Source of the DNA: an uncultured Candidatus Poseidoniales archaeon
GTDB lineage: Archaea > Thermoplasmatota > Poseidoniia > Poseidoniales > Poseidoniaceae
Assembly (NCBI GenBank): GCA_000246735.1
Contig: CM001443.1
Span: 496,129 to 554,971, forward strand
Direction: 5' to 3'
Length of the DNA stretch: 58,843 bases
Shown: one piece after another, positions 1 to 58,843 of the stretch
Layout of the letters: each line of letters starts with the position of its first letter
Position numbering within the stretch: position 1 is the first letter of the stretch
Translations under genes and position numbers: made by a program
The notes under the pieces: generated by a model
What the model saw: only the letters and a program-made list of their open reading frames with translations
Told to the model about the DNA's origin: nothing
The model's database searches: none

Positions 1-1
1 C

Positions 2-97
2 GCTGAGACACCACAAATGTCGGAATGTGGGGCTTGTGGTGCAGACTTGGCTATGGACGCCAAAGAGTGCGGTACATGCGGCGCAAAGTTCGAGTGA
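2..97 (+). CDS. C-terminal end of a zinc-ribbon protein (partial)
   Basis: The frame is open from the left edge and stops with TGA at 95-97, so only the last 31 residues of the protein are present. They contain two CxxC knuckles (CGAC and CGTC) separated by about ten residues, the pattern of a short treble-clef or double-zinc-ribbon tail that probably binds one zinc ion. The function of the full protein cannot be told, because such tails occur on many archaeal membrane and regulatory proteins. There is no neighbouring evidence to the left. Confidence 0.6.
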   Translation, partial: AETPQMSECGACGADLAMDAKECGTCGAKFE

Positions 98-190
98 TCG
101 GGTGAAGTGAAAGGCGCCCGTCGGCTTTCATAGGGTACGTCACAGCTTTCGCTCGGCAGGTCCAGACGTCATTCGGGCAAGTCAAGCCAG

Positions 191-211
191 GGGGTTTTGA
201 TTTTCAACCCC
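191..211. terminator. Possible hairpin terminator
   Basis: GGGGTT at 191-196 pairs with AACCCC at 206-211 around a T-rich nine-base loop. It lies between the zinc-ribbon gene and the lipoprotein gene and could end transcription of the former. There is no T-run after the stem, so the call is weak. Confidence 0.3.
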
Positions 212-231
212 TCGCAAGGAACAGCATTGAA

Positions 232-239
232 TTGATATG
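232..239 (+). promoter_or_regulatory. TATA-like element for the lipoprotein gene
   Basis: The AT-rich stretch TTGATATG lies about 26 nt before the ATG at 262, the distance expected for an archaeal TATA box of a leaderless or nearly leaderless transcript. No Shine-Dalgarno sequence is seen before that ATG. Confidence 0.35.
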
Positions 240-261
240 GAAGGCGTTCTTGGCATGAACC

Positions 262-807
262 ATGAAGCGGCATCTGCTCCCTGTGGCATTGGTTCTCATG
301 CTCTTCATGTCGACGACAGCTGGGTGTTTAGGATTGATTCCAGCCCGTGAAAGCCTTGAGGCAATGCGGGGTGAAGCAAAGCCTTCAATCACCGTTGAAA
401 GCATGATGCTGAGCCATGTCTTTGACAGCATTGAACTCGAACCTTACACCAACACCTCTACGCTCGATGTTCGAGCCGATGCCACGCAGATTGTCATTTA
501 CAGAAAGGTCTCAATCACCGGTTCGGATACCATTGCGTGCTTTGATAATGGACTCACCCGATACGTGCAAGCCACGCTCGTTGATCCTGCTGGCAACACG
601 CGATGGGAACTCAATGAATGCCAAGATGTTCAACCAGCCACCGTCGAAATTAATCCTGACCCAACCTTGGAAGTCGGAGACTGGACCCTCTCAGTCGAAG
701 CACGTGGTATTGGCGTACCTGGCACTGCTGCACAAGATCAGTTCACAATCACGGTAAGCGTGCAGAACACCTGCATCATTTACCCGCCGAACAACGAGTG
801 TGACTAG
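262..807 (+). CDS. Predicted secreted lipoprotein, function unknown
   Basis: The 181-residue protein begins with a basic n-region and a hydrophobic core, followed by a lipobox-like TTAGC, so Cys22 is the likely lipid-modified first residue of the mature protein. The rest is polar, beta-rich and without membrane segments. It has cysteines near the middle (around residues 93 and 119) and two more near the end that could form disulfides. The mature protein is expected on the outer face of the membrane. No known domain is recognised. The ATG at 262 is preferred because the signal peptide starts there and a TATA-like element lies 26 nt upstream. The stop lies two bases from the end of the convergent nuclease gene. 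Confidence 0.75.
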   Translation: MKRHLLPVALVLMLFMSTTAGCLGLIPARESLEAMRGEAKPSITVESMMLSHVFDSIELEPYTNTSTLDVRADATQIVIYRKVSITGSDTIACFDNGLTRYVQATLVDPAGNTRWELNECQDVQPATVEINPDPTLEVGDWTLSVEARGIGVPGTAAQDQFTITVSVQNTCIIYPPNNECD

Positions 808-809
808 GT

Positions 810-2006
810 TCACACCAGTGAGTCGTCACACGCATACCTGCGTGAGCAATTTTGACACTTGCCGGGTCGCTCATGGTTTCTCTTTGCGCCACCCTCAACC
901 ATCAATCGTTGAATTTCTGAGATGGCTGAAAACAATTCTTGTTTGGCATCAGGCGTCCAATCGATTTGGTGCAAGTTTTCCTTGCCATAGCGGAGGACTC
1001 CGTAAGGAGAACTTTTCTTCGTGCTCACCTCAACGAGGTGAAGATAGGCCAAAATTTGCATTCTGTGAGAGGCATGAGGTCGCTTTGGTACCTTTCCGGT
1101 CTTTTGTTCCACAGGAATGAATTCGCCATCAACAATTACAATCTGATCTGGACGGCCTCGGAGCCCGGTCACTGGATCGACGAGGAGATTGGTTGAGGTG
1201 TCATCGTCGGAGTAAGTCACCTCAGTATCGGCTTCCAAGTCCACATCCTTTCGTGCTAATTCCAATGCGTTTTCACTGAGCAAGACCCTTTGCAGTTGCC
1301 AAGAGGCCGCCAAGGTCCATCCCATGGCTGTCAGAAAGAGAATGAACGTTGCCTGAGCCCTGTTGTCCGCTCCAGCAAGGGCGATGGCATGAAGGCCAAG
1401 CACAATCGCTCCAAAGAAGAACGAAACTTCGGTGCGGCCCGCTTCGAACCAGCCACCAATGAAATTTGGTGGTTCGATGACCGGTTGGATTTCATCGTGG
1501 TCCAACAAAATACGGGATCTCGTTTGTGCAACCGTTTCATTCCAGCCAACCCACTTGCGCCATGGCAAGTATGTAGCGAAGAGTCCAGCAATCAGTAGCA
1601 CCAGTGCCCAGAGCGCAAGGTAACGAGCCAGATCAAGCGGTGTTGTTACCACATCATCGATGTAATTGAAAGCAATCCCGTCGATTACAAATGCCACGGT
1701 CACAGAGAACCACCATGTCCAGATAATCGTCGCCCTTCTCATGCTGGTTTTCATTTCCTTGAACGATTCCATCTGCTGATGGATTTCAGCGTGTTTTCGA
1801 ATCCCGGCTTCAATGGCTTCGCCTTGGCCAGAATTTCCCTCTCGGGACAACGCCCAAGACATTGGGCAATATTCGTGGCGTTCGAGGTCGCTTGCGCTCA
1901 ACTTCAACGCGGCGTCATTTTCGTCTCGCCAAAAGTCGTCATTATGCAAACGGGCTTTGTAGGTCCCGATTTTGGAGGCATTATTGGCCAATGATTCCTC
2001 CCCCAT
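810..2006 (-). CDS. Cas4-like PD-(D/E)XK nuclease with inserted transmembrane helices
   Basis: The 398-residue protein has the pieces of a RecB/Cas4-type exonuclease. An N-terminal LSASDLERHEYCP block carries Cys47. A GRPDQI motif gives the catalytic Asp, a PVEQKTGK motif gives the E-x-K pair, and a downstream Q-x3-Y helix follows. C-terminal Cys384, Cys387 and Cys393 together with Cys47 fit the four-cysteine Fe-S cluster of Cas4 and AddB. Unusually, about 150 residues between the first cysteine and the Asp motif contain four hydrophobic helices (near residues 90-112, 125-148, 195-213 and 218-238), so the nuclease is predicted to be membrane-bound. No cas1, cas2 or CRISPR array is nearby, so a role in DNA repair, DNA uptake or defence is more likely than spacer acquisition. 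It diverges from S2. Confidence 0.75.
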   Translation of the reverse strand: MGEESLANNASKIGTYKARLHNDDFWRDENDAALKLSASDLERHEYCPMSWALSREGNSGQGEAIEAGIRKHAEIHQQMESFKEMKTSMRRATIIWTWWFSVTVAFVIDGIAFNYIDDVVTTPLDLARYLALWALVLLIAGLFATYLPWRKWVGWNETVAQTRSRILLDHDEIQPVIEPPNFIGGWFEAGRTEVSFFFGAIVLGLHAIALAGADNRAQATFILFLTAMGWTLAASWQLQRVLLSENALELARKDVDLEADTEVTYSDDDTSTNLLVDPVTGLRGRPDQIVIVDGEFIPVEQKTGKVPKRPHASHRMQILAYLHLVEVSTKKSSPYGVLRYGKENLHQIDWTPDAKQELFSAISEIQRLMVEGGAKRNHERPGKCQNCSRRYACDDSLV

Positions 2007-2107
2007 GAGAGGGAGTTGAGCGTCTCATCCTTGAGTTCTTCCACGGCATAAGTCAACAAAATCTATCGAAATTGGGTTGTTCCTTTTTTGGATTCACTAC
2101 GAAGCGG

Positions 2108-2115
2108 TTTAATAT
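2108..2115 (+). promoter_or_regulatory. TATA box of the S2 gene
   Basis: TTTAATAT is centred 38 nt before the ATG at 2150, giving a predicted transcript start near 2138 and a leader of about ten bases. It is the only strong AT-rich element in the spacer between the divergent nuclease and S2 genes. Confidence 0.5.
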
Positions 2116-2149
2116 GGGGTTCAAGTCGGGCGATTGCTGAGGTCTTGCA

Positions 2150-2926
2150 ATGTCCGAAGAAACTACTTTACTCGTCCCCTTTGAATCCTATGAGGAAAAC
2201 GCAGTCAACATTGGTACTCAACAAAAGAGTGCAGATATGGCTCGCTTTATTGACACCGTCCGTGAAGATGGTCTTTACCTCCTCGATGTCAACATGACTG
2301 ACTCCCGAATCCGCTCGATTGCGGAATTCCTCAACCGCTACGATTCCCCTCGCATCATGATTGTCTCCGCACGACAGTACGGTCAACGCCCAGCTCGCAA
2401 GTTCGCAGAATCAATCGGTGCAAACGCAGCCGTTGGCCGCTTCATCCCTGGTTCCCTCACCAACCCAGTGCTCCGATCCTACGTCGAGCCTGACATCCTC
2501 TTCGTGACCGACCCAGCCGCTGATCAGCAAGCACTCCGTGAAGCTGTGAACTCTGGTTTGCCGATTGTGGGCATCGTCGATGCAAACAACAACCTTCGTA
2601 ACGTCGATGTTGCGCTCCCTGCAAACAACAAGGGTCGCCGCTCACTGGCCTTGGTCTACTGGCTCTTGGCCCGTGAAGTGCTCAAGGGAGGTGAGACGAG
2701 GACTGGGCAGAAGCCCAAGATCTCGAAGATTGGCAATCCACCTTCTGAGGCTATATCATTCGCTGCTCTTAGCAGACAAGAACGAACTGATTCCATCTGC
2801 GAATGCCTCAGGCGTTGGCGCACCGTGCATAACAGCCCTGATTTTCTTTGCACCCGGCAACCCCTTGGTGAACGCCACCGCGTGTCGTTGCATCCATCGA
2901 GGTTGAAGGCCTGCTGTTTTGTGTGA
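2150..2926 (+). CDS. rps2: Archaeal 30S ribosomal protein S2 (uS2), with an abnormal C-terminal extension
   Basis: Residues 1-180 match archaeal-type uS2: a short N-terminus without the bacterial extension, a RIMIVSARQYGQRPARKFAE block, GRFIPGSLTNP, an EPDILFVTDP segment and the closing SLALVYWLLAREVLK helix. uS2 binds the head-body junction of the small subunit. The reading frame then continues to 258 residues with sequence that does not look like S2 and that runs antisense through the last 171 bases of the convergent dus gene. Known archaeal S2 proteins are usually about 200-230 residues, so the natural stop has probably been lost or shifted. One of the other frames stops at 2692-2694, just after the conserved helix. 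The core assignment is secure but the 3' end is not. Confidence 0.9.
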   Translation: MSEETTLLVPFESYEENAVNIGTQQKSADMARFIDTVREDGLYLLDVNMTDSRIRSIAEFLNRYDSPRIMIVSARQYGQRPARKFAESIGANAAVGRFIPGSLTNPVLRSYVEPDILFVTDPAADQQALREAVNSGLPIVGIVDANNNLRNVDVALPANNKGRRSLALVYWLLAREVLKGGETRTGQKPKISKIGNPPSEAISFAALSRQERTDSICECLRRWRTVHNSPDFLCTRQPLGERHRVSLHPSRLKACCFV

Positions 2927-3790
2927 GAATTCGATGTACTTGTCCCAGCACCATCGGCGAGCGGCAAACGATTGACCAACAGGTGACAATTCATGCCAGG
3001 ATTCAGCGTTGGCTCGCACCCATGGTAAGTCATCGTGTTCCATCCATCCGAGGCCGACCTTGATTTCGCCAAACACGGAAGGTCGGCCGATGGCCCCCCT
3101 CCCGACCATCAATCCTGATGCACCAGTAACTTCCAAGCAATCCTTAGCGCTTGCCGCATCGACCACATCTCCGTTCGCCACAACAGGGGTTTCGACAGCA
3201 TCAACAATCGATTTGATTGAATTCCAATCTGCTTCACCGGAATACCGTTGACGCAATGTTCGACCGTGGACACAAAGACGAGCCGTCCCAATGTCTTCAA
3301 GTTCTTTGCAAATCTCCAAGGCATTGTTCGCTCCTTGGCCTGTTCCAAGCCTCATCTTTGCAGAAACGGGAACATCGACTTTTTGGATAATGCCGTCAAC
3401 CATTGAAACAAGGTTGTCAGGTTCACCCATGAGGGCTGCACCAGCGCAAATTTTGGTCACCTTAGGTGCAGGGCATCCAAAGTTGAGATCGATGATGTCG
3501 GCGGTTGGTGCAAGCATCTCAGCAGCCGTGGCCATATCATTAGGGTCGCCGCCGAAGATCTGTGGGATGAAGGGGACTTCAGTCTCATGGGATTCCATTT
3601 TCCGCCATGAAACGGCAGCCTCACGAGTTAATGCCGTGCTGTTCGTGAATTCAGTGATGGTGACATCAGCTCCGCATGCCTTCGCCAGCAACCGAAACGG
3701 CAGGTCTGAGACGCCCGCCATCGGGGCGAGGAACAATGGACGAGGTTCCCCGTCCCATGGGCCGGATTTTGGAGCGATGTGTTCGGGCAT
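2756..3790 (-). CDS. dus: tRNA-dihydrouridine synthase
   Basis: This TIM-barrel flavoprotein reduces uridine to dihydrouridine in the tRNA D-loop. Visible family signatures are LAPMAGVSDLPFR at the N-terminus, the FGGDP strand, DLNFGCPAPKV with the catalytic Cys, SAKMRLG, the CVHGRT flavin-binding segment and VVANGDV followed by a GLMVGRGAIGRP phosphate-binding loop. The start is taken as ATG at 3790, not the in-frame GTG six bases upstream, because AGGTGAG lies 7 nt before the ATG. It follows the winged-helix gene ending at 3801 by only ten bases and is probably cotranscribed with it. The 3' end overlaps the extended S2 frame on the other strand. Confidence 0.92.
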   Translation of the reverse strand: MPEHIAPKSGPWDGEPRPLFLAPMAGVSDLPFRLLAKACGADVTITEFTNSTALTREAAVSWRKMESHETEVPFIPQIFGGDPNDMATAAEMLAPTADIIDLNFGCPAPKVTKICAGAALMGEPDNLVSMVDGIIQKVDVPVSAKMRLGTGQGANNALEICKELEDIGTARLCVHGRTLRQRYSGEADWNSIKSIVDAVETPVVANGDVVDAASAKDCLEVTGASGLMVGRGAIGRPSVFGEIKVGLGWMEHDDLPWVRANAESWHELSPVGQSFAARRWCWDKYIEFSHKTAGLQPRWMQRHAVAFTKGLPGAKKIRAVMHGAPTPEAFADGISSFLSAKSSE

Positions 3791-3800
3791 GGACACTCAC

Positions 3801-4904
3801 CTATGCATCGAGTTGCTCGACCAGTTCACCAACCCTGCGCATTCGGCGCAGGACTCGGTCGAGCCGTTCCATGACTCGCTTAGCAGTTTCTTCTGGCCCC
3901 TCACCTGACATTCTGTGACCCATCGGAAGTCGTCCGCCAAGCAGGTTGAGGAGAAGCATCTGTTCTGCTGCCTCGACACTCTTCATTGCGTCGTCAACAT
4001 CCTCCACTGTGAGTTTTCCTTTCTTGAGTTTACTTAGCAGCAAGGACTGCTGCTTTGTTCCCAACAACCGCTGAAATCCGCCCTTTTTGAGCATCCAATC
4101 TTCGCCTCTTCGCTGGTGTTGAGCCAGCATGGCTGTCCACAAGGCGATGCTCAACCGATCGATGCGAGGCACGCGCTCGACCGCACCGCTTGAACGGAAT
4201 CGTTCGAGGATCCGTCCCAATCTTGCTTTGGGGCCGTCCACGAGTTCAGCAGCCTCATCGAGGGACAGTGGCGCCCCACGGGCAAGGAGGATTTCGAACA
4301 ATTGAACAGAAATGGAGGTTGCACTGGCTTCTTTCCCGGGTCGTTCTCCGAGCAATCCGAAATCCCCCATCCATTGGGAGAGTCGGTTCTCTTCTTCGTT
4401 GCGCACCGGCCGCACTTCTACCACACCGAGGCTGAGGAGGGGCGGGTCGCTTTCAGGAACCTCAAGCGCCATTCGCAAAGGTTCGCGCGTCCACATTGCT
4501 TGAATGAGGCCCAAGCGTTGACGAACGATGGTTTGCGTCTGAACGGAGAAGAATTCGATGGCGTTGCTCAATGAACCACCACGGAGGTAGTACCTCCGCC
4601 ACCCTTTCCCTTCATTGGTGTAACCAACAAGGCCTGATTCCACCAAGCGAGCAAGGTGGTGATTGAGTGATGCGGGTGTGAGCGCTAACTCATCAGCGAG
4701 CATCTGTGCATCCCAACTCGAGGTCGGTTGGGCAAAGAGGAAATCTCTGAGCAGCCGATGAACAGGTCCTGCGCGGCCAAGATCAGCAGTTGCTTCACCT
4801 CTTTTCCTCACCAAACTCAGCGTTTCGATGAACCATGCGACCAGTCCATCGATGTCACGTTCAGTGGTCGGAAGGGGGACCTCTTGGATGCGTACACTGA
4901 ACAT
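3801..4904 (-). CDS. Winged-helix transcriptional regulator (ArsR-like), unknown target
   Basis: With the ATG at 4904 the protein has 367 residues. Residues around 60-115 form a helix-turn-helix with recognisable ArsR features (a short ADELALTPASLNHHLARLVESGLV helix pair followed by a wing containing tandem aromatic and basic residues). A second helix-turn-helix-like segment occurs near residues 215-260, and the C-terminus is basic and helical with a likely coiled coil. The longer frame that begins at 5042 would overlap the upstream regulator gene by 52 bases and has a low-complexity basic N-terminus, so the internal ATG is preferred. It is part of a run of three regulators on this strand and sits ten bases before dus. 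The signal it senses is not evident. Confidence 0.65.
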   Translation of the reverse strand: MFSVRIQEVPLPTTERDIDGLVAWFIETLSLVRKRGEATADLGRAGPVHRLLRDFLFAQPTSSWDAQMLADELALTPASLNHHLARLVESGLVGYTNEGKGWRRYYLRGGSLSNAIEFFSVQTQTIVRQRLGLIQAMWTREPLRMALEVPESDPPLLSLGVVEVRPVRNEEENRLSQWMGDFGLLGERPGKEASATSISVQLFEILLARGAPLSLDEAAELVDGPKARLGRILERFRSSGAVERVPRIDRLSIALWTAMLAQHQRRGEDWMLKKGGFQRLLGTKQQSLLLSKLKKGKLTVEDVDDAMKSVEAAEQMLLLNLLGGRLPMGHRMSGEGPEETAKRVMERLDRVLRRMRRVGELVEQLDA

Positions 4905-4990
4905 GGACGGCGTGGCCCGACGAGGGTCTTTGAAGACTGTGCAGTAAATGGCGCTCAAGCGGCGAAAAATGAACCGTGTTGTCGAAGCGG

Positions 4991-5653
4991 TCAACGTCGG
5001 TCGTCGTTCCAATCGTAGTCCACGGCTTTGGTGCCTCGCCATTCGATGTCCATGTTGATATGTGGCATCAATTCAATGCGATCTTCTCTCAAAATGCCCC
5101 GCCGTCGGAGGACTTTGATGGCAGAATGAGTTGTAGCACGTGAGCGTCCGATGCGGCGGGCAAGAGCGGCTTGGCTGCGCGGAACGCCTTCTTTGACAAT
5201 GTCTTCAACAATGAGCCGTTGAACAAGTGACAAGCCGATTGGAAGGGCCGATGCAGCGCGTTCCTCATTCACATTGATGCCCCGTAGAATCTCAACTTGG
5301 GTTGGGGCCCCAGCGAAGTAACATGTTCGCCCATTCACCGGTAAAACAGTCACGCTTCGACGGGTTTGGAGCACATCGAGATGATGGCGCAAGGTCCCGT
5401 TTGCAGCGCTAAGAGTGCTTTGCAACTCCCTGTAGCAGAGTCCCGGGTGTTGTTCCAGCGTTGAAAGAATACGTCGGCGAAGTGGGTGCTCGAGGGCGTT
5501 TGTTTTGGTTGAAATACTGCCCATGGCCATGCCGCCAACAGCGCTCGCAGCAGCAGCGATTCCCCCGGCCAAACCTGCAACGCCACCTGCAGCTGATGCG
5601 ATGCCTGCGGCCAACCAAGGACGCTGTCGAACCCACTGGGCAAGCAAAGGCAT
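4991..5653 (-). CDS. Predicted regulator with two winged-helix domains and an N-terminal membrane segment
   Basis: The 220-residue protein starts with about 45 residues rich in Ala and Gly that can form one or two membrane helices. It continues with a typical ArsR-like winged helix (HPLRRRILSTLEQHPGLCY, then RELQSTLSAANGTLRHHLDVLQ) near residues 55-95. A second, MarR-like helix-turn-helix (SQAALARRIGRSRATTHSAI) lies near residues 155-185. Membrane-anchored double-winged-helix proteins of this layout are common in euryarchaea and may link envelope state to transcription, but the target here is unknown. The gap to the next minus-strand gene is 86 bases. Confidence 0.65.
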   Translation of the reverse strand: MPLLAQWVRQRPWLAAGIASAAGGVAGLAGGIAAAASAVGGMAMGSISTKTNALEHPLRRRILSTLEQHPGLCYRELQSTLSAANGTLRHHLDVLQTRRSVTVLPVNGRTCYFAGAPTQVEILRGINVNEERAASALPIGLSLVQRLIVEDIVKEGVPRSQAALARRIGRSRATTHSAIKVLRRRGILREDRIELMPHINMDIEWRGTKAVDYDWNDDRR

Positions 5654-5711
5654 GATGTTGGGTTCGCCTTCTTGTTTGTTAAGCCATCCCAGCGATGTTC
5701 AACGATTGTGG

Positions 5712-6185
5712 TCAATCATCTGAGAGCAACATGCCAGCATGAATCTTGAGATGAGCCACAAGGGGTGATAACAATCGGCCGCACGTGCGCCCATGCTCAC
5801 TGAGAACGTATGCGACCCGAACAGGTGGGCCCTCCTCGACCTGGCGCAACACAAGCCCTTCTTCAACCAAAAACCGCAATTTATCCGAAAGGGTGCGAGA
5901 GGAGATGCCTTGGAGCAGGCTCTTCATTTGGTTAAACCGCCGCGGTCCAGCGATGTAAAGAGCAGTGAGGATCTCAGTGGTCCAGCGTGAACCAAACACA
6001 TGCAATGCTTCATCTGCGCGACGAACTTCCCAATGGAGCGTGTTTGCTTCCCCTCCCCCAGTTTGGTTGCCGAGGATGCTTCGGATGTCGCCACCGTTGG
6101 TGATGGTCGATTCGATTGAGGCGCGGACGGCCTGGTATTCGGAGCGTGGAATTTTGAGCGGTGGCGTGGACATATTTACTCCCAT
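5712..6185 (-). CDS. HxlR-family transcriptional regulator
   Basis: The central region carries the HxlR signature: a DEALHVFGSRWTTEILTALY helix, a GPRRFNQMKS segment, and then ISSRTLSDKLRFLVEEGLV as the recognition helix, followed by a wing with VAYVLSEHGR. HxlR proteins are small dimeric winged-helix regulators that often act next to their targets. ATG at 6185 is the longest start. An ATG at 6173 is preceded by GGGAG at a good distance and is an equally good choice, giving 153 residues. The gene diverges from the glycosyltransferase gene, whose TATA box lies about 70 bases away, so it may regulate that gene. This last point is inference. Confidence 0.82.
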   Translation of the reverse strand: MGVNMSTPPLKIPRSEYQAVRASIESTITNGGDIRSILGNQTGGGEANTLHWEVRRADEALHVFGSRWTTEILTALYIAGPRRFNQMKSLLQGISSRTLSDKLRFLVEEGLVLRQVEEGPPVRVAYVLSEHGRTCGRLLSPLVAHLKIHAGMLLSDD

Positions 6186-6250
6186 TCAAACCCTGTCGGC
6201 CTCACCTACTTAATGTCATTTTTACACCGAAGTTTCAATAATCTAAATTC

Positions 6251-6260
6251 GATATATTTT
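6251..6260 (+). promoter_or_regulatory. TATA box of the GT4 gene
   Basis: GATATATTTT is a strong archaeal TATA element. It predicts a transcript start near 6282, which excludes the upstream in-frame ATG at 6213 and supports ATG at 6309 as the start. Confidence 0.55.
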
Positions 6261-6308
6261 CACTCCCTCACAACTTATCTTCAAGAGGGGCTGGCCCTTG
6301 GTTACGAT

Positions 6309-7481
6309 ATGGGTCGTAAGGTCATGCTCGTTCGGGGCGGAACACTCGGTCCGAACTCAGGCATTGGCGGTGCACACCATGCGTTGGTCGAAACCCTTGC
6401 TGCGGGCAATGTTTCCGGTTGGTCGTTGCACGGCGTGGAAGAATACCATCTCGGGGCTCGGCCGAGTGCCTTTCGCCGAGTGAGTCAGCGATGGTTCAGC
6501 CACCCCCGCAGGATTCAACGGCTCTCAAAGAACCAAACTTCTGTAGATTTAATTCACATTACCGATCAAGAGCAAGCGCATCTGGTCCCACGCAACTCAG
6601 CTATTCCAACAGTGGTCACTGTTCACGACCTCTTCCATTTGTTTCCAGAAGTGAAAACCTTCGGACAAAGCAAGGTGGAGATTGGGCAATCACGACCGTC
6701 CTCAGTGCGTCGTCGAGACCTACGGAAATTGAGAGAAGGCCTCGCAAGAGCGGATCTTCTGCTGTGCGATTCTAAGTCGACCCTTGCCGCTTGCAAAATG
6801 CACTTTCCAAACATCAATGCGGTGTGGCTCCCTCTTGGCCTCTCTATGGAGCGTTTTGATCCCTCGCAGGCCAATCAGGCCAGCGCAAGTTCACCAGCAC
6901 AACACCTCAGGCGGGCCTGCCATCTCTTGATTGTTGGAAGCCACGATCCGAGAAAACGAATGGATTTCTTGTTCAAGGTGCTCGGCAGCCTCCATGCAGA
7001 AGTGAAGCAGGAACTCCATATTCATCATGTTGGGAATCCCAATTCCCCAACAGGGGCACCATCGATTGTGGAACTCGCCACTGCACATTCCATTCCTCAC
7101 TTTACCGCTCACGGCGGTGATTTATCGGACACTGCCCTCATGGACATGCGATTTGCTAGCGAAGCACTTTTGTTTCCAAGCATCAGTGAAGGCTTTGGGT
7201 ACCCTCCAATCGAAGCAATGGCAACAGGAACGCCTGTGCTCTGTTCGAACGAAGCCTCACACAATGAATTGATGCCAGAAGGCACTTGTTTGCCAGCAGA
7301 CGATGCAGAGGCATGGCGGACTGCTCTGCTTGGCGTCCATCAAGGGTGGAAGCAACGCACCTCTTCAGATGAAGATCACCGATGGCCAGATGCTAACAAA
7401 ACGCTGGTCGCCCACGCTCATTCGTTCGATATGAAGGCCTACAATCAACGGACATGCGATGCTTACAACAGCCTCTTTTGA
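6309..7481 (+). CDS. GT4-family glycosyltransferase
   Basis: The 390-residue protein has a GT-B fold layout. An N-terminal half begins MLVRGGTLGPNSGIGG, and a TVVTVHDLFHLFP strand-loop matches the donor-proximal His region. The C-terminal nucleotide-sugar domain starts at HLLIVGSHDPRKR and contains the family's E-x7-E motif in SEGFGYPPIEAMATGTPV. It should transfer a sugar from a nucleotide donor to a surface glycan or lipid on the cytoplasmic side, with unknown acceptor. The start is set by the TATA box at 6251. The next gene begins 50 bases downstream on the same strand, without an obvious functional link. Confidence 0.85.
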   Translation: MGRKVMLVRGGTLGPNSGIGGAHHALVETLAAGNVSGWSLHGVEEYHLGARPSAFRRVSQRWFSHPRRIQRLSKNQTSVDLIHITDQEQAHLVPRNSAIPTVVTVHDLFHLFPEVKTFGQSKVEIGQSRPSSVRRRDLRKLREGLARADLLLCDSKSTLAACKMHFPNINAVWLPLGLSMERFDPSQANQASASSPAQHLRRACHLLIVGSHDPRKRMDFLFKVLGSLHAEVKQELHIHHVGNPNSPTGAPSIVELATAHSIPHFTAHGGDLSDTALMDMRFASEALLFPSISEGFGYPPIEAMATGTPVLCSNEASHNELMPEGTCLPADDAEAWRTALLGVHQGWKQRTSSDEDHRWPDANKTLVAHAHSFDMKAYNQRTCDAYNSLF

Positions 7482-7531
7482 GGGAAACGCAGGGCCGCAT
7501 TGTTCATGAGCGAAGTTCCATTCGCAGAGCC

Positions 7532-9622
7532 ATGCAACCTATTCAGCGAGTGGCAATTGTTGGTGCGGGGAACATGGGTTCCGGAATCGCACAGAAGACA
7601 GCTCAGGAAGAATTCGACGTTCAAATGGTGGACAGAGAGCAACAATGGGTTGACCGCGGTCAAGGCATCATCAGCGATTTTCTCTCGGAAGCAGTGGAGC
7701 GACGAATTTTCTCCCCGGCTCAAGTAGATTCCATCCAAGGGCGCATCACCGGGGTTGTCGGTGTTGAAAACACCGCTGCAAACACCGACCTCGTCATCGA
7801 GGCTGTGTTCGAAGATTTCGATGTAAAAACCGCCGTGTTTACCACACTCGATGCAGCGTGTGGACCCGATACGATTCTTGCCTCAAACACCTCTTCGCTT
7901 TCCGTGAATGCACTTGCAGAAGCAACGGGCCGCCCCGATCGATTCGTTGGTCTGCACTTCTTCTACCACCCAGCCAAGAACCGCTTGGTCGAAGTTATTC
8001 CCGCAGCATCATCGAGCCCTGAAACAATCGAAAAAGTCGTTCAGTACTGTAAGATGCTTGGAAAGGTGGTCATCGTTTGTGGCGACCGACCAGGTTTCGT
8101 TGTCAACCGTTTCTTCGTGCCTTGGCTCAACGAAGCATGCTTGCTTCTGGAAGAGGGCGTTGCAACAGCAGCCCAAATCGATGCGGCGGCTTGCAAAGCA
8201 TTCCGCATTGGCCTTGGTCCATTTGGACTGATGAACCTGACTGGCCCCCCGATTGCGCTTCATTCAACAGATTATCTTGCTGAACAATTGCACACCCCCC
8301 GCTATGTCGGTGCCCAAAACTTGCGTGATTTGATTGAAGCCAATGCTCACTGGGATGTTGCTGGTGATGATGCCTATTCACCTGAACAATACACAACCAT
8401 CGCAGAACGACTGTACGGTGTTGTGTTTGGTGTTGCAGCACAAATCGTCGAAGAAGGCGTGTGCTCGATGGAAGATGTGGATCGAGGCGCCAAGGTTGGT
8501 CTGCGATGGGCACGAGGTCCATTCGAAATGATGAACCGAGTTGGAATCCAAGAAGCCCACCGCATGGCTGAAGCCTACGCTGCGTTGAGCGCTCAAAGCG
8601 ATGAAGCCCGAGCGTGGAAGGTACCTGCATTCTTCAGCGAACAAGCAACTTTGAACCAAGCATGGAACTTTTCCTACGTCGACACTTCAATTGAGAATGG
8701 TGTTGCAACCCTCACAATTAACAGGCCAGAGGCAATGAATGCCCTCAACGAAACTGTGGTCGGCCAACTCAGCTCCGCCCTCGATGAAGTGAATGCAGAT
8801 AATTCGGTTCACACCATTGTCCTCGATGGTGCAGGAAAGGCCTTCGTGGCTGGAGCGGATGTGAAATTCTTCGTCGACAAGATTCGAGCGGATTCAATTC
8901 CTGATATTGTCACCTTTACCGAAGATGGCCATACAATGCTCAACAAATTGGAATCATCAAGCAAGACAACCGTGGCACTGACCACAGGCTTAGCACTTGG
9001 TGGCGGATTGGAACTCGCCCTTGCATGTGACTACCGAATCGGAACACGTCGCACACAATTCCGTTTCCCTGAAACATCGATTGGAATCTATCCTGGATTG
9101 GGCGGCACTCAACGCCCTGCACGAATTTGTGGTATCCCAGCAGCTCGCTGGTCGGTGCTCGCTGGAAACTTCATGAACGCTCAGACAGGGTTCGATTTGG
9201 GACTGTTGACTCACTTAGTCGATGTCGCATCGGTGGATGCATGTGTCAGCGAACTTGCCAACCAAGGGAAACCGAGCAACAAATACCCAGGTTCACCGGC
9301 GCATCCTGAATCAGACGTAGCCTCATTCGCCACTTCATTCTACAGCGATGAGAACATGGCGATGATTATGCAAGGAACCTGCCCAGATGGATTTGATGCA
9401 GAAGACAAGAACATCGCTCGGCAAATGAAATCGCTCTCCAGAACCGCCCCAATTGCGTTGAAGATGGCAAGCGACTTGATTGATGCAACTTCCGAGACAG
9501 ACTTGTCAGCAGGTTTGCAAATGGAACTTGACCGTTTGACTGAGATTTTCTCAACCAAAGACTCGCTGGAAGGGCTCTCTGCGCTGATTGAAGGCCGGAA
9601 GCCCGGGTACAGCAACTCGTGA
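7532..9622 (+). CDS. Fused 3-hydroxyacyl-CoA dehydrogenase / enoyl-CoA hydratase
   Basis: This 696-residue bifunctional enzyme carries out the hydration and NAD-dependent oxidation steps of fatty acid beta-oxidation. It begins with the NAD-binding GAGNMGSGIA loop, followed by the ASNTSSLS strand, the catalytic GLHFFYHP histidine, the LVEVI segment and GDRPGFVVNR. A second 3HCDH helical domain spans roughly residues 180-370. The crotonase domain (about 385-690) has VAGADVKFF and an LALGGGLELA oxyanion loop. Its two catalytic glutamates, in GGGLE and FPE, are 20 residues apart as in rat enoyl-CoA hydratase. Dehydrogenase-first order is the archaeal arrangement, opposite to bacterial FadB. The start at 7532 leaves the GXGXXG loop near the N-terminus, as expected. 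The last 72 bases overlap the convergent unknown gene. Confidence 0.92.
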   Translation: MQPIQRVAIVGAGNMGSGIAQKTAQEEFDVQMVDREQQWVDRGQGIISDFLSEAVERRIFSPAQVDSIQGRITGVVGVENTAANTDLVIEAVFEDFDVKTAVFTTLDAACGPDTILASNTSSLSVNALAEATGRPDRFVGLHFFYHPAKNRLVEVIPAASSSPETIEKVVQYCKMLGKVVIVCGDRPGFVVNRFFVPWLNEACLLLEEGVATAAQIDAAACKAFRIGLGPFGLMNLTGPPIALHSTDYLAEQLHTPRYVGAQNLRDLIEANAHWDVAGDDAYSPEQYTTIAERLYGVVFGVAAQIVEEGVCSMEDVDRGAKVGLRWARGPFEMMNRVGIQEAHRMAEAYAALSAQSDEARAWKVPAFFSEQATLNQAWNFSYVDTSIENGVATLTINRPEAMNALNETVVGQLSSALDEVNADNSVHTIVLDGAGKAFVAGADVKFFVDKIRADSIPDIVTFTEDGHTMLNKLESSSKTTVALTTGLALGGGLELALACDYRIGTRRTQFRFPETSIGIYPGLGGTQRPARICGIPAARWSVLAGNFMNAQTGFDLGLLTHLVDVASVDACVSELANQGKPSNKYPGSPAHPESDVASFATSFYSDENMAMIMQGTCPDGFDAEDKNIARQMKSLSRTAPIALKMASDLIDATSETDLSAGLQMELDRLTEIFSTKDSLEGLSALIEGRKPGYSNS

Positions 9623-10492
9623 TCGTGCCTTTTTCAACTCGGTCACGAGACCATTGGACAACGTATGGACCCGAAGGGATGTTGCCAGATCGTTGAGCAT
9701 GCTGATGGCGTACAAGGCTGGATAATCACCACTCGGGCATTCTAATTCATGGCCATGGGGTTGGATACAGACAGCGTTTCCAATTTCCTTGCACTTGACA
9801 ATTGGCACCTTTCGATGACTCGGGAGAATAAGCCAGTGCAAGCCCGATTCACCATGAACGGTCAAACTTCCATCCTCCTCGACGACAATTCGGTCAGGGT
9901 GCGCTTCCACTGTTTCGTGTAAAAAGGTCAATGCCCGTCGTTCATTTGATGGTAGGCCCTCAAGAACAGAATGAATTCGAACCATGCTGTTCCTCAGCCG
10001 GAGGGCATTGTTCACACCATAGTAGCCATGCCAGATTTCTAGGAAAAACCTCGTAGTATCGAAATCAAAACGGCCCATCAATCGACCGCGTTGTTCGTAG
10101 GAAACCTCGCCATCAATGTCAAGCATCATGTATGGCGTTAACGCAAGCCAATCTTCCAAACTTAGCGCGACATCATCCTTCAACGCTCGAGCCTCAAGTT
10201 GATGGCGCAAATTGGCCTCGTTATAGCCCATGCAATGAGCCATGAGTTGCGGTGCTTCGTCAGGTAGTGTGACCAGTGAAACACCGGCTGGTTGGTCAGG
10301 TTGAACTTGATCGAGCAGCGTATCCAATGTCATCTTGTTGGATTGAACAGCCCCTTCTACCCGTTCGTTCGGCATTGCTTGCAGGTTCTTATGCCAAGCA
10401 CGATGAAGGTCTTGGCGTCGTGATTCTTTTGGCGACCAGGCGTGACACAGCACACAATTGAACGCCGTGCATTCGTTGTGTGGGACCTTCAT
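9551..10492 (-). CDS. Unknown protein with N-terminal cysteine cluster, last gene of the E1/JAMM operon
   Basis: The 313-residue protein is not recognised. It opens with a possible metal site (Cys8, Cys13, Cys16 and neighbouring His). A mixed helical middle follows, then a C-terminal third containing a WLILPSH strand, two further cysteines and a CIQPHGHELEC segment. There is no signal peptide or membrane helix. The ATG at 10492 is chosen because AGGTGA precedes it by 7 nt and because the upstream gene stops ten bases earlier. Its place as the fourth gene after an E1-like enzyme and a JAMM protease suggests a partner, substrate or adaptor of ubiquitin-like modification. No E2 or RING signature could be found. 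The 3' end overlaps the convergent beta-oxidation gene by 72 bases. Confidence 0.7.
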   Translation of the reverse strand: MKVPHNECTAFNCVLCHAWSPKESRRQDLHRAWHKNLQAMPNERVEGAVQSNKMTLDTLLDQVQPDQPAGVSLVTLPDEAPQLMAHCMGYNEANLRHQLEARALKDDVALSLEDWLALTPYMMLDIDGEVSYEQRGRLMGRFDFDTTRFFLEIWHGYYGVNNALRLRNSMVRIHSVLEGLPSNERRALTFLHETVEAHPDRIVVEEDGSLTVHGESGLHWLILPSHRKVPIVKCKEIGNAVCIQPHGHELECPSGDYPALYAISMLNDLATSLRVHTLSNGLVTELKKARSRVAVPGLPAFNQRREPFQRVFG

Positions 10493-10502
10493 CTGTTCAC
10501 CT

Positions 10503-10742
10503 CTATACATGTTCATTTTGGAGTTCAATAATTCCTTGGACAAGGGCTGTAAAATCGATTGTTTCCTCTGCTTCTTGTGCGAATTGAATTCGATTCTTGA
10601 TGGCCATGAGGAGGGCCTCATCAGGGATTTCTCCGATGATTTCCCCAACCACATCGTCAAGACTGCGCCCCATGCCTAATGCAACAGCAAGGTGCGCCTT
10701 TCTTCGCTCGTCTTCGTCTTTAGGGGCTCGAATTGACGTCAT
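10503..10742 (-). CDS. Small helical protein in the E1/JAMM operon
   Basis: The 79-residue protein is predicted to be mainly helical, with a basic N-terminus and acidic amphipathic helices. It is not recognised. It does not look like a beta-grasp ubiquitin-like modifier and lacks a C-terminal di-glycine, ending instead in NEHV. Its ATG overlaps the stop of the JAMM gene as ATGA (10739-10742), so translation is coupled. The following gene starts ten bases after its stop. It may be an adaptor or a small regulatory subunit, which is inference from position only. Confidence 0.7.
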   Translation of the reverse strand: MTSIRAPKDEDERRKAHLAVALGMGRSLDDVVGEIIGEIPDEALLMAIKNRIQFAQEAEETIDFTALVQGIIELQNEHV

Positions 10743-11293
10743 GCGCTCACCTCGATCATTGCTTGTTCTGATAACTGGGCATAGAACGAAGCCCATGTGG
10801 TCACAGCCTCATCCGTCCAATGATTCAATGGTCCATCGGGCGAAATCCGACCCACTTCGTCGTCAACTGAAGCCAGCGTTGCGTTCAAGCTCTGCTTGAT
10901 GCCCGGTGCCCCGAGCACCAACGCCTTGGCGACAATACCGCTCGCAATCGCCAAACTGTGGGTGTCTGTTCCACTCCAATACGCCTCGAACCCTGGGTGA
11001 GTGTGCGTCCACACCTTGAACGGCGCAGCGCATCCAACTGGAGGTGCGAGGGCGACCCGGCCGGGGCTCCCCCAATCGACTGAGACATTGTCTTCAGCAT
11101 CGATGAGCACCGATGTTTCCAAACCCGCAAGTCGAGACAGAACATACACCACATCCCATCGGCCAAGAAGGGCTGCTTTTGCTTGTATCTCCATGATCTC
11201 ATCCCCAATTTGACGCTCGCTCGCCATGGTGCAGAGATGGCCCCATGCCTCGTCGTCCAACTCAAGTTGGTCTAAATCTGGAATGACAATCAT
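10739..11293 (-). CDS. JAMM/MPN-domain metalloprotease (predicted deubiquitinase-like)
   Basis: The 184-residue protein contains a complete JAMM zinc signature, H-x-H-P-x6-S-x2-D, at His97, His99, Ser107 and Asp110 in WTHTHPGFEAYWSGTD. A Glu in the helix near residue 35 could be the upstream catalytic acid. JAMM enzymes such as Rpn11, HvJAMM1 and prokaryotic JAB proteins remove ubiquitin-like modifiers from targets or mature their C-termini. The start overlaps the E1-like stop as ATGA and the end overlaps the next start as ATGA, so the three genes are cotranslated. Coupling to an E1-like enzyme points to conjugation/deconjugation or to sulfur-carrier maturation. The exact substrate is unknown. 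Confidence 0.8.
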   Translation of the reverse strand: MIVIPDLDQLELDDEAWGHLCTMASERQIGDEIMEIQAKAALLGRWDVVYVLSRLAGLETSVLIDAEDNVSVDWGSPGRVALAPPVGCAAPFKVWTHTHPGFEAYWSGTDTHSLAIASGIVAKALVLGAPGIKQSLNATLASVDDEVGRISPDGPLNHWTDEAVTTWASFYAQLSEQAMIEVSA

Positions 11294-11973
11294 GCGCTCA
11301 CCTCACCGACAACTGGGAAGTTGAACGCACCATAGGTCAGTGACCCCATCGATTGTACGGGCGGTTGTTGACCTCTAAGCAATTGAAGCGCCCATTGAGC
11401 ACCGAGCGACGCAGCATTGGCAAATCCAAATTCGAGGTTTCCATCTTCAAGGGCGCCGGGATGTTGACAGCTCATCGGTTGATGGTCCGGTGTCATGTGG
11501 CGAACAAGCGAACGCTCAGATTGGTAACTCAACATCACGTACCCGTCACCACCACATCTCAAGTCGACCCAAGGAACATCCAGAGCATGCACCAGTCGGC
11601 GTGGTTCTGGTCGATCGACGCAAACTACAACCATGTCAAAACCAGCCAGTTGAGAAGTTTCACGAAGGTTTTCTGCGCATGCTGAAACTTTAACACTGCT
11701 TGAGGTGTTGTGTAATCTTGAAACCAATGCATCCACCTTCTTCATCCCAAGATCGTCCACAGCGTAGCGTTGATGGCCAAGATTCCCCGCTTCAACCACA
11801 TCATCATCCATGATGGTTATGTTCGCAGATATGCTCAACCTTCGCAAGGCAGGAATCAACAGTTCAGCAAGATTGCTTCCGATGCCGCCAGCGCCGATGA
11901 TGGCCAGTTTTTTTGGGGTCCCCTCAGTGTTCACGAGAATTAAACGGCTGACCCTTAATGAAGAATCAACCAT
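11290..11973 (-). CDS. E1-like adenylating enzyme (ThiF/MoeB/UbaA family)
   Basis: The 227-residue protein has the ThiF fold signatures. A GAGGIGS nucleotide loop lies at residues 27-33, a TIMDDDVVEAGNL segment binds ATP and magnesium, a conserved KK follows, and VVVCVDRPEPRR corresponds to the D-x-x-x-x-R region. The usual NLxRQ is NLGHQ here, so the arginine finger is replaced by histidine. Cysteines in LRCGGDG or MSCQHPG could be the thioester-forming residue. Such enzymes adenylate the C-terminus of ubiquitin-like or sulfur-carrier proteins. It is short compared with UbaA and lacks a rhodanese domain. The ATG at 11973 is preferred over 12033 because the added residues do not resemble the family. 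It is the first gene of a four-gene operon. Confidence 0.82.
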   Translation of the reverse strand: MVDSSLRVSRLILVNTEGTPKKLAIIGAGGIGSNLAELLIPALRRLSISANITIMDDDVVEAGNLGHQRYAVDDLGMKKVDALVSRLHNTSSSVKVSACAENLRETSQLAGFDMVVVCVDRPEPRRLVHALDVPWVDLRCGGDGYVMLSYQSERSLVRHMTPDHQPMSCQHPGALEDGNLEFGFANAASLGAQWALQLLRGQQPPVQSMGSLTYGAFNFPVVGEVSA

Positions 11974-12207
11974 TGTTCGAGGGCTTCGATTGTACCTGCA
12001 TTGAGAACAGTTCCATAGCACTGAGCGCAACAAGCGACGCCCTCATGATTGGAATGGCTCGGCGCTTTTCCACCCCTTTCACCTGCACTGCCGTGGTTCC
12101 ACAACCGTCGACCTGCTTTGAAATCCACTCTTCTTTGGAGAACCACCTTCTTTTTCGCGCAGGTCTTGACACGACCGATTCAAAAAGGGAGATACCTACC
12201 GCAAGTC

Positions 12208-13272
12208 ATGAGCGGCAAGACAGCAATGGTGACGGGTATCACTGGCCAAGACGGTTCATACCTTGCAGAACTCTTGCTCGACAAGGGCTACGAAGTCTAT
12301 GGATTGGTCCGACGGGTCTCACAACCAACCTCCGGTCGAAGCCTCATCAACCACCTCCTCACTCACGAAAAATTCCACCTCGTCAACGGTGACTTAGCCG
12401 ATCAAAACTCCATTGACAACGCTGTTGCACAGTCTCAACCTGATGAATTTTACAACCTTGGTGCCATGTCCTTCGTTCCAGAATCGTGGCGCTCACCAAT
12501 GATGACCGCAGACATCACCGGTCTTGGGGCACTGCGCTGCCTCGAAGCGATTCGCAAGCATGCTCCACACTGCCGCTTCTACCAAGCCGGTTCTTCAGAA
12601 CAATATGGAAAGGTGCGCGATGTTCCTCAAACAGAAGCCACACCCTTCCATCCTCGCTCACCGTATGGATGCGCCAAGGTGTTCGCCTTCGAAATCACCC
12701 GAAACTACCGTGAGTCCTACGATATGTTCGCCTGTACTGGTATCCTCTTCAACCACGAAAGCCCTCGCCGTGGCCTTGAATTCGTGACTCGCAAGGTGAC
12801 GATGACCGCAGCTCGAATCGCAAAGGGCTTCGATGAATGCTTGTGGATTGGCAACGTCGATGCAAAGCGCGATTGGGGCTTTGCTGGCGACTATGTGGAG
12901 ATGCAATGGCGCATGCTTCAACAGGATACACCAGGCGATTACGTGGTTGCAACTGGCCGCACGCACAGCGTTCGTGACATGATCACCCTCGCCTTCAGCC
13001 ACGTTGGCATGAACCTCGTTTGGTCCGGTGAAGGTGTTGACACCATCGCCACCGACCAAGACGGTACAATCCGTGTTCGTACCAACCCGAAATTCTTCCG
13101 CCCAGCAGAAGTTGATTTGCTGATTGGTGACCCCGCTCTTGCTGAAAAGGAACTCGGTTGGGTTCCAGGTACCTCCTTTGAGGAACTCGTGCAAATGATG
13201 GTCGACTCCGATGTCGCCATTGTGGAAGAAGCAGTGAAGGGTGGCTATGCACCACCAATTCCACCAGAATGA
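12208..13272 (+). CDS. gmd: GDP-mannose 4,6-dehydratase
   Basis: This 354-residue short-chain dehydrogenase converts GDP-mannose to GDP-4-keto-6-deoxymannose, the precursor of GDP-fucose and GDP-rhamnose. It shows the NAD-binding GITGQDGSYLAELLL loop, an LVRR segment, YNLGAMSFVPESW, the active-site YGCAK (Y-x3-K) and an NHESPRRG substrate loop typical of GMD. The start is ATG at 12208, immediately before the SGKTAMVTGITG strand. The longer frame from 12049 is rejected because it adds an unrelated hydrophobic leader. It diverges from the E1-like operon and is followed after 13 bases by the GST-like gene. It should feed deoxysugar into the surface glycans made by the glycosyltransferases elsewhere in the window. 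Confidence 0.93.
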   Translation: MSGKTAMVTGITGQDGSYLAELLLDKGYEVYGLVRRVSQPTSGRSLINHLLTHEKFHLVNGDLADQNSIDNAVAQSQPDEFYNLGAMSFVPESWRSPMMTADITGLGALRCLEAIRKHAPHCRFYQAGSSEQYGKVRDVPQTEATPFHPRSPYGCAKVFAFEITRNYRESYDMFACTGILFNHESPRRGLEFVTRKVTMTAARIAKGFDECLWIGNVDAKRDWGFAGDYVEMQWRMLQQDTPGDYVVATGRTHSVRDMITLAFSHVGMNLVWSGEGVDTIATDQDGTIRVRTNPKFFRPAEVDLLIGDPALAEKELGWVPGTSFEELVQMMVDSDVAIVEEAVKGGYAPPIPPE

Positions 13273-13285
13273 AGAAGGAGGCCAG

Positions 13286-13897
13286 ATGATGGCGTTACCA
13301 ATTCTCTACTCATTTCGCAGGTGTCCATACGCCATGCGCGCTCGGATGTCAATTGTCCGAAGTGAATTCCAAGTCGAACTGAGGGAAGTCGTCCTGCGAG
13401 ACCGGCCTGAACATATGATGGAAATCTCACCAAAAGGTACCGTTCCAGTCCTACTGTTGGCCGATGGAACCGTCATCGAGGAGAGCCTCGAAATCATGCA
13501 GCATGTCTTGGATTGGACACTGTCTGAGGAAGAGCAACACTGGATTTCACTCAATGATGACGAATTCAAGTTTCACCTTGATCGTTACAAATACCCCAAC
13601 CGATACGAAGATGTTGACGAAGTAGAACAACGGACTGCAGCATCAGCCTACCTCATGGATTTGGATGAGCGGTTGGCGAGCGAGCCGGCCATCAGTGAGG
13701 CATTGAGCGATGCATTGTTCCCATTTGTCAGGCAGTTTGCTAATCACGACCGTGAATGGTTTGATGCTCAACCATGGAACCATGTGCTCGCTTGGTTAAC
13801 AGGGAACCTCGAGAGTGAGGCGTTCAAAGTGTGCATGAAGAAGCACAAGCAGTGGTTCGAGGGAGATCAAGTTGTATGGTTTCCTCGACACGATTAG
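13286..13897 (+). CDS. Glutathione S-transferase / glutaredoxin-fold protein
   Basis: The 203-residue protein has an N-terminal thioredoxin fold with a CPYA active-site-like motif (FRRCPYAMRARM), the conserved cis-Pro in KGTVPVLLLADG and the following EESLEIMQHV helix, all typical of omega/SspA-like GST proteins. The C-terminal half is helical. Archaea mostly lack glutathione, so it may use another thiol or act as a redox chaperone. Two adjacent ATG codons (13286 and 13289) follow GGAGG at 13277-13281. The second has the better spacing. It lies 13 bases after gmd and is probably in the same transcript. Confidence 0.8.
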   Translation: MMALPILYSFRRCPYAMRARMSIVRSEFQVELREVVLRDRPEHMMEISPKGTVPVLLLADGTVIEESLEIMQHVLDWTLSEEEQHWISLNDDEFKFHLDRYKYPNRYEDVDEVEQRTAASAYLMDLDERLASEPAISEALSDALFPFVRQFANHDREWFDAQPWNHVLAWLTGNLESEAFKVCMKKHKQWFEGDQVVWFPRHD

Positions 13898-13981
13898 ACG
13901 TCGCTCGTGTTTCGTAACACAGCGGTTGCACATGAGTGCAATGGCTAAGTTTCTCAAACGCTAAGGTCTGATGGTTGGAAA

Positions 13982-14152
13982 TCACTTCTCAAGCATTTGC
14001 TCGATTTCTTTGGTGGCGAGGATGAGGGTTGGGGCCCAAAGACCCACGAATATTCCCAACTCTGTATCGCCTACTCCGAAATAGATGTACAATGACCCTA
14101 CTACCGATAACATGCTTGCTATAAATCCAATTCTTGATATTTGTCCGCTCAT
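13982..14152 (-). CDS. Small two-helix membrane protein (56 residues)
   Basis: The frame encodes a polar N-terminus (MSGQISRI), a first hydrophobic helix ending near SLYIYFG, a short loop containing GDTELG, and a second hydrophobic helix (IFVGLWAPTLIL) with a charged tail. Support for a real gene comes from AAGGAG 8 nt before the ATG and an ATATTAAT TATA-like element about 40 nt upstream. The protein is not recognised. It is isolated between the GST-like gene and the gene-free stretch before tRNA-Arg. Confidence 0.6.
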   Translation of the reverse strand: MSGQISRIGFIASMLSVVGSLYIYFGVGDTELGIFVGLWAPTLILATKEIEQMLEK

Positions 14153-14389
14153 TTTAATTGCTCCTTGCTCCCCTTTTTGCTGGTTTCACTATTAATATGA
14201 TGTATGTGAAATTTAATGTTCAGTTCCTAACAAAAAGGTTTTTTCAACACGTTCATCCCGATCATTGCTCTTTCTATTTCTTGTTTTTTCGAATGTTACG
14301 ATTTCGTCTCGGAGCATTCCGGCTTGAACATATTTCTCGCGGGCGGGCGCGATAATGTTACTTTCCGGGCGCGTGGGAGTAGATTACGC

Positions 14390-14421
14390 TCAGAAAAGGC
14401 TTCGCTGACCGAAGGTTTTTT
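14390..14421. terminator. Hairpin terminator with T-run
   Basis: CTTCG at 14400-14404 pairs with CGAAG at 14410-14414. The stem can be extended by AAAA pairing with TTTT after one mismatch, and a run of six T follows on the plus strand. It could terminate transcripts from either side. Confidence 0.45.
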
Positions 14422-14579
14422 ATGGGTGGTCCGCTTATGGTAAGATGTACCGGAACAGGTGAGCAAGTATGAGGGGACCAAAATTCAACATTCTATTTTC
14501 GTTGATGCGGACCCTCCGTCATCGCAGTTAGTGCGACTGATCTGGGTTTGGCAGTGAATTCTGCTCATGCAACCACAGG

Positions 14580-14600
14580 AAGAGCGTTATCGCTCTTTTC
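14580..14600 (+). terminator. Hairpin terminator before tRNA-Arg
   Basis: AAGAGCG and CGCTCTT form a seven-base-pair stem around TTAT, followed by TTC. It lies about 40 bases upstream of the tRNA and probably isolates it from upstream transcription. Confidence 0.4.
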
Positions 14601-14639
14601 CAACATTGCATGTGCGTTTTCCCTGCTTGAAAGCAGCAT

Positions 14640-14711
14640 GGAGGTATGGTGTAGTGGATAGCATCAGGGGCTTCGGATCCCTGGACCCCGGTTCGAATCC
14701 GGGTACCTCTG
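14640..14711 (+). tRNA. tRNA-Arg (anticodon UCG)
   Basis: A full cloverleaf can be folded. The acceptor stem is GGAGGTA with TACCTCT (first pair G-T) and the D stem is GTG/CAT. The anticodon stem AGGGG/TCCCT has loop CTTCGGA, giving anticodon TCG at positions 34-36 and reading the Arg codon CGA. The variable loop is GGAC, the T arm is CCCGG-TTCGAAT-CCGGG, and G is the discriminator. No intron is present and CCA is not encoded. It stands at the left edge of the accessory cassette, a common integration point. Confidence 0.93.
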
Positions 14712-14755
14712 CCTGCTTTGACCTAGCAAATTATAACAAAGAAGGAAAGATTACA

Positions 14756-15478
14756 ATGACAAAGAAAACAACCCAAATGAAACAAGAAAACTGGTTTGTC
14801 CAACAGGGATACACCGACCCAGATGACCTCATCGACCACAATGGCAATCTGCAATTGCCTGAGAAGTTCATGCAGATTTTCTCAGCCTACAATCAGCACA
14901 ATATCGCAGAAGGCAATGATTGGGACACATGGCCTGAATGGGAATTGGTCCTTACTTCACTTGACGACTTCTTGACGTTTGGTGAACCAGAGACCGACCC
15001 TCCTGAAGCTGCTGCTGAGAGGGAGCACTGGCTCTCATTGATGCAATTCATGCATGATACCGAGGCGATTTCAATCGATGGTTACACCATCACAGTGGCT
15101 GGAAAATATGGCCACACCTTCAGCTTTGACATGTGCATCGAATACGAAGACTGGGTGACGCCAGGCTCCCTTGTAAAGCACTATGAGAAGACGGTTGGCA
15201 AAGGAATTGAACAACTTGGTCCACCCTGGCAACCCAATGTCCTTCAATTCTTCATGAAGGGTATAGTGGAGCACTCACTCGGGGCGTTCTGGACCTGTCC
15301 AGAGCATGTGCCAGTGTATGGCGGAAAGCCGACCGTGCACGCCACAGAAGTCGATTTTTGCATTGAGCAGGGCAAAGTTTCCCACTCGCGATGCTCTCAA
15401 TGCTCCATCTGTGCATCGAAGACACGTACATTTGGAAAATGGGGTTCGAACACGATCTCGACCAAATTGAGTACATGA
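14756..15478 (+). CDS. Unknown protein, first gene of the tRNA-Arg-adjacent cassette
   Basis: The 240-residue frame starts at ATG 14756, preceded by GAAGGAAAGA. The first 200 residues are acidic, Trp-rich and soluble-looking, without a recognised domain. The last 35 residues (after FCIEQGKV) are Ser/Thr-rich and unlike the rest, while another frame from about 15382 onward reads as better coding sequence. The true protein may therefore continue in that second frame and end at 15537 with a frameshift near 15370-15390. It follows the tRNA by 44 bases and is the start of a tightly coupled gene series. Confidence 0.6.
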   Translation: MTKKTTQMKQENWFVQQGYTDPDDLIDHNGNLQLPEKFMQIFSAYNQHNIAEGNDWDTWPEWELVLTSLDDFLTFGEPETDPPEAAAEREHWLSLMQFMHDTEAISIDGYTITVAGKYGHTFSFDMCIEYEDWVTPGSLVKHYEKTVGKGIEQLGPPWQPNVLQFFMKGIVEHSLGAFWTCPEHVPVYGGKPTVHATEVDFCIEQGKVSHSRCSQCSICASKTRTFGKWGSNTISTKLST

Positions 15479-15537
15479 AAGAAATGGAAGAAGAATGGCC
15501 ATCAGGAAAGCCACATCAAGACAGAGAATACCTATGA
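15391..15537 (+). CDS. Short overlapping frame: separate small gene or frameshifted C-terminus of the preceding one
   Basis: The frame from ATG 15391 to TGA 15537 encodes 48 residues with an acidic amphipathic core (CIEDTYIWKMGFEHDLDQI) and codon choice like the neighbouring genes, with many codons ending in C. It overlaps the end of the preceding gene by 88 bases in another frame. Its stop is embedded in the GAGGTGA that serves as ribosome binding site for the next gene. Either it is a small overlapping gene or it is the natural end of the preceding protein reached by a one-base shift. Confidence 0.45.
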   Translation: MLSMLHLCIEDTYIWKMGFEHDLDQIEYMKEMEEEWPSGKPHQDREYL

Positions 15538-15548
15538 GGTGAACACGA

Positions 15549-15770
15549 ATGACAAAAAAGAACAATGAAAAAATGAATATACACGAAATAATGGCGATGT
15601 TTATCGCTTACATGAAGCAAGAAATGGAATACACTGGCATGAGAATCAAGGCCATGAAAGAATGGGAGATTGATGATTGTCAATGCCTCGATTGCGAAGC
15701 TAGAACCGCGACGATGTCCAAAGAAGAGGAACCCTCCTTCGGTGATGAGTTTTCCAAGGAGTGGTTGTGA
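15549..15770 (+). CDS. Small acidic protein of the cassette, unknown function
   Basis: The 73-residue protein starts after a good GAGGTGA element (7-8 nt spacing). It has a Met- and Glu-rich amphipathic helix in its first half and a CQCLDC cysteine group near residue 45, which may bind a metal or form a disulfide. No domain is recognised. Its TGA overlaps the next ATG as TGATG, so it is cotranslated with the peptidase gene. A small protein directly before a C39-like peptidase could be its substrate, but there is no double-glycine leader, so this stays a guess. Confidence 0.65.
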   Translation: MTKKNNEKMNIHEIMAMFIAYMKQEMEYTGMRIKAMKEWEIDDCQCLDCEARTATMSKEEEPSFGDEFSKEWL

Positions 15771-16315
15771 TGGCGGCATGGAAACCCAATCCAAGTGCCC
15801 CATTGTGGGATGCACCGGAGGTGAATGAAGCACAAGGACCGTACTTCTCGGACCTTCATATCAGGCACGAAAGGCAAGTAGGGCCATCATGTGTGGCAAC
15901 CACGCTGGCCATGATTGCTAGGGCAACAGGGCCCAATGTGACGCCGGAGGATTTCAAGAGGGTCACAAATTCTCAATCACCGCATTCGTGGTCCAATGCG
16001 CTCAAACCCTTCGGAATGCAGTTAGCGTATTGCAACAACGATGTGAGAAGAATCGAACATTACATCGAGGAATTGGTCGCCCACGACGATTTGTTTTTCC
16101 TTTGCTTCTACTCCGTGGATCCGCCGAGTGACCCGGACGCGAGGGGGAAACTTTGCACTGCCCATATCGTAACATTGCACAAAGGCATCATCTATGACAC
16201 TGCCAAGGACAACGGTGCTGGTGGTGTGATTCCAGCCCAGGATTACGCAAGACTCGAAAGACAAACCAAGAGAATATTCAGGGTTGTCCCTGTTGGCCAC
16301 CCGAGGTGCGTCTGA
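15770..16315 (+). CDS. C39-like papain-fold cysteine peptidase
   Basis: The 181-residue protein has the layout of a peptidase C39-like domain. A QVGPSCVATTLAMIA segment supplies the oxyanion Gln and catalytic Cys at the start of a helix. A CTAHIVTLHKG strand carries the His, and IYDTAKD carries the third residue. There is no signal peptide or ABC transporter domain, so it is probably cytoplasmic. Such stand-alone domains process peptides, toxins or modifiers. The ATG at 15770 overlaps the preceding TGA and the stop overlaps the next ATG (TGATG at 16313-16317). The frame that begins at 15761 is less likely. Confidence 0.72.
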   Translation: MAAWKPNPSAPLWDAPEVNEAQGPYFSDLHIRHERQVGPSCVATTLAMIARATGPNVTPEDFKRVTNSQSPHSWSNALKPFGMQLAYCNNDVRRIEHYIEELVAHDDLFFLCFYSVDPPSDPDARGKLCTAHIVTLHKGIIYDTAKDNGAGGVIPAQDYARLERQTKRIFRVVPVGHPRCV

Positions 16316-17859
16316 TGAGTCAAAGCACAACAAGAAGACTACCAATCGACGGGTTTGGGACATGCGTCACCTATGGCGAGGCCAACGACATGGGGGTTGG
16401 TTTACCCATTGAAATTGATGAAGACAGACCCCTTGTGGTGGCTCACCCAGCAGCAGGAAGCCACTACCATGCGAGCATGAGTTTGTTTGAAGATGCGGGC
16501 CATCCGTTTTTGCAGGTCTTGGTTGATGGGGGGATGTTGTACGTTCCCGACCAATGGCCCTATCACGCAGATGTTGTCAATCATGCCATCTATCAGAGGT
16601 TGCACGACTCCTCGGAGGGCTGGCCGGTGTTCAGGAAAACCTCACTCGCCACACCTCACTGGCAACTGCATGTCATGAGGGAGGCCTACGATTTTCTGAC
16701 CAACTCGCCACCCATTGATGTCCTTTACGTGGACTGGTTGTCGTGGCTTGACAGTTTTGTCGAGAACAGGGACAACGCCTTTCCAGAGATGATGGCTCAG
16801 TTTGCTCACAAGATAAGAGATGGTGGTCTCGTCATTTTAGATCACAAACATATGCCAACCGATGAATATGGCGTATGCTGGTACAACCATCCAGGTGGAG
16901 AATTTCCAGTCACAGAATCCACCTCGATGAGTGAAGTGTGCACCATTGAATGGCTCGGAGAAAATGCCAATCATGAAATGCAAACCTACACCGGGACCGT
17001 GTTCAAAGTGCATCACCACAAGAATGGATGTCTCGGTGAAGTGAACTGGTTTGATGCCATCAAGCCCTGGTTCTGGAACACAATACCAGAAATGGCGTTG
17101 ATGCCGAGTCAGGTCCACACAATGTTGGTGGAAGAGCATGAAGAAACTATTCATCCAAAAGCGATTACATGGGAGAACTGGCACGACACATGGTCAACGG
17201 TGTACATGGATGGAGAAGAGCATGGAATGGTGTTCAAAACGCCGGTGCCCGCTAGGTTCGCTTGGCCGTTCGAAACGTATCACGCCTACCTCCAATGGCT
17301 CGTAGATCATCCGAAATGCTTGGTTGAGCAAATCAAAAAGAGTTCATACAGGCTCAAGAGTGAAAAATTCCAACTCAACATTGTGCACGGCGACCTGGTT
17401 AGGCTTGCACCCTCTTTGCATTCGAAGCACTCAGCATTGGCCGTCAGGCATGCATTGCAGCAACAGGTGGTCGGAAGGTGCCCGTGGTGGAAGAATCAAA
17501 CCACCGTACTGCAAACAAAAGAACCGTGGATGTCGAACCCAATTGTTGGGCTGAAATGGTCAGGTCCATCCGCTACACCCCACCTTGCGAAACATTTGAT
17601 TCAGCATTCAAAGACTCAAGCGTTTGGCGTCACCATGCACACTTCGAAATCCTTCGATTGCAGGGAGGTCATCACTGTGGCGCATGGAACAGCTCAGTTG
17701 ACAGAAGTCATGGCGGCAGTCGAAGCGTATTATGACGAACTTGGCTTCGACGCTCCAAGGCCAATCCATAGGCTTGAATTGACCGTGGTCACAAGAGATG
17801 AGGGTGAATACGCAGAGCATGAACTTCCGCCTCAGTGGAGGAGGTTTGTCGATGAGTGA
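16315..17859 (+). CDS. Large unknown protein of the cassette with a Rossmann-like segment
   Basis: The 514-residue protein has an N-terminal His-rich region (VAHPAAGSHYHASM). Near residues 130-185 a DVLYVDWLSWLD strand and a DGGLVILDHKH strand resemble post-motif-I and motif-III elements of class I methyltransferases, but no clear glycine-rich SAM loop is visible. The remainder is rich in Trp and His and is not recognised. There is no membrane helix or signal peptide. It begins by TGATG overlap with the peptidase gene and ends overlapping a tiny frame, so it belongs to the same translational unit. A modifying enzyme acting with the peptidase is a reasonable guess only. Confidence 0.65.
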   Translation: MSQSTTRRLPIDGFGTCVTYGEANDMGVGLPIEIDEDRPLVVAHPAAGSHYHASMSLFEDAGHPFLQVLVDGGMLYVPDQWPYHADVVNHAIYQRLHDSSEGWPVFRKTSLATPHWQLHVMREAYDFLTNSPPIDVLYVDWLSWLDSFVENRDNAFPEMMAQFAHKIRDGGLVILDHKHMPTDEYGVCWYNHPGGEFPVTESTSMSEVCTIEWLGENANHEMQTYTGTVFKVHHHKNGCLGEVNWFDAIKPWFWNTIPEMALMPSQVHTMLVEEHEETIHPKAITWENWHDTWSTVYMDGEEHGMVFKTPVPARFAWPFETYHAYLQWLVDHPKCLVEQIKKSSYRLKSEKFQLNIVHGDLVRLAPSLHSKHSALAVRHALQQQVVGRCPWWKNQTTVLQTKEPWMSNPIVGLKWSGPSATPHLAKHLIQHSKTQAFGVTMHTSKSFDCREVITVAHGTAQLTEVMAAVEAYYDELGFDAPRPIHRLELTVVTRDEGEYAEHELPPQWRRFVDE

Positions 17860-17926
17860 TTCCGAATTTCAATTTCACTGGCCGTTGATTGCTGGCGCTT
17901 TAGCCGAGCAAGGCGACGAGTCTTGA
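17852..17926 (+). CDS. Very short frame at the end of the cassette (24 residues)
   Basis: ATG 17852 lies inside the last codons of the preceding gene and opens a 24-residue frame (MSDSEFQF...GDES) ending in TGA at 17926. That stop again forms TGATG with another short frame. The overlap style matches the cassette, so it may be a translated leader or the remnant of a gene lost at the cassette edge. Nothing else supports it. Confidence 0.3.
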   Translation: MSDSEFQFHWPLIAGALAEQGDES

Positions 17927-18029
17927 TGATCTTGCACACCACTGCCACTGGCCCAGTGAATGGGGTTCGCACTTTGGCACGTGTTCGCACACATGTGGTG
18001 ATGTGAGAATGGTGGTAAGCCCGAAATGG

Positions 18030-18093
18030 CCTCCCTTGGTGTATGGTGCACGCTGCGGAAGCAGAGGATCTGGTTCGATTCCAGAAGGGTTGG
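18030..18093 (+). pseudogene. Degenerate tRNA-like element
   Basis: A perfect T arm (TCTGG-TTCGATT-CCAGA at 18069-18085) and a D-arm-like hairpin (GTG-TATGGTG-CAC at 18039-18051) are present in tRNA order. The region between them is too short for an anticodon arm and forms only CTGC-GGAA-GCAG. The would-be acceptor strands (CCTCCCT and AGGGTTG) pair at five of seven positions. It is probably a tRNA remnant marking the right edge of the cassette that starts at tRNA-Arg. A non-tRNA structured RNA is the alternative. Confidence 0.4.
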
Positions 18094-18114
18094 TGCCGAG
18101 GGCCTACCCTTTGC

Positions 18115-19125
18115 TCACCCAGCCATCGGCAAATGCTTCACTGAAGGCGCAATTCCCAAATCTTCCGGGAAGAACATCGTCGCTTCTGGAATTGGGATTG
18201 GTGAAATCTCCCTTCCAACGAGGGCCACCCTGCTCGGGCGGGAGTCAGAGAGCACTTCTCGGTTGGTGAGGGGCGCGATTTTGTTGGAGAAATCCATGAT
18301 GTCTTCATGACTTGGCATGTTCTCAATGCTCAAGTTTTCTCGGCTGTGGCCAACGAACACGTAGCCCTTGTTTTCGATGTAGTCTGGATCGGCTCGGTTG
18401 TCCAATGCTGCAAACTGCTCAATGTGCTTGTCTGACATGTTGATGCCTTTCATCAAGGTATGACGTGCCACAATTCGTGTGTCGAGTGAAGGCAAAAGGT
18501 CGATCGTCTCTTCGAATTTATCCCAGGCATTGCCGTTCCACTTCGGCTTACACACCGCATCGAAGACTTCCTTGTTGGGTGCATCGACAGAGACATACAA
18601 CTGGGTTGGCAGTGTATCCAACTTCTCAAGCACCTTTGGTAGGGTCCCGTTGGTGACCAGCATCGTCGTCATGCCGTGCTTGTGGCACAGGTCCATGTAT
18701 TCTGAGAGGCGAGTGTAGAGGGTAGGTTCTCCATTGAGTGAAATGGCGACGTGCTTTGGGTTTTGGGCGTCCAACCACTTTTCACGAGGCACCTTTGGGT
18801 TGCCACCAAAGCCAGACAGCAACCGACGTTGAGCTCGCACCGATTCATACAGCAACTCAAGTGGGTCCTGGTCGGTTAACTCAAGCGTGTCCATATGTGG
18901 TTCTCGCCAGCAGTAGGTGCAAGCAAGGTTGCACTGATCGACCACGGGTGACATCTGCATGCAGTTGTGGCTTGCGATACCGTAGAATTTGCCTTTGTAG
19001 CATTGACGGTCCCGCAGGAGTGATTCTTTGGTCCAGTGGCAAGTTTTGACCCCTCCATGTTCACCAACGATGTGGTAGCGTTGCTTCTGCAATTTTGCCT
19101 TCAGTTGTGGATCCATGCCTGCCAT
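18115..19125 (-). CDS. taw1: 4-demethylwyosine synthase (Taw1/TYW1), radical SAM
   Basis: This 336-residue enzyme makes the tricyclic 4-demethylwyosine at position 37 of tRNA-Phe from m1G and pyruvate. It carries the radical-SAM cluster motif C-x3-C-x2-C in CNLACTYCWREP. Further family marks are VDQ before it, a SLNGEPTLY segment, VTNG, and LYVSVDAPN with CKPKWNGN. The N-terminal HGGVKTCHW and HNCMQMSP regions hold the extra cysteines typical of TYW1 for a second cluster. The start is ATG at 19125, preceded by GGGTGAG. ATG 19116 is an alternative. The second enzyme of the pathway, TYW2, is encoded at 40285-41463. The gene's 3' end points towards the tRNA-like remnant. Confidence 0.93.
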   Translation of the reverse strand: MAGMDPQLKAKLQKQRYHIVGEHGGVKTCHWTKESLLRDRQCYKGKFYGIASHNCMQMSPVVDQCNLACTYCWREPHMDTLELTDQDPLELLYESVRAQRRLLSGFGGNPKVPREKWLDAQNPKHVAISLNGEPTLYTRLSEYMDLCHKHGMTTMLVTNGTLPKVLEKLDTLPTQLYVSVDAPNKEVFDAVCKPKWNGNAWDKFEETIDLLPSLDTRIVARHTLMKGINMSDKHIEQFAALDNRADPDYIENKGYVFVGHSRENLSIENMPSHEDIMDFSNKIAPLTNREVLSDSRPSRVALVGREISPIPIPEATMFFPEDLGIAPSVKHLPMAG

Positions 19126-19224
19126 GTGCTCACCCTCAGAGGCCTGCTTCCACTGTTGGGCGAAGCCCGGTCGGGAACGGCTCAGATAGGCCATCCTCGA
19201 AGCGCCTTGGTATCAATGGCTCGC

Positions 19225-21348
19225 TCAACTGTTGAGAATCGGCAAGAAGGCATTGGCTGCCTTCTCACATGCATTTGCTACATCGTCAAGCCGTTGCAAG
19301 ACACGGTACATGTGCATGGCTGCGAGCGGTGCATCCTCGCCGTTGGTGAACACATAGGCTGCTGCCATTGCTTCGACTCCATCGGCTTCATGCTCCTTGA
19401 GGTTCACTTCTTTGATGAGTTCAGCGAGTTTGATCTCGGCAGCCTTGGTCTGTCCACTGATGGTGAAGTCACGAAGCGCTTCAACAGCGTCCTCGTACTT
19501 TGCAACGGTTTCAGAAACTGCCTTGGCCATTTCCTTCAGATTTGCTTTTGCTTGGTCGTCATCAAACAACGGGCGGAAGGCGAGTTGTTCAGCGACGTTC
19601 TGTGCATAATCCGCGATGCGATCTTGTCGAGTTACCATATAGAGGAAGTCATCAAGGCTGAGTTGAACGCCCATGCGCATGTCGTTGAGGGCCAATCGGC
19701 GCACCTCGGTCTTCACGTTATCAGCCACGAGTTCAGCCTCAATGGTGGCTTGGATGGCTTCAGATGCATCTTCGCCGTCGCATGCGGTGTTCACTGCATC
19801 AAGCATGTGCTCGACCGTCTTCTCGACGGCTTGAGCGTGCTCGTGGAACAACTCGAAGGGTGTGACGGAGTGTCCATTGCCACCGACATCTGAAAGGGCG
19901 TCTTCGACGTGAACTTCACCACTGCTCTTCCAGATGGCATACCCTACGGCCATGAAAGAGAGCGGGAGCAACACGATCATGTTGAGTGATTCTCCGCCTG
20001 AGGCAACGAACAGCACAATCGCACCGAACGCAGCTGCTGGAACGCTTGCAACCCATGAGGCGGCAATCTTTCCGAAGACACGGAAGTCGACGGCTTTTGC
20101 ACCACCGGCCAGACCGACACCAACGACAGCCCCAACGAGGGTGTGAGTGGTTGAAACTGGGACGGCTAAGAAAGGCATCGAGAACACCAGAATGGTGGTG
20201 GCCGCACCAAATTCAGCAGCAAATCCACGGGTTGGCGTGATATCGGTGATCTTCTTTCCGATGGTTTCCATAACCCTCCATCCCCATGTCATGACACCGA
20301 TGGCGATCCCTGCGGAACCAAGGAGAATGAGCCAGAGTGGAATGTCTGCTTTCGCAGCGAGTTCCCCAGTATCGCTGCTTAGAACTTGCCAAACTGCGGC
20401 CATAGGGCCGATGGCATTGGAACGGTCGTTCGCTCCGTGTGCAAAAGCAACGTATGCTGCTGTAATGATTTGAAGCCAAACGAAGATACGCTCAACACCA
20501 CGGAATCCACGCTTTTCCTCAGTGATGTCAATGCGTCGAAGGACCAGGTAAAGGACCAGGCTTGACACCGCTCCGATGAAGGCTGCGAGCATGATGGAGT
20601 TGATTGGGATCCAAGCATTGGATGCCCATGGATCAAAGACACCGTCTTCCTTGACGGGAAGCCAGTCGTACTTGTTTTCAATCCAACCTTCTGAAGCAGC
20701 CCTGGAAATGAAACCCTTGAGCGCCTTGAATTGCAGAGCGAGGCCGAGAACGAAGAAGGTTGGGAAGGCCAGCACAGGCGCCAACCATCGAGAACGGTCA
20801 ATTGGGTTCTCGTTCTCAAGGATGAGTTTCTTGATAATCATGAATGAAAAGAATCCAAGCAATCCGCCCATGACTGGGCTTGCGACCCACGACATCACGA
20901 CTTTCTGAACAACTTCCCAATCGATAAGCGAAGTGTCGTGCTTGACTTCAAGAATCAAACCAACACCGAGAATTCCACCGATGATTGAGTGCGTGGTGGA
21001 GACGGGCAGACCCATTCGTGTTGCGATGGTCAGCCAAGTTGCAGCAGCCATCATTGCCGCAATGAACCCAAAGGCGATGTCCTGGGACAGCACAGCATCA
21101 ACGGTACCGTCGCTAAAATCAACGGTAAGAATTCCCTTGCGCACCGTATCTGTTACAGCGTCACCGGCGAAGAACGCACCACAGAATTCGAAGACAGCAG
21201 CGATGATCACGGCTTGCTTGAGGGTCAGTGCTCTTGATCCAACAGAGGTGCCCATTGCGTTTGCAACGTCGTTTGCACCGATGTTCCAAGCCATATAGGC
21301 GCAGACAACCAAAGCTAATCCAATCAATACAACCGTTATGGGTTCCAT
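19225..21348 (-). CDS. pit: PiT-family phosphate permease fused to a PhoU-like domain
   Basis: The 707-residue protein has an N-terminal PiT transporter of about 480 residues with the duplicated signature: GANDVANAMGTSVG plus LPVSTTHSIIGGILG in the first half, and GANDRSNAIGP plus VPVSTTHTLVGAVVG in the second. It imports inorganic phosphate with protons or sodium. The C-terminal 220 residues form the helical, acidic DUF47/PhoU-like regulatory domain that is usually a separate protein next to pit genes. Here it is fused, so it should gate the transporter from inside. It diverges from a PhoU-type regulator across an 80-base AT-rich promoter region, which suggests phosphate-responsive control. 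A TATA box at 21371 gives a leaderless message. Confidence 0.93.
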   Translation of the reverse strand: MEPITVVLIGLALVVCAYMAWNIGANDVANAMGTSVGSRALTLKQAVIIAAVFEFCGAFFAGDAVTDTVRKGILTVDFSDGTVDAVLSQDIAFGFIAAMMAAATWLTIATRMGLPVSTTHSIIGGILGVGLILEVKHDTSLIDWEVVQKVVMSWVASPVMGGLLGFFSFMIIKKLILENENPIDRSRWLAPVLAFPTFFVLGLALQFKALKGFISRAASEGWIENKYDWLPVKEDGVFDPWASNAWIPINSIMLAAFIGAVSSLVLYLVLRRIDITEEKRGFRGVERIFVWLQIITAAYVAFAHGANDRSNAIGPMAAVWQVLSSDTGELAAKADIPLWLILLGSAGIAIGVMTWGWRVMETIGKKITDITPTRGFAAEFGAATTILVFSMPFLAVPVSTTHTLVGAVVGVGLAGGAKAVDFRVFGKIAASWVASVPAAAFGAIVLFVASGGESLNMIVLLPLSFMAVGYAIWKSSGEVHVEDALSDVGGNGHSVTPFELFHEHAQAVEKTVEHMLDAVNTACDGEDASEAIQATIEAELVADNVKTEVRRLALNDMRMGVQLSLDDFLYMVTRQDRIADYAQNVAEQLAFRPLFDDDQAKANLKEMAKAVSETVAKYEDAVEALRDFTISGQTKAAEIKLAELIKEVNLKEHEADGVEAMAAAYVFTNGEDAPLAAMHMYRVLQRLDDVANACEKAANAFLPILNS

Positions 21349-21369
21349 GTGTTGTTCTAACCAAATTCA

Positions 21370-21402
21370 GTATATATCTAAAACCATGTATAATCTATAT
21401 AG
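21370..21402. promoter_or_regulatory. Divergent TATA elements between the phosphate permease and PhoU-type regulator
   Basis: GTATATAT at 21370-21377 is the TATA box for the minus-strand permease, 26 nt from its ATG. TGTATAAT and CTATATAG at 21388-21402 serve the plus-strand regulator, 30-40 nt from its ATG. The repeated ATATCTA and AATCTATA words and the palindromic CTATATAG could be operator half-sites for the AbrB-type domain of the regulator. That part is inference. Confidence 0.55.
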
Positions 21403-21428
21403 GGGTATTTATTCCGGAGAATGTTCGT

Positions 21429-22469
21429 ATGTCGCTCGGGGAAGGAAAAAACGAAGTTCGGAAACTTCAGTCAACAGGTGGCAGCACGTTCACAGTCAGC
21501 CTCCCAAAGCCGTGGATTTTGGCACAAGGTCTTGCGGCGCGTGACTCGTTGCGAGTGGACTGGCGGCCGAGCGGTGCTTTGCGGATCACGCCTTTAGATT
21601 CAAAAGAGCATGTGCTTCACAAGGCGTATTTTTCAACAAAAAATCTACCCGAAGACAGTCTACATGACCACTTGATGGGCGCCTACATATCGGGTTCCGA
21701 TGAAATTCATATCGAACATCGAACTGATGAGGCGAAGGAGGTGAGTGTCCAAGTGAGACGGTTCCTGCGAAGCACCCGTGGCTTTGAAATCATGGATGAA
21801 TCAGACAACAGCATTCAACTCAAGTGCCTGATGAATGCAGGCGACATGCCACTTCACGCAAGCCTCAACCGCATGTACTTGCAAGTAACTTCGTTAACGA
21901 GGGACATCATCAGTGTGTTTGAAGGGGAAAGCCGTTCGTACATCACAGATGCCGAAGAACGAGAGAATGAGGTCGATGCGCTGTTGTACTTGATTGACCG
22001 CCAGGTTCGAATCCTCCTCGATTCGCATGCTGTAGCCACACAATTGAATCTCACTCGGACGCAAGCTGTCGAGTATGCCAACCTTGCCAGATCGCTCGAA
22101 CGCATGATGGACCATTCATTCAGCATCGCTAAACTTGTCATCGAGCATCCACAAATCACAAAGAACATGATCAGCATGACGCCTTTGGAACAACTACCAA
22201 TCTGGCAAGGGAGTTTGAAAGAACTGATGATCAACATCCGTACACGCGACTCAACTCGCATTGAAGCGGCTCGCTCGGACCTCAAAGAAGCACAACGACG
22301 GTTGCTCAAACACGAACAAAATGTCCTTGAACACCACCGTTCAAACGAGTGGATGGCCTTTGATTTACGCCTCTCGGAGTCAGTACGGCGCTTGTGTGCA
22401 TACGCTCGTGATTTTGGTGAAATTTTGCTCAACATGAAGGTATTCAGTGAACTGCGACGCATTGATTGA
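21429..22469 (+). CDS. PhoU-family phosphate regulator with N-terminal AbrB-like DNA-binding domain
   Basis: The 346-residue protein begins with a SpoVT/AbrB-like swapped-hairpin domain (RKLQSTGGSTFTVSLPKPWI, then LRVDWRPSGALRITP) in the first 60 residues. A helical PhoU-like domain follows, with repeated pairs of long helices and a typical E/D-rich motif (AEERENEVDALLYLIDRQV). Archaeal AbrB-PhoU proteins are thought to control phosphate transporter genes. Position opposite the PiT-PhoU gene supports that role. ATG 21429 is chosen because GGAGA precedes it by 8 nt, it lies the right distance from the TATA elements, and the DNA-binding domain starts there. The longer frame from 21228 crosses the divergent gene. 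Confidence 0.85.
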   Translation: MSLGEGKNEVRKLQSTGGSTFTVSLPKPWILAQGLAARDSLRVDWRPSGALRITPLDSKEHVLHKAYFSTKNLPEDSLHDHLMGAYISGSDEIHIEHRTDEAKEVSVQVRRFLRSTRGFEIMDESDNSIQLKCLMNAGDMPLHASLNRMYLQVTSLTRDIISVFEGESRSYITDAEERENEVDALLYLIDRQVRILLDSHAVATQLNLTRTQAVEYANLARSLERMMDHSFSIAKLVIEHPQITKNMISMTPLEQLPIWQGSLKELMINIRTRDSTRIEAARSDLKEAQRRLLKHEQNVLEHHRSNEWMAFDLRLSESVRRLCAYARDFGEILLNMKVFSELRRID

Positions 22470-22592
22470 AAGGTGTTATGAAAAACATCTACTTTTATTT
22501 TTGCACCTATGTGTTGGCGAATTCACCTCTGGTTGATATAGGGCCGGTTACAAATATACACTGAAGACAAACAAGCTTCAGAGGCAACACAC

Positions 22593-22757
22593 ATGGACAT
22601 TGAACTAGAAACATACGTCGACGCAGTAATGGATCAGCAAAACCATCGCAATGGTATATTTGCGAACGTCATGGAGACCATCATCCATGCAATTGCTGAT
22701 TATCGAGCAACACCGAACGCACGTGGAACATTCCACAACGATGGGGGTCAACTCTGA
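22593..22757 (+). CDS. Microprotein A of a tandem paralogous pair (54 residues)
   Basis: The frame encodes a 54-residue acidic protein whose first part, (L)ETYVDAVMDQQNHRNGIFA, closely matches the start of the next small frame (LSSYVDSVMDLQETHNGIFR). This internal homology, a GAGGCAAC ribosome-binding-like element 5 nt before the ATG, TATA-like AAATATAC at 22552-22559, and the TGATG overlap with the next gene argue that it is real. No family is recognised. The predicted helix is amphipathic and soluble. Confidence 0.6.
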   Translation: MDIELETYVDAVMDQQNHRNGIFANVMETIIHAIADYRATPNARGTFHNDGGQL

Positions 22758-22873
22758 TGGACGCCTACCTCTCTTCGTACGTTGACTCGGTCATGGATCT
22801 CCAAGAAACACACAACGGAATTTTCAGGCCTTCATTTTTCACCCGACTTTTCCGATTCTTATCGGGCCAGTGA
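22757..22873 (+). CDS. Microprotein B of a tandem paralogous pair (38 residues)
   Basis: This 38-residue frame starts at the ATG in the TGATG overlap with microprotein A and repeats its Y-V-D-x-V-M-D-x-Q-x3-N-G-I-F pattern. It then diverges into a basic aromatic tail (FFTRLFRFL). It ends 38 bases before the AlkB-like gene and may be cotranscribed with it. The function is unknown. Regulation of the membrane hydroxylase would be a guess. Confidence 0.55.
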   Translation: MDAYLSSYVDSVMDLQETHNGIFRPSFFTRLFRFLSGQ

Positions 22874-22910
22874 TTGCAAAGCCCCTTAACCTACCCATCG
22901 ATGAAGCCAC

Positions 22911-23882
22911 ATGAACAAGTGGCAACCCCATCTGCTTGGGCTCGTGGCTCCGGTCATGACCTTGGCCAGCTTGATGATTGGTTCGTGGTGGATGGGGCTG
23001 ACCATTGTCACCGTTCTCGTGGTGTACCCACTGATCGAACTCGTTGCGGGTAAAAGCGCCCAGACGAACCCCCTGCAAGAAGGTCGAGCGCACAACGTCA
23101 TTCTCCATCTTCATGGGCTCCTCGTACCGATTCTTGTCCTCGCCCTCCTTTGGCGAGTTTCACTCGACGGACTGAATGGTTTTGTCTGGTTGGGTATTAT
23201 TTCGACTGGCTTGAGCACCGGTGGTTCAGGTATCGTTGCTGCCCATGAACTTGGCCACCGCCGCCTGCGGTCAACGAGTTGGTGGTTGGCTCGACTGGAT
23301 TTATTCAGCGTTCTCTACTTGCACTTCACGGTTGAACACAATCATACGCATCACCGACATTGGGCCCGCCCGGTTGATCCAACCTCCTCTCCCTGGGGGC
23401 GAAACCTCTACTTCCATGTGCTGCGAACGGTGCCGTTACAAATTCGCGGAGCATGGAAGGCTCGACCAAAAGACACCGGCCGCTCGTTGGCACTCGAGGC
23501 GACGTTCTTGGTGTGCCTTGGCGCGTACAGTCCAGTCCTTGTGTTGGCCTTTATCGCTCAGGCCGCCGTTGCCATTTTCCTTGTCGAATATGTCAATTAT
23601 CTCCAACACCATGGTCTGCAACGAGGTCCAGATGAGCGACCAAATGCCACGCATGCTTGGGAAAGCCGTCATCGCTGGTCACGTTGGACCCTCCTTGAAC
23701 TTCCCCTTCACCCATCGCATCATCTCAAAGCCAGCACGCCTTATCATCGGTTGGATGCCCACGATGAAGCACCACAATTGCCGTTTGGATACTACGGGAT
23801 GTTCTGGGCAGCTCTTATCCCTCCATTGTTCACCAATATCATGCAAAAAAGCGCTCAAAGGGGCAGTTCGGCTGAGTCTTGA
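22911..23882 (+). CDS. alkB: AlkB-type membrane di-iron alkane/fatty-acid hydroxylase
   Basis: The 323-residue protein has about six membrane helices and all four histidine groups of AlkB-family alkane 1-monooxygenases. These are HELGHRR (box 1), EHNHTHHRH (box 2), NYLQHHGLQR (the HYG-type box) and HPSHHLKASTPY (box 3). The enzyme should hydroxylate the terminal carbon of a hydrocarbon or lipid chain using oxygen and electrons from a rubredoxin or ferredoxin. Desaturase relatives lack the HYG-type box, which favours hydroxylase. The N-terminus starts directly with a membrane helix at ATG 22911. No rubredoxin gene is adjacent. The fused beta-oxidation enzyme at 7532-9622 could use the products, as inference. 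Confidence 0.85.
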   Translation: MNKWQPHLLGLVAPVMTLASLMIGSWWMGLTIVTVLVVYPLIELVAGKSAQTNPLQEGRAHNVILHLHGLLVPILVLALLWRVSLDGLNGFVWLGIISTGLSTGGSGIVAAHELGHRRLRSTSWWLARLDLFSVLYLHFTVEHNHTHHRHWARPVDPTSSPWGRNLYFHVLRTVPLQIRGAWKARPKDTGRSLALEATFLVCLGAYSPVLVLAFIAQAAVAIFLVEYVNYLQHHGLQRGPDERPNATHAWESRHRWSRWTLLELPLHPSHHLKASTPYHRLDAHDEAPQLPFGYYGMFWAALIPPLFTNIMQKSAQRGSSAES

Positions 23883-23955
23883 AGGTCGAAACTCCAGCAC
23901 TTTGCCTGCAAACCCATCCATCTTCCTCAAGTACTTGATGCCTTGAGCGCCCACC

Positions 23956-24147
23956 ATGGCGCAAGGAACTGTCAAGTGGTTTAACCAAGTAAAAGGATTC
24001 GGATTTATTGAAATTGAGGGTGGCGACGATCTCTTCGTTCACATCTCTGAAGTTACCGGAGAAATCACCGACGGTGATACCGTCACTTTCGAAGTCGGCG
24101 AAAGTCCAAAAGGACCAAACGCCGTTGGCGTCAGTAAGGTCGAGTGA
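23956..24147 (+). CDS. csp: Cold-shock domain protein
   Basis: The 63-residue protein is a complete cold-shock domain with both RNA-binding motifs (KGFGFI and DLFVHIS) and the usual start, GTVKWFNQ. Such proteins bind single-stranded RNA or DNA and melt secondary structures. They are rare in most archaea but known in marine and cold-adapted euryarchaea, probably from bacteria. It is a single gene between AlkB and TetR, with a 73-base gap from AlkB. Confidence 0.93.
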   Translation: MAQGTVKWFNQVKGFGFIEIEGGDDLFVHISEVTGEITDGDTVTFEVGESPKGPNAVGVSKVE

Positions 24148-24296
24148 ACCTCGCTCATTTGAGCCAAGTATTCGCTGAACACTTCAGCGCTCGCTTTGCA
24201 GTGAATAGATCGCATTGTTCCATCCCATTTGGGGTGGCTAACAAACCATTTCCGGTCCTTCCTCACTCGATTCTTCCGGCTGGGAGACCCAACAAA

Positions 24297-24325
24297 GATA
24301 CTTATACCGGTGGTCAGACCGGCGG
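24297..24325 (+). promoter_or_regulatory. TATA box with abutting palindromic operator at the tetR promoter
   Basis: GATACTTATA at 24297-24306 is the TATA element. Directly after it, CCGGTGGTC at 24307-24315 and GACCGGCGG at 24317-24325 form an inverted repeat around one central base with seven of nine positions matching. Lying between TATA and the start codon at 24340, it covers the transcript start, where a TetR dimer would repress its own gene. Confidence 0.5.
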
Positions 24326-24339
24326 TTTGAAGTGGTGCT

Positions 24340-24984
24340 ATGCCTTTGAACCGATTTCTCAATCTTCCAATCGAAGAGAAGGATCGGGTGCTCGGAATTT
24401 CCAAAAACCAGTTTGCGACCAATGGCTATGATGCTACTTCTCTCAACCTGCTCTTGAGAGAGTTGGAAATCTCAAAAGGTCAGTTTTATTATTGGTTCGA
24501 GGACAAGGCAGATTTGTTCTTCACAGTCATGCAAGAAGGATTGGATGCACTTCGTTTGCGCTTGGATGAACATGGCCAGCCGCCTTCAGCCACAGATTAC
24601 TGGGACCACATGCGTGAATCGAGGTTGATAATTGAGCGGTTTTGGGCTGAAAATGATTTTGTTGAAATCGGGCAAATGGTTTCCCAACAAATTCCATTAA
24701 ACCATCCGATTTACGAACGCCTTGTGGTGTGCAGTACGCCGCTTCAAAGCCATTTCACTGAAGGACTCAGATTGGGTCAAGAATGGGGGCTGGTGCGCAC
24801 TGACCTCTCTATTGAGATTCTGTTAAGCCTTACCGATGGCGTGGGTGATGCCTTTTACGGCCCCATGCTCAAAACATACACCAAAGGGAAGCCACCTAGT
24901 GAGGAAACCTTACTGCTTCATGATTTACTCGGGCGAACACTTCGTTTGATTCTACAACCCTTCGACGAAGAAGGAAGGAAATGA
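24340..24984 (+). CDS. TetR-family transcriptional regulator
   Basis: The 214-residue protein starts with the TetR helix-turn-helix (FATNGYDATSLNLLLREL, then SKGQFYYWFEDKADLFF) in residues 25-60, followed by an all-helical ligand-binding and dimerisation domain. The family represses transporters and metabolic genes until a small molecule binds. A palindrome overlaps its own promoter. The ABC transporter operon begins 60 bases downstream under a separate palindromic TATA element, so that operon is a likely second target. The ligand is unknown. Confidence 0.88.
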   Translation: MPLNRFLNLPIEEKDRVLGISKNQFATNGYDATSLNLLLRELEISKGQFYYWFEDKADLFFTVMQEGLDALRLRLDEHGQPPSATDYWDHMRESRLIIERFWAENDFVEIGQMVSQQIPLNHPIYERLVVCSTPLQSHFTEGLRLGQEWGLVRTDLSIEILLSLTDGVGDAFYGPMLKTYTKGKPPSEETLLLHDLLGRTLRLILQPFDEEGRK

Positions 24985-24997
24985 TTGTAAAACAGGC

Positions 24998-25011
24998 ATT
25001 GATATATCAAT
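24998..25011 (+). promoter_or_regulatory. Palindromic TATA element of the ABC transporter operon
   Basis: ATTGATATATCAAT is a perfect 14-base palindrome that contains a TATA box. It lies about 40 nt before the ATG at 25045, which also has a strong AGGAGG at 25032-25037. The symmetry could allow a dimeric repressor to compete with TBP, or be chance in AT-rich DNA. Confidence 0.45.
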
Positions 25012-25044
25012 TTTAGAAAAAAGAAAACATTAGGAGGAACACAC

Positions 25045-25773
25045 ATGCTAGAAGTCACCAATCTCACGAAGGCCTTCGGGTCAGGCTCCAATAAACTGCA
25101 AGTCCTGAAGGGTGTCGATATGAACATCAAGCAAGGTGAAATGGTTGCCTTGATGGGCCCATCTGGCTCTGGGAAATCCACTTTACTGAACATCATTGGC
25201 GGTCTTCTTGCTGGCGACAAAGGTTCAATCGTTCTAGGTGACAAAACATATGGCACAAAGAATCCTTCCAATGTTGTCGATGTCCGCAGGGACTCAGTCG
25301 GCTGGATTTTCCAAGATTTCCACCTGCTTGATAACCTCACGGCGGTTGACAACGTGGCTATGGCCCTCGAGCTTTCGGGGATGCCTGCTCATGAAGCAGA
25401 GCAGGCTGCCGAAGTCGCATTGACCAAGGTAGGACTGAGCGATCGTATGCATCACGTACCCGACCAACTCTCAGGTGGTCAACAACAACGTGTGGCCATT
25501 GCTCGTGCCATTGCAGGAAACCGTCCGTTGCTCTTGGCGGATGAGCCAACAGGCAACCTCGATATTGCAAGTGGCAAAGAGGTGCTTCAGTTGTTCAAAG
25601 ATTTGTGCCACGACGAGGTGAACCCCATCTCGATTCTGATGGTCACGCACGATCCCGATTTGGCATCGAATGCTGATCGGATGCTGCTTTTGAACGATGG
25701 CAAAACCGAGGCGTCCGACATCAGGTCTGCCTGGGGCTTGGATGAGGATGCTCAAGGGGGCGAAGAAGAATGA
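25045..25773 (+). CDS. ABC transporter ATP-binding protein (LolD/MacB type)
   Basis: The 242-residue ATPase has Walker A GPSGSGKST, a Q-loop in WIFQDFHLL, the signature LSGGQQQR, Walker B LLLADEPTGNLD with the TGNLD typical of the LolD/MacB/FtsE subfamily, and a switch His in MVTHD. It powers the FtsX-type permease encoded next, with which it overlaps by ATGA. Its C-terminal tail is acidic (QGGEEE). Such pairs move lipoproteins, peptides or surface material outward and are mechanotransmission machines, not importers. Confidence 0.93.
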   Translation: MLEVTNLTKAFGSGSNKLQVLKGVDMNIKQGEMVALMGPSGSGKSTLLNIIGGLLAGDKGSIVLGDKTYGTKNPSNVVDVRRDSVGWIFQDFHLLDNLTAVDNVAMALELSGMPAHEAEQAAEVALTKVGLSDRMHHVPDQLSGGQQQRVAIARAIAGNRPLLLADEPTGNLDIASGKEVLQLFKDLCHDEVNPISILMVTHDPDLASNADRMLLLNDGKTEASDIRSAWGLDEDAQGGEEE

Positions 25774-28700
25774 GTCAAGAAAAGAAAACGCTCGAGTTGG
25801 TCGATTCCGATTTCTCACCTTCACAAAGCCTTGCAAAGCGCATTATGCACAAAGTCACAGAGACGCCAGGACAACTTCGTCTTGCAGGTCTAAGCGCATG
25901 GCGCGGTAAAGAGCGCGGCCTTGCTGTGATTGCTGGTGTGTTTCTCGCTTCTCTTGTCATCACAACGGTGCTCGCGTACGGCGTTGGTCTGTCTCAGTTA
26001 TTCTTTGAAGAATCTCTTTCGAACGAACCATTCGATGCAAAGATCGAGTACGCTCGAACGCCTGTGGAAAACAGCACAGGTTGGTCAAACAACACAACCA
26101 CCATGACGAATGTGTGTGCTGAGTTGATGGATGAATTCACGGAATTCAATGATTGTACGCTTGTGCTCGGCAGGCAAGGCATTCACAGTGGTGGTTTCTT
26201 TAACCAAGATTTCATTGTCGCTCAACCACTTGAGATGCTGGCCATCACAGACGATGCAAACCCGTACTGGGGCAACGTAACCTTCGATTATCCTGAACTC
26301 GAAGACGCCGGACCGCCAATTTCCTCAAGCAGAGCCGTACGGTTCCTCGGTCCCGGAGCGTTTGATGGCGTGTTTGCAGATCGGCTCGGTGAAAATGTCA
26401 TCGCAGGTTTTGGTGAATGGCCAAGTCCTGAGGACGCTCGTACACAACGCGGTGTTATTCTTCCTTCAACAGTTGCTTCAGAAGCCAAAGCCAATGTTGG
26501 CGATGTGCTTGACTCGCTCACCTTTGCTTATGTGGTCGACGAATCGACCTTGCTCGAAGCGACCGTGACCAACGAAAACTGCGACGGCGAAGTCACGCCA
26601 GAACAGAATGAAATGGTCTACTGCCGCATGCCAATGACGGCTACCAACCTCACCGTTCTCGGTATCTACGAGCCGTGGGATCTTGGAAACCCGACCCTCG
26701 GACCGAATCCAATTTTCACCACTTGGGAAGTGTTGGAAGAAACCCAACGAGCCGCCCTCATGGACAACGATCACATGTACCTCGGCGTGACGATTGACCG
26801 AGGGCAACTCCCGACAAGTTCCACCGCCGATGCAGCAGAATGGTTGGAAGACCTTGGAACTCGAGTTCAAGACGGAAACTACACCGACGAAGGTGTGGAA
26901 TTGTACTACACCGACATCGTGAGCGGAACCATCACCTTCCTCAACATCTTCCTTGGTTTGATTCAGATTTTCGATTACATCATTATGATTCCAATCGTTA
27001 TTCTTTCCATTTCTGTCCTGATCTACGGATTGGTGCTTTCGCTCGAGCAGCGGCGGAGGGAAGTGAGCATTCACCGTGTGATTGGTGCGGACGGTCAAAG
27101 TTTGCAAAGCATGGTGTTGTTGGAGTTATTCGTCATGTCTTCTGTGGCGTGGTTGGCTGGTTACTTGCTGGCCCTTTTCGCTGTTCCAATCGTTCTTTCA
27201 GCGGTCGGGTTCATGGAATTTAGAACGGGCGACTTCGATGTCAACCCGACGCTGGGCATCGGTTCAACACTGTTCACAGCGATCACAACACTGGGGCTTG
27301 CGCTCCTGTTCGGACGAAGCCGTACCCGTGATTTCATCGCCCTTGAAATTGAAGAAGGGGTTCGTAGAACAACCTCAAAATCTGAACCAAAGCGATGGCT
27401 TCACTGGCTTTCGTTCTTGTTCGGCATGCTGGCGGTTTCCGATGCATGGCTCAAACTTAATGGAAGCGAAGATGGATTGAATTTAAATTTCTTCATCAAC
27501 GGTTTGCTTGGTCTCTTTGGACCATTTGCACTCTGGATTGGTGGTGCTCTGCTCCTTGGACGGATCGGGGCACGCGGTCCTCAAATCATGCAGTTGTTGT
27601 TTGGAAGAACCCCATTGCTGAACGACGTCAAGCGTGGTCTGAAGGGTTCGGGCTCCGCTGAATCTGTCAATCGCCTTGCCGTCATCATGATTCTGACGCT
27701 TTCGATTGTTACGCTTGCTGCGGTTCAAGGATACACTGGAACGCTTGTTGATGAGAAGACGGTCGATGCAACCGTCGGCGCTGATTTACAAATCACGCTT
27801 GAACAACAATACTCGGAAGCCCAAGTTCTTGACTTGGTCTCAAACTTCACGAACGCAGGTGTCAGTGCGAAAGCAACGACTGTGCCAAGTCTGTTCCTGA
27901 ACGACATCAACGGCGGCGATAAGTTGCTCACATGGGTCCTTCTCGATGATAACGAAGACGTCTTGCGGTGGAGTGAACAAGCGATACCGGGCGACAATTC
28001 AAACAAGGCCATGGCTGCCTATCGAGCTGGAGGCTTCTCAGCTGGTGAAGACGCCGCTTACTCGCTCGACATTGCAGGTTCTGGAAGAGGGGATGAGAAT
28101 CAGTTGAACGATCAACTGCTCAAACCAACCGATCGAAAGAGCGAAAACATCACCTTCCTTTGGGAGAAGTTGGAATTTAACTTCAGTTCCGGTGGGACGA
28201 ATGAACCCGACCCAACCGCTCTTTTTGTTGCTTATTCCTCCTTAATGGAAGGCGATTGGTCTGGATTGAACCTCTCAGGTCAAGACTTGAGCGGCCGTGA
28301 TTTCGGCCCTGTTGACCTCACTGGTGCCGATCTTTCCAACGCCAACCTGGCAGGTGCCAACCTCGGTCAAGCGCTTCTCTTCGACACCAACCTCGACGGC
28401 GCTGACCTTTCAGGAGCCAACCTCAAGGAAGCCGTCATCGTCAATTTCATGGAAGGTTCGATGGAAGGAACGAACTTCATTGGCGCAGACTTAACCGATG
28501 TCTTTGGTTTCGCAGACTTATCCACCGCGACCCTTGGTAACGCCACCTGCCCTGACGGTACATCCGCCACGGACACAGCGTGTGCATCAGGTCTGTCTCA
28601 GATCCCGCCCCCATTGGCAGCACCTTTGTTCCTAGCAGACACCACTGTTGAGATCGTCATCACTCCATTCACCGTGCCGATGGATTACATCGGCGTGCAC

Positions 28701-29393
28701 GAATACATACCCGGAGTCAGCGCTGCTGCCATGAGTTCATCCTTGATCATCGGAGAATCTTCATGGTTGGCCCTCGTCGGTTCAGACACGGTCGCAAATT
28801 ACTCCTCAACCACTTGGATTGTTGAAGTTGAGGGCCTCGAAGGCGATCCTCTCGAGGCGCTTGCCTCCACCATGTCGGCGGACTTCCGGGTTTCTGACGT
28901 GGTTGACTGGTCCAGTTCCCACAAACAGGTTGAGCGAAACGGCGGTTTGATCTTCGGAACACCGGGTCTTCTTTCGCTTCAATTCGTCGTTGCCAGTGTT
29001 GCAGCAGTTGCCTCGAGTTTCGTCTTCTTGTCGCTGGTGTTGAGCCAACGGCAAAAGGAGTTGGCGGTCTTGCAGGCAATCGGTGCATCCCCGAACCAAA
29101 TCATTCGGTTGGTGTTGTTCGAGATTCTTTCGATTGTGATGGTCTCCATGGCGCTTGGAATCGTTCTTGGAATCGGTGTAGCGTTGTCGTTCAACGGCTT
29201 CTTCGACATCTTCGGATTCATCTTCCAAATCTTTGCAGGTGAATCGACCACGATCACAAGGACGCTGGTGTACCCATGGACACAACTGTTGTTCGTGTCT
29301 TTGTCAGTGTTTGCCGCTGTGGTCGTTGCGTTGTTGGTGACCACTCGCAGGGCGCTGAAGTCGGACTTAGCCAGTGTGCTCAAGGGGGAGTGA
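25770..29393 (+). CDS. FtsX/MacB-type ABC permease with an extracellular pentapeptide-repeat domain
   Basis: The 1207-residue permease has an N-terminal membrane helix (near residues 50-75), a large extracellular MacB-like domain, and a first FtsX core of three or four helices near residues 390-520. Further helices occur near 560-660. A second extracellular domain and a final three-helix FtsX core (about 1070-1205, with LQAIGASPNQIIRLVLFE) follow, so it is a fused double permease. The second extracellular domain contains a pentapeptide-repeat segment at residues 826-927, unusual for this family. It is cotranslated with the first ATPase by ATGA overlap and followed after three bases by a second ATPase. 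The substrate is unknown. Lipoprotein or surface-polymer handling is the family norm. Confidence 0.88.
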   Translation: MSQEKKTLELVDSDFSPSQSLAKRIMHKVTETPGQLRLAGLSAWRGKERGLAVIAGVFLASLVITTVLAYGVGLSQLFFEESLSNEPFDAKIEYARTPVENSTGWSNNTTTMTNVCAELMDEFTEFNDCTLVLGRQGIHSGGFFNQDFIVAQPLEMLAITDDANPYWGNVTFDYPELEDAGPPISSSRAVRFLGPGAFDGVFADRLGENVIAGFGEWPSPEDARTQRGVILPSTVASEAKANVGDVLDSLTFAYVVDESTLLEATVTNENCDGEVTPEQNEMVYCRMPMTATNLTVLGIYEPWDLGNPTLGPNPIFTTWEVLEETQRAALMDNDHMYLGVTIDRGQLPTSSTADAAEWLEDLGTRVQDGNYTDEGVELYYTDIVSGTITFLNIFLGLIQIFDYIIMIPIVILSISVLIYGLVLSLEQRRREVSIHRVIGADGQSLQSMVLLELFVMSSVAWLAGYLLALFAVPIVLSAVGFMEFRTGDFDVNPTLGIGSTLFTAITTLGLALLFGRSRTRDFIALEIEEGVRRTTSKSEPKRWLHWLSFLFGMLAVSDAWLKLNGSEDGLNLNFFINGLLGLFGPFALWIGGALLLGRIGARGPQIMQLLFGRTPLLNDVKRGLKGSGSAESVNRLAVIMILTLSIVTLAAVQGYTGTLVDEKTVDATVGADLQITLEQQYSEAQVLDLVSNFTNAGVSAKATTVPSLFLNDINGGDKLLTWVLLDDNEDVLRWSEQAIPGDNSNKAMAAYRAGGFSAGEDAAYSLDIAGSGRGDENQLNDQLLKPTDRKSENITFLWEKLEFNFSSGGTNEPDPTALFVAYSSLMEGDWSGLNLSGQDLSGRDFGPVDLTGADLSNANLAGANLGQALLFDTNLDGADLSGANLKEAVIVNFMEGSMEGTNFIGADLTDVFGFADLSTATLGNATCPDGTSATDTACASGLSQIPPPLAAPLFLADTTVEIVITPFTVPMDYIGVHEYIPGVSAAAMSSSLIIGESSWLALVGSDTVANYSSTTWIVEVEGLEGDPLEALASTMSADFRVSDVVDWSSSHKQVERNGGLIFGTPGLLSLQFVVASVAAVASSFVFLSLVLSQRQKELAVLQAIGASPNQIIRLVLFEILSIVMVSMALGIVLGIGVALSFNGFFDIFGFIFQIFAGESTTITRTLVYPWTQLLFVSLSVFAAVVVALLVTTRRALKSDLASVLKGE
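28245..28550 (+). repeat. Pentapeptide-repeat coding segment inside the permease gene
   Basis: The translation shows about 15 consecutive five-residue units of the A(D/N)LxX type (for example GADLSNANLAGANLG and DGADLSGANLKEA). They should fold as a right-handed quadrilateral beta-helix of about four turns. At the DNA level the units share gcc-ga/aa-ctt-type words but are not identical, so this is an old repeat. Confidence 0.75.
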
Positions 29394-29396
29394 AAC

Positions 29397-30377
29397 ATGA
29401 AAGACAGTATTCTGAAAGCAGATGGACTCTACCACGTGTACGAATCAAAGGCAGAAGATGGCAACGTCGTTGCACTCAGAGGCCTTCATATCGATATGAA
29501 AGAAGGCGAAGCAATCGCTGTTGTGGGCCCCTCCGGTTCCGGTAAATCAACGCTGATGAAGTGCCTTGGTGGTCTGATGAAGGCCAGCGCAGGCTCGGTG
29601 TCATTGGCTGGTAAGAACATGACACGTCTGACGGGCCAAGAACTCGTTGAACTGCGACAGAAGACCGTTGCGTTCATTTTCCAAGAAGGGAATTTATTGC
29701 CGCAAATGAACGCCCGGGACAACGTTGCACAACCATTGCGTCACCAAGGCGTTTCATCCCGTAAGGCGCTCAAGCTGGCCGATCAAATGCTTGAACGCCT
29801 CGGTATGCTCCACAGGGCCCATGCATTGCCAATGATGTTGAGTGGTGGCGAACAACAGCGCGTCGCCATCGCCCGTGCGTTGATCACCAGCCCTCGCCTC
29901 ATTCTTGCAGATGAACCGACAGGTGCGCTTGACCCAGTCACCGGCCGAGAAGTGCTTTCCTTGTTCAAGGACCTGCACGAGAACGATGGTGTCTCCTTCC
30001 TGATTGTGACACACTCCAAGGAAGTTGCAGCTTTTGCCAACCGCTCGCTCGAACTGAGGGACGGACGGTTTGTTGCTGAACACGGTGCTGACGTCGACGT
30101 TGAAAACCTCGGCAAGGACCGGGAACTGATTATTGACGAGACCGGAACGGTCACGCTCCCACCAGACTTGCTTGTCCGAATTGGTGGCGCTGGACGTTAC
30201 ACGGTTGGGAACGCTGACAGTGGCTATCTTTCGCTTCAAGGCGAAGCGGTTGAAGCCATGGGCAAGATGGAATTGTCCAGCACCTGCCCAGCATGCAAGC
30301 ACGTTTACGATGGAATCGAAGAGCAGCTTTGCCCGTCTTGTGGTTCCAGCCGCCCAATGGTTGAGGTCAAAGCATGA
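29397..30377 (+). CDS. Second ABC ATP-binding protein with C-terminal zinc ribbon
   Basis: The 326-residue protein has a complete LolD/MacB-like ATPase in residues 1-230 (GPSGSGKST, FIFQEGNLLPQ, LSGGEQQR, LILADEPTGALD, IVTHS). About 60 residues of mixed structure follow, then a zinc ribbon with C-x2-C pairs (CPACKHVYDG and CPSCGSS) at residues 295-318. A zinc ribbon on this type of ATPase is uncommon and may mediate docking to the permease or a regulator. It follows the permease stop by three bases with GGGGGAG before the ATG. Two ATPases flank one double-length permease, suggesting a heterodimeric ATPase pair. Confidence 0.9.
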   Translation: MKDSILKADGLYHVYESKAEDGNVVALRGLHIDMKEGEAIAVVGPSGSGKSTLMKCLGGLMKASAGSVSLAGKNMTRLTGQELVELRQKTVAFIFQEGNLLPQMNARDNVAQPLRHQGVSSRKALKLADQMLERLGMLHRAHALPMMLSGGEQQRVAIARALITSPRLILADEPTGALDPVTGREVLSLFKDLHENDGVSFLIVTHSKEVAAFANRSLELRDGRFVAEHGADVDVENLGKDRELIIDETGTVTLPPDLLVRIGGAGRYTVGNADSGYLSLQGEAVEAMGKMELSSTCPACKHVYDGIEEQLCPSCGSSRPMVEVKA

Positions 30378-30679
30378 AGTCCTTGATCGCATTCGTTGGT
30401 TACCTCGAGGGCTTCTCATTCCTCATTTTGATGGGCTACGCAATGCCGCTCAAGTACATTGCAGGCGACCCTGAAATGGTCAGCCTCATGGGCTCGCTTC
30501 ACGGAGGATTGTTTGTTGCTTACATCGCCTTGCTGTTCCTTGGCGTCGGGAAGCACTGGACATTCACAGCTCTGATTCACGGGTTCATTGCCGCGGTTGT
30601 GCCTGCTGGGCCGTTCCTTTTCGAAGGAATGCTTTCTGGTGGGGAATACGATCTTGAAGAGAGCGTTAAGCACTCTTGA
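30374..30679 (+). CDS. DUF3817-family small membrane protein
   Basis: The 101-residue protein has three hydrophobic helices and the DUF3817-like pattern, with an E-G-x-S helix start (YLEGFSFLILM), a MPLKY loop, and an H-G helix (GSLHGGLFVAYIALLFLGVG). Its ATG overlaps the stop of the zinc-ribbon ATPase (ATGA). It is the last gene of the ABC operon and may be an accessory subunit, though the family is often found alone. The last 14 bases overlap the convergent cupin gene. Confidence 0.75.
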   Translation: MKSLIAFVGYLEGFSFLILMGYAMPLKYIAGDPEMVSLMGSLHGGLFVAYIALLFLGVGKHWTFTALIHGFIAAVVPAGPFLFEGMLSGGEYDLEESVKHS

Positions 30680-31028
30680 CGCCTTCTGGCCAGAGCACCA
30701 AAATAAGTGTCTTACCACGGGTTTTCGGAGTATGCGTTGTTTCTCGATTCATCCACACAAGCGAGCCAGCAGGGTATGTGCCGTCTTCGTCCCAAACTTC
30801 GCCTTCGAGGACGATGTATGCTTCTCCACCAGGGTGGCTATGAGGCATGAATGCGTCAACTGTGACTTCAGAGTCTGCTTCGTACAACACAAGTGAGCAG
30901 GCGTCTTCTCGATACAGCCGCCCCAATCGAACACCGGTTCCGAAATCCTTCCAACGGATGTTTTCTTCCAACCAAGCTTTGTCGATGTTGAAACCAAGCC
31001 AGTCGGCCATGTTGTGTGTGAAGGGCAT
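30666..31028 (-). CDS. Cupin-domain protein (ChrR-like)
   Basis: The 120-residue protein is a single cupin barrel. The metal-binding motifs are visible as PHSHPGGEAYIVLEG (motif 1, with two His and Glu) and the later MNRETTHTP (motif 2 His). The pattern resembles the cupin of anti-sigma ChrR proteins, which binds zinc, but there is no N-terminal sigma-binding domain. It may act as a small metalloenzyme or oxidative-stress sensor. It is a single gene convergent to the ABC operon. Confidence 0.8.
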   Translation of the reverse strand: MPFTHNMADWLGFNIDKAWLEENIRWKDFGTGVRLGRLYREDACSLVLYEADSEVTVDAFMPHSHPGGEAYIVLEGEVWDEDGTYPAGSLVWMNRETTHTPKTRGKTLILVLWPEGVKSA

Positions 31029-31125
31029 GGCCAGCCGTGCCGGTCAACGCTCATGAGGACTTCGGATGCATGGTATGCGTACTAAGAAGGGGTTGATTTG
31101 AAGTCATGTGCATCTATGTGAACCC

Positions 31126-31947
31126 ATGGCCACCCCATTGCAACTTCCAGAAATCCCTCCTACGGGACCATGGGATGGTTACGTTTTGGTTGTGATTTGG
31201 CTTCCCCTTTTGCTCCGCATTTTGTTTTTGGCATTGCCTTTCAGGAGAGCCATAGCAAAGTTAGCGCCTCATTCGGGGTGGGCGTTGAAACAACTGCAAA
31301 ATTTGCCAGTTCGTGGCTTCGGAATCTTAGCACTCAATGAAATTCTCGCATTCAGCATTCCACCTCTGCTGGTCCTCCTGATACGCAGTGTATCTGACCC
31401 AATTGGTTGGACCACGTGGGGTGAAGTCAGTGAGGTTGGCATGGGTCTGCTCATTCTCTCCTTGTTTGTTTGGATTTTCCTTGACATGCTTCGCATTGCT
31501 CGGGTTCGAAGAATGTTGAAAGCCATAGAACGGCAGGATATTGCCAAGTTACGGAAGGTGGCTGATGTAGGAATCAAGGCCCGTTCATGGCTCCAGAAGT
31601 TTTCGATCATCAAGCCAAAACCCAGTTCCCTCGACGCAACAGAAGATGAATCGACAGGGGAGAGGGTTGCGAAGCGCTCATTGAAAATCTGGGGGACTCG
31701 GGCATTGATGGCTCGAAAGTTTACACCGCAAGGATTGCTTGGAGGTCTTGCGCTTGGCGCAGCGATTGAGGTGGCCAAAACGGGTGCTGGGAAATTGACG
31801 CAAGCCGTCGATGCAAAGATGCAGGCTGAATTTGATAAACTCGCAGAAATCAACACCAAGACACTTCTGTTCCTGCTTCTGCGAGATCTCTCAATGGGGC
31901 TTTTGCCAATTTTCATTCTTGCAGGATTGCCGGTCCTCTTTGCGTGA
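31126..31947 (+). CDS. Unknown membrane protein
   Basis: The 273-residue protein has four predicted membrane helices: near residues 15-38, near 65-90, near 105-130 (LLILSLFVWIFLDMLRI) and at the very C-terminus (MGLLPIFILAGLPVLF). A basic cytoplasmic loop of about 120 residues lies between helices 3 and 4. No family is recognised. ATG 31126 is preferred over the in-frame 31108 start, which only adds a short polar leader. A hairpin follows the gene before gpmA. Confidence 0.65.
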   Translation: MATPLQLPEIPPTGPWDGYVLVVIWLPLLLRILFLALPFRRAIAKLAPHSGWALKQLQNLPVRGFGILALNEILAFSIPPLLVLLIRSVSDPIGWTTWGEVSEVGMGLLILSLFVWIFLDMLRIARVRRMLKAIERQDIAKLRKVADVGIKARSWLQKFSIIKPKPSSLDATEDESTGERVAKRSLKIWGTRALMARKFTPQGLLGGLALGAAIEVAKTGAGKLTQAVDAKMQAEFDKLAEINTKTLLFLLLRDLSMGLLPIFILAGLPVLFA

Positions 31948-31950
31948 ATT

Positions 31951-31977
31951 CGCCGCCATGTTCATTGAGAGGCGGCG
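31951..31977. terminator. GC-rich hairpin between the membrane protein and gpmA
   Basis: CGCCGCC at 31951-31957 and GGCGGCG at 31971-31977 form a seven-base-pair stem with a 13-base loop. It starts three bases after the upstream stop and ends 24 bases before the gpmA ATG. It may attenuate read-through or mask the leader of gpmA. Confidence 0.45.
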
Positions 31978-32001
31978 CTGCCCCAACATCAGGGAGAAAC
32001 C

Positions 32002-32715
32002 ATGTCACTGCTCATTTTGATGCGCCACGGCCAATCCATGTGGAACGCTGCCAAGTTGTTCACCGGTTGGGTGGATGTACCACTGACCAATGTTGGCATC
32101 GAAGAAGCCATTGCGGGCGGGAAGCAAATCGCTCACCTTGACATCGATGAAGTGCACGTGTCGACGCTCGTTCGTGCTCAAATGACCGCCATGCTCGCGC
32201 TTGCTCAACACAATGGCGGGAAGACACCCGTGTTCCAATACCCACTGCCAGAGGCTGGCATTGATTCCGTTTCAGAAAACGAGGCGAGAATGATTGAATG
32301 GGCTCAAATCAAAGGCGATGCCGGTTCAGCAGATTTGCTTCCAGTCCATGTTTCATGGCAATTGAACGAGCGAATGTATGGTGACTTACAAGGCTTGAAC
32401 AAAGACGCCACTCGACAGAAATACGGAGAGGAACAAGTGCACATTTGGCGACGCTCTTTTGATGTCCCACCACCATCCGGTGAATCGCTCAAACTCACTG
32501 CAGAACGCACCATTCCTTACCTCGACTCAACGCTTGTGCCTGCACTTGAATCTGGCAACAACGTATTTGTTGCAGCTCACGGTAACTCACTACGTAGCAT
32601 CATCATGCACATTGAAGGATTGAGTGAAGAAGAAGTGCTTTCCCTTGAGGTTCCAACTGGCCAACCGATGATCTATGCATGGTCCGACACAGGATGGGAA
32701 CGCCGTGACATCTGA
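32002..32715 (+). CDS. gpmA: 2,3-bisphosphoglycerate-dependent phosphoglycerate mutase
   Basis: The 237-residue enzyme interconverts 3- and 2-phosphoglycerate in glycolysis and gluconeogenesis. The histidine phosphatase signatures are LILMRHGQSMWN with the phosphorylated His, a LTNVGIEEA turn, LNERMYGDLQGLNK with the catalytic Glu, and VAAHGNSLRSII with the second His. GDLQGLNK and the WRRSFD segment identify the cofactor-dependent GpmA type, which is bacterial in origin. Most archaea use the cofactor-independent enzyme. AGGGAG lies 8 nt before the ATG. Confidence 0.93.
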   Translation: MSLLILMRHGQSMWNAAKLFTGWVDVPLTNVGIEEAIAGGKQIAHLDIDEVHVSTLVRAQMTAMLALAQHNGGKTPVFQYPLPEAGIDSVSENEARMIEWAQIKGDAGSADLLPVHVSWQLNERMYGDLQGLNKDATRQKYGEEQVHIWRRSFDVPPPSGESLKLTAERTIPYLDSTLVPALESGNNVFVAAHGNSLRSIIMHIEGLSEEEVLSLEVPTGQPMIYAWSDTGWERRDI

Positions 32716-33196
32716 GCGAAGTTTCCTCTCCCGCACGAATGTGCTGCTCGTGGTTGGTGCACTTATCGCTCCCTGGTTGCTCTGTCAAATTTGGATCCTC
32801 ACGAGCGCTGGCGATGAGCCGTTTGAAGAAATGCCTCAGTGCGATGCTAACAGCATGAACTGTGCTCATCTCGGTGGAGGTGCCGATTTCAGAATGGAAG
32901 AACTCAGTTTAACCATCGAAGCTCCGATTGATGAGGTGCAGGCCAACCTCAATGCCTTCATTGAATCAAACAATGGCGATGTGCTTGTGGAAGAGGGTGA
33001 TGAAAATGCCTCGTACATTCATTTCGTTGTCCGGACCAGTTTCTGGCGGTTTCCTGACGATGTCGCCGTGTCGTTAACAGTGGTCGATATGGACACAACA
33101 CAGATTGAATTGCACTCACAATCTCGCTTGGGTCAAGGTGATTTAGGGGTCAATCCGGAACGCCTTGAAGCTCTTCATGCCTCGCTTGTGGCGTGA
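32705..33196 (+). CDS. DUF1499-like membrane-anchored protein
   Basis: From the GTG at 32705 the protein has 163 residues. It has an N-terminal membrane helix (VLLVVGALIAPWLLCQIWI) and then a DUF1499-like domain with CDANSMNCAHLG, a long amphipathic helix starting APIDEV, HFVVRTSFWRFPDDV and a C-terminal SRLGQGDLGVNPER. The exact function of the family is not known. The GTG start overlaps the gpmA stop by 11 bases and gives a compact N-terminus. The longer start at 32675 would overlap gpmA by 41 bases. The end overlaps the convergent JAMM gene by 22 bases. Confidence 0.68.
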   Translation: MTSERSFLSRTNVLLVVGALIAPWLLCQIWILTSAGDEPFEEMPQCDANSMNCAHLGGGADFRMEELSLTIEAPIDEVQANLNAFIESNNGDVLVEEGDENASYIHFVVRTSFWRFPDDVAVSLTVVDMDTTQIELHSQSRLGQGDLGVNPERLEALHASLVA

Positions 33197-33948
33197 TCAT
33201 TGAATTGACTCCACCCGTAAGGATAGCCTTCTTCATCCACCAAGACAACGTTAACGCCGAGTCCGTTCTTGTGAAAAGCGATCAACTGTATTTCGTGGAT
33301 TTTGTGGCCACTTGGTGCAACCCCGAGGACAGGAAGTTGTTGGCGTTGGAAAAAAGACCTGCGACGGGCTTTCGTTGGTTGTGCAACAGCCTCTTTGCCC
33401 ACCCTTCTTCGTTGGCCTTCCACATCATCAAACCATGGTAATGGGCCTTCAGGAGAGAACCTCAAACCGAGGATCATATCGATGCCTGCGGTTTCCTGCG
33501 CCGCATCAGCATCAGCACCACTTGGGATGGCAGGAGCGTTCGGATGGGTGTGCAACCAATGGGTAAAGCGACCTGCGCGTGAGCCCCGTGAACTGGAAAA
33601 CATGTCATCCGTCCAATCTTCAGGTAAATGGTGAACAGAATAGGAGTCACCGCGATTCACGATGTGCGCTTCCTTGATTCGATACCCTTGGCCTTGGAAC
33701 AGATTTGACGTGCACTCTTGTGCACTGAAAGCCACATCCACCTCTTCTACATGGGGGGTTTCAGCATCGATGTCGAGCCCAACCAGAATTTCATCAGGAA
33801 GGGCTTGAAGTGCCCACCATACGAGCGATTCGAACACTTCACCTGGAAGATGCACTTGAGCCGTGTAAGCTTCTCGACCGGTGTACGACTCCTCGTTGTA
33901 CGTGGTCATCAACTCAACCAGCCAAGATTCCACCATCGCCCTCGGCAT
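33175..33948 (-). CDS. Second JAMM/MPN-domain protein
   Basis: The 257-residue protein has a JAMM zinc signature with the same spacing as the one at 10739-11293: His133, His135, Ser143 and Asp146 in HTHPNAPAIPSGAD. The N-terminal 125 residues include strands resembling an MPN core (residues 55-105), and a C-terminal 90-residue extension is basic in the middle. JAMM proteins cleave isopeptide or thioester-linked ubiquitin-like modifiers. There is no E1 nearby, so it could share targets with the E1/JAMM operon or act alone. It is a single minus-strand gene, convergent with the DUF1499 gene. Confidence 0.75.
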   Translation of the reverse strand: MPRAMVESWLVELMTTYNEESYTGREAYTAQVHLPGEVFESLVWWALQALPDEILVGLDIDAETPHVEEVDVAFSAQECTSNLFQGQGYRIKEAHIVNRGDSYSVHHLPEDWTDDMFSSSRGSRAGRFTHWLHTHPNAPAIPSGADADAAQETAGIDMILGLRFSPEGPLPWFDDVEGQRRRVGKEAVAQPTKARRRSFFQRQQLPVLGVAPSGHKIHEIQLIAFHKNGLGVNVVLVDEEGYPYGWSQFNDHATSEA

Positions 33949-34032
33949 GGCTAAGATGCCCTCTTGAATGAACTGTGCGGAGGTTCATGGAGGGAAAGAA
34001 TCTTTCAAAAGGACTGGTGTCCTCGAATCATC

Positions 34033-34755
34033 ATGGCGAGAAAGAAAGGTGGCTTTGGGCGTTTCCTTGGCGCCATTACCGGCACGCCATACGAGCGGTT
34101 GTTGAAACAAGTTGACAAACTTGTCAGTGAGTTCGAGGACGACGATCGTAAATTAGCCCGGAACCTCAACAAATTAGTGACCATGGTTGGTGAACAATAC
34201 GAAGAAGAGAACCTCGATGAAGAGGAACACGATCTCATCATTGAAGCCATTGAAGAGGCTGACCCCGAGGGGCGAACCTTTGGCAAACTATCCGACGATG
34301 AAGATTCATTCTACGCCGGCAGCGTTCCAGATGCTCCCGAACTCAAGCGCGAGAAGCGTGCAAACCTCGATGACTTGATGCAATCAAAAGGGGACGAATT
34401 CCTCGGAAGTTATGGACGCGATGAATTCGAGGAATTCAAATCCCGAATGAGTGACGATTTCTTGGCTGAATCTGACGATGCAATCCGCCAAGGCGACCAT
34501 CAGGCAGAGATTATCACCGAGAATCGAGTCTTCGCTGACGCAGACGAGGAACTTGACCGACTGAAGCAACAGATTTCAGAAGAATCTGGCCTGGTCGATC
34601 CAAACGCTGAGGAAGAAGTCGACGAAGAGGAAGAGGAAGAAGTCGAAGGGTACTCCATTGACGAGAACGGCGTTGAGTGGTTCGAGGACGAAGATGGATA
34701 CTGGTGGTTCCGCGAGGAAGGCCAAGACGATTGGCAACCTTACGATGAAGACTGA
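34033..34755 (+). CDS. Highly acidic protein with N-terminal helical pair and aromatic C-terminal motif
   Basis: The 240-residue protein starts with a basic, Gly-rich stretch (ARKKGGFGRFLGAITGTPYER), followed by a charged helical hairpin (residues 20-75). A long acidic middle contains an uninterrupted Glu/Asp run near residue 197. It ends in an aromatic-acidic tail with ENGVEWFEDEDGYWWF, a WW-like or metal-binding repeat. There is no signal peptide. A cytoplasmic adaptor or chaperone-like role is possible. Nothing is recognised with certainty. ATG 34033 is chosen because the residues before it look non-coding. Confidence 0.65.
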   Translation: MARKKGGFGRFLGAITGTPYERLLKQVDKLVSEFEDDDRKLARNLNKLVTMVGEQYEEENLDEEEHDLIIEAIEEADPEGRTFGKLSDDEDSFYAGSVPDAPELKREKRANLDDLMQSKGDEFLGSYGRDEFEEFKSRMSDDFLAESDDAIRQGDHQAEIITENRVFADADEELDRLKQQISEESGLVDPNAEEEVDEEEEEEVEGYSIDENGVEWFEDEDGYWWFREEGQDDWQPYDED

Positions 34756-35657
34756 GTTTGTGGGTCATTTGACCAGAACTGCACGATGAGGGAGACCCAG
34801 AGTGCCAACACGATGCTTCCAAGATAGACATTCCATTCGACAAGGCGACTTGCGAGTAAGATTCCAAGGTAGAATACGGCGATAGCCCCTGCTAGGCCAA
34901 GCATGATGAAAGGAGCGTGTTTCTTTCTCGGATCGATGAAACTGTAGGCATAGTACCCTCCGCCCTTGTAGGCAAAGAGGTAAGCAAAGGCGACGTAAAA
35001 CAAACCCATTCCTACGCAAGACAAGGCGAGTTGGGGATGTAAGACAGGTGCCACGAGCATGACTTCAACGGCCAAAAACATGGCTGCAAAATTGTGCATC
35101 ACCTGTTCATGGTATTGGAACATGTATTGCGAATCGCGTTCCGCATTAACAAAATCAGGCAGGATAATGTAACGAACGACCGTTGCCGTCAAGAAGGCAG
35201 AACCACAAGCAACGACAAACATGTTGACTTGAATGAGTTCCAACCACTGCGGGATTGAACCACCGTTCATGCCGAAGAGGCTGGCGGCGAGCGCACTGGC
35301 AAAATACAGAATGTTGCTCAGCAACGTCCATGAACTAAACGTGACAAATTTTTCAAATCCGGCTGGATGGAGTGTCCTCACTTCACGCTCCTCATGGAGG
35401 AGCACTTGCATGGTTCCAGGGCCAACCCGGAACATCATGCCAACGGCGATGAGTCCCATTCCCAAAGCAATGCATCGGGCACTGGTCACAACCCAAGATG
35501 GGGTGCGTGAGCCGTTAAGAGAATCAGCACTTTCAGTAACTAAGCTCTGTAAATCAGTGATAGCGTACACCACGATGAGAAGGGAGCCAACGAGGCCAAT
35601 GGCAACGAAGGTTTGCCGGTCGGTATGCGCCGGACCGTAGTCCAATTCGCTGGCCAT
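34740..35657 (-). CDS. Polytopic membrane protein, eight predicted helices
   Basis: The 305-residue protein begins MASELDYG and has about eight hydrophobic helices. The region EKFVTFSSWTLLSNILYFA resembles the helix of FAR-17a/AIG1-like proteins, which are membrane hydrolases of lipids in eukaryotes, but the similarity is only visual. The gene ends 16 bases inside the acidic-protein gene on the other strand. It is followed upstream by another membrane protein gene on the same strand. Confidence 0.65.
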   Translation of the reverse strand: MASELDYGPAHTDRQTFVAIGLVGSLLIVVYAITDLQSLVTESADSLNGSRTPSWVVTSARCIALGMGLIAVGMMFRVGPGTMQVLLHEEREVRTLHPAGFEKFVTFSSWTLLSNILYFASALAASLFGMNGGSIPQWLELIQVNMFVVACGSAFLTATVVRYIILPDFVNAERDSQYMFQYHEQVMHNFAAMFLAVEVMLVAPVLHPQLALSCVGMGLFYVAFAYLFAYKGGGYYAYSFIDPRKKHAPFIMLGLAGAIAVFYLGILLASRLVEWNVYLGSIVLALWVSLIVQFWSNDPQTQSSS

Positions 35658-35700
35658 GACGAAGCGTCCCGGGTCGGTGATTTCAAGGTTCGTCCTACGC

Positions 35701-36420
35701 TTAGCGAAGATCGGGTAGGTCGTATTCTGAGGGCGCACGCGACGTATGTGGTCTCGGTGATTGATTGGTATATTTATCCGGAGGTGGTTGCTCCTCTCCG
35801 TATTCTTCCTTGTGCTTGCGTTTAATCGCTCGAGTTTGAATCGTTGCACTCATGATGAAAAGCACCAACACAATGGCGAGCGTTGAAGTGTTTTGTGGAT
35901 TGAAGTCGGTGAGCGGTTGCCCGTTGAGCACCAAGAGTCCGGAAAGTGTTGCAATGCTCCCAAGCAACGCTGAAACCAACATAGGCAATTGTTTTCGAAC
36001 CCAGATAACAGAAAAGAAGGCCACGATGGCCATGACATTTGTGATGAATTCACTGTCGGCAATTTCCATGCCCTGCCCATCGAGCCATCGGAAGGTCCAC
36101 GAGAACATGATGTAGGTGCCCATCGAAGCCATGAGGTAGATGCTCATTTGTATGGTCATGAGCATGATGCCTGAGAGCAACATCATCAGGATGATCATCA
36201 CATGCAAGTCTTCCAGCCCTGTATCAGGAACCATCGAAGATAATGTTGGCGTTAACACATAGCCCATGCCAGCCCCAGTTGCGCCAGCGACGTATTGCAA
36301 TCGCTCATGCCCCCGGAGCATTAGAAAGACGCCGCCAAGGATCAAGACGATTCCAAAAACAGGTCCAAGAGCAGACAGTTCATCCAATAAGGGTGAACTT
36401 ACATCGTTTATATCCGCCAT
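35701..36420 (-). CDS. Polytopic membrane protein (DUF4203/TMEM198-like pattern)
   Basis: The 239-residue protein has about seven hydrophobic helices and a hydrophilic, Pro-rich cytoplasmic tail of 45 residues. A LRGHERLQYVAGATGAGMGY segment, with a charged turn followed by a glycine-rich helix, resembles the DUF4203/TMEM198 fold. ATG 36420 is taken as the start. The alternative GTG at 36429 adds three residues. The function is unknown. It lies 43 bases upstream of the eight-helix protein and may be cotranscribed with it. Confidence 0.62.
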   Translation of the reverse strand: MADINDVSSPLLDELSALGPVFGIVLILGGVFLMLRGHERLQYVAGATGAGMGYVLTPTLSSMVPDTGLEDLHVMIILMMLLSGIMLMTIQMSIYLMASMGTYIMFSWTFRWLDGQGMEIADSEFITNVMAIVAFFSVIWVRKQLPMLVSALLGSIATLSGLLVLNGQPLTDFNPQNTSTLAIVLVLFIMSATIQTRAIKRKHKEEYGEEQPPPDKYTNQSPRPHTSRAPSEYDLPDLR

Positions 36421-36466
36421 GATTCTCACAGGAACTGGAAGAATTTAGCCTCATCGCCCTCAAACC

Positions 36467-36826
36467 TCATGTTCGTGTCTTCCACAGGTCCAAGGTATGG
36501 AGGTCGAATTTGATGATGCAAACATCAGCCCCTTCTTTTGCAAGTGCTTCGTTTGCTTTCGCTTCGCTCGAAATACCGATGATGAGGTGTGGGCGTGAGA
36601 TCTGTTTGGTTTCAATGGCTAAATTGAGCATCTTGAGGACTTCGAGGCCGGTGTGTGGTGGCATGAAGTAATCCAACAATACGACATCTGGTTTGTGTTC
36701 AATGATATGTTTGAGAGGCTCGCTTGAGTTCCACCGTTGCAACAATTCGACTCCATTGAGATTACAACCTGCTGCGTCAAGCATCGCCGTTAGGTCGTAC
36801 GTGTCTTCGAAAGCGAGCACACGCAT
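36467..36826 (-). CDS. Stand-alone response-regulator receiver domain
   Basis: The 119-residue protein is a single CheY-like fold with the acidic pair Glu7-Asp8, the phospho-acceptor Asp52 in VVLLDYFMPPHTG, a Ser in the fourth strand (IIGISSE) and a Lys in CIIKFD, where the usual Pro after Lys is absent. No output domain is attached and no histidine kinase gene is in the window, so the partner is unknown. It follows the S15 peptidase gene by nine bases on the same strand and might be cotranscribed with it. Confidence 0.85.
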   Translation of the reverse strand: MRVLAFEDTYDLTAMLDAAGCNLNGVELLQRWNSSEPLKHIIEHKPDVVLLDYFMPPHTGLEVLKMLNLAIETKQISRPHLIIGISSEAKANEALAKEGADVCIIKFDLHTLDLWKTRT

Positions 36827-36835
36827 GTCTTCGCC

Positions 36836-38794
36836 TCAGGATGGGAAGGGTTGTTGATCCCACCAGTGAGGTGATTCAAACCACGCCTCATGTGAGGTCG
36901 GTCTGTCGATCAGCGGCAGGCCGAAGGTGCCGCCATTGATGCTCAAACCACCGGCGGGGTTCGAAGCGCAGGGTCCCGGCAGGTAATCCTCACCAGTCTC
37001 TGATAATTCCAAACGCAGGGCGTGACCAGCAGGCAGCACAACATCAAGTGGATTGAATTCCATCAACATTGTGTATTGACTGAGCGGTGCTGTTGGTTTT
37101 GCATCATAGCCCCCGTCCCTGTATCGAATGTCCATTGTTGCGTGGCCAAGTCGAAGGTTTTCCGTATCATCGTAAAGAGTTGCGAAGATTTGACCGCCGT
37201 TGCAGGCTTGTGTCGTGACATCAAGGTGAAGCGTAGGCAGACCCGAGATGTGAGTCTCATTGCCAAATGTTGGGCTCGTCAGTGTGACAGAACTTCCAAC
37301 TCCATTCACTGTTCCGAGGTTGCCCCAAGAGGTGTCGATGGTGTGCATGTCCCACATCAGGTCGGCGGGTGGCCATGTTGTTTCGACGTGCCATCGGCCG
37401 TCATTGGTTTGCATTTGCACCATTGGCTCTGGTTCATCACCGATGCCTTTCAGGTAATAATTGAACCAAGCATACAACTCAACAGCCCAGTCCATACGGC
37501 TCATGTTTGGATAGGCTTCCTTTCCATATCCAGTGTCAAGTTCGCTGTGTCGGTCTGGCTGATCGGGATAATTGTGGGCCCACTGGCCAGAGATGGCGCG
37601 AGCGTTAATCCCAGCATCAATCAGCAACTGGTAGGTTGGGAAGGCGTGGTATGGATCGACGTTCCAATCCTGCATTCCCCAAACGATGTAGACACTCCCA
37701 CGGTAGTTTTCCAACACGTCAGGCAAGTGCCTTCGTTCGTCCCAATAGTCGTTCCATTCAGCCCCGCCAAATTCGGCCCAGCCCCATGTTGAAAACGGAT
37801 TAAGCGGGCCAATCGCATCGTCTGAACAGATTCGCATGTCATCGGTTGTAAGATCAGTCGTCGCTGCTTGGTAGGCTGCGTCATAGCCCATGGCTCGTGC
37901 TTCGGAAGAACCGTTGCGGTAGAACATTTCTTGCACGCCAATTGAACCAGAAATCGGCACGATTGTTTTCAAGTGCTCCGAGGGGTTTTGGGCAGCTTCC
38001 CAGTTGGTTGTGCCGGCGTAGGATTTACCCATCAATCCGACATTACCATTCGACCAGTTTTGTTGTCCAAGCCAATCGGTCACCGCTTGTATCCCCGTTT
38101 GTTCACCAAGACCTTTCACATCTTGGCAGTGTGTGGATTGCCCTGTGCCGAAGGTTGAGGCTTGAGCGAAGGCGTAACCATGTGGTAGGAACGTGTCATA
38201 CACCCATTTTCCAACGCCGCCGTCTGGCACCGTGTTCGGTGATGAGTCGTCGCCAACACCGGGCAACCCTTCCCCGCCGAAGTCATAGTAGGGATGGATG
38301 GTCATAATGACAGGAACTTGAGTTCCTTCAGGCACGTTTGGAAGCCACAGCGCAACGTGCATGAGGGCAGGTCCGGGGAATCCAGCATCTTGTTCACTCG
38401 CCGGAAGTTCAACTTCGATGAAATGCTCCGTGTAAGGCAATGCTTCGTAGGTTCCATTCACAGGCAATTGTGCTCGCAGTGTGTCCATTGGCAGGTCCAT
38501 TTGGTGGCGAAGGTGCAAAGGTGTGTTCCACCAATCACCTTCGAATTCTTCCTCCATCGTGCTTGAAATGAGGGTCTCGCCAAAGGTCATAGCCAGCAAC
38601 AAGAACACAACCGCCACGGCGATTGTGCTGACGGCGGAGAGGGTCAGTTGGCGTCGAGCCATCCCATCCTTCTCATGGCCCGAAATCAAAACGGCCTCAA
38701 CTGAAGCCTCTTGAACGGAAGCGTCGGACCCAGCCATGATAGTTCCAAGTGCTTCTCCATGAAGAGCATGACGCTTTGATGGAATCAAACTCAT
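36836..38794 (-). CDS. Membrane-anchored S15-family peptidase (X-Pro dipeptidyl-peptidase/CocE type)
   Basis: The 652-residue protein has a cytoplasmic N-terminus of about 50 residues, one membrane helix (residues 50-75) and a large outside domain. The alpha/beta-hydrolase core shows the oxyanion segment IHPYYDFGG, the nucleophile elbow GKSYAGTTNW (catalytic Ser), the Asp in GMQDWNV and the His in GQWAHNYPD. A C-terminal jelly-roll domain (about residues 480-640) completes the S15/CocE layout. It should release X-Pro dipeptides or cleave esters at the cell surface and so supply peptides. The ATG overlaps the stop of the upstream small membrane protein (ATGA), so the two are coupled. Confidence 0.88.
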   Translation of the reverse strand: MSLIPSKRHALHGEALGTIMAGSDASVQEASVEAVLISGHEKDGMARRQLTLSAVSTIAVAVVFLLLAMTFGETLISSTMEEEFEGDWWNTPLHLRHQMDLPMDTLRAQLPVNGTYEALPYTEHFIEVELPASEQDAGFPGPALMHVALWLPNVPEGTQVPVIMTIHPYYDFGGEGLPGVGDDSSPNTVPDGGVGKWVYDTFLPHGYAFAQASTFGTGQSTHCQDVKGLGEQTGIQAVTDWLGQQNWSNGNVGLMGKSYAGTTNWEAAQNPSEHLKTIVPISGSIGVQEMFYRNGSSEARAMGYDAAYQAATTDLTTDDMRICSDDAIGPLNPFSTWGWAEFGGAEWNDYWDERRHLPDVLENYRGSVYIVWGMQDWNVDPYHAFPTYQLLIDAGINARAISGQWAHNYPDQPDRHSELDTGYGKEAYPNMSRMDWAVELYAWFNYYLKGIGDEPEPMVQMQTNDGRWHVETTWPPADLMWDMHTIDTSWGNLGTVNGVGSSVTLTSPTFGNETHISGLPTLHLDVTTQACNGGQIFATLYDDTENLRLGHATMDIRYRDGGYDAKPTAPLSQYTMLMEFNPLDVVLPAGHALRLELSETGEDYLPGPCASNPAGGLSINGGTFGLPLIDRPTSHEAWFESPHWWDQQPFPS

Positions 38795-39180
38795 GCGCTG
38801 GCTTCAGCCGCTTCTCGGGCTTTGCGGGCTGCGATGAACGATCGAACACACACAACAGTGTAGGCGCTGCCAGTGACCAACAACATGAGCATGGAGCCCG
38901 ATGCATAGGTGATTCCATCGCCCATGACCATGAAGAATCGAGTGCCTCCAATCGCACACAGCAAGCCGAAAGTAGCAGCAATGTGCATCCAAAGTTTTCG
39001 CTTTTCGGGCATTCGCATGACCATCACGCCAGCAAGCGCAAGCGGTACGCCGAGCATGCTTGGGAAATACGAGGTAATCGAGTTGGAATCTGAGAGAATC
39101 GAAACAGCAATACCCCATGCAATGAGGAATGCTCCATAGCCGAGGGTTAGGTTTGGTACGAAATTTGATTGTTGCTCCAT
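38791..39180 (-). CDS. Small four-helix membrane protein
   Basis: The 129-residue protein has four hydrophobic helices and a short basic Ala/Glu-rich tail. It is not assigned to a family. It is the first gene of a minus-strand operon with the S15 peptidase (ATGA overlap) and perhaps the receiver-domain gene. It may help insert or stabilise the peptidase, which is only suggested by coupling. The start at ATG 39180 faces the divergent cyclophilin gene. Confidence 0.7.
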   Translation of the reverse strand: MEQQSNFVPNLTLGYGAFLIAWGIAVSILSDSNSITSYFPSMLGVPLALAGVMVMRMPEKRKLWMHIAATFGLLCAIGGTRFFMVMGDGITYASGSMLMLLVTGSAYTVVCVRSFIAARKAREAAEASA

Positions 39181-39270
39181 GATTCTAACATGCCGCTTCC
39201 CCTTTTTGGTCTATGGGTCGAGGTGCCGCCCTTCCGCACGATTGATGGGGGGGAACCGGTTCGCCTAACC

Positions 39271-40278
39271 ATGAAAGGACGGGTTGCCTACTTACTCATC
39301 CTCAATCTATTGTGCATGACAATGACCATTGCACCAATGGCCAGTGCAGAGACTGGCAACAGTGGATGGCGCACGGTGGGCATTGATCCAAACATGTGGA
39401 CCGATGGACCCGAGCCGGAAGACACACCCATGAAAGACACCTACCAAGGCAACGCTATTGTCGAAATTGAAGTCTCCTACGTACCCGCTCACTTCAATTC
39501 CCGCGCCTATGGAGTCATCGTGATTGAACTGTTCGAGCAATGGGCTCCCATTACGACAGAGAACATGGTTACCAACGTCGAAGATGGCATTTATGATGGC
39601 ATTTTCTTCCACCGTGTGATTGATGATTTCGTAGTTCAAGGCGGCGATCCAACTTGTTCCAAGGTCGGTGCCTACCCCCTCACAAGTCCTCAATGTGGCA
39701 GCGGCGGCACTGGGGAAACCATTCCTCTGGAAATAGATCCAAACCTTTCCCATGTCGATGGTGCCATTGGCATGGCTCGTAGTCAAGATCCAGACTCTGC
39801 GGATGCTCAGTGGTACATCGCCGAAACGGAAGCGCACAATCTGGACCCTGAGAATCGAGATGATGAGGGCTACGCCACCTTTGGAATTGTGCGAAATGGT
39901 ATGAGTCACATTCGTGCCATTGCACTTACACCTACGTCAGATGATCCGACGGGCGAAGAAATTGTTCAGAATCCTGCCTCTTCTGCTGGACGACCGACCT
40001 ATGAGGCTGAAATCATCAGCGTTCGTATGATTGGTGTGTCCGATCCAGACGGCACCCTCCGTGGGGGTGAAGTCGTTATCGATGACGGCACCACTTGGTT
40101 TTCAAGCCTGAGTGGGGCGTTTGGCCTCGTTGGTTTGAGCCTTGGTTCATTCGTAGCACTTGCCGGCGTCTGCTTCGTTGTCTTTTATGTCGCTCGAATT
40201 GATCCACCGCTCGGCATCGAACAAGACGAATCAAAGCCGGTTTTTGATGCGGTGTTATTGGATGACACGGCTTCTTGA
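39271..40278 (+). CDS. Secreted, membrane-anchored cyclophilin-type peptidyl-prolyl isomerase
   Basis: The 335-residue protein has an N-terminal signal peptide (residues 1-27, cleaved near ASAETG), a cyclophilin domain and a C-terminal membrane helix (near residues 290-315) with a short cytoplasmic tail. The cyclophilin marks are VIELFEQWAPITTENM, IFFHRVIDDFVVQGGDPT with the catalytic Arg and Phe, and GMARSQDPDSADAQWYI. It should speed proline isomerisation in exported proteins, which suits the many large secreted proteins in the window. ATG 39271 is chosen because the signal peptide starts there. The longer frame from 39169 overlaps the divergent gene. Confidence 0.9.
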   Translation: MKGRVAYLLILNLLCMTMTIAPMASAETGNSGWRTVGIDPNMWTDGPEPEDTPMKDTYQGNAIVEIEVSYVPAHFNSRAYGVIVIELFEQWAPITTENMVTNVEDGIYDGIFFHRVIDDFVVQGGDPTCSKVGAYPLTSPQCGSGGTGETIPLEIDPNLSHVDGAIGMARSQDPDSADAQWYIAETEAHNLDPENRDDEGYATFGIVRNGMSHIRAIALTPTSDDPTGEEIVQNPASSAGRPTYEAEIISVRMIGVSDPDGTLRGGEVVIDDGTTWFSSLSGAFGLVGLSLGSFVALAGVCFVVFYVARIDPPLGIEQDESKPVFDAVLLDDTAS

Positions 40279-40279
40279 T

Positions 40280-40292
40280 GCGCCTTAGGCGC
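40280..40292. terminator. Bidirectional hairpin holding a stop codon in its loop
   Basis: GCGCC and GGCGC flank TTA, which is the stop codon (TAA) of the minus-strand TYW2 gene. The hairpin begins two bases after the stop of the cyclophilin gene. The convergent pair therefore shares one compact terminator-like stem. Confidence 0.4.
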
Positions 40293-41463
40293 GCACCCTG
40301 CACAGCACGTCAAGCACGACATGCACAACGCCAGGCGAGAACGATTTGACCCGTTCAAGGTGAATACTTGTGATGTTCCATGGACGGCCCGCCTCCTGTG
40401 CCATCATCTCCAGCGTGGCGATTGTATCCATCCGCCATTGTTCGATGTGTTCCTTTTCTACGTTCATATGAATGTGAAGCATCCCGCCGGTCGGTTTGAG
40501 GCATGCAAGCGAGTGTGCCCAAACAGCTTGTGAACTGGGTAACAAACCGAGGTGACATCGGTCCGCCAGTCCCTTCAATGACGGAAGTGTGTCTTGGTTA
40601 TTCCCTTGATGAATCGTGAGTTTCTGTTCGACATCATTGGCGCTCGCTCCCCATCGCAACCCTGCAATCGATGCGGGGTTTACCTCGCAAGCATGCACAT
40701 GGGCAGCGTTGCTTCGAACCAACATTGGAAGTGTGTAGTATCCTGTGCCGGCGTACGCATCGACGATTATTTCACCCGACATATCGATCGATCCGATTCG
40801 ATGACGCTCTGTGACATTGCCAGAGGAAAACATCACCTGTTCGGCATCAAAACCAAACTGAACGCCGTAGTCAGAAAACTCAACCCATGCTGAATCGCCG
40901 TGCAGCAAACGCAACTGCGGACTTCGGGTGATGTTGTCGAGAATCTGAGCTTGCCTTGCCAGCCTTGCGCCGCCAAGCGACTGTGCTACGGCCTGCCAAA
41001 GATTTGTTTTCTCTGCTTCCTCAACATGGCTCAAGACTTCGTTCCATTGCGCCGAGTGGAAGGCTTCTTCCGGAAGGATGACAAGATCTCCCAATCGTTC
41101 CCATTTCGTCGGAAGTTCAAGCAGCGTTTGACGATGATCTGAGGTCACGGTGTGAGCGCACCACGCCTCAACGGAGCGTTTGAGTTGATCATGTGGATTC
41201 ACCGAGTGCCCTGTGATTTCAATGGGTTGAAGGTTGAACGTGAATGGTTCGACAGCCTTCAGTTTCAAAACCCTCAATTCTTCTGTGGAGAAAGGTTCAG
41301 TTTGGAGGCATGGAAAGCCTATTTCGCCTTCATTATTTACCTGAGATTGTGCAAAAGGGTAGTGCCAGCCAAGAGCCTTCAGAGCTTCATGAAGGGTTGA
41401 AGCACGTTCCTTTGCGGTCCAAATCACCACCTGCACGGGGGCTTGGTCAGTTGAACCACTCAT
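40285..41463 (-). CDS. taw2: tRNA wybutosine-synthesising enzyme TYW2/Taw2 (aminocarboxypropyltransferase)
   Basis: The 392-residue enzyme transfers the aminocarboxypropyl group of SAM to 4-demethylwyosine at position 37 of tRNA-Phe. It has the N-terminal KWERLGDLVILP block shared with Trm5, then MFSSGNVTERHRIG, where GN-x2-E separates TYW2 from Trm5. The SAM-binding DAYAGTGYYTLPML loop and a HACEVNPASIAGL acidic motif follow. It acts after Taw1, encoded at 18115-19125. ATG 41463 is chosen. The longer frame from 41565 would cross the start of the divergent surface-protein gene and has an atypical leader. Confidence 0.85.
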   Translation of the reverse strand: MSGSTDQAPVQVVIWTAKERASTLHEALKALGWHYPFAQSQVNNEGEIGFPCLQTEPFSTEELRVLKLKAVEPFTFNLQPIEITGHSVNPHDQLKRSVEAWCAHTVTSDHRQTLLELPTKWERLGDLVILPEEAFHSAQWNEVLSHVEEAEKTNLWQAVAQSLGGARLARQAQILDNITRSPQLRLLHGDSAWVEFSDYGVQFGFDAEQVMFSSGNVTERHRIGSIDMSGEIIVDAYAGTGYYTLPMLVRSNAAHVHACEVNPASIAGLRWGASANDVEQKLTIHQGNNQDTLPSLKGLADRCHLGLLPSSQAVWAHSLACLKPTGGMLHIHMNVEKEHIEQWRMDTIATLEMMAQEAGRPWNITSIHLERVKSFSPGVVHVVLDVLCRVRA

Positions 41464-41514
41464 GCTTGCATCAAGGGGGGAACGCCTATGAATGTCGCGT
41501 GACAAGCGGTGGCT

Positions 41515-44500
41515 ATGAGCGAACACACTGGTTTGTCGAACCTTCGTCAGCAGGCCCTCGCTCATGTCTTGATTGCTTTGATGGCGGTCTCAATCTTTGC
41601 CCCCATGGCCGCAGCAGCGGGCATGGCATCCTGTGACAAAGATCCCGGCGTGGCAGTTGATGGAATCTGCGATACGTACGACGATTCAGACGATGGAACG
41701 CCGAACATGCAGGATTGGATTGAAGGCACGTATGAGTTCACGATGCTTGGTACTGAACAAATACAATTGGAACTGCAATGGGCCATTCGTGAGTTCGACC
41801 GTGAAGCACTTGGTTTCACCGATCCGTTCATCACGAGCGCACTTGCGAACGACGGCCTCGATGAAGACGACGGTGCTCCGGCAGATTTCATCCGGAATTA
41901 TTTCGACCAAGAAACCGCTGGCTCCGGCTCACCAACAGTCGGTTCGAAGTTGAAAATTGAACTTTCAAACGCCATTGAGGATTCCCTTGAATCCAGTTTC
42001 GGCGAGGTTGCAGTGACCACAGATTACAGCAATCAGTACGTCGACGGTACGACGACCACTGCTTGCTCTATTGACCCGACATCGGATGCCGCAGAGGAAG
42101 GTGCTTCACAGAACGATGTCTTCAATCCACCAATTTGCATTTCGACTTCAGCGCTCATTCAACTGGACCAATCCACCTTCAATTTACAGCCAAATCCAGA
42201 TTTAGACCTTGAACGAGCGTACCAAGGTCTCTTGGTCATGGGCACTGAAATCACCTCGACGTTCGATTTCGTGGCCCGCCCTGGTCATCTTGCGACCTAC
42301 ACGGTGAACCCACCGAGTTATGCCACCATTGATGCTGTCGACGCATCAGGAACCCTGATTGAGCACACTGGGGCATCGCCGTACAATTCCAGTTCTTGGA
42401 CGCTTGACCATCGACTTGCTCAACCAACGGACAGTGACCTAAGCCAGGGTGTTGAATTGACACTTAAGCATCGGAATCGAACCAGTACGAGCACGGTGGA
42501 TGTGCCCTCGGGGTCGAAAGCATTGGATCTTCACATCACCCTTGATCTTGAAGACGAATCTGCAGCAACCCTCGGTCTTACAGCCGGTATGCACTACCTC
42601 GACCAAGCTACAATGGACGATTGGGGTGTATCACTGATGTCGGTGGCTGAGCGAGCAACGGTGCCAGTTGTGACCGCAGATGGCATACGTTTGGCCTATC
42701 ACAATGGTCTTGTGGACTTGGACAATTTCACCTCACAGTTCCCTGTTGACGTGATCGCTGAAGGAGTATCCTCGGCGGTTGCCGGTATTGAGACGATTGA
42801 GATGAACGACCTAACATGGGTTTCCACTCAAGAAGCGGTTGGAACACAGCCCTCCGGTGGTCTGAATTATTCTCACTCGACTGGGTGCTCTGAGGTCGCA
42901 CCAGCGGGGGTCGAACTCCGGTTCTGTGTTGAAGGTGAAGATGCTATGGGCACAAACCACCCGGTCTACCTCTCCACCACAAGTCAGCCATTCTCAATGC
43001 GTCTTCTGGATATTATCTCAGAAAACAATGACAATGAGACAGTAGCGGAATTCATTGACGTTCTCACAGAGGATGATTTAGAGCGTGTGCTAAATGGCGG
43101 TTTGGTTGTGACAAAGTCCCTCAATGACAACTTCCTTTCAGACATCGTCCCATCAGATTTGCCACCCACTGAGGTGACGTTGGAAATTATTCTTCCAACG
43201 TGGGTCCGCACGGCCGAGGGGAACGACCGTCTCATTCTCAAGCACACCATCGAAGGGAACAATAGCAATGTCATTTCGTTTGCCGGAACAAACCCCTATG
43301 ATTGGCGTCAAGTGGTGCGCGATGATTATCAAAATGTGAAATGTCAGACAACGCAACGAACATGCGTCACGACGGCGCTTGAAATGGACGCAAGTTCAAT
43401 TGACATCAATGAATTCACCCAAACACTGTCTGTCGAATTAGGTCTGGAGGCAGATGTGTCCGTGCATCGAATTATGATTCCAGTGGATCGCGACTTATCG
43501 TACGGTGGTACCAACATCACGATGGAAGTCTTGCCTTCCGACCTTGTCCGATTGGCCCTTGACATAGCAAGTCGCGTCGAGGATCCCATCAACCGTACAT
43601 ACAATTTTAGCGACCTGCTTGGGTCTGTGTGTGATTTCAATTACAGTATCTGTGACGAGAACCTTACGATCGTGTTCACCTCTGAGGGCTTGATGGCGTT
43701 TGTCAAGCGCGTTGGTGAATTGTTTACACAGTTCACACACGAGGCTGCAGCGAGGTTAATGGAACAAGAAGAATTGAATTTCAAGTCCGTTGATATCACA
43801 GATTTTGAGTTCAAAACTCGGCTCAAAGGCGTTGGCGCCCCGGACCTCATTGTCAGCGATGAGGAACCGCTAAGTTTGACCTTAACCATCCCGAAAGTCA
43901 CCTTCAAATTGCAACTCGATGGAGATTGGGGCCGAGTGTTTGGCGGCGATGTGGATGGCCTGCAAATTAGTCTGATCACTGATACAATGCGCTCGACCTT
44001 TGTTCAACCGATGGCCATGTTGATGCAGAGCATCACTGGCATGCTCACCAACGGAATCGTCGGATGGGATGGCGTCACGCTTCCAAATGGGGGTGACTCG
44101 ACCGATACACTCTCCTATGATCTCGACTTCAACAGCATCCTCGTTCCAGAATTTGAATTGCCTCTGAATGGGCCGCTAACCCTCCTCATGCCTCCGGGGA
44201 TCACATTGGAGAATCTAGAGTCATCTCAAGGCAACATTGTGGTTCGAACCGTCGATGGTCGCCAAGAAATCACGTACACGCTTCCAGCAGGCGATGTTGA
44301 TGACACAATCACGTTCCAACTTCACTTCTCATGGATGTACTTCTTTGTCCAATTCTGGAAGTATCCCGCGATTCTCGTCATTCTTCTCCTGCTCTTTGTT
44401 CGCCGCCGCCGAAGAAAACGAAAGAAGAAACGAGCGCGAAAGGCGGCAGCAAATGCTGCTAAACCGCAAATCAGCAACGATGAATTTGCTGACCTCTCTG

Positions 44501-44661
44501 GTTTTACAAGCACGACCCTTCATGGCGAGTTGGATGAATTGAGGGATTTCAACAACGATGCCCCACCGCCGATGCCTTCTATGCATGCCCCAATGGAAAC
44601 AACCGTGCCGTCGTTCGATGATACCCTTCTGCAAGACCTTGGCGATGAGCGATTCGAATGA
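41515..44661 (+). CDS. Very large secreted surface protein anchored by a C-terminal helix
   Basis: The 1048-residue protein has a signal peptide (residues 1-35, with a LIALMAVSIFAPMAAAA core), a long extracellular beta-rich acidic region with scattered cysteine pairs, and a C-terminal membrane helix (near residue 950). A strongly basic stop-transfer (RRRRRKRKKKRARK) and a cytoplasmic tail of about 70 residues follow. A short DxDDGTxNxxD stretch near residue 50 could bind calcium. No enzyme motif is seen. Similar giant proteins are common in Marine Group II genomes. Start ATG 41515 is used. An in-frame GTG lies six bases upstream. Its stop directly abuts the stop of the convergent uvrC gene. 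Confidence 0.78.
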   Translation: MSEHTGLSNLRQQALAHVLIALMAVSIFAPMAAAAGMASCDKDPGVAVDGICDTYDDSDDGTPNMQDWIEGTYEFTMLGTEQIQLELQWAIREFDREALGFTDPFITSALANDGLDEDDGAPADFIRNYFDQETAGSGSPTVGSKLKIELSNAIEDSLESSFGEVAVTTDYSNQYVDGTTTTACSIDPTSDAAEEGASQNDVFNPPICISTSALIQLDQSTFNLQPNPDLDLERAYQGLLVMGTEITSTFDFVARPGHLATYTVNPPSYATIDAVDASGTLIEHTGASPYNSSSWTLDHRLAQPTDSDLSQGVELTLKHRNRTSTSTVDVPSGSKALDLHITLDLEDESAATLGLTAGMHYLDQATMDDWGVSLMSVAERATVPVVTADGIRLAYHNGLVDLDNFTSQFPVDVIAEGVSSAVAGIETIEMNDLTWVSTQEAVGTQPSGGLNYSHSTGCSEVAPAGVELRFCVEGEDAMGTNHPVYLSTTSQPFSMRLLDIISENNDNETVAEFIDVLTEDDLERVLNGGLVVTKSLNDNFLSDIVPSDLPPTEVTLEIILPTWVRTAEGNDRLILKHTIEGNNSNVISFAGTNPYDWRQVVRDDYQNVKCQTTQRTCVTTALEMDASSIDINEFTQTLSVELGLEADVSVHRIMIPVDRDLSYGGTNITMEVLPSDLVRLALDIASRVEDPINRTYNFSDLLGSVCDFNYSICDENLTIVFTSEGLMAFVKRVGELFTQFTHEAAARLMEQEELNFKSVDITDFEFKTRLKGVGAPDLIVSDEEPLSLTLTIPKVTFKLQLDGDWGRVFGGDVDGLQISLITDTMRSTFVQPMAMLMQSITGMLTNGIVGWDGVTLPNGGDSTDTLSYDLDFNSILVPEFELPLNGPLTLLMPPGITLENLESSQGNIVVRTVDGRQEITYTLPAGDVDDTITFQLHFSWMYFFVQFWKYPAILVILLLLFVRRRRRKRKKKRARKAAANAAKPQISNDEFADLSGFTSTTLHGELDELRDFNNDAPPPMPSMHAPMETTVPSFDDTLLQDLGDERFE

Positions 44662-46389
44662 TCAGTTGTGCAGTGCATCGTAGATGCGTTGCGCAAGCGC
44701 TGGGCCAATGCCGGGTACGGTTGTGAGGTTGTCTGCTGAAGCATGTTGTATGCCTTGCCGGCCGCCAAAATGCCGCAATAAGTTCTGCATTTTTTTTGCA
44801 CCGAGCCCCTCCACGCCTTGGAGCGGATCAGCCATTCTGCTTTTGCCTCGACGTTTTCGATGATAGGTGTTGACAAATCGATGTGCTTCATCTCGAGCAT
44901 GGACCATCACCCGTCCCTTTCGGTCAAGAACGATTGGCTCGAGACCGTTTCTGTAAATTGTTTCTTCCCGCTTGGCCAGAGCTGCAAGGCCGAATTCACC
45001 AAGCACCCCGTGTTCCTCAAGGAGCGCTGAGATGGTCGAGAGGTGTGTCTCACCTCCATCGATCAACAACAGGTCGGGCCACGTATCTTGGCGCTTCAGC
45101 CAACGTTCAACCACTTCCCTCATCATTCGAAGGTCATCCATGGCGTCGGTTTTGACGATGTAAGTTCGGTACTCTTTCTTTGCCGGTCGGCCGTTGCGAA
45201 GCGTCACACTTGCTCCAACCCGTTCATCACCTAGCAATTGAGCCATGTCGAAGCACACGATGTGGTTGAGTTGCTCCATGCCCAAGACGGCAGCCCCTTC
45301 GTTTGCTGCTCGTTGTTCAAGCGAGCCGCTTGTTGCGTTGGCCAATCGCGTCATCTGAATGTCTGCGTTTTGTCGAGCAAGGGTCAACAAGGTAACCAAA
45401 TCGCCTCTTAGCGGCGTTCTGACTTCGACCTTTGCTTCTCGACGGCTGCAGAGCCATTCCTCAACACCGTCCAAGAGCGGCGTTGGTGTGAGCAGCAAGC
45501 GAGGTGGGCGGCGGTTGGCATAATGCTCAGCCACGAAGTTTGCCACAGTCTCGCCCAAATCGCCACGGTGGACCATTGGCCACACTTCTTGGCCTTTCAC
45601 GACCCCTTGATCGGCATGCATGATCACGACAGCCGCCATTTCGCCTTGTGCCACAATCCCAATCGCATCGCAGTCTCGATACACCTTGCTTGAGACCACA
45701 TGCTGGCCTGTTGTGGCTCGGACAGCCCGAATGGTATCCCGCCGTGCGGCGGCTTGTTCGAACCTCATTGCTTCGGAGGCGGCATCCATCTCGCTGGCGA
45801 GTTCCTCAAGCAACGCAACAGCGTCGCCGTTGAGGATCCTGCGGGCGGTGTTGACTCGTTCAGCATAGCCTGTGGCATCGATGCACGGTCCTGCACAGAG
45901 GCCGATGTGCATCGAGAGGCAACCTTGGGGGAGCAATTCTTTGCAATCACGGATTCCAAATTGCCTTCGAAGGAGTTGCATGACCTGTTTTGCTGCTCCA
46001 GCGTTGGGAAAAGGCCCCCATCGCAGGCTGCCTTTGGGCGGGTGTCGGGTGTACATGATGCGTGGAATTTCTTCCTTTGTCAGCACTAAGAATGGGTAGG
46101 ATTTGTCATCCTTAAGCATTGAATTGTAGCGCGGTTTGTGTTGTCGAATCAATTGACGTTCGAGGATGAGCGCCTCTTCGGGGGAATTGGTCACAATGCA
46201 TTCGATGTCGTCAGACCTTCGCACAAGTTCTGGGATCATTTGCCGGTCAGGTGTTTGGGCAAAGTAGGAGCGAATTCGCTCATTCAATTTCGTCGCCTTT
46301 CCAACATACAGAACACGACCCTTGTTGGTTTTGAAGAGGTACACCCCGGGTCGCTTGGGGAAATCCACCGAAGCGAGGGTGACAGGCAT
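44662..46389 (-). CDS. uvrC: Excinuclease ABC subunit C
   Basis: The 575-residue protein makes the two incisions of bacterial-type nucleotide excision repair. It has an N-terminal GIY-YIG nuclease (RPGVYLFK, then LYVGKATKLNERI) and a four-cysteine cluster (CKELLPQGC, then LCAGPC) typical of UvrC. A UvrB-binding helix (MRFEQAAARRDTIRA), an RNase-H-like second nuclease (CFDMAQLLGDERVGAS, LLLIDGGETHL) and a C-terminal helix-hairpin-helix pair (VEGLGAKK, VPGIGPALA) complete it. UvrA and UvrB are not in the window. ATG 46389 follows GGAAAGG and matches the usual N-terminus. The frame from 46452 adds a spurious leader. Confidence 0.95.
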   Translation of the reverse strand: MPVTLASVDFPKRPGVYLFKTNKGRVLYVGKATKLNERIRSYFAQTPDRQMIPELVRRSDDIECIVTNSPEEALILERQLIRQHKPRYNSMLKDDKSYPFLVLTKEEIPRIMYTRHPPKGSLRWGPFPNAGAAKQVMQLLRRQFGIRDCKELLPQGCLSMHIGLCAGPCIDATGYAERVNTARRILNGDAVALLEELASEMDAASEAMRFEQAAARRDTIRAVRATTGQHVVSSKVYRDCDAIGIVAQGEMAAVVIMHADQGVVKGQEVWPMVHRGDLGETVANFVAEHYANRRPPRLLLTPTPLLDGVEEWLCSRREAKVEVRTPLRGDLVTLLTLARQNADIQMTRLANATSGSLEQRAANEGAAVLGMEQLNHIVCFDMAQLLGDERVGASVTLRNGRPAKKEYRTYIVKTDAMDDLRMMREVVERWLKRQDTWPDLLLIDGGETHLSTISALLEEHGVLGEFGLAALAKREETIYRNGLEPIVLDRKGRVMVHARDEAHRFVNTYHRKRRGKSRMADPLQGVEGLGAKKMQNLLRHFGGRQGIQHASADNLTTVPGIGPALAQRIYDALHN

Positions 46390-46490
46390 GCCCTTTCCTT
46401 CCCGCCGCCCCCAAAAAAGGAAACCCTTGGTTGGCTGAGGCTGACGCAACAAAAGCGGTGGTTAGAAAGGAGCCTGTGCTTCGGTAGGGC

Positions 46491-48701
46491 ATGGTTGGTG
46501 GTCTTTCGGGTCCTCAGGAGCGTATTTTGCGCTGGCTTGGAGGCTTTTCACCGGCGATGGAGAAAGCCTGGGATGTCACCCGGCACCTTTCACTTCCTGG
46601 AATCAGTGAAGCACTTGGCGTTGTTCGAAGCGCACTCAACGCTCCTTTGAGCACGCTTGAAAGCAGTGGTCTTGTGTACAAAAGAAAAGCACACGTCATC
46701 GGCGGCGGTTCCCGACGAAGGCATGTCTACCACCTCACCGATCAAGGACGAGATAAACTCGACTCACTCGGCGATGCCAAAGTCTCAAAGAAGACCTCTC
46801 GAGGAAATTCATTCGGTGCTTTACCAGTGCTTGGGGAAGTGCATGGCCGTCATCACCTCGCCGCGGAGGTCAGTGAAAGCATTCTCCAAGAACACTGCAT
46901 GGTGTTGAGTGGTTTACCTGGAATTGGCAAAACAACGGTGGGCGGTCTTGTCAGCGAACACCTTCTCGATTCAGGGACCAATGTTCGTTGGGCACAGGTT
47001 GGCGAATTCACCGACTTGCATGCTCTTTGCGACCAATGGGGCTTCAAAGGTCCCTTTCCCAAAAACAACCATGCGCTTGCTGAATACGCCGCAATGAAGT
47101 GCAAAGGGGATGTCCTCGTTATCGATGACGCCCACCTCATTCCAGAGCGTCACATTGCCTCAATCCGCGCCTTTTGCAAGGAACTTGACACCGCAGCAGC
47201 TGCCCATATTCTCCTCATCGGACGCGAACCCCTATCGTTCCCGGAAGCCCTTCCTCGGATTGCCGTCCCTTCGCTTGAAGTCAAGGATGCAGCCCTGCTC
47301 TTGGGCGACTCTATTGGAGAAGGGGAACGGATGCACATCGCAGAAAGCCTCGGTGGTCACCCGCTTGCGATTCTTCTCCACGAGGAAGGTTCGCCCTTGC
47401 CAGAAGCAGGGGCCGATGTTCAATCTTACGTGGAGAACGTTGTTCTGTCCACCCTTGATCATTCGACTCGAAGCGGACTGGACCATATTGTGATGGTTCC
47501 AATGCCCATCGAAGCAAGCAAAGCGTTCGACAGCGAAGTCGTCGGCACATTGGATGACTATGCGTTCTTGCGTTGGACCTCGAACCTTGAGAAAATGGAA
47601 ATTCAACACTTGGTTCGAAACGTCCGAAGGTCGGCTCTCGATGACGACACAAAGCGCAGGTTGCACAAGGCCGCGGTCAAACACTGGGAAGGCTTAGCAG
47701 AAACGGCAGACGACCAAATCATCCTCCTCTACCACCGTATTGCCAGCCTCGAAGAAGGCATGGATACGCAACTTGATGCAGAAATGGAGCGGTTGCTGGA
47801 AACCCATTCTGGCGCCTTTTCTGTCTTGCTGGAGCAAGCAATCAAGGTTTCCACGATGCCTTCTCATTTGCATTACTTAGCAGGGAAAGTGGCCATTGAG
47901 CGGTGTGAACCAGAGCATGTCCGCCGTCACCTCGAAGGTTTGGAAGATTCCGCAGAATCCCGTCACTTAGCGCTGGGATTGGCCATGCTTGAAGGACGAA
48001 TTCAAGATGCGGATGAAATCATTGAGGAAGGTCTTGACTCGGCAGATCAGGCCGACATCAATCGAATGGCGCTTGCTGCTGCCTCGAGGCGACTGGATGA
48101 CCGAGTCTTCGGTCAACAAGATTCCTCACTTTCCAACGATGTGAAAGTGTACCTTGCGAAGGTGAAAATTCCAGAAGGTCAACCAGAGCAACGCTCGGTA
48201 ACGCTTGTGGCCATCTCCATGATTCAACACGCTCTTGCTCTCTGTGAGGGAGATTTCGAACGAGCAGAAAGGCTTCGTAGTTCGCTCGCAGGTATTGCCG
48301 GATTTGCACAACCTCTTCTTTTGGGCATGGAGGCAAAAGCGGCCCTCTTTGCTCACAAACCAGGCGATGAAGCCGCCCTCAACATCGAACGGATGGAAGA
48401 AGCCATTGAAGCTCAAACCAACAGCATCCGGGCCGATGCGTTGCGACTCTCGCTGGTCGAGCAATTGATTGGCTTAGATGAAATCAAGGCCAAACAGATG
48501 TTCATTGTGATCAAGGAGCCGGGGCAGACTGCAACGAGCGCCACCCTCCACCGATTGCACGCCCGGTGGTGGACATGCAAAGCGAAATTGCAACCCAACA
48601 TGCGAAGGATTGCGCTCCGTGAAGCCATCACGCAACATCGAGCAGCGGGGTGCCCCCGAGCGGCAAAAGCCCTCGAGACTCAACTTCATTCGTTGTTGTG
48701 A
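46491..48701 (+). CDS. Winged-helix STAND-type ATPase with helical-repeat C-terminus
   Basis: The 736-residue protein combines an N-terminal MarR-like winged helix (residues 1-95, with LSTLESSGLVYKRK and a wing containing GGGSRRRHVYHLTDQGR) and a signal-transducing P-loop NTPase. Walker A is GLPGIGKTT near residues 140-148 and Walker B is DVLVIDDAHL near 205. An LLIGREPLSFP sensor-1 strand and a GGHPLAI motif typical of STAND proteins follow. About 400 residues of TPR-like helical repeats come last. Such proteins act as ligand-gated switches in transcription or defence. No effector nuclease or membrane domain is attached, so regulation of transcription is the simpler guess. Its stop abuts the convergent RAM-domain gene. 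Confidence 0.82.
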   Translation: MVGGLSGPQERILRWLGGFSPAMEKAWDVTRHLSLPGISEALGVVRSALNAPLSTLESSGLVYKRKAHVIGGGSRRRHVYHLTDQGRDKLDSLGDAKVSKKTSRGNSFGALPVLGEVHGRHHLAAEVSESILQEHCMVLSGLPGIGKTTVGGLVSEHLLDSGTNVRWAQVGEFTDLHALCDQWGFKGPFPKNNHALAEYAAMKCKGDVLVIDDAHLIPERHIASIRAFCKELDTAAAAHILLIGREPLSFPEALPRIAVPSLEVKDAALLLGDSIGEGERMHIAESLGGHPLAILLHEEGSPLPEAGADVQSYVENVVLSTLDHSTRSGLDHIVMVPMPIEASKAFDSEVVGTLDDYAFLRWTSNLEKMEIQHLVRNVRRSALDDDTKRRLHKAAVKHWEGLAETADDQIILLYHRIASLEEGMDTQLDAEMERLLETHSGAFSVLLEQAIKVSTMPSHLHYLAGKVAIERCEPEHVRRHLEGLEDSAESRHLALGLAMLEGRIQDADEIIEEGLDSADQADINRMALAAASRRLDDRVFGQQDSSLSNDVKVYLAKVKIPEGQPEQRSVTLVAISMIQHALALCEGDFERAERLRSSLAGIAGFAQPLLLGMEAKAALFAHKPGDEAALNIERMEEAIEAQTNSIRADALRLSLVEQLIGLDEIKAKQMFIVIKEPGQTATSATLHRLHARWWTCKAKLQPNMRRIALREAITQHRAAGCPRAAKALETQLHSLL

Positions 48702-48935
48702 TCAGAGTTCAGCACCGATCAGCGTCTTGGTGTCTGCAATCCCATCAATGACTCGGATTTCTTCAACAATGCAGCGGGTGAGTGTGTATTCATCATCTGC
48801 TTGAACTCGAGCAATCAAGTCATATTCACCGAACAGCATCCATCGGTCAGTGACAAATTCGATGCCATCAAGTGTTGCACGAACATCATGCTCTCGTCCG
48901 GGTCGCGTGGTAATCAATACAAATCCAATCGCCAT
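48702..48935 (-). CDS. RAM-domain (Lrp/AsnC C-terminal) protein, copy 1
   Basis: The 77-residue protein is a stand-alone RAM (regulation of amino-acid metabolism) ligand-binding domain: a FVLITTRPGREHDV first strand-helix, a WMLFGEYDLIARV central strand, and a DTKTLIGAEL end. It has no DNA-binding helix-turn-helix. Stand-alone RAM domains form oligomers that bind amino acids and modulate full Lrp regulators. ATG 48935 is preceded by GGTGAGG. It lies ten bases after copy 2 on the same strand and has a similar length, so the two are a cotranscribed paralogous pair. Confidence 0.85.
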   Translation of the reverse strand: MAIGFVLITTRPGREHDVRATLDGIEFVTDRWMLFGEYDLIARVQADDEYTLTRCIVEEIRVIDGIADTKTLIGAEL

Positions 48936-48945
48936 TTTCCTCACC

Positions 48946-49179
48946 TTAATATTCGACAGCAATCAGTGTCTGTGTTTCCTTTACGCCAGCAATTTGACGA
49001 AATTCTCTTATCAACATTGAGGTGAGTTCGCCAGCATCTTCCGAACTGACGCGGACCAAAAGGTCGAATTCACCGTAAAGGGCATGAACCTCAGCAATTG
49101 CTTTGTGTCCTGAAAGGGCAAGGTAGACCTCACGTTCGTGGGATGGAAGGGTTTTGAACAACACAAAAGCCTCAGGCAT
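48946..49179 (-). CDS. RAM-domain (Lrp/AsnC C-terminal) protein, copy 2
   Basis: This 77-residue protein has the same RAM layout as its neighbour (FVLFKTLPSHEREV, then YGEFDLLVRVSSED, ending KETQTLIAVEY). Sequence identity to copy 1 is low to moderate, but all core positions match, so the duplication is old or the pair forms a heteromer. It also lacks a helix-turn-helix. It is the first gene of the two-gene unit and faces the divergent giant surface-protein gene. Confidence 0.85.
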   Translation of the reverse strand: MPEAFVLFKTLPSHEREVYLALSGHKAIAEVHALYGEFDLLVRVSSEDAGELTSMLIREFRQIAGVKETQTLIAVEY

Positions 49180-49295
49180 GATTTGGCCAATCGCCGACTG
49201 GTCTTATTGGTTGCGAAGTAATGACACGGTGCTCGAATACGGTCAGCGATGCACAAAGCCGAACCATTGAAGTGCATTTGCAAAGGCCTAAGGAC

Positions 49296-52200
49296 ATGGA
49301 CACCAAGGCGCATCGACATTGGTTGGCTCTTGTCTTGGTTGGATTGTTGGTGAGCATGCCATACGGTGGTGTTCTCTCTCCTGCAAGCGAGCTTGATGAA
49401 TCTGCACCAGTCGAAGCAGAACATGCCTCGCCAAAAGCGCAGACGACATGGTCAGGGACAGTAACCGTCACGACGAGTTACACGATTGCCGTCTTCGACG
49501 AACTCGTCGTCAGCGCGTGCACCCAGATTGAACTTGGCGCTGGTGCACGAATCTACATTGAAGGCCGTCTAACGGTTGAAGGCACGCGAAGCTGCCCTGT
49601 TGTCATGTATTCATTTGCAAGTTCGGACCACGAAGGTCTCCAATTCAACAGCAGTTCAAACGGCCGTGGCTCCGTGATTGATAACTTAACGATTGAAGAT
49701 TCAATCTATGGGGTTACAATGTACGGAAGTAACCCGTTTTTCGCCAACCTCACCATCATCAATCCCGACCGAGTCGGCATGGATTTATTCAGCGGCTCCT
49801 CACCGACCATTCACGATCTCTACATCGACCAAGCAGGCCGCATGGTTCCGTTTCAAAATGATTGGCGCTATGGAATTGGCCTCTCAATCGGTGCTGGCAG
49901 CACGCCCATCGTTGATGGAGCCTATTTCACCGATCACCTCACACGAGGGATCAACATCTGGGGTGGTTCCGGTGGATTGGTTCGTAACGTCGTTATGGAC
50001 AACATCAGCGGTTCCTCTTGGGCCATGGTTGCAGGTATATGGGTCGAAGACAGTCAGCCCTTGTTGACCAACATCACCATTGACAAATCAGACAATGGAA
50101 TCATTGTGCGCCATGTGGATGATGGTGGATACACTCGAGCGGTTGTCAAAGATGCCACGATCACCAATTCAATGTACAGGGGCGTCTATGTTGACAAACT
50201 CAACCATACGAATTACACAAACTATGAGACAGCGGATTTCACCAATCTTACAGTTCGTGGCACAGGTGGTGCTGGGGCAACGACCGCCAACATAGGCTAT
50301 GCTGCCATCGATGTCAATGCCACTGGGGCATGGTTCGAGAACACCCTTGTCGAGGATTCAACCACCGTTGGTGTGCGACTGTATTTCGTTGACAGTTCGA
50401 CGACCTTCCGAAATTTAACGGTCCTCAATTCAGGCGACCCAGGGCAAGGTTCACACGAATCAGGTGTCGCCGTTCGCTCCTCGTTCTTTGCGCCACACTT
50501 TGACGGCCTCACAGTTTCAGGTTCGGTTGGCCCTGGCGTTTCATCAACTTCAGGCGGCGCTATGCAGGGGTCGGATTGGAACCTCCACAACAACACCAAG
50601 GATGGCTTGTTCATCGACAAAGCGACGGTGATTGTTGAGGGGCTCAATCTTTCCTCCAACGGGCAATCAGGAGCGCACGTGTACGACGCTCGTTATGTTA
50701 CATTTGAAAATCTGACCGCTAATGACAACGGTGGCGACCCCGCTTCAACGCCTCTTGGCGATCAGGCTGGATTGTTTTATGAAAAGTCAAACGACATTGA
50801 ATCCTCTTCTGGCGATGTAACATGCCGAAACTGTACGGTCACCGGTTCCTCAGGTTCGGGCCTTTATGCGCTCAACTCTGTTGATTTGTGGCTCTATGGG
50901 CTCACTCTTTCAGACAACAACCCAACCCGCTCACCTCTGATTGTTGACAACCAAGGTTTGACGCTCGGTCAACAAGGTGGGCGTGTCCAACTGCACGGGG
51001 CAACCATCGACATGGATTCACCCGGCATTCCAGCCATTTCCCTCAACTACGCCGCAGCAGACATGGATCTCATCAGCATGACTGGCAATCACAGTGGCAT
51101 CGAATGGAACGCAGACAACAATGGCAATTTCCCCTCAAGCCTAAGCAGAACACACCTCTCCGGTGACACAGCATGCCTTACTCTGGTGGACCACACGGAT
51201 CTCTCCGGTTATGGAAACACCATCACTGCTGATTGCACTGGCTCCATCGTGCTGCAAAACAGTCAGGTAAATTGGTCAACACTCACCGATGCGACAGGCG
51301 CACAAGCCCTGCAACTCGACAGCACTTCGTCGCTCCATCTCCATCGGCCATCTGGCGTGGATTTGACGCTTGCAACCATCGCTTCTGGCGCTCATATCGA
51401 TGTGGCTTGGGACATCACTGTGTGGGTCGTGAACACCGTCAATAACGGGATTCCAAACGCCAATGTCAATGCGAGTTTCACATCGTTTGAACCTTCACTT
51501 GAAGAGACAACCAATGACTTAGGCTACGTCAGTCTACCTGACTTCATCGGCCAACAATGGACAAACACAGGCGCTTCGAGTCATAACACCGTTGACATCT
51601 CTTGCGGATATGACAGCGTCTCCAACACCACCAGCGTCACCCTTGACCAAGACCGATTCATTAACTGCATCTTACCCTTGCAAAATCAACCGCCATTCGT
51701 GATGTGGGACACGCCTTTCGACAGCCAAGTGTTCCCGTCTCAGGCACCAATCTTGTTCAATGCTTCAGACTCATGGGACTTGGATAACGATCCATTGACG
51801 TTCACATGGACGAGCACGTTGGACGGTGACATTGAGAACTCCTGCACAGGATCATGGCAGGAACCCAACGGCCCATCTGGCGGTGTTCCATTCACTGTCA
51901 ACAGCAATGACATGTGGTCATGCTCCCTCTCTGATGGCATCCACACAATTACGCTCGATGTCTGTGACGAAGATTTCTGCACCTCCGAGCAACGCACGAT
52001 CGAACTCGTCAATCAGCCCCCAACCATTGTGATTGATATTCAACCCGCCCTTTCTCCATGGTCGGAACTCATCATCCCTCGCACCCAAAGTGTTCGCATC
52101 GATATGTCCCAAACATTTGACCCAGAAGGGGATCCAATGTCATGTTGGGTCTCGCGGTCCTATCAACAAGGCGGCACGGGCAATTCAAACGGGTGTCCTT

Positions 52201-54113
52201 CGGAGATTTGGATGAACCTTTCAATGGCAGAGAGTGTTCCCTCTACTTTTGATTTGGTCATACATGCCTCAGATGGCATCAACAATCCAACCACATACAC
52301 AATTCCGGTTGAACTGTACAATGAAGTTCCTGAGCCTCTCTTTGAAGTGATTCGAACAGGAACCGCCAGCGAAGACGAACTTACATTCGATGGAACAGCA
52401 ACCATCGATCCCGAAGGCGATACCCTTGAGGTTGAATGGTGGTCGAGCCTTGATGGGCAATTGGCTTGGTCCAATGGAACCAATGCTGCGACATGGACTG
52501 GCCACTTGTCAAGGGGCGTTCACACCATCGAAATGCGGGTGGTTGACGATCGGCCAGAACACATCAATTCAACAAGGATGAACAGCACTTTGGTGACTGT
52601 TGACAATTCGCTTCCTCGGGCCATAATTGAATCGCCTCTTGAAACTCAAATCTATACTTCTTCAGAAACAATCTGGTTCTCAGCCAACGGCTCAGGCGAT
52701 TACGATGCTGCTTGCTTCACCTATCCGATCGATGGTACATGGCACTGCGCAGATGCTCAACCGTTTGCGGGCTCGGAATATTTGGTCGTCGTTTGGTCGA
52801 GTGATTTGGACGGCCGCCTTACCCCAGAGGGCGAGGATTACCTCATCTTTGACGGCCGCCTCTCAGCTGGAACACACACCATTACGCTCAGTTTGGATGA
52901 TGGAATCAACGAGTTAGTGCTCGTTTCGAAGACCATTGAAGTGTCGACATCTGCCCCGGTTCTGGAATTGGTTTCGCCTGTAGATGGCGAGATCTTCCGC
53001 TCCTCCGACCCAATCTTTTGGAACGCTGTTCCTTCCGTGGATTACGATGGAGATAATTTCACATTGACGGTTCGCAGTGATTTGTTGAGTGAACCTCTAT
53101 TGGACGCTGTCGACCCGAGTCAAACCCACATCAGCAATCTTCCAGCAGGCACTCATGCCATCGAAGTAACGCTTCAAGACGAAACTGGCCTGACCTCGAG
53201 TACGTTCTTGACCCTCACGATTGGCCAATCCGATCCGATCGCTGTCATGGTAACACCAACAAATCGAAATTCAATTGAGGCTGGAGGCTCCGTCATTCTT
53301 AGCGAGGAATCCAGTGATGCAGACGATGACATGGTGGCTCGAGAATGGCGCCATTGGGCACTGAATGGGACGTACAGTGTCCTCTCGACACGGAGTATGG
53401 ACGAAGTTGTCTTCTTGCCGGGTGAGCATATGATTTCGCTCTACATCCGCGACAGCCGTGGTGGAGAAGACGAAGTCTTTGCTAACATCACAGTTCAATC
53501 GAGTTTGCCCCGCCTGTCGAACCTTATTTACTCTCCAATTTCCTTGGTGGCAGATGAAGTCAACACCTTGTCTGTCAGCGTGACGATGGAAGACGCCGAT
53601 GGAACGACTGAAGACGTTCGTGTGACGGTCAAATACGATCAACAAGAATGGGCTTTCAACCTTTCAGACACAAACGGTGACGGTGTGTGGGAGGGTACGC
53701 TTGAACTGCGTCCAGACGGCGCAGGTCGACCAAACATGAAAGTCATCGCCACCGATGGCGAAGGACAAGATGCAAACGTCGATGTGATCAGTGTAACCCT
53801 CGATATCACCGAACCACCAACCGATAACCGAACGCTGATGCTTGTCGGTGCAATTGGCGGCTTTATTGGGCTGCTTGTGTTGGTGGCAATGGTCGCCACA
53901 CGCCGCAGATCACGTCTTGCTGAATTGGACATGATTGAATCCTGGGATGCGTTTAGCTCTGTGAAGCGAGTTGAACCAATCGATGATTCAGCACCCGCTT
54001 CCTTAGAAGGTGGGGCCATGGATGGTGCGAACGAAGTTGAAGCAGAGGACGACGGTGAACCAGAGGAAGCAAAGCCATTGACGGGTGCAGACCTTGATTG
54101 GGACAACGTTTGA
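49296..54113 (+). CDS. Giant surface protein with parallel beta-helix and Ig/PKD-like domains
   Basis: The 1605-residue protein has a signal peptide (residues 1-40). Residues 60-600 form a right-handed parallel beta-helix, seen as repeating units of the N-L-T-I/V type with conserved Gly-Asn turns (for example NLTIEDSIYGVTMYGS and NITIDKSDNGIIVRH). Several Ig/PKD-like domains follow (about residues 800-1480, with D-x-D-x-D-x-L linkers and W-x-S-x-L-D-G motifs). A C-terminal membrane helix near 1530-1555 and an acidic cytoplasmic tail end the protein. Beta-helices of this type often bind or cut polysaccharides, but no catalytic triad is evident. ATG 49296 gives the signal peptide. The frame from 49221 adds a polar leader. 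Its stop is one base from that of the convergent methyltransferase. Confidence 0.85.
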   Translation: MDTKAHRHWLALVLVGLLVSMPYGGVLSPASELDESAPVEAEHASPKAQTTWSGTVTVTTSYTIAVFDELVVSACTQIELGAGARIYIEGRLTVEGTRSCPVVMYSFASSDHEGLQFNSSSNGRGSVIDNLTIEDSIYGVTMYGSNPFFANLTIINPDRVGMDLFSGSSPTIHDLYIDQAGRMVPFQNDWRYGIGLSIGAGSTPIVDGAYFTDHLTRGINIWGGSGGLVRNVVMDNISGSSWAMVAGIWVEDSQPLLTNITIDKSDNGIIVRHVDDGGYTRAVVKDATITNSMYRGVYVDKLNHTNYTNYETADFTNLTVRGTGGAGATTANIGYAAIDVNATGAWFENTLVEDSTTVGVRLYFVDSSTTFRNLTVLNSGDPGQGSHESGVAVRSSFFAPHFDGLTVSGSVGPGVSSTSGGAMQGSDWNLHNNTKDGLFIDKATVIVEGLNLSSNGQSGAHVYDARYVTFENLTANDNGGDPASTPLGDQAGLFYEKSNDIESSSGDVTCRNCTVTGSSGSGLYALNSVDLWLYGLTLSDNNPTRSPLIVDNQGLTLGQQGGRVQLHGATIDMDSPGIPAISLNYAAADMDLISMTGNHSGIEWNADNNGNFPSSLSRTHLSGDTACLTLVDHTDLSGYGNTITADCTGSIVLQNSQVNWSTLTDATGAQALQLDSTSSLHLHRPSGVDLTLATIASGAHIDVAWDITVWVVNTVNNGIPNANVNASFTSFEPSLEETTNDLGYVSLPDFIGQQWTNTGASSHNTVDISCGYDSVSNTTSVTLDQDRFINCILPLQNQPPFVMWDTPFDSQVFPSQAPILFNASDSWDLDNDPLTFTWTSTLDGDIENSCTGSWQEPNGPSGGVPFTVNSNDMWSCSLSDGIHTITLDVCDEDFCTSEQRTIELVNQPPTIVIDIQPALSPWSELIIPRTQSVRIDMSQTFDPEGDPMSCWVSRSYQQGGTGNSNGCPSEIWMNLSMAESVPSTFDLVIHASDGINNPTTYTIPVELYNEVPEPLFEVIRTGTASEDELTFDGTATIDPEGDTLEVEWWSSLDGQLAWSNGTNAATWTGHLSRGVHTIEMRVVDDRPEHINSTRMNSTLVTVDNSLPRAIIESPLETQIYTSSETIWFSANGSGDYDAACFTYPIDGTWHCADAQPFAGSEYLVVVWSSDLDGRLTPEGEDYLIFDGRLSAGTHTITLSLDDGINELVLVSKTIEVSTSAPVLELVSPVDGEIFRSSDPIFWNAVPSVDYDGDNFTLTVRSDLLSEPLLDAVDPSQTHISNLPAGTHAIEVTLQDETGLTSSTFLTLTIGQSDPIAVMVTPTNRNSIEAGGSVILSEESSDADDDMVAREWRHWALNGTYSVLSTRSMDEVVFLPGEHMISLYIRDSRGGEDEVFANITVQSSLPRLSNLIYSPISLVADEVNTLSVSVTMEDADGTTEDVRVTVKYDQQEWAFNLSDTNGDGVWEGTLELRPDGAGRPNMKVIATDGEGQDANVDVISVTLDITEPPTDNRTLMLVGAIGGFIGLLVLVAMVATRRRSRLAELDMIESWDAFSSVKRVEPIDDSAPASLEGGAMDGANEVEAEDDGEPEEAKPLTGADLDWDNV

Positions 54114-54114
54114 T

Positions 54115-54750
54115 TCAAATTCGCACCAGTTGGAACACTGATGACGTGAGTTCAGAAATGCCTCGTTGCTTTTCATCTTCCAGTTGCAGGGTTTCCAGCA
54201 AGGTGACTTCGAATCGATCTGCGAACAGGGCGAGAACTTCTTGATCTGGTAACGAGAACGGAGGGCCCTGCATTTGCTCTTGCGGATACGCAAAGGTGAT
54301 CATTAATCCAACGGAGCCGGGTGCGCACAACGAATGAATTTGATCCACATAGGCTTGCCTCATTGTGGATGGGAGGGCCACCATTGCCGCTCGATCGTAC
54401 CATGCCTCGCATGAAGCAGCGTTCGCTGGCAAGGTGAACAAATCACCCTGTAAGACGGTCAAATCACCGGCGGTGAATCTTTGGTGAACACCTTCTTTTT
54501 GAATCGCTGGTGTGATATCTGCTTCGTCAAAAAATTGGCGAACAGCCTCTTCGACCAATTCAATTCCTGTAATTGCGTGGCCTTTTTCGAGCAACCAGTG
54601 CATATCCACCGTTTTTCCGCACAGCGGTATGAGCACATTGGCTGCTTGGTTTGCTTCAATTGTCGACCAGTGCTTGGCAAGGAGATCGTTGACTACGGGC
54701 CGGTGGAATCCGATTTGATTGGTTGACCATTTTTGGTGCCAAAACTCCAC
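54115..54750 (-). CDS. TPMT-family S-adenosylmethionine methyltransferase
   Basis: The 211-residue protein has the thiopurine S-methyltransferase pattern: FWHQKWSTNQIGFHRP at the N-terminus, VLIPLCGKTVDMHWLLEKGH as motif I, a GIELVEEAVRQFF acidic motif, and a YDRAAMVALP segment. Bacterial relatives methylate selenium, tellurium, thiols or halides, and the substrate here is open. It starts with GTG at 54750, preceded by GAGGTGA. No ATG in frame is close. It begins 11 bases after the GT2 gene on the same strand, so the two are cotranscribed. Confidence 0.88.
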   Translation of the reverse strand: MEFWHQKWSTNQIGFHRPVVNDLLAKHWSTIEANQAANVLIPLCGKTVDMHWLLEKGHAITGIELVEEAVRQFFDEADITPAIQKEGVHQRFTAGDLTVLQGDLFTLPANAASCEAWYDRAAMVALPSTMRQAYVDQIHSLCAPGSVGLMITFAYPQEQMQGPPFSLPDQEVLALFADRFEVTLLETLQLEDEKQRGISELTSSVFQLVRI

Positions 54751-54761
54751 TGGACATCACC

Positions 54762-55535
54762 TCAAGCTTGTTCAGGAAGGTCGCCATTGGTTGAATCGGG
54801 GTTTGAAGGGCGTGAGCCCCACGGTGTTCGGGTTCGGTGAAGACCGACTCGACGAGCGAAGAGGAATTTGAAGTTCTTCCATCCATCGCCCCATGTATGG
54901 ATTTCAGCTTCCCCAACTCGTGGGCGGTATGGGACGGAGATTTCCACGGCCTTGTCCTTTCCAAGGACCCGGCGAGCGAGAATTTTCATTTCTTCAGAGA
55001 GGGGCATACCGTCGTTGGTTGGCCGCATGGCTTCGTTATCGAAGATGGATTTCCTAAACACCCACATGCCAGATTGGGAATCTTTGATTCCGTATCCAAA
55101 CAAGAGTCGAGCGGTGAAGGAAAGCGCCCAGTTTCCAAATCCATGGATGCCAGGCATTGAACCTTCTTCAGCAAGAGAGAGTCGATCGCATGTGATGAAA
55201 TCAAGGTCATCATCAAGCAAGCGCTTCACGAGGGTTGGCACGAGTTCAGCAGGGTATGTGCAGTCTGCATCCATTGTCACGATGATGTCGTTTTTGGCAA
55301 CATCAAATCCAGTTCTGTATGCTCGACCGTATCCTTTCCGGTCTTCGAGGTGGACTCGAATTTTCTTTTCGATCGCAATTTCACGCGTTCGGTCGCTGGA
55401 ATTCCCATCAACAATCATAATTTCGAGGTTTTTACACCATCCTCGAGGGATTGCGTCGATGGTTGGACCTAATGCTTCCTCTTCATTTCGAGTTGGAAGA
55501 ATCACCGTTACGGTAACTGGGAGTTTTTCGCCCAT
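54762..55535 (-). CDS. GT2-family glycosyltransferase (dolichol-phosphate sugar synthase-like)
   Basis: The 257-residue protein is a GT-A fold enzyme with TVILPTRNEEEALG for nucleotide binding, VDGNSSDRT, and a DxD motif in MDADCTYPAE. A GYGIKDSQSGMWVFRKS acceptor segment and a C-terminal HTWGDGWKNFKFLF follow. This pattern is that of polyprenyl-phosphate glucose/mannose synthases, which load a lipid carrier with sugar for protein glycosylation. There is no C-terminal membrane region. ATG 55535 is used. The 55598 start would overlap less plausible leader sequence. It diverges from the GT4 gene. Confidence 0.88.
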   Translation of the reverse strand: MGEKLPVTVTVILPTRNEEEALGPTIDAIPRGWCKNLEIMIVDGNSSDRTREIAIEKKIRVHLEDRKGYGRAYRTGFDVAKNDIIVTMDADCTYPAELVPTLVKRLLDDDLDFITCDRLSLAEEGSMPGIHGFGNWALSFTARLLFGYGIKDSQSGMWVFRKSIFDNEAMRPTNDGMPLSEEMKILARRVLGKDKAVEISVPYRPRVGEAEIHTWGDGWKNFKFLFARRVGLHRTRTPWGSRPSNPDSTNGDLPEQA

Positions 55536-55641
55536 GATTCTCCGACTAACACAACCCCCTTCAAAGCATTGGAGCGAGAACTTGAACGGGGCGTTCATTC
55601 ATTTCGGTGACATTGAAACCCAAGTGCGCCCTCGGACTCAC

Positions 55642-56907
55642 ATGCACATTGTCATGGTGTCGGGTGAATACCCACCTCGATGGGGGGGCATTGGCTCGGT
55701 GGTGTTCCATCTTGCAGGCCATTTGGCGGCACGTGGACACAGCATTACCATCATCACGCGAGCACACAAAGGAAGGGCTCCCGCCCAACAAGGTGTCACA
55801 ATCATCGAAGTGCCTTGGTTAAAGGCCCCGATGGCTTTCACTCGTTCTTATGCTAAAAACTCATTAAAGGCTCTGAAGCATTTGCATCGTTTGGAACCGG
55901 TGGATGTGATTCATATCCATTTGCCATTGGCATCATTTTCGAGGAAAGAATTTAGATTTATGGAAGAGAATATCGCCCCAGTTTGTTCATCTTTACACGG
56001 CTCTTGGTTAGGCGAGAAGCAAGGAGTGATTCGAGCAGCAAAGGCAAAAGAATCTGCGACTTGGAGAAATCCAAATGACCTGGCCATAAGGTTGACCGGT
56101 ACGTATTATTCCAAATTTGAAAGAGCAGGAATTCTCGAGTCAAGCGTGTGTGTTTCTAATTCCAAATCGACCCTTTCAGAATTCGAAAATTGGTATAAGC
56201 CATCTGAAAATTTCAACTGTGAAGTTGTCTTATGGGGTTGCGATCATAAGGTGTTCCGACCCCCCAATCAAGATGATGAGGAAGAGCAATTGAGTCATGA
56301 AAAACTACGTTCATCTTATGATTGTGGAGACGAGCTTGCTTTGAGTTATATGGCGGAGACAAAAACGCCGATGATTTTAGCAGTTGGAAGACTCGTAGCC
56401 AGAAAAGGCTACATGACGTTAATCAGAGCACTTCCCGCTATTTTACAAGAACACCCAGGAGCAAGATTGGTCATCGTAGGCAGGGGTCATATGAAGAAAA
56501 GACTGCTCAAAAATGCTCGAAAATTAGGCGTCGAACATGCCTTATTTATTCGCAGCAGTATGTCGTTTGATGATTTAGCACAGCACTTCCGTTCTGCGGA
56601 TCTCGTTGTTTACCCTTCTTACTACGAGGGTCAGGGCCTGATTCCACTCGAATCATTGGCCAGTGGTACGCCAGTTGTAACAGTAGATCAGCCTCCTTTG
56701 ACTGAAATGATTGATGGTTCGGTCGGTGACCTTTTCAAATCAGGAGACCCGAGTGATTTGGCGAAGTCTGTATGCAGAATGTTAGATGCGCCAGAGCAGA
56801 GAATTGACAAGGCAAAAGCAGGTAGAGAGAGAGTTTTGTCGAAGTATACATATGAACACAATGCAGAAGATTTTGAGAAAATTTACACCTCCATATCTGT
56901 CAATTAA
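55642..56907 (+). CDS. GT4-family glycosyltransferase, AT-rich
   Basis: The 421-residue protein has the classical GT4 pattern: a MVSGEYPPRWGGIGSV start, an IIHIHLP-like strand, a SSLHGSW loop and LAVGRLVARKGY at the start of the donor domain. RLVIVGRGHM, YPSYYEGQGLIPLESLASGTPV with the E-x7-E motif, and a GDLFKSGDP end follow. ATG 55642 matches the family N-terminus. The frame extending left to 54868 is antisense to the GT2 gene. From about 55840 the gene is much richer in A and T than its neighbours (for example 21 G+C in the 60 bases from 56161), suggesting recent transfer. It should act in surface polysaccharide or glycoprotein synthesis. Confidence 0.9.
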   Translation: MHIVMVSGEYPPRWGGIGSVVFHLAGHLAARGHSITIITRAHKGRAPAQQGVTIIEVPWLKAPMAFTRSYAKNSLKALKHLHRLEPVDVIHIHLPLASFSRKEFRFMEENIAPVCSSLHGSWLGEKQGVIRAAKAKESATWRNPNDLAIRLTGTYYSKFERAGILESSVCVSNSKSTLSEFENWYKPSENFNCEVVLWGCDHKVFRPPNQDDEEEQLSHEKLRSSYDCGDELALSYMAETKTPMILAVGRLVARKGYMTLIRALPAILQEHPGARLVIVGRGHMKKRLLKNARKLGVEHALFIRSSMSFDDLAQHFRSADLVVYPSYYEGQGLIPLESLASGTPVVTVDQPPLTEMIDGSVGDLFKSGDPSDLAKSVCRMLDAPEQRIDKAKAGRERVLSKYTYEHNAEDFEKIYTSISVN

Positions 56908-57094
56908 GCACCAAATGACCCCTGCGGCGGGTGGATTGACGAAATTCATCGGTTAAGTTTCTGCAACCTGGCCTTGCTGCGATCCATATCTTCTAACAAT
57001 TCACATGTGAATCGTCGAGGACCATGCCGTTTTCTCATCTGAGGGGCTTATCTCGGCTGTTCAGCCACAATCCGGAATCGGTAATTTTGCAACC

Positions 57095-57122
57095 ACTACC
57101 TGTCAATGGCGACGGGTAGTGT
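57095..57122. promoter_or_regulatory. Inverted repeat at the promoter of the calcium-repeat surface gene
   Basis: CACTACCTGTC at 57095-57105 pairs with GACGGGTAGTG at 57112-57122 (eleven pairs, one G-T wobble) around a six-base loop. It lies just after a weak TATA-like GTAATTTT and 29 nt before the ATG at 57151, so it is either an operator over the transcript start or a hairpin in the leader. Confidence 0.4.
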
Positions 57123-57150
57123 TCATAGGCACACCACCTCTTGGACAACC

Positions 57151-58843
57151 ATGCTCGCGAGGCGTGTGGTGGCCCTATGGCTCGCGGCCTTGCTGCTTTG
57201 CACAATTCCACCTGCTGTCGCCGATAACAATATTCAGAGCGCGACGCCTCTGACAGATGGCGTCACTTCCAGCGGTTATGTCTGCGACCCTGACTGCGAT
57301 GCAGGAAATGATCAGTCTGATTTTTGGAAGATTGAAGCAAAGAAAGGCGACATTGTTCAGATTTCCTTTTCTGGAACCATGAACGGTCCAGCATGGTGGT
57401 GCATCGGCGATGGGTGGCAAGGACGGGTTTCCTTGCTCGACGCTCAAGGCGGGACCATTGTTGACTCCTATGTCGATGACAACGCGGCATCGAAAACCCT
57501 CTCGACCACCGTTGGCACACAAGGATTCGTTTACTTCAAGGTCAAAGCAGACGATTCATGGTGCAACGATGGGTTTGATTACACAATCACGCCTTCGATT
57601 GACAAGACCAACCGTGACAGCGATGAAGATGGCTTTGTTGACATCGACGATGATTGCGACGATGTGGTGGGGTCCTCTTCCAATGACCGGAAAGGATGCC
57701 CTGACACCGATGGGGATGGCTGGTCAGATCCCGAAGCGGGATGGTTGCCGCAAAACGGCGCTGATGCCTTTTTTGTTGAACCGACCCAGTGGCTTGACAG
57801 CGACAACGACAATTACGGCGACAACCTTGATGGCTATCAGGGCGACCATTGCCCATACCGCCGAGGTTACTCTTCATTGGACCGTTTTGGATGCCTAGAT
57901 TCCGACGGGGACGGCTACTCTGATGACGATCCGGGTGGGCTTGATGGCGTGACCGCTTGGTTTGCACACCCCGTTGGTACAGGTGATGCGTTCCCAATCG
58001 ATGCAACCCAATGGAACGATACAGATTCTGATGGCTATGGTGACAACTGGGCTGATGAAGGTTGGAACATCTCCCGACTCGGCTGGGGTATTGGCTCGTA
58101 CATGTTCAATGCCACAACGCCGGACGCTTGTCCCTTCATCACTGGAAGTTCATCGAGCGATCGTTATGGCTGCACTGATTCTGACGGCGATACCTACTCC
58201 GATGGTGATGTCAACTGGACCGTGGTGAATGGTTCGGACGCTTTCCCGTTCGAAGGAACACAGTGGCGTGATCGTGATTTTGACGGCTGGGGTGACAACC
58301 AAAGCGAAGGCGCAAACCTCATTGACGACTTCCCGGATAATCCCACCCAGTGGCTTGACACCGATGAGGATGGTTGGGGCGACAACCAAACTTACGGGGC
58401 CTCTCAAGTTGACGATTTTCCTTTTGTCCCCTCACAATATCGCGACACAGATGGCGATGGTTACGGTGACAATTTAGAAGGTTATGAGGGTGACGTATGC
58501 GTATTCTCATCTCCGGAAGAAGTAGAATCCGGATGGATTTCTTACGCTGACCGTCTGGGTTGCCGTGATACAGACAAAGATGGATTTTCGAATCCTACTA
58601 ACGATTGGATTGCTCACCCTGCTGGGTTTGCCGATGCGTTCTCGGAAGACCGAAGTCAATGGTATGACACTGATGATGATGGGTACGGTGACAACACCGA
58701 ATACTTCGATGGCCAGACCCTACGTAATGCCTACCGCGGTGATGGTTGCAAGACCACCGAGGGTGCCTCCACCTTCGACCGATGGGGTTGCCCTGACAGC
58801 GACCAAGATGGATGGTCTGACCCAACAAACGCTTGGCTTGCAA
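57151..58843 (+). CDS. Surface protein with calcium-binding thrombospondin type 3-like repeats (partial)
   Basis: The frame is open from ATG 57151 to the right edge (564 codons) without a stop, so the protein is incomplete. It starts with a signal peptide (residues 1-25, cut near AVADNN). A 120-residue beta domain with four cysteines and the end motif FVYFKVKADDSW follows, resembling bacterial pre-peptidase C-terminal domains. From residue 155 there are at least eleven repeats of D-x-D-x-D-G-(Y/W/F)-(G/S)-D, the calcium-binding pattern of thrombospondin type 3 repeats, each spaced by 25-50 residues with regular Cys and Trp. An in-frame ATG at 57103 is a less likely start. The protein is expected at the cell surface, probably anchored further downstream. 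Confidence 0.82.
   Translation, partial: MLARRVVALWLAALLLCTIPPAVADNNIQSATPLTDGVTSSGYVCDPDCDAGNDQSDFWKIEAKKGDIVQISFSGTMNGPAWWCIGDGWQGRVSLLDAQGGTIVDSYVDDNAASKTLSTTVGTQGFVYFKVKADDSWCNDGFDYTITPSIDKTNRDSDEDGFVDIDDDCDDVVGSSSNDRKGCPDTDGDGWSDPEAGWLPQNGADAFFVEPTQWLDSDNDNYGDNLDGYQGDHCPYRRGYSSLDRFGCLDSDGDGYSDDDPGGLDGVTAWFAHPVGTGDAFPIDATQWNDTDSDGYGDNWADEGWNISRLGWGIGSYMFNATTPDACPFITGSSSSDRYGCTDSDGDTYSDGDVNWTVVNGSDAFPFEGTQWRDRDFDGWGDNQSEGANLIDDFPDNPTQWLDTDEDGWGDNQTYGASQVDDFPFVPSQYRDTDGDGYGDNLEGYEGDVCVFSSPEEVESGWISYADRLGCRDTDKDGFSNPTNDWIAHPAGFADAFSEDRSQWYDTDDDGYGDNTEYFDGQTLRNAYRGDGCKTTEGASTFDRWGCPDSDQDGWSDPTNAWLA
57610..58843 (+). repeat. Tandem calcium-binding repeat region
   Basis: The translated units share D-(T/S)-D-x-D-G-(Y/W)-(G/S)-D followed by N/D and a Trp-containing spacer. 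At least eleven are seen between 57610 and the right edge, and the series is not complete. At DNA level they share gac-acn-gat-n3-gat-ggn words without being identical. Such arrays are prone to length change by recombination. Confidence 0.75.

Follow-up and report, generated by a model that had tools for sequence, protein, structure and literature searches.

We conclude that two tiny reading frames lying side by side on the + strand of a Poseidoniaceae genome are a real, unstudied gene pair and more than an accessory to the neighboring hydroxylase gene. The frames were analyzed within a stretch of 58,843 nucleotides (the window; G000:C1:496129-554971 of a 2.06-Mb genome in one contig). Gene A (22593..22757) starts at an ATG and encodes a 54-aa microprotein (MDIELETYVDAVMDQQNHRNGIFANVMETIIHAIADYRATPNARGTFHNDGGQL), and gene B (22757..22873), which also starts at an ATG, encodes a 38-aa microprotein (MDAYLSSYVDSVMDLQETHNGIFRPSFFTRLFRFLSGQ). 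The genes meet in a TGATG junction, in which the A of gene A's TGA stop doubles as the A of gene B's ATG. A preliminary description of this DNA had reported two TGATG-coupled frames of 54 and 38 residues, and both are found exactly where it had placed them. It had also reported a shared core of 15 residues; the core is present in A and in B, but its extent was understated, as the two proteins have in common the 23 residues that run from the initiator methionine (MDxxLxxYVDxVMDxQxxxNGIF, 14/23 identical). The local BLOSUM62 score of A against B is 69, compared with 47 for the best of 20,000 shuffles of B (0/20,000 as good). This score and the recovery of the same frames in relatives bear out the proposal that both frames are real and paralogous. 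The listings returned by a literature search included no paper on the A/B pair.

Relatives were gathered both with the AlkB protein and with A itself, and A and B were located across the loci by HMM scans, which superseded a regular expression scan that missed B frames overlapping A. Pooled dN/dS among relatives is ~0.10 for each gene: 0.103 for A (87 locus pairs) and 0.099 for B (48 locus pairs), in pairs that are 78 to 98.5% identical in codons and that are not independent, since loci are shared among them, the duplicates L010/L024 and L004/L025 are included, and the window is not represented. In every one of these pairs (87/87 for A and 48/48 for B), pN is lower than pS. Both frames therefore show the purifying selection on the reading frame that marks a translated microprotein gene, and many relatives retain the core motif in frame. 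Translation of both A and B, as claimed in the preliminary description, is thus well supported by sequence comparison.

Our locus counts refer to 68 non-identical loci from the window's own family (f1; Poseidoniaceae, MGIIa) with hits of >25 bits. Loci from the sister family (f2) were left out, and five identical loci (L011, L020, L021, L024, and L025) were dropped before counting. The tandem is present in 52 of the 68 loci and a single gene in 16 (one of which, L062, is cut near a contig end), so the pair is not obligatory. The start of B falls between -4 and +3 nt from the A stop in every one of the 52 tandem loci, with offsets of -4 (3 loci), -1 (24 loci), 0 (19 loci), +1 (1 locus), +2 (3 loci), and +3 (2 loci). 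This spacing argues for the translational coupling of A and B that had been proposed.

At an E value of ≤0.1, a match to the B profile is present in 156 of the 318 Poseidoniales (Marine Group II) genomes searched. These comprise 131 f1 genomes and 25 f2 genomes, the f2 matches being weak (E values of 0.003 to 0.1), and some of the f1 genomes searched have no match to the B profile. In a phylum sample of 389 genomes, 79 matched the profile; outside the order there were 11 weak hits (E values of 0.02 to 0.1), several of which fall inside long frames or contain stops. A scan of viral contigs with alignment A2 found no relative. Where the ABC-transporter locus could be inspected, no recognizable pair accompanies the TYW1, AlkB, and ABC genes of G073 or the ABC genes of three g11 genomes (G061-G063); losses or strong divergence therefore happen. 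Judged from sequence, A and B are a Poseidoniaceae (MGIIa) family with divergent, partly split versions in the sister family.

The matches in f2 correspond to genuine small frames. The f2 g8 version is a single 51-aa protein with the C-terminal end ANYRAPAWVQSP, and the f2 g3 version (L083, L085-L087) consists of 22 aa and then 28 aa, with the TTG start of the second frame overlapping the stop. These coupled, split frames are among the shortest conserved frames in this analysis. One f2 g10 genome has 25 aa followed, through an ATGA overlap, by a second frame with the same YRAPAW motif, and in one f2 g22 genome a 25-aa frame alone was seen. An element similar to that of f1, GCACCTACGTGTAATC, precedes the f2 g8 peptide in 11/11 retrieved loci with the exact form (L184-L188, L190-L192, and L194-L196). 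Only the form GCAYCTACGTGTAATC was used in this search, as a looser pattern also picked up numerous unrelated sites at control level; GCATCT variants of the element were read from the listing, and G261 (L090) alone was checked at the locus. In 9/9 f2 loci, the opposite strand upstream carries a gene for an HxlR-type regulator, and in 8/9 a 3-hydroxyacyl-CoA dehydrogenase/enoyl-CoA hydratase gene lies downstream. Some f1 loci (L094 and L097) have relatives of both genes close to the pair, and the window carries an HxlR homologue at about 5727-6176. Because f2-type neighbors recur near the f1 pair and an HxlR homologue is in the window, common descent of the f1 and f2 peptides is supported. HxlR was rejected as the dedicated regulator, since its homologue is present in 30/30 genomes searched, including some in which no pair was seen, and so does not track the pair; we retain it solely as a synteny marker.

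Upstream of gene A are a conserved operator-like element and a 5'UTR hairpin, neither of which was in the preliminary description. The operator-like element (GCACCTATGTGTTGGCGAATTCACC; 22503..22527, + strand) has the pattern ACACCTATGTGTTGGC-N4-TnACC, and a putative TATA box (GATATAGG; 22535..22542, + strand) follows 16 nt after GTGTTGGC. With ≤1 mismatch, CACCTNNGTGTTGGC-N4-TNACC occurs at 55 sites, which are spread over 54 of the 131 family genomes, compared with 2 matches for the backward control. In 30/30 retrieved loci, the tandem A-B lies 69 to 95 nt downstream of the element; two of the other 25 sites (in G164 and G174) are at contig ends. A model of the element, run against the genome from which the window comes, detects this site with an E value of 2.0e-14 and the next best with an E value of 0.21, and a shorter pattern has 1 exact site and 3 one-mismatch sites, no more than the control. 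The operator-like element is practically unique in the genome. The GTGTTGGC core is found within 170 nt upstream in 51/68 f1 loci, and in all 51 of these the TATA-like box is exactly 16 nt after it. The 17 loci that lack the core are mostly single-copy loci and loci of other genera, and one is cut by its contig. Overall, the 100 nt upstream of A have a conservation of 0.669 versus 0.674 for PhoU (matched), which is no higher; they are not more conserved than the corresponding regions of PhoU or PiT but are more conserved than those of TYW1, AlkB, or the ABC gene. That the A/B unit has its own promoter is well supported.

The divergent PiT-PhoU promoter (21349-21428 in the window, and in relatives) is itself strongly conserved, with a motif of its own, CTATATAGG, that is unlike the pair's element. 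PhoU was considered as a regulator acting through a shared motif and was rejected, as the PhoU upstream regions that we inspected bear a different conserved motif.

The 5'UTR hairpin (CTGAAG...CTTCAG; 22561..22581, + strand) touches an SD-like AGAGG with its 3' arm, and transcription would start near 22560. In the window, the hairpin folds at -6.4 kcal/mol (z, -2.18). Among 28 g1/g18-type 5'UTRs (25 distinct), standard pairs make up 83.0% of the 7-pair stem, against 62.0% for the best slide; alignments A3 (28 rows) and A4 (32 rows) are of loci hand-picked for looking alike, and MAFFT left some hairpin rows of A3 out of register, which lowered the pair count. The covariation score of 0.367 is reached by 0/500 shuffles. 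Four of the 7 pairs are changed on both sides, a number that by itself does not exceed the shuffles (4 versus 3.2; 146/500 shuffles). A search of 22300-23000 against Rfam gave 0 matches at an E value of ≤1, which places the region in no known structured RNA family. In g14-type loci, judged by eye, the leader is shorter and the hairpin is absent.

The genes that surround the pair vary from locus to locus. In the window, the upstream neighbors are a TYW1 gene (4-demethylwyosine synthase; 18115..19194, - strand; TIGR03972 above cutoff), which is common on the opposite strand, and a gene for a PhoU-domain protein (21429..22469, + strand), a frequent neighbor whose start codon we place from relatives and whose N terminus has a weak, sub-cutoff MazE/AbrB-like match. 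Downstream are the gene for the AlkB-like membrane hydroxylase (FA_desaturase family; 22911..23882, + strand; PF00487, E value of 6.6e-18), a frequent but not constant neighbor, and that for a LolD/DevA-like ABC ATPase (25045..25773, + strand), which is the usual one. In the 68 f1 loci, PhoU is ≤400 nt upstream in 35, is not in 30, and is not assessable in 3. TYW1 is on the other strand ≤600 nt upstream in 20 loci (45 without, 3 not assessable) and ≤5.5 kb upstream in 33 (4 without, 31 not assessable). Both PhoU and AlkB adjoin the genes in 20 loci, PhoU only in 15, AlkB only in 21, and neither in 8, with 4 loci unassessable on one side. PhoU and AlkB combine freely. The promoter and the pair thus behave as a single unit, which remains in one region as its neighbors change.

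Because adjacency to AlkB is frequent, the strongest rival explanation is that A and B are co-transcribed with AlkB and serve it as accessory proteins, in its assembly, stability, or regulation. AlkB is ≤400 nt downstream in 41 of the 67 assessable f1 loci (1 of the 68 is not assessable), its start in the window (22911) is only 37 nt past the B stop, and it is also adjacent to the gene in loci of g19, g20, and g12 (upstream in the last). However, 26 of the 67 loci keep the pair without an adjacent AlkB, so the tie to the membrane hydroxylase made in the preliminary description describes many loci but not all. An AlkB homologue is present in 237/318 genomes of the order at an E value of ≤1e-20, but among draft genomes AlkB is on a different contig from the pair in G028, G003, G006, G008, and G105, and the AlkB search gave no match in G004, G098, G104, and G109, in which the pair is present. 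Moreover, the f2 genes that we examined stand alone by the HxlR gene, mostly with the dehydrogenase/hydratase gene. Given the 26 loci and the four drafts with no match, AlkB does not co-occur constantly with the pair and was rejected as an obligate partner, and we regard an accessory role as unlikely. In L113 (G109), a short AlkB remnant (63% identity) lies ~340 to 520 nt after the A start, behind an intact pair. With no other AlkB hit in this genome, AlkB is decaying there while the pair stays.

Residues M1, D2, L5, R19, G21, F23, R38, and R44 are invariant in A (30 rows), in which conservation extends well into the C-terminal half, and M1, D2, L5, Q16, G21, and I22 are invariant in B (36 rows). 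The mean net charge of residues 1 to 23 is -2.8 in A and -3.5 in B, and that after residue 23 is +2.4 in A and +4.0 in B; the window's own A tail has a net charge of -1, i.e., is not basic. The hydrophobic moment of residues 3 to 18 is reached by 16%/23% of shuffles on average, and amphipathicity is only mild. AlphaFold2 predicts, with low confidence, a single helix at residues 3 to 39 for A (pLDDT, 66; pTM, ~0.3) and two helices, at residues 3 to 18 and 26 to 36, for B (pLDDT, 64; pTM, ~0.3). Searches of Pfam, NCBIfam, PHROGs, and PDB by sequence gave no match that names a function for A or B. The PHROGs search gave a weak hit (4/36 members; best E value, 0.029) with no function attached, and the PDB matches of alignment A1 are two designed repeat proteins (SAKe) that we judged spurious, as no stretch passes alone.

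Like conserved archaeal and bacterial microproteins of unknown function, A and B are short conserved frames under strong purifying selection without a domain match, but they differ from known conserved small proteins in being coupled tandem paralogues behind a conserved element that is all but unique in the genome. Ribbon-helix-helix repressors (Arc/CopG-like) are near A and B in length, are helical, and sit beside a partly palindromic element. In contrast, the model of A (pLDDT, 66) has no N-terminal strand, there is no ribbon-helix-helix match in Pfam, and the predicted fold does not appear to be the N-terminal beta strand followed by two helices that is diagnostic of that class. The small arginine-rich DUF1127 proteins resemble A and B in length and in tail arginines, but 0/30 A members match Pfam DUF1127 at an E value of ≤10, which gives no ground for including A among them.

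The downstream ABC transporter suggests another reading, in which it would export A and B as a two-peptide system (bacteriocin-like or a signal). A same-strand ABC ATPase is ≤3 kb downstream in 44 of 53 assessable f1 loci (9 without; 15 of the 68 not assessable), it is of the DevA/LolD/bacteriocin-exporter type, and A and B have a common N terminus and different C termini. However, strong purifying selection extends across both A and B, the f2 element and gene stand far from the ABC transporter, neither protein matches Pfam or NCBIfam, and the N termini, as we read them, lack the form of a double-glycine leader. We consider export improbable. More improbable still is a role as leader peptides or upstream ORFs, in which the translation of A and B would control the gene that follows: they are very short and lie 5' of other genes with a hairpin near an SD-like sequence, but the downstream gene varies by lineage or is convergent, and the conservation of residues in A reaches far into its C-terminal half. 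A toxin-antitoxin-like autoregulated pair would fit a coupled dicistron that is preceded by an operator-like element with practically no counterpart elsewhere in the genome, but it is just as hard to credit, given that A and B are paralogues, that 16/68 f1 loci have single copies, and that there is no antitoxin-family match in Pfam or NCBIfam.

Comparison among loci shows that A and B are independent of fixed neighbors, under selection, coupled in their spacing, and equipped with a conserved control region. The explanation that we tentatively prefer, while giving it somewhat less than an even chance, is that they are helical adaptor microproteins forming a self-contained pair under tight regulation, expressed from a separate transcription unit, and not fixed AlkB subunits; the adaptor mechanism is one that we infer. 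In the layout seen in the comparison, the operator-like element and the TATA-like box are ~70 to 95 nt upstream, the hairpin of g1/g18-type loci abuts the SD-like sequence, and gene A is read first and gene B at or beside the stop of A. A dedicated transcription factor may bind the operator-like element; because the element sits just upstream of the TATA-like box, this factor is probably an activator. Coupling would hold the A:B ratio fixed, and the common acidic N-terminal helix could allow A and B to bind each other or a shared partner. The differing tails would then make them two effectors, A with AxxxYRxxxxxRG and B with a short, usually basic second helix, and the two may act as small regulatory adaptors of some partner.

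More broadly, and again with a little less confidence than doubt, A and B may belong to an order-wide Marine Group II microprotein module made up of its own transcription factor site, a hairpin switch in the RNA, and either a single peptide or two coupled paralogues. Such a module would act in trans on a shared cell process, move between neighbor genes as a unit, and have been split (22 + 28 aa), fused (51 to 54 aa), and duplicated in evolution. To our knowledge, no Marine Group II archaeon is in culture and few of the genes of this group have had their functions tested; many of its surface-water lineages keep this compact pair under strong selection. The pair is a clear, small target for peptide mass spectrometry, metatranscriptomics, and DNA pull-downs, and its control region is conserved enough for its regulator to be fished out by means of the DNA. 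It also illustrates how such small coupled paralogues come about, become split, and are fused.

Three further observations concern the surrounding genes and the assemblies. The FtsX-type permease of the window (25770..29393, + strand; 1207 aa) carries pentapeptide repeats at residues ~849 to 886, an unusual combination beside a LolD/DevA-like ATPase. In L020 (the same locus as L092), between 5988 and 6703, PiT is matched by its C-terminal residues 624 to 706 only and PhoU from residue 191 only; the divergent PiT-PhoU promoter and both 5' parts are missing there through deletion or misassembly. Finally, contigs C5 and C37 of one draft genome, G123 (6% contamination given), each carry the operator-like element, the pair, and AlkB, and this double set perhaps represents mixed strains.
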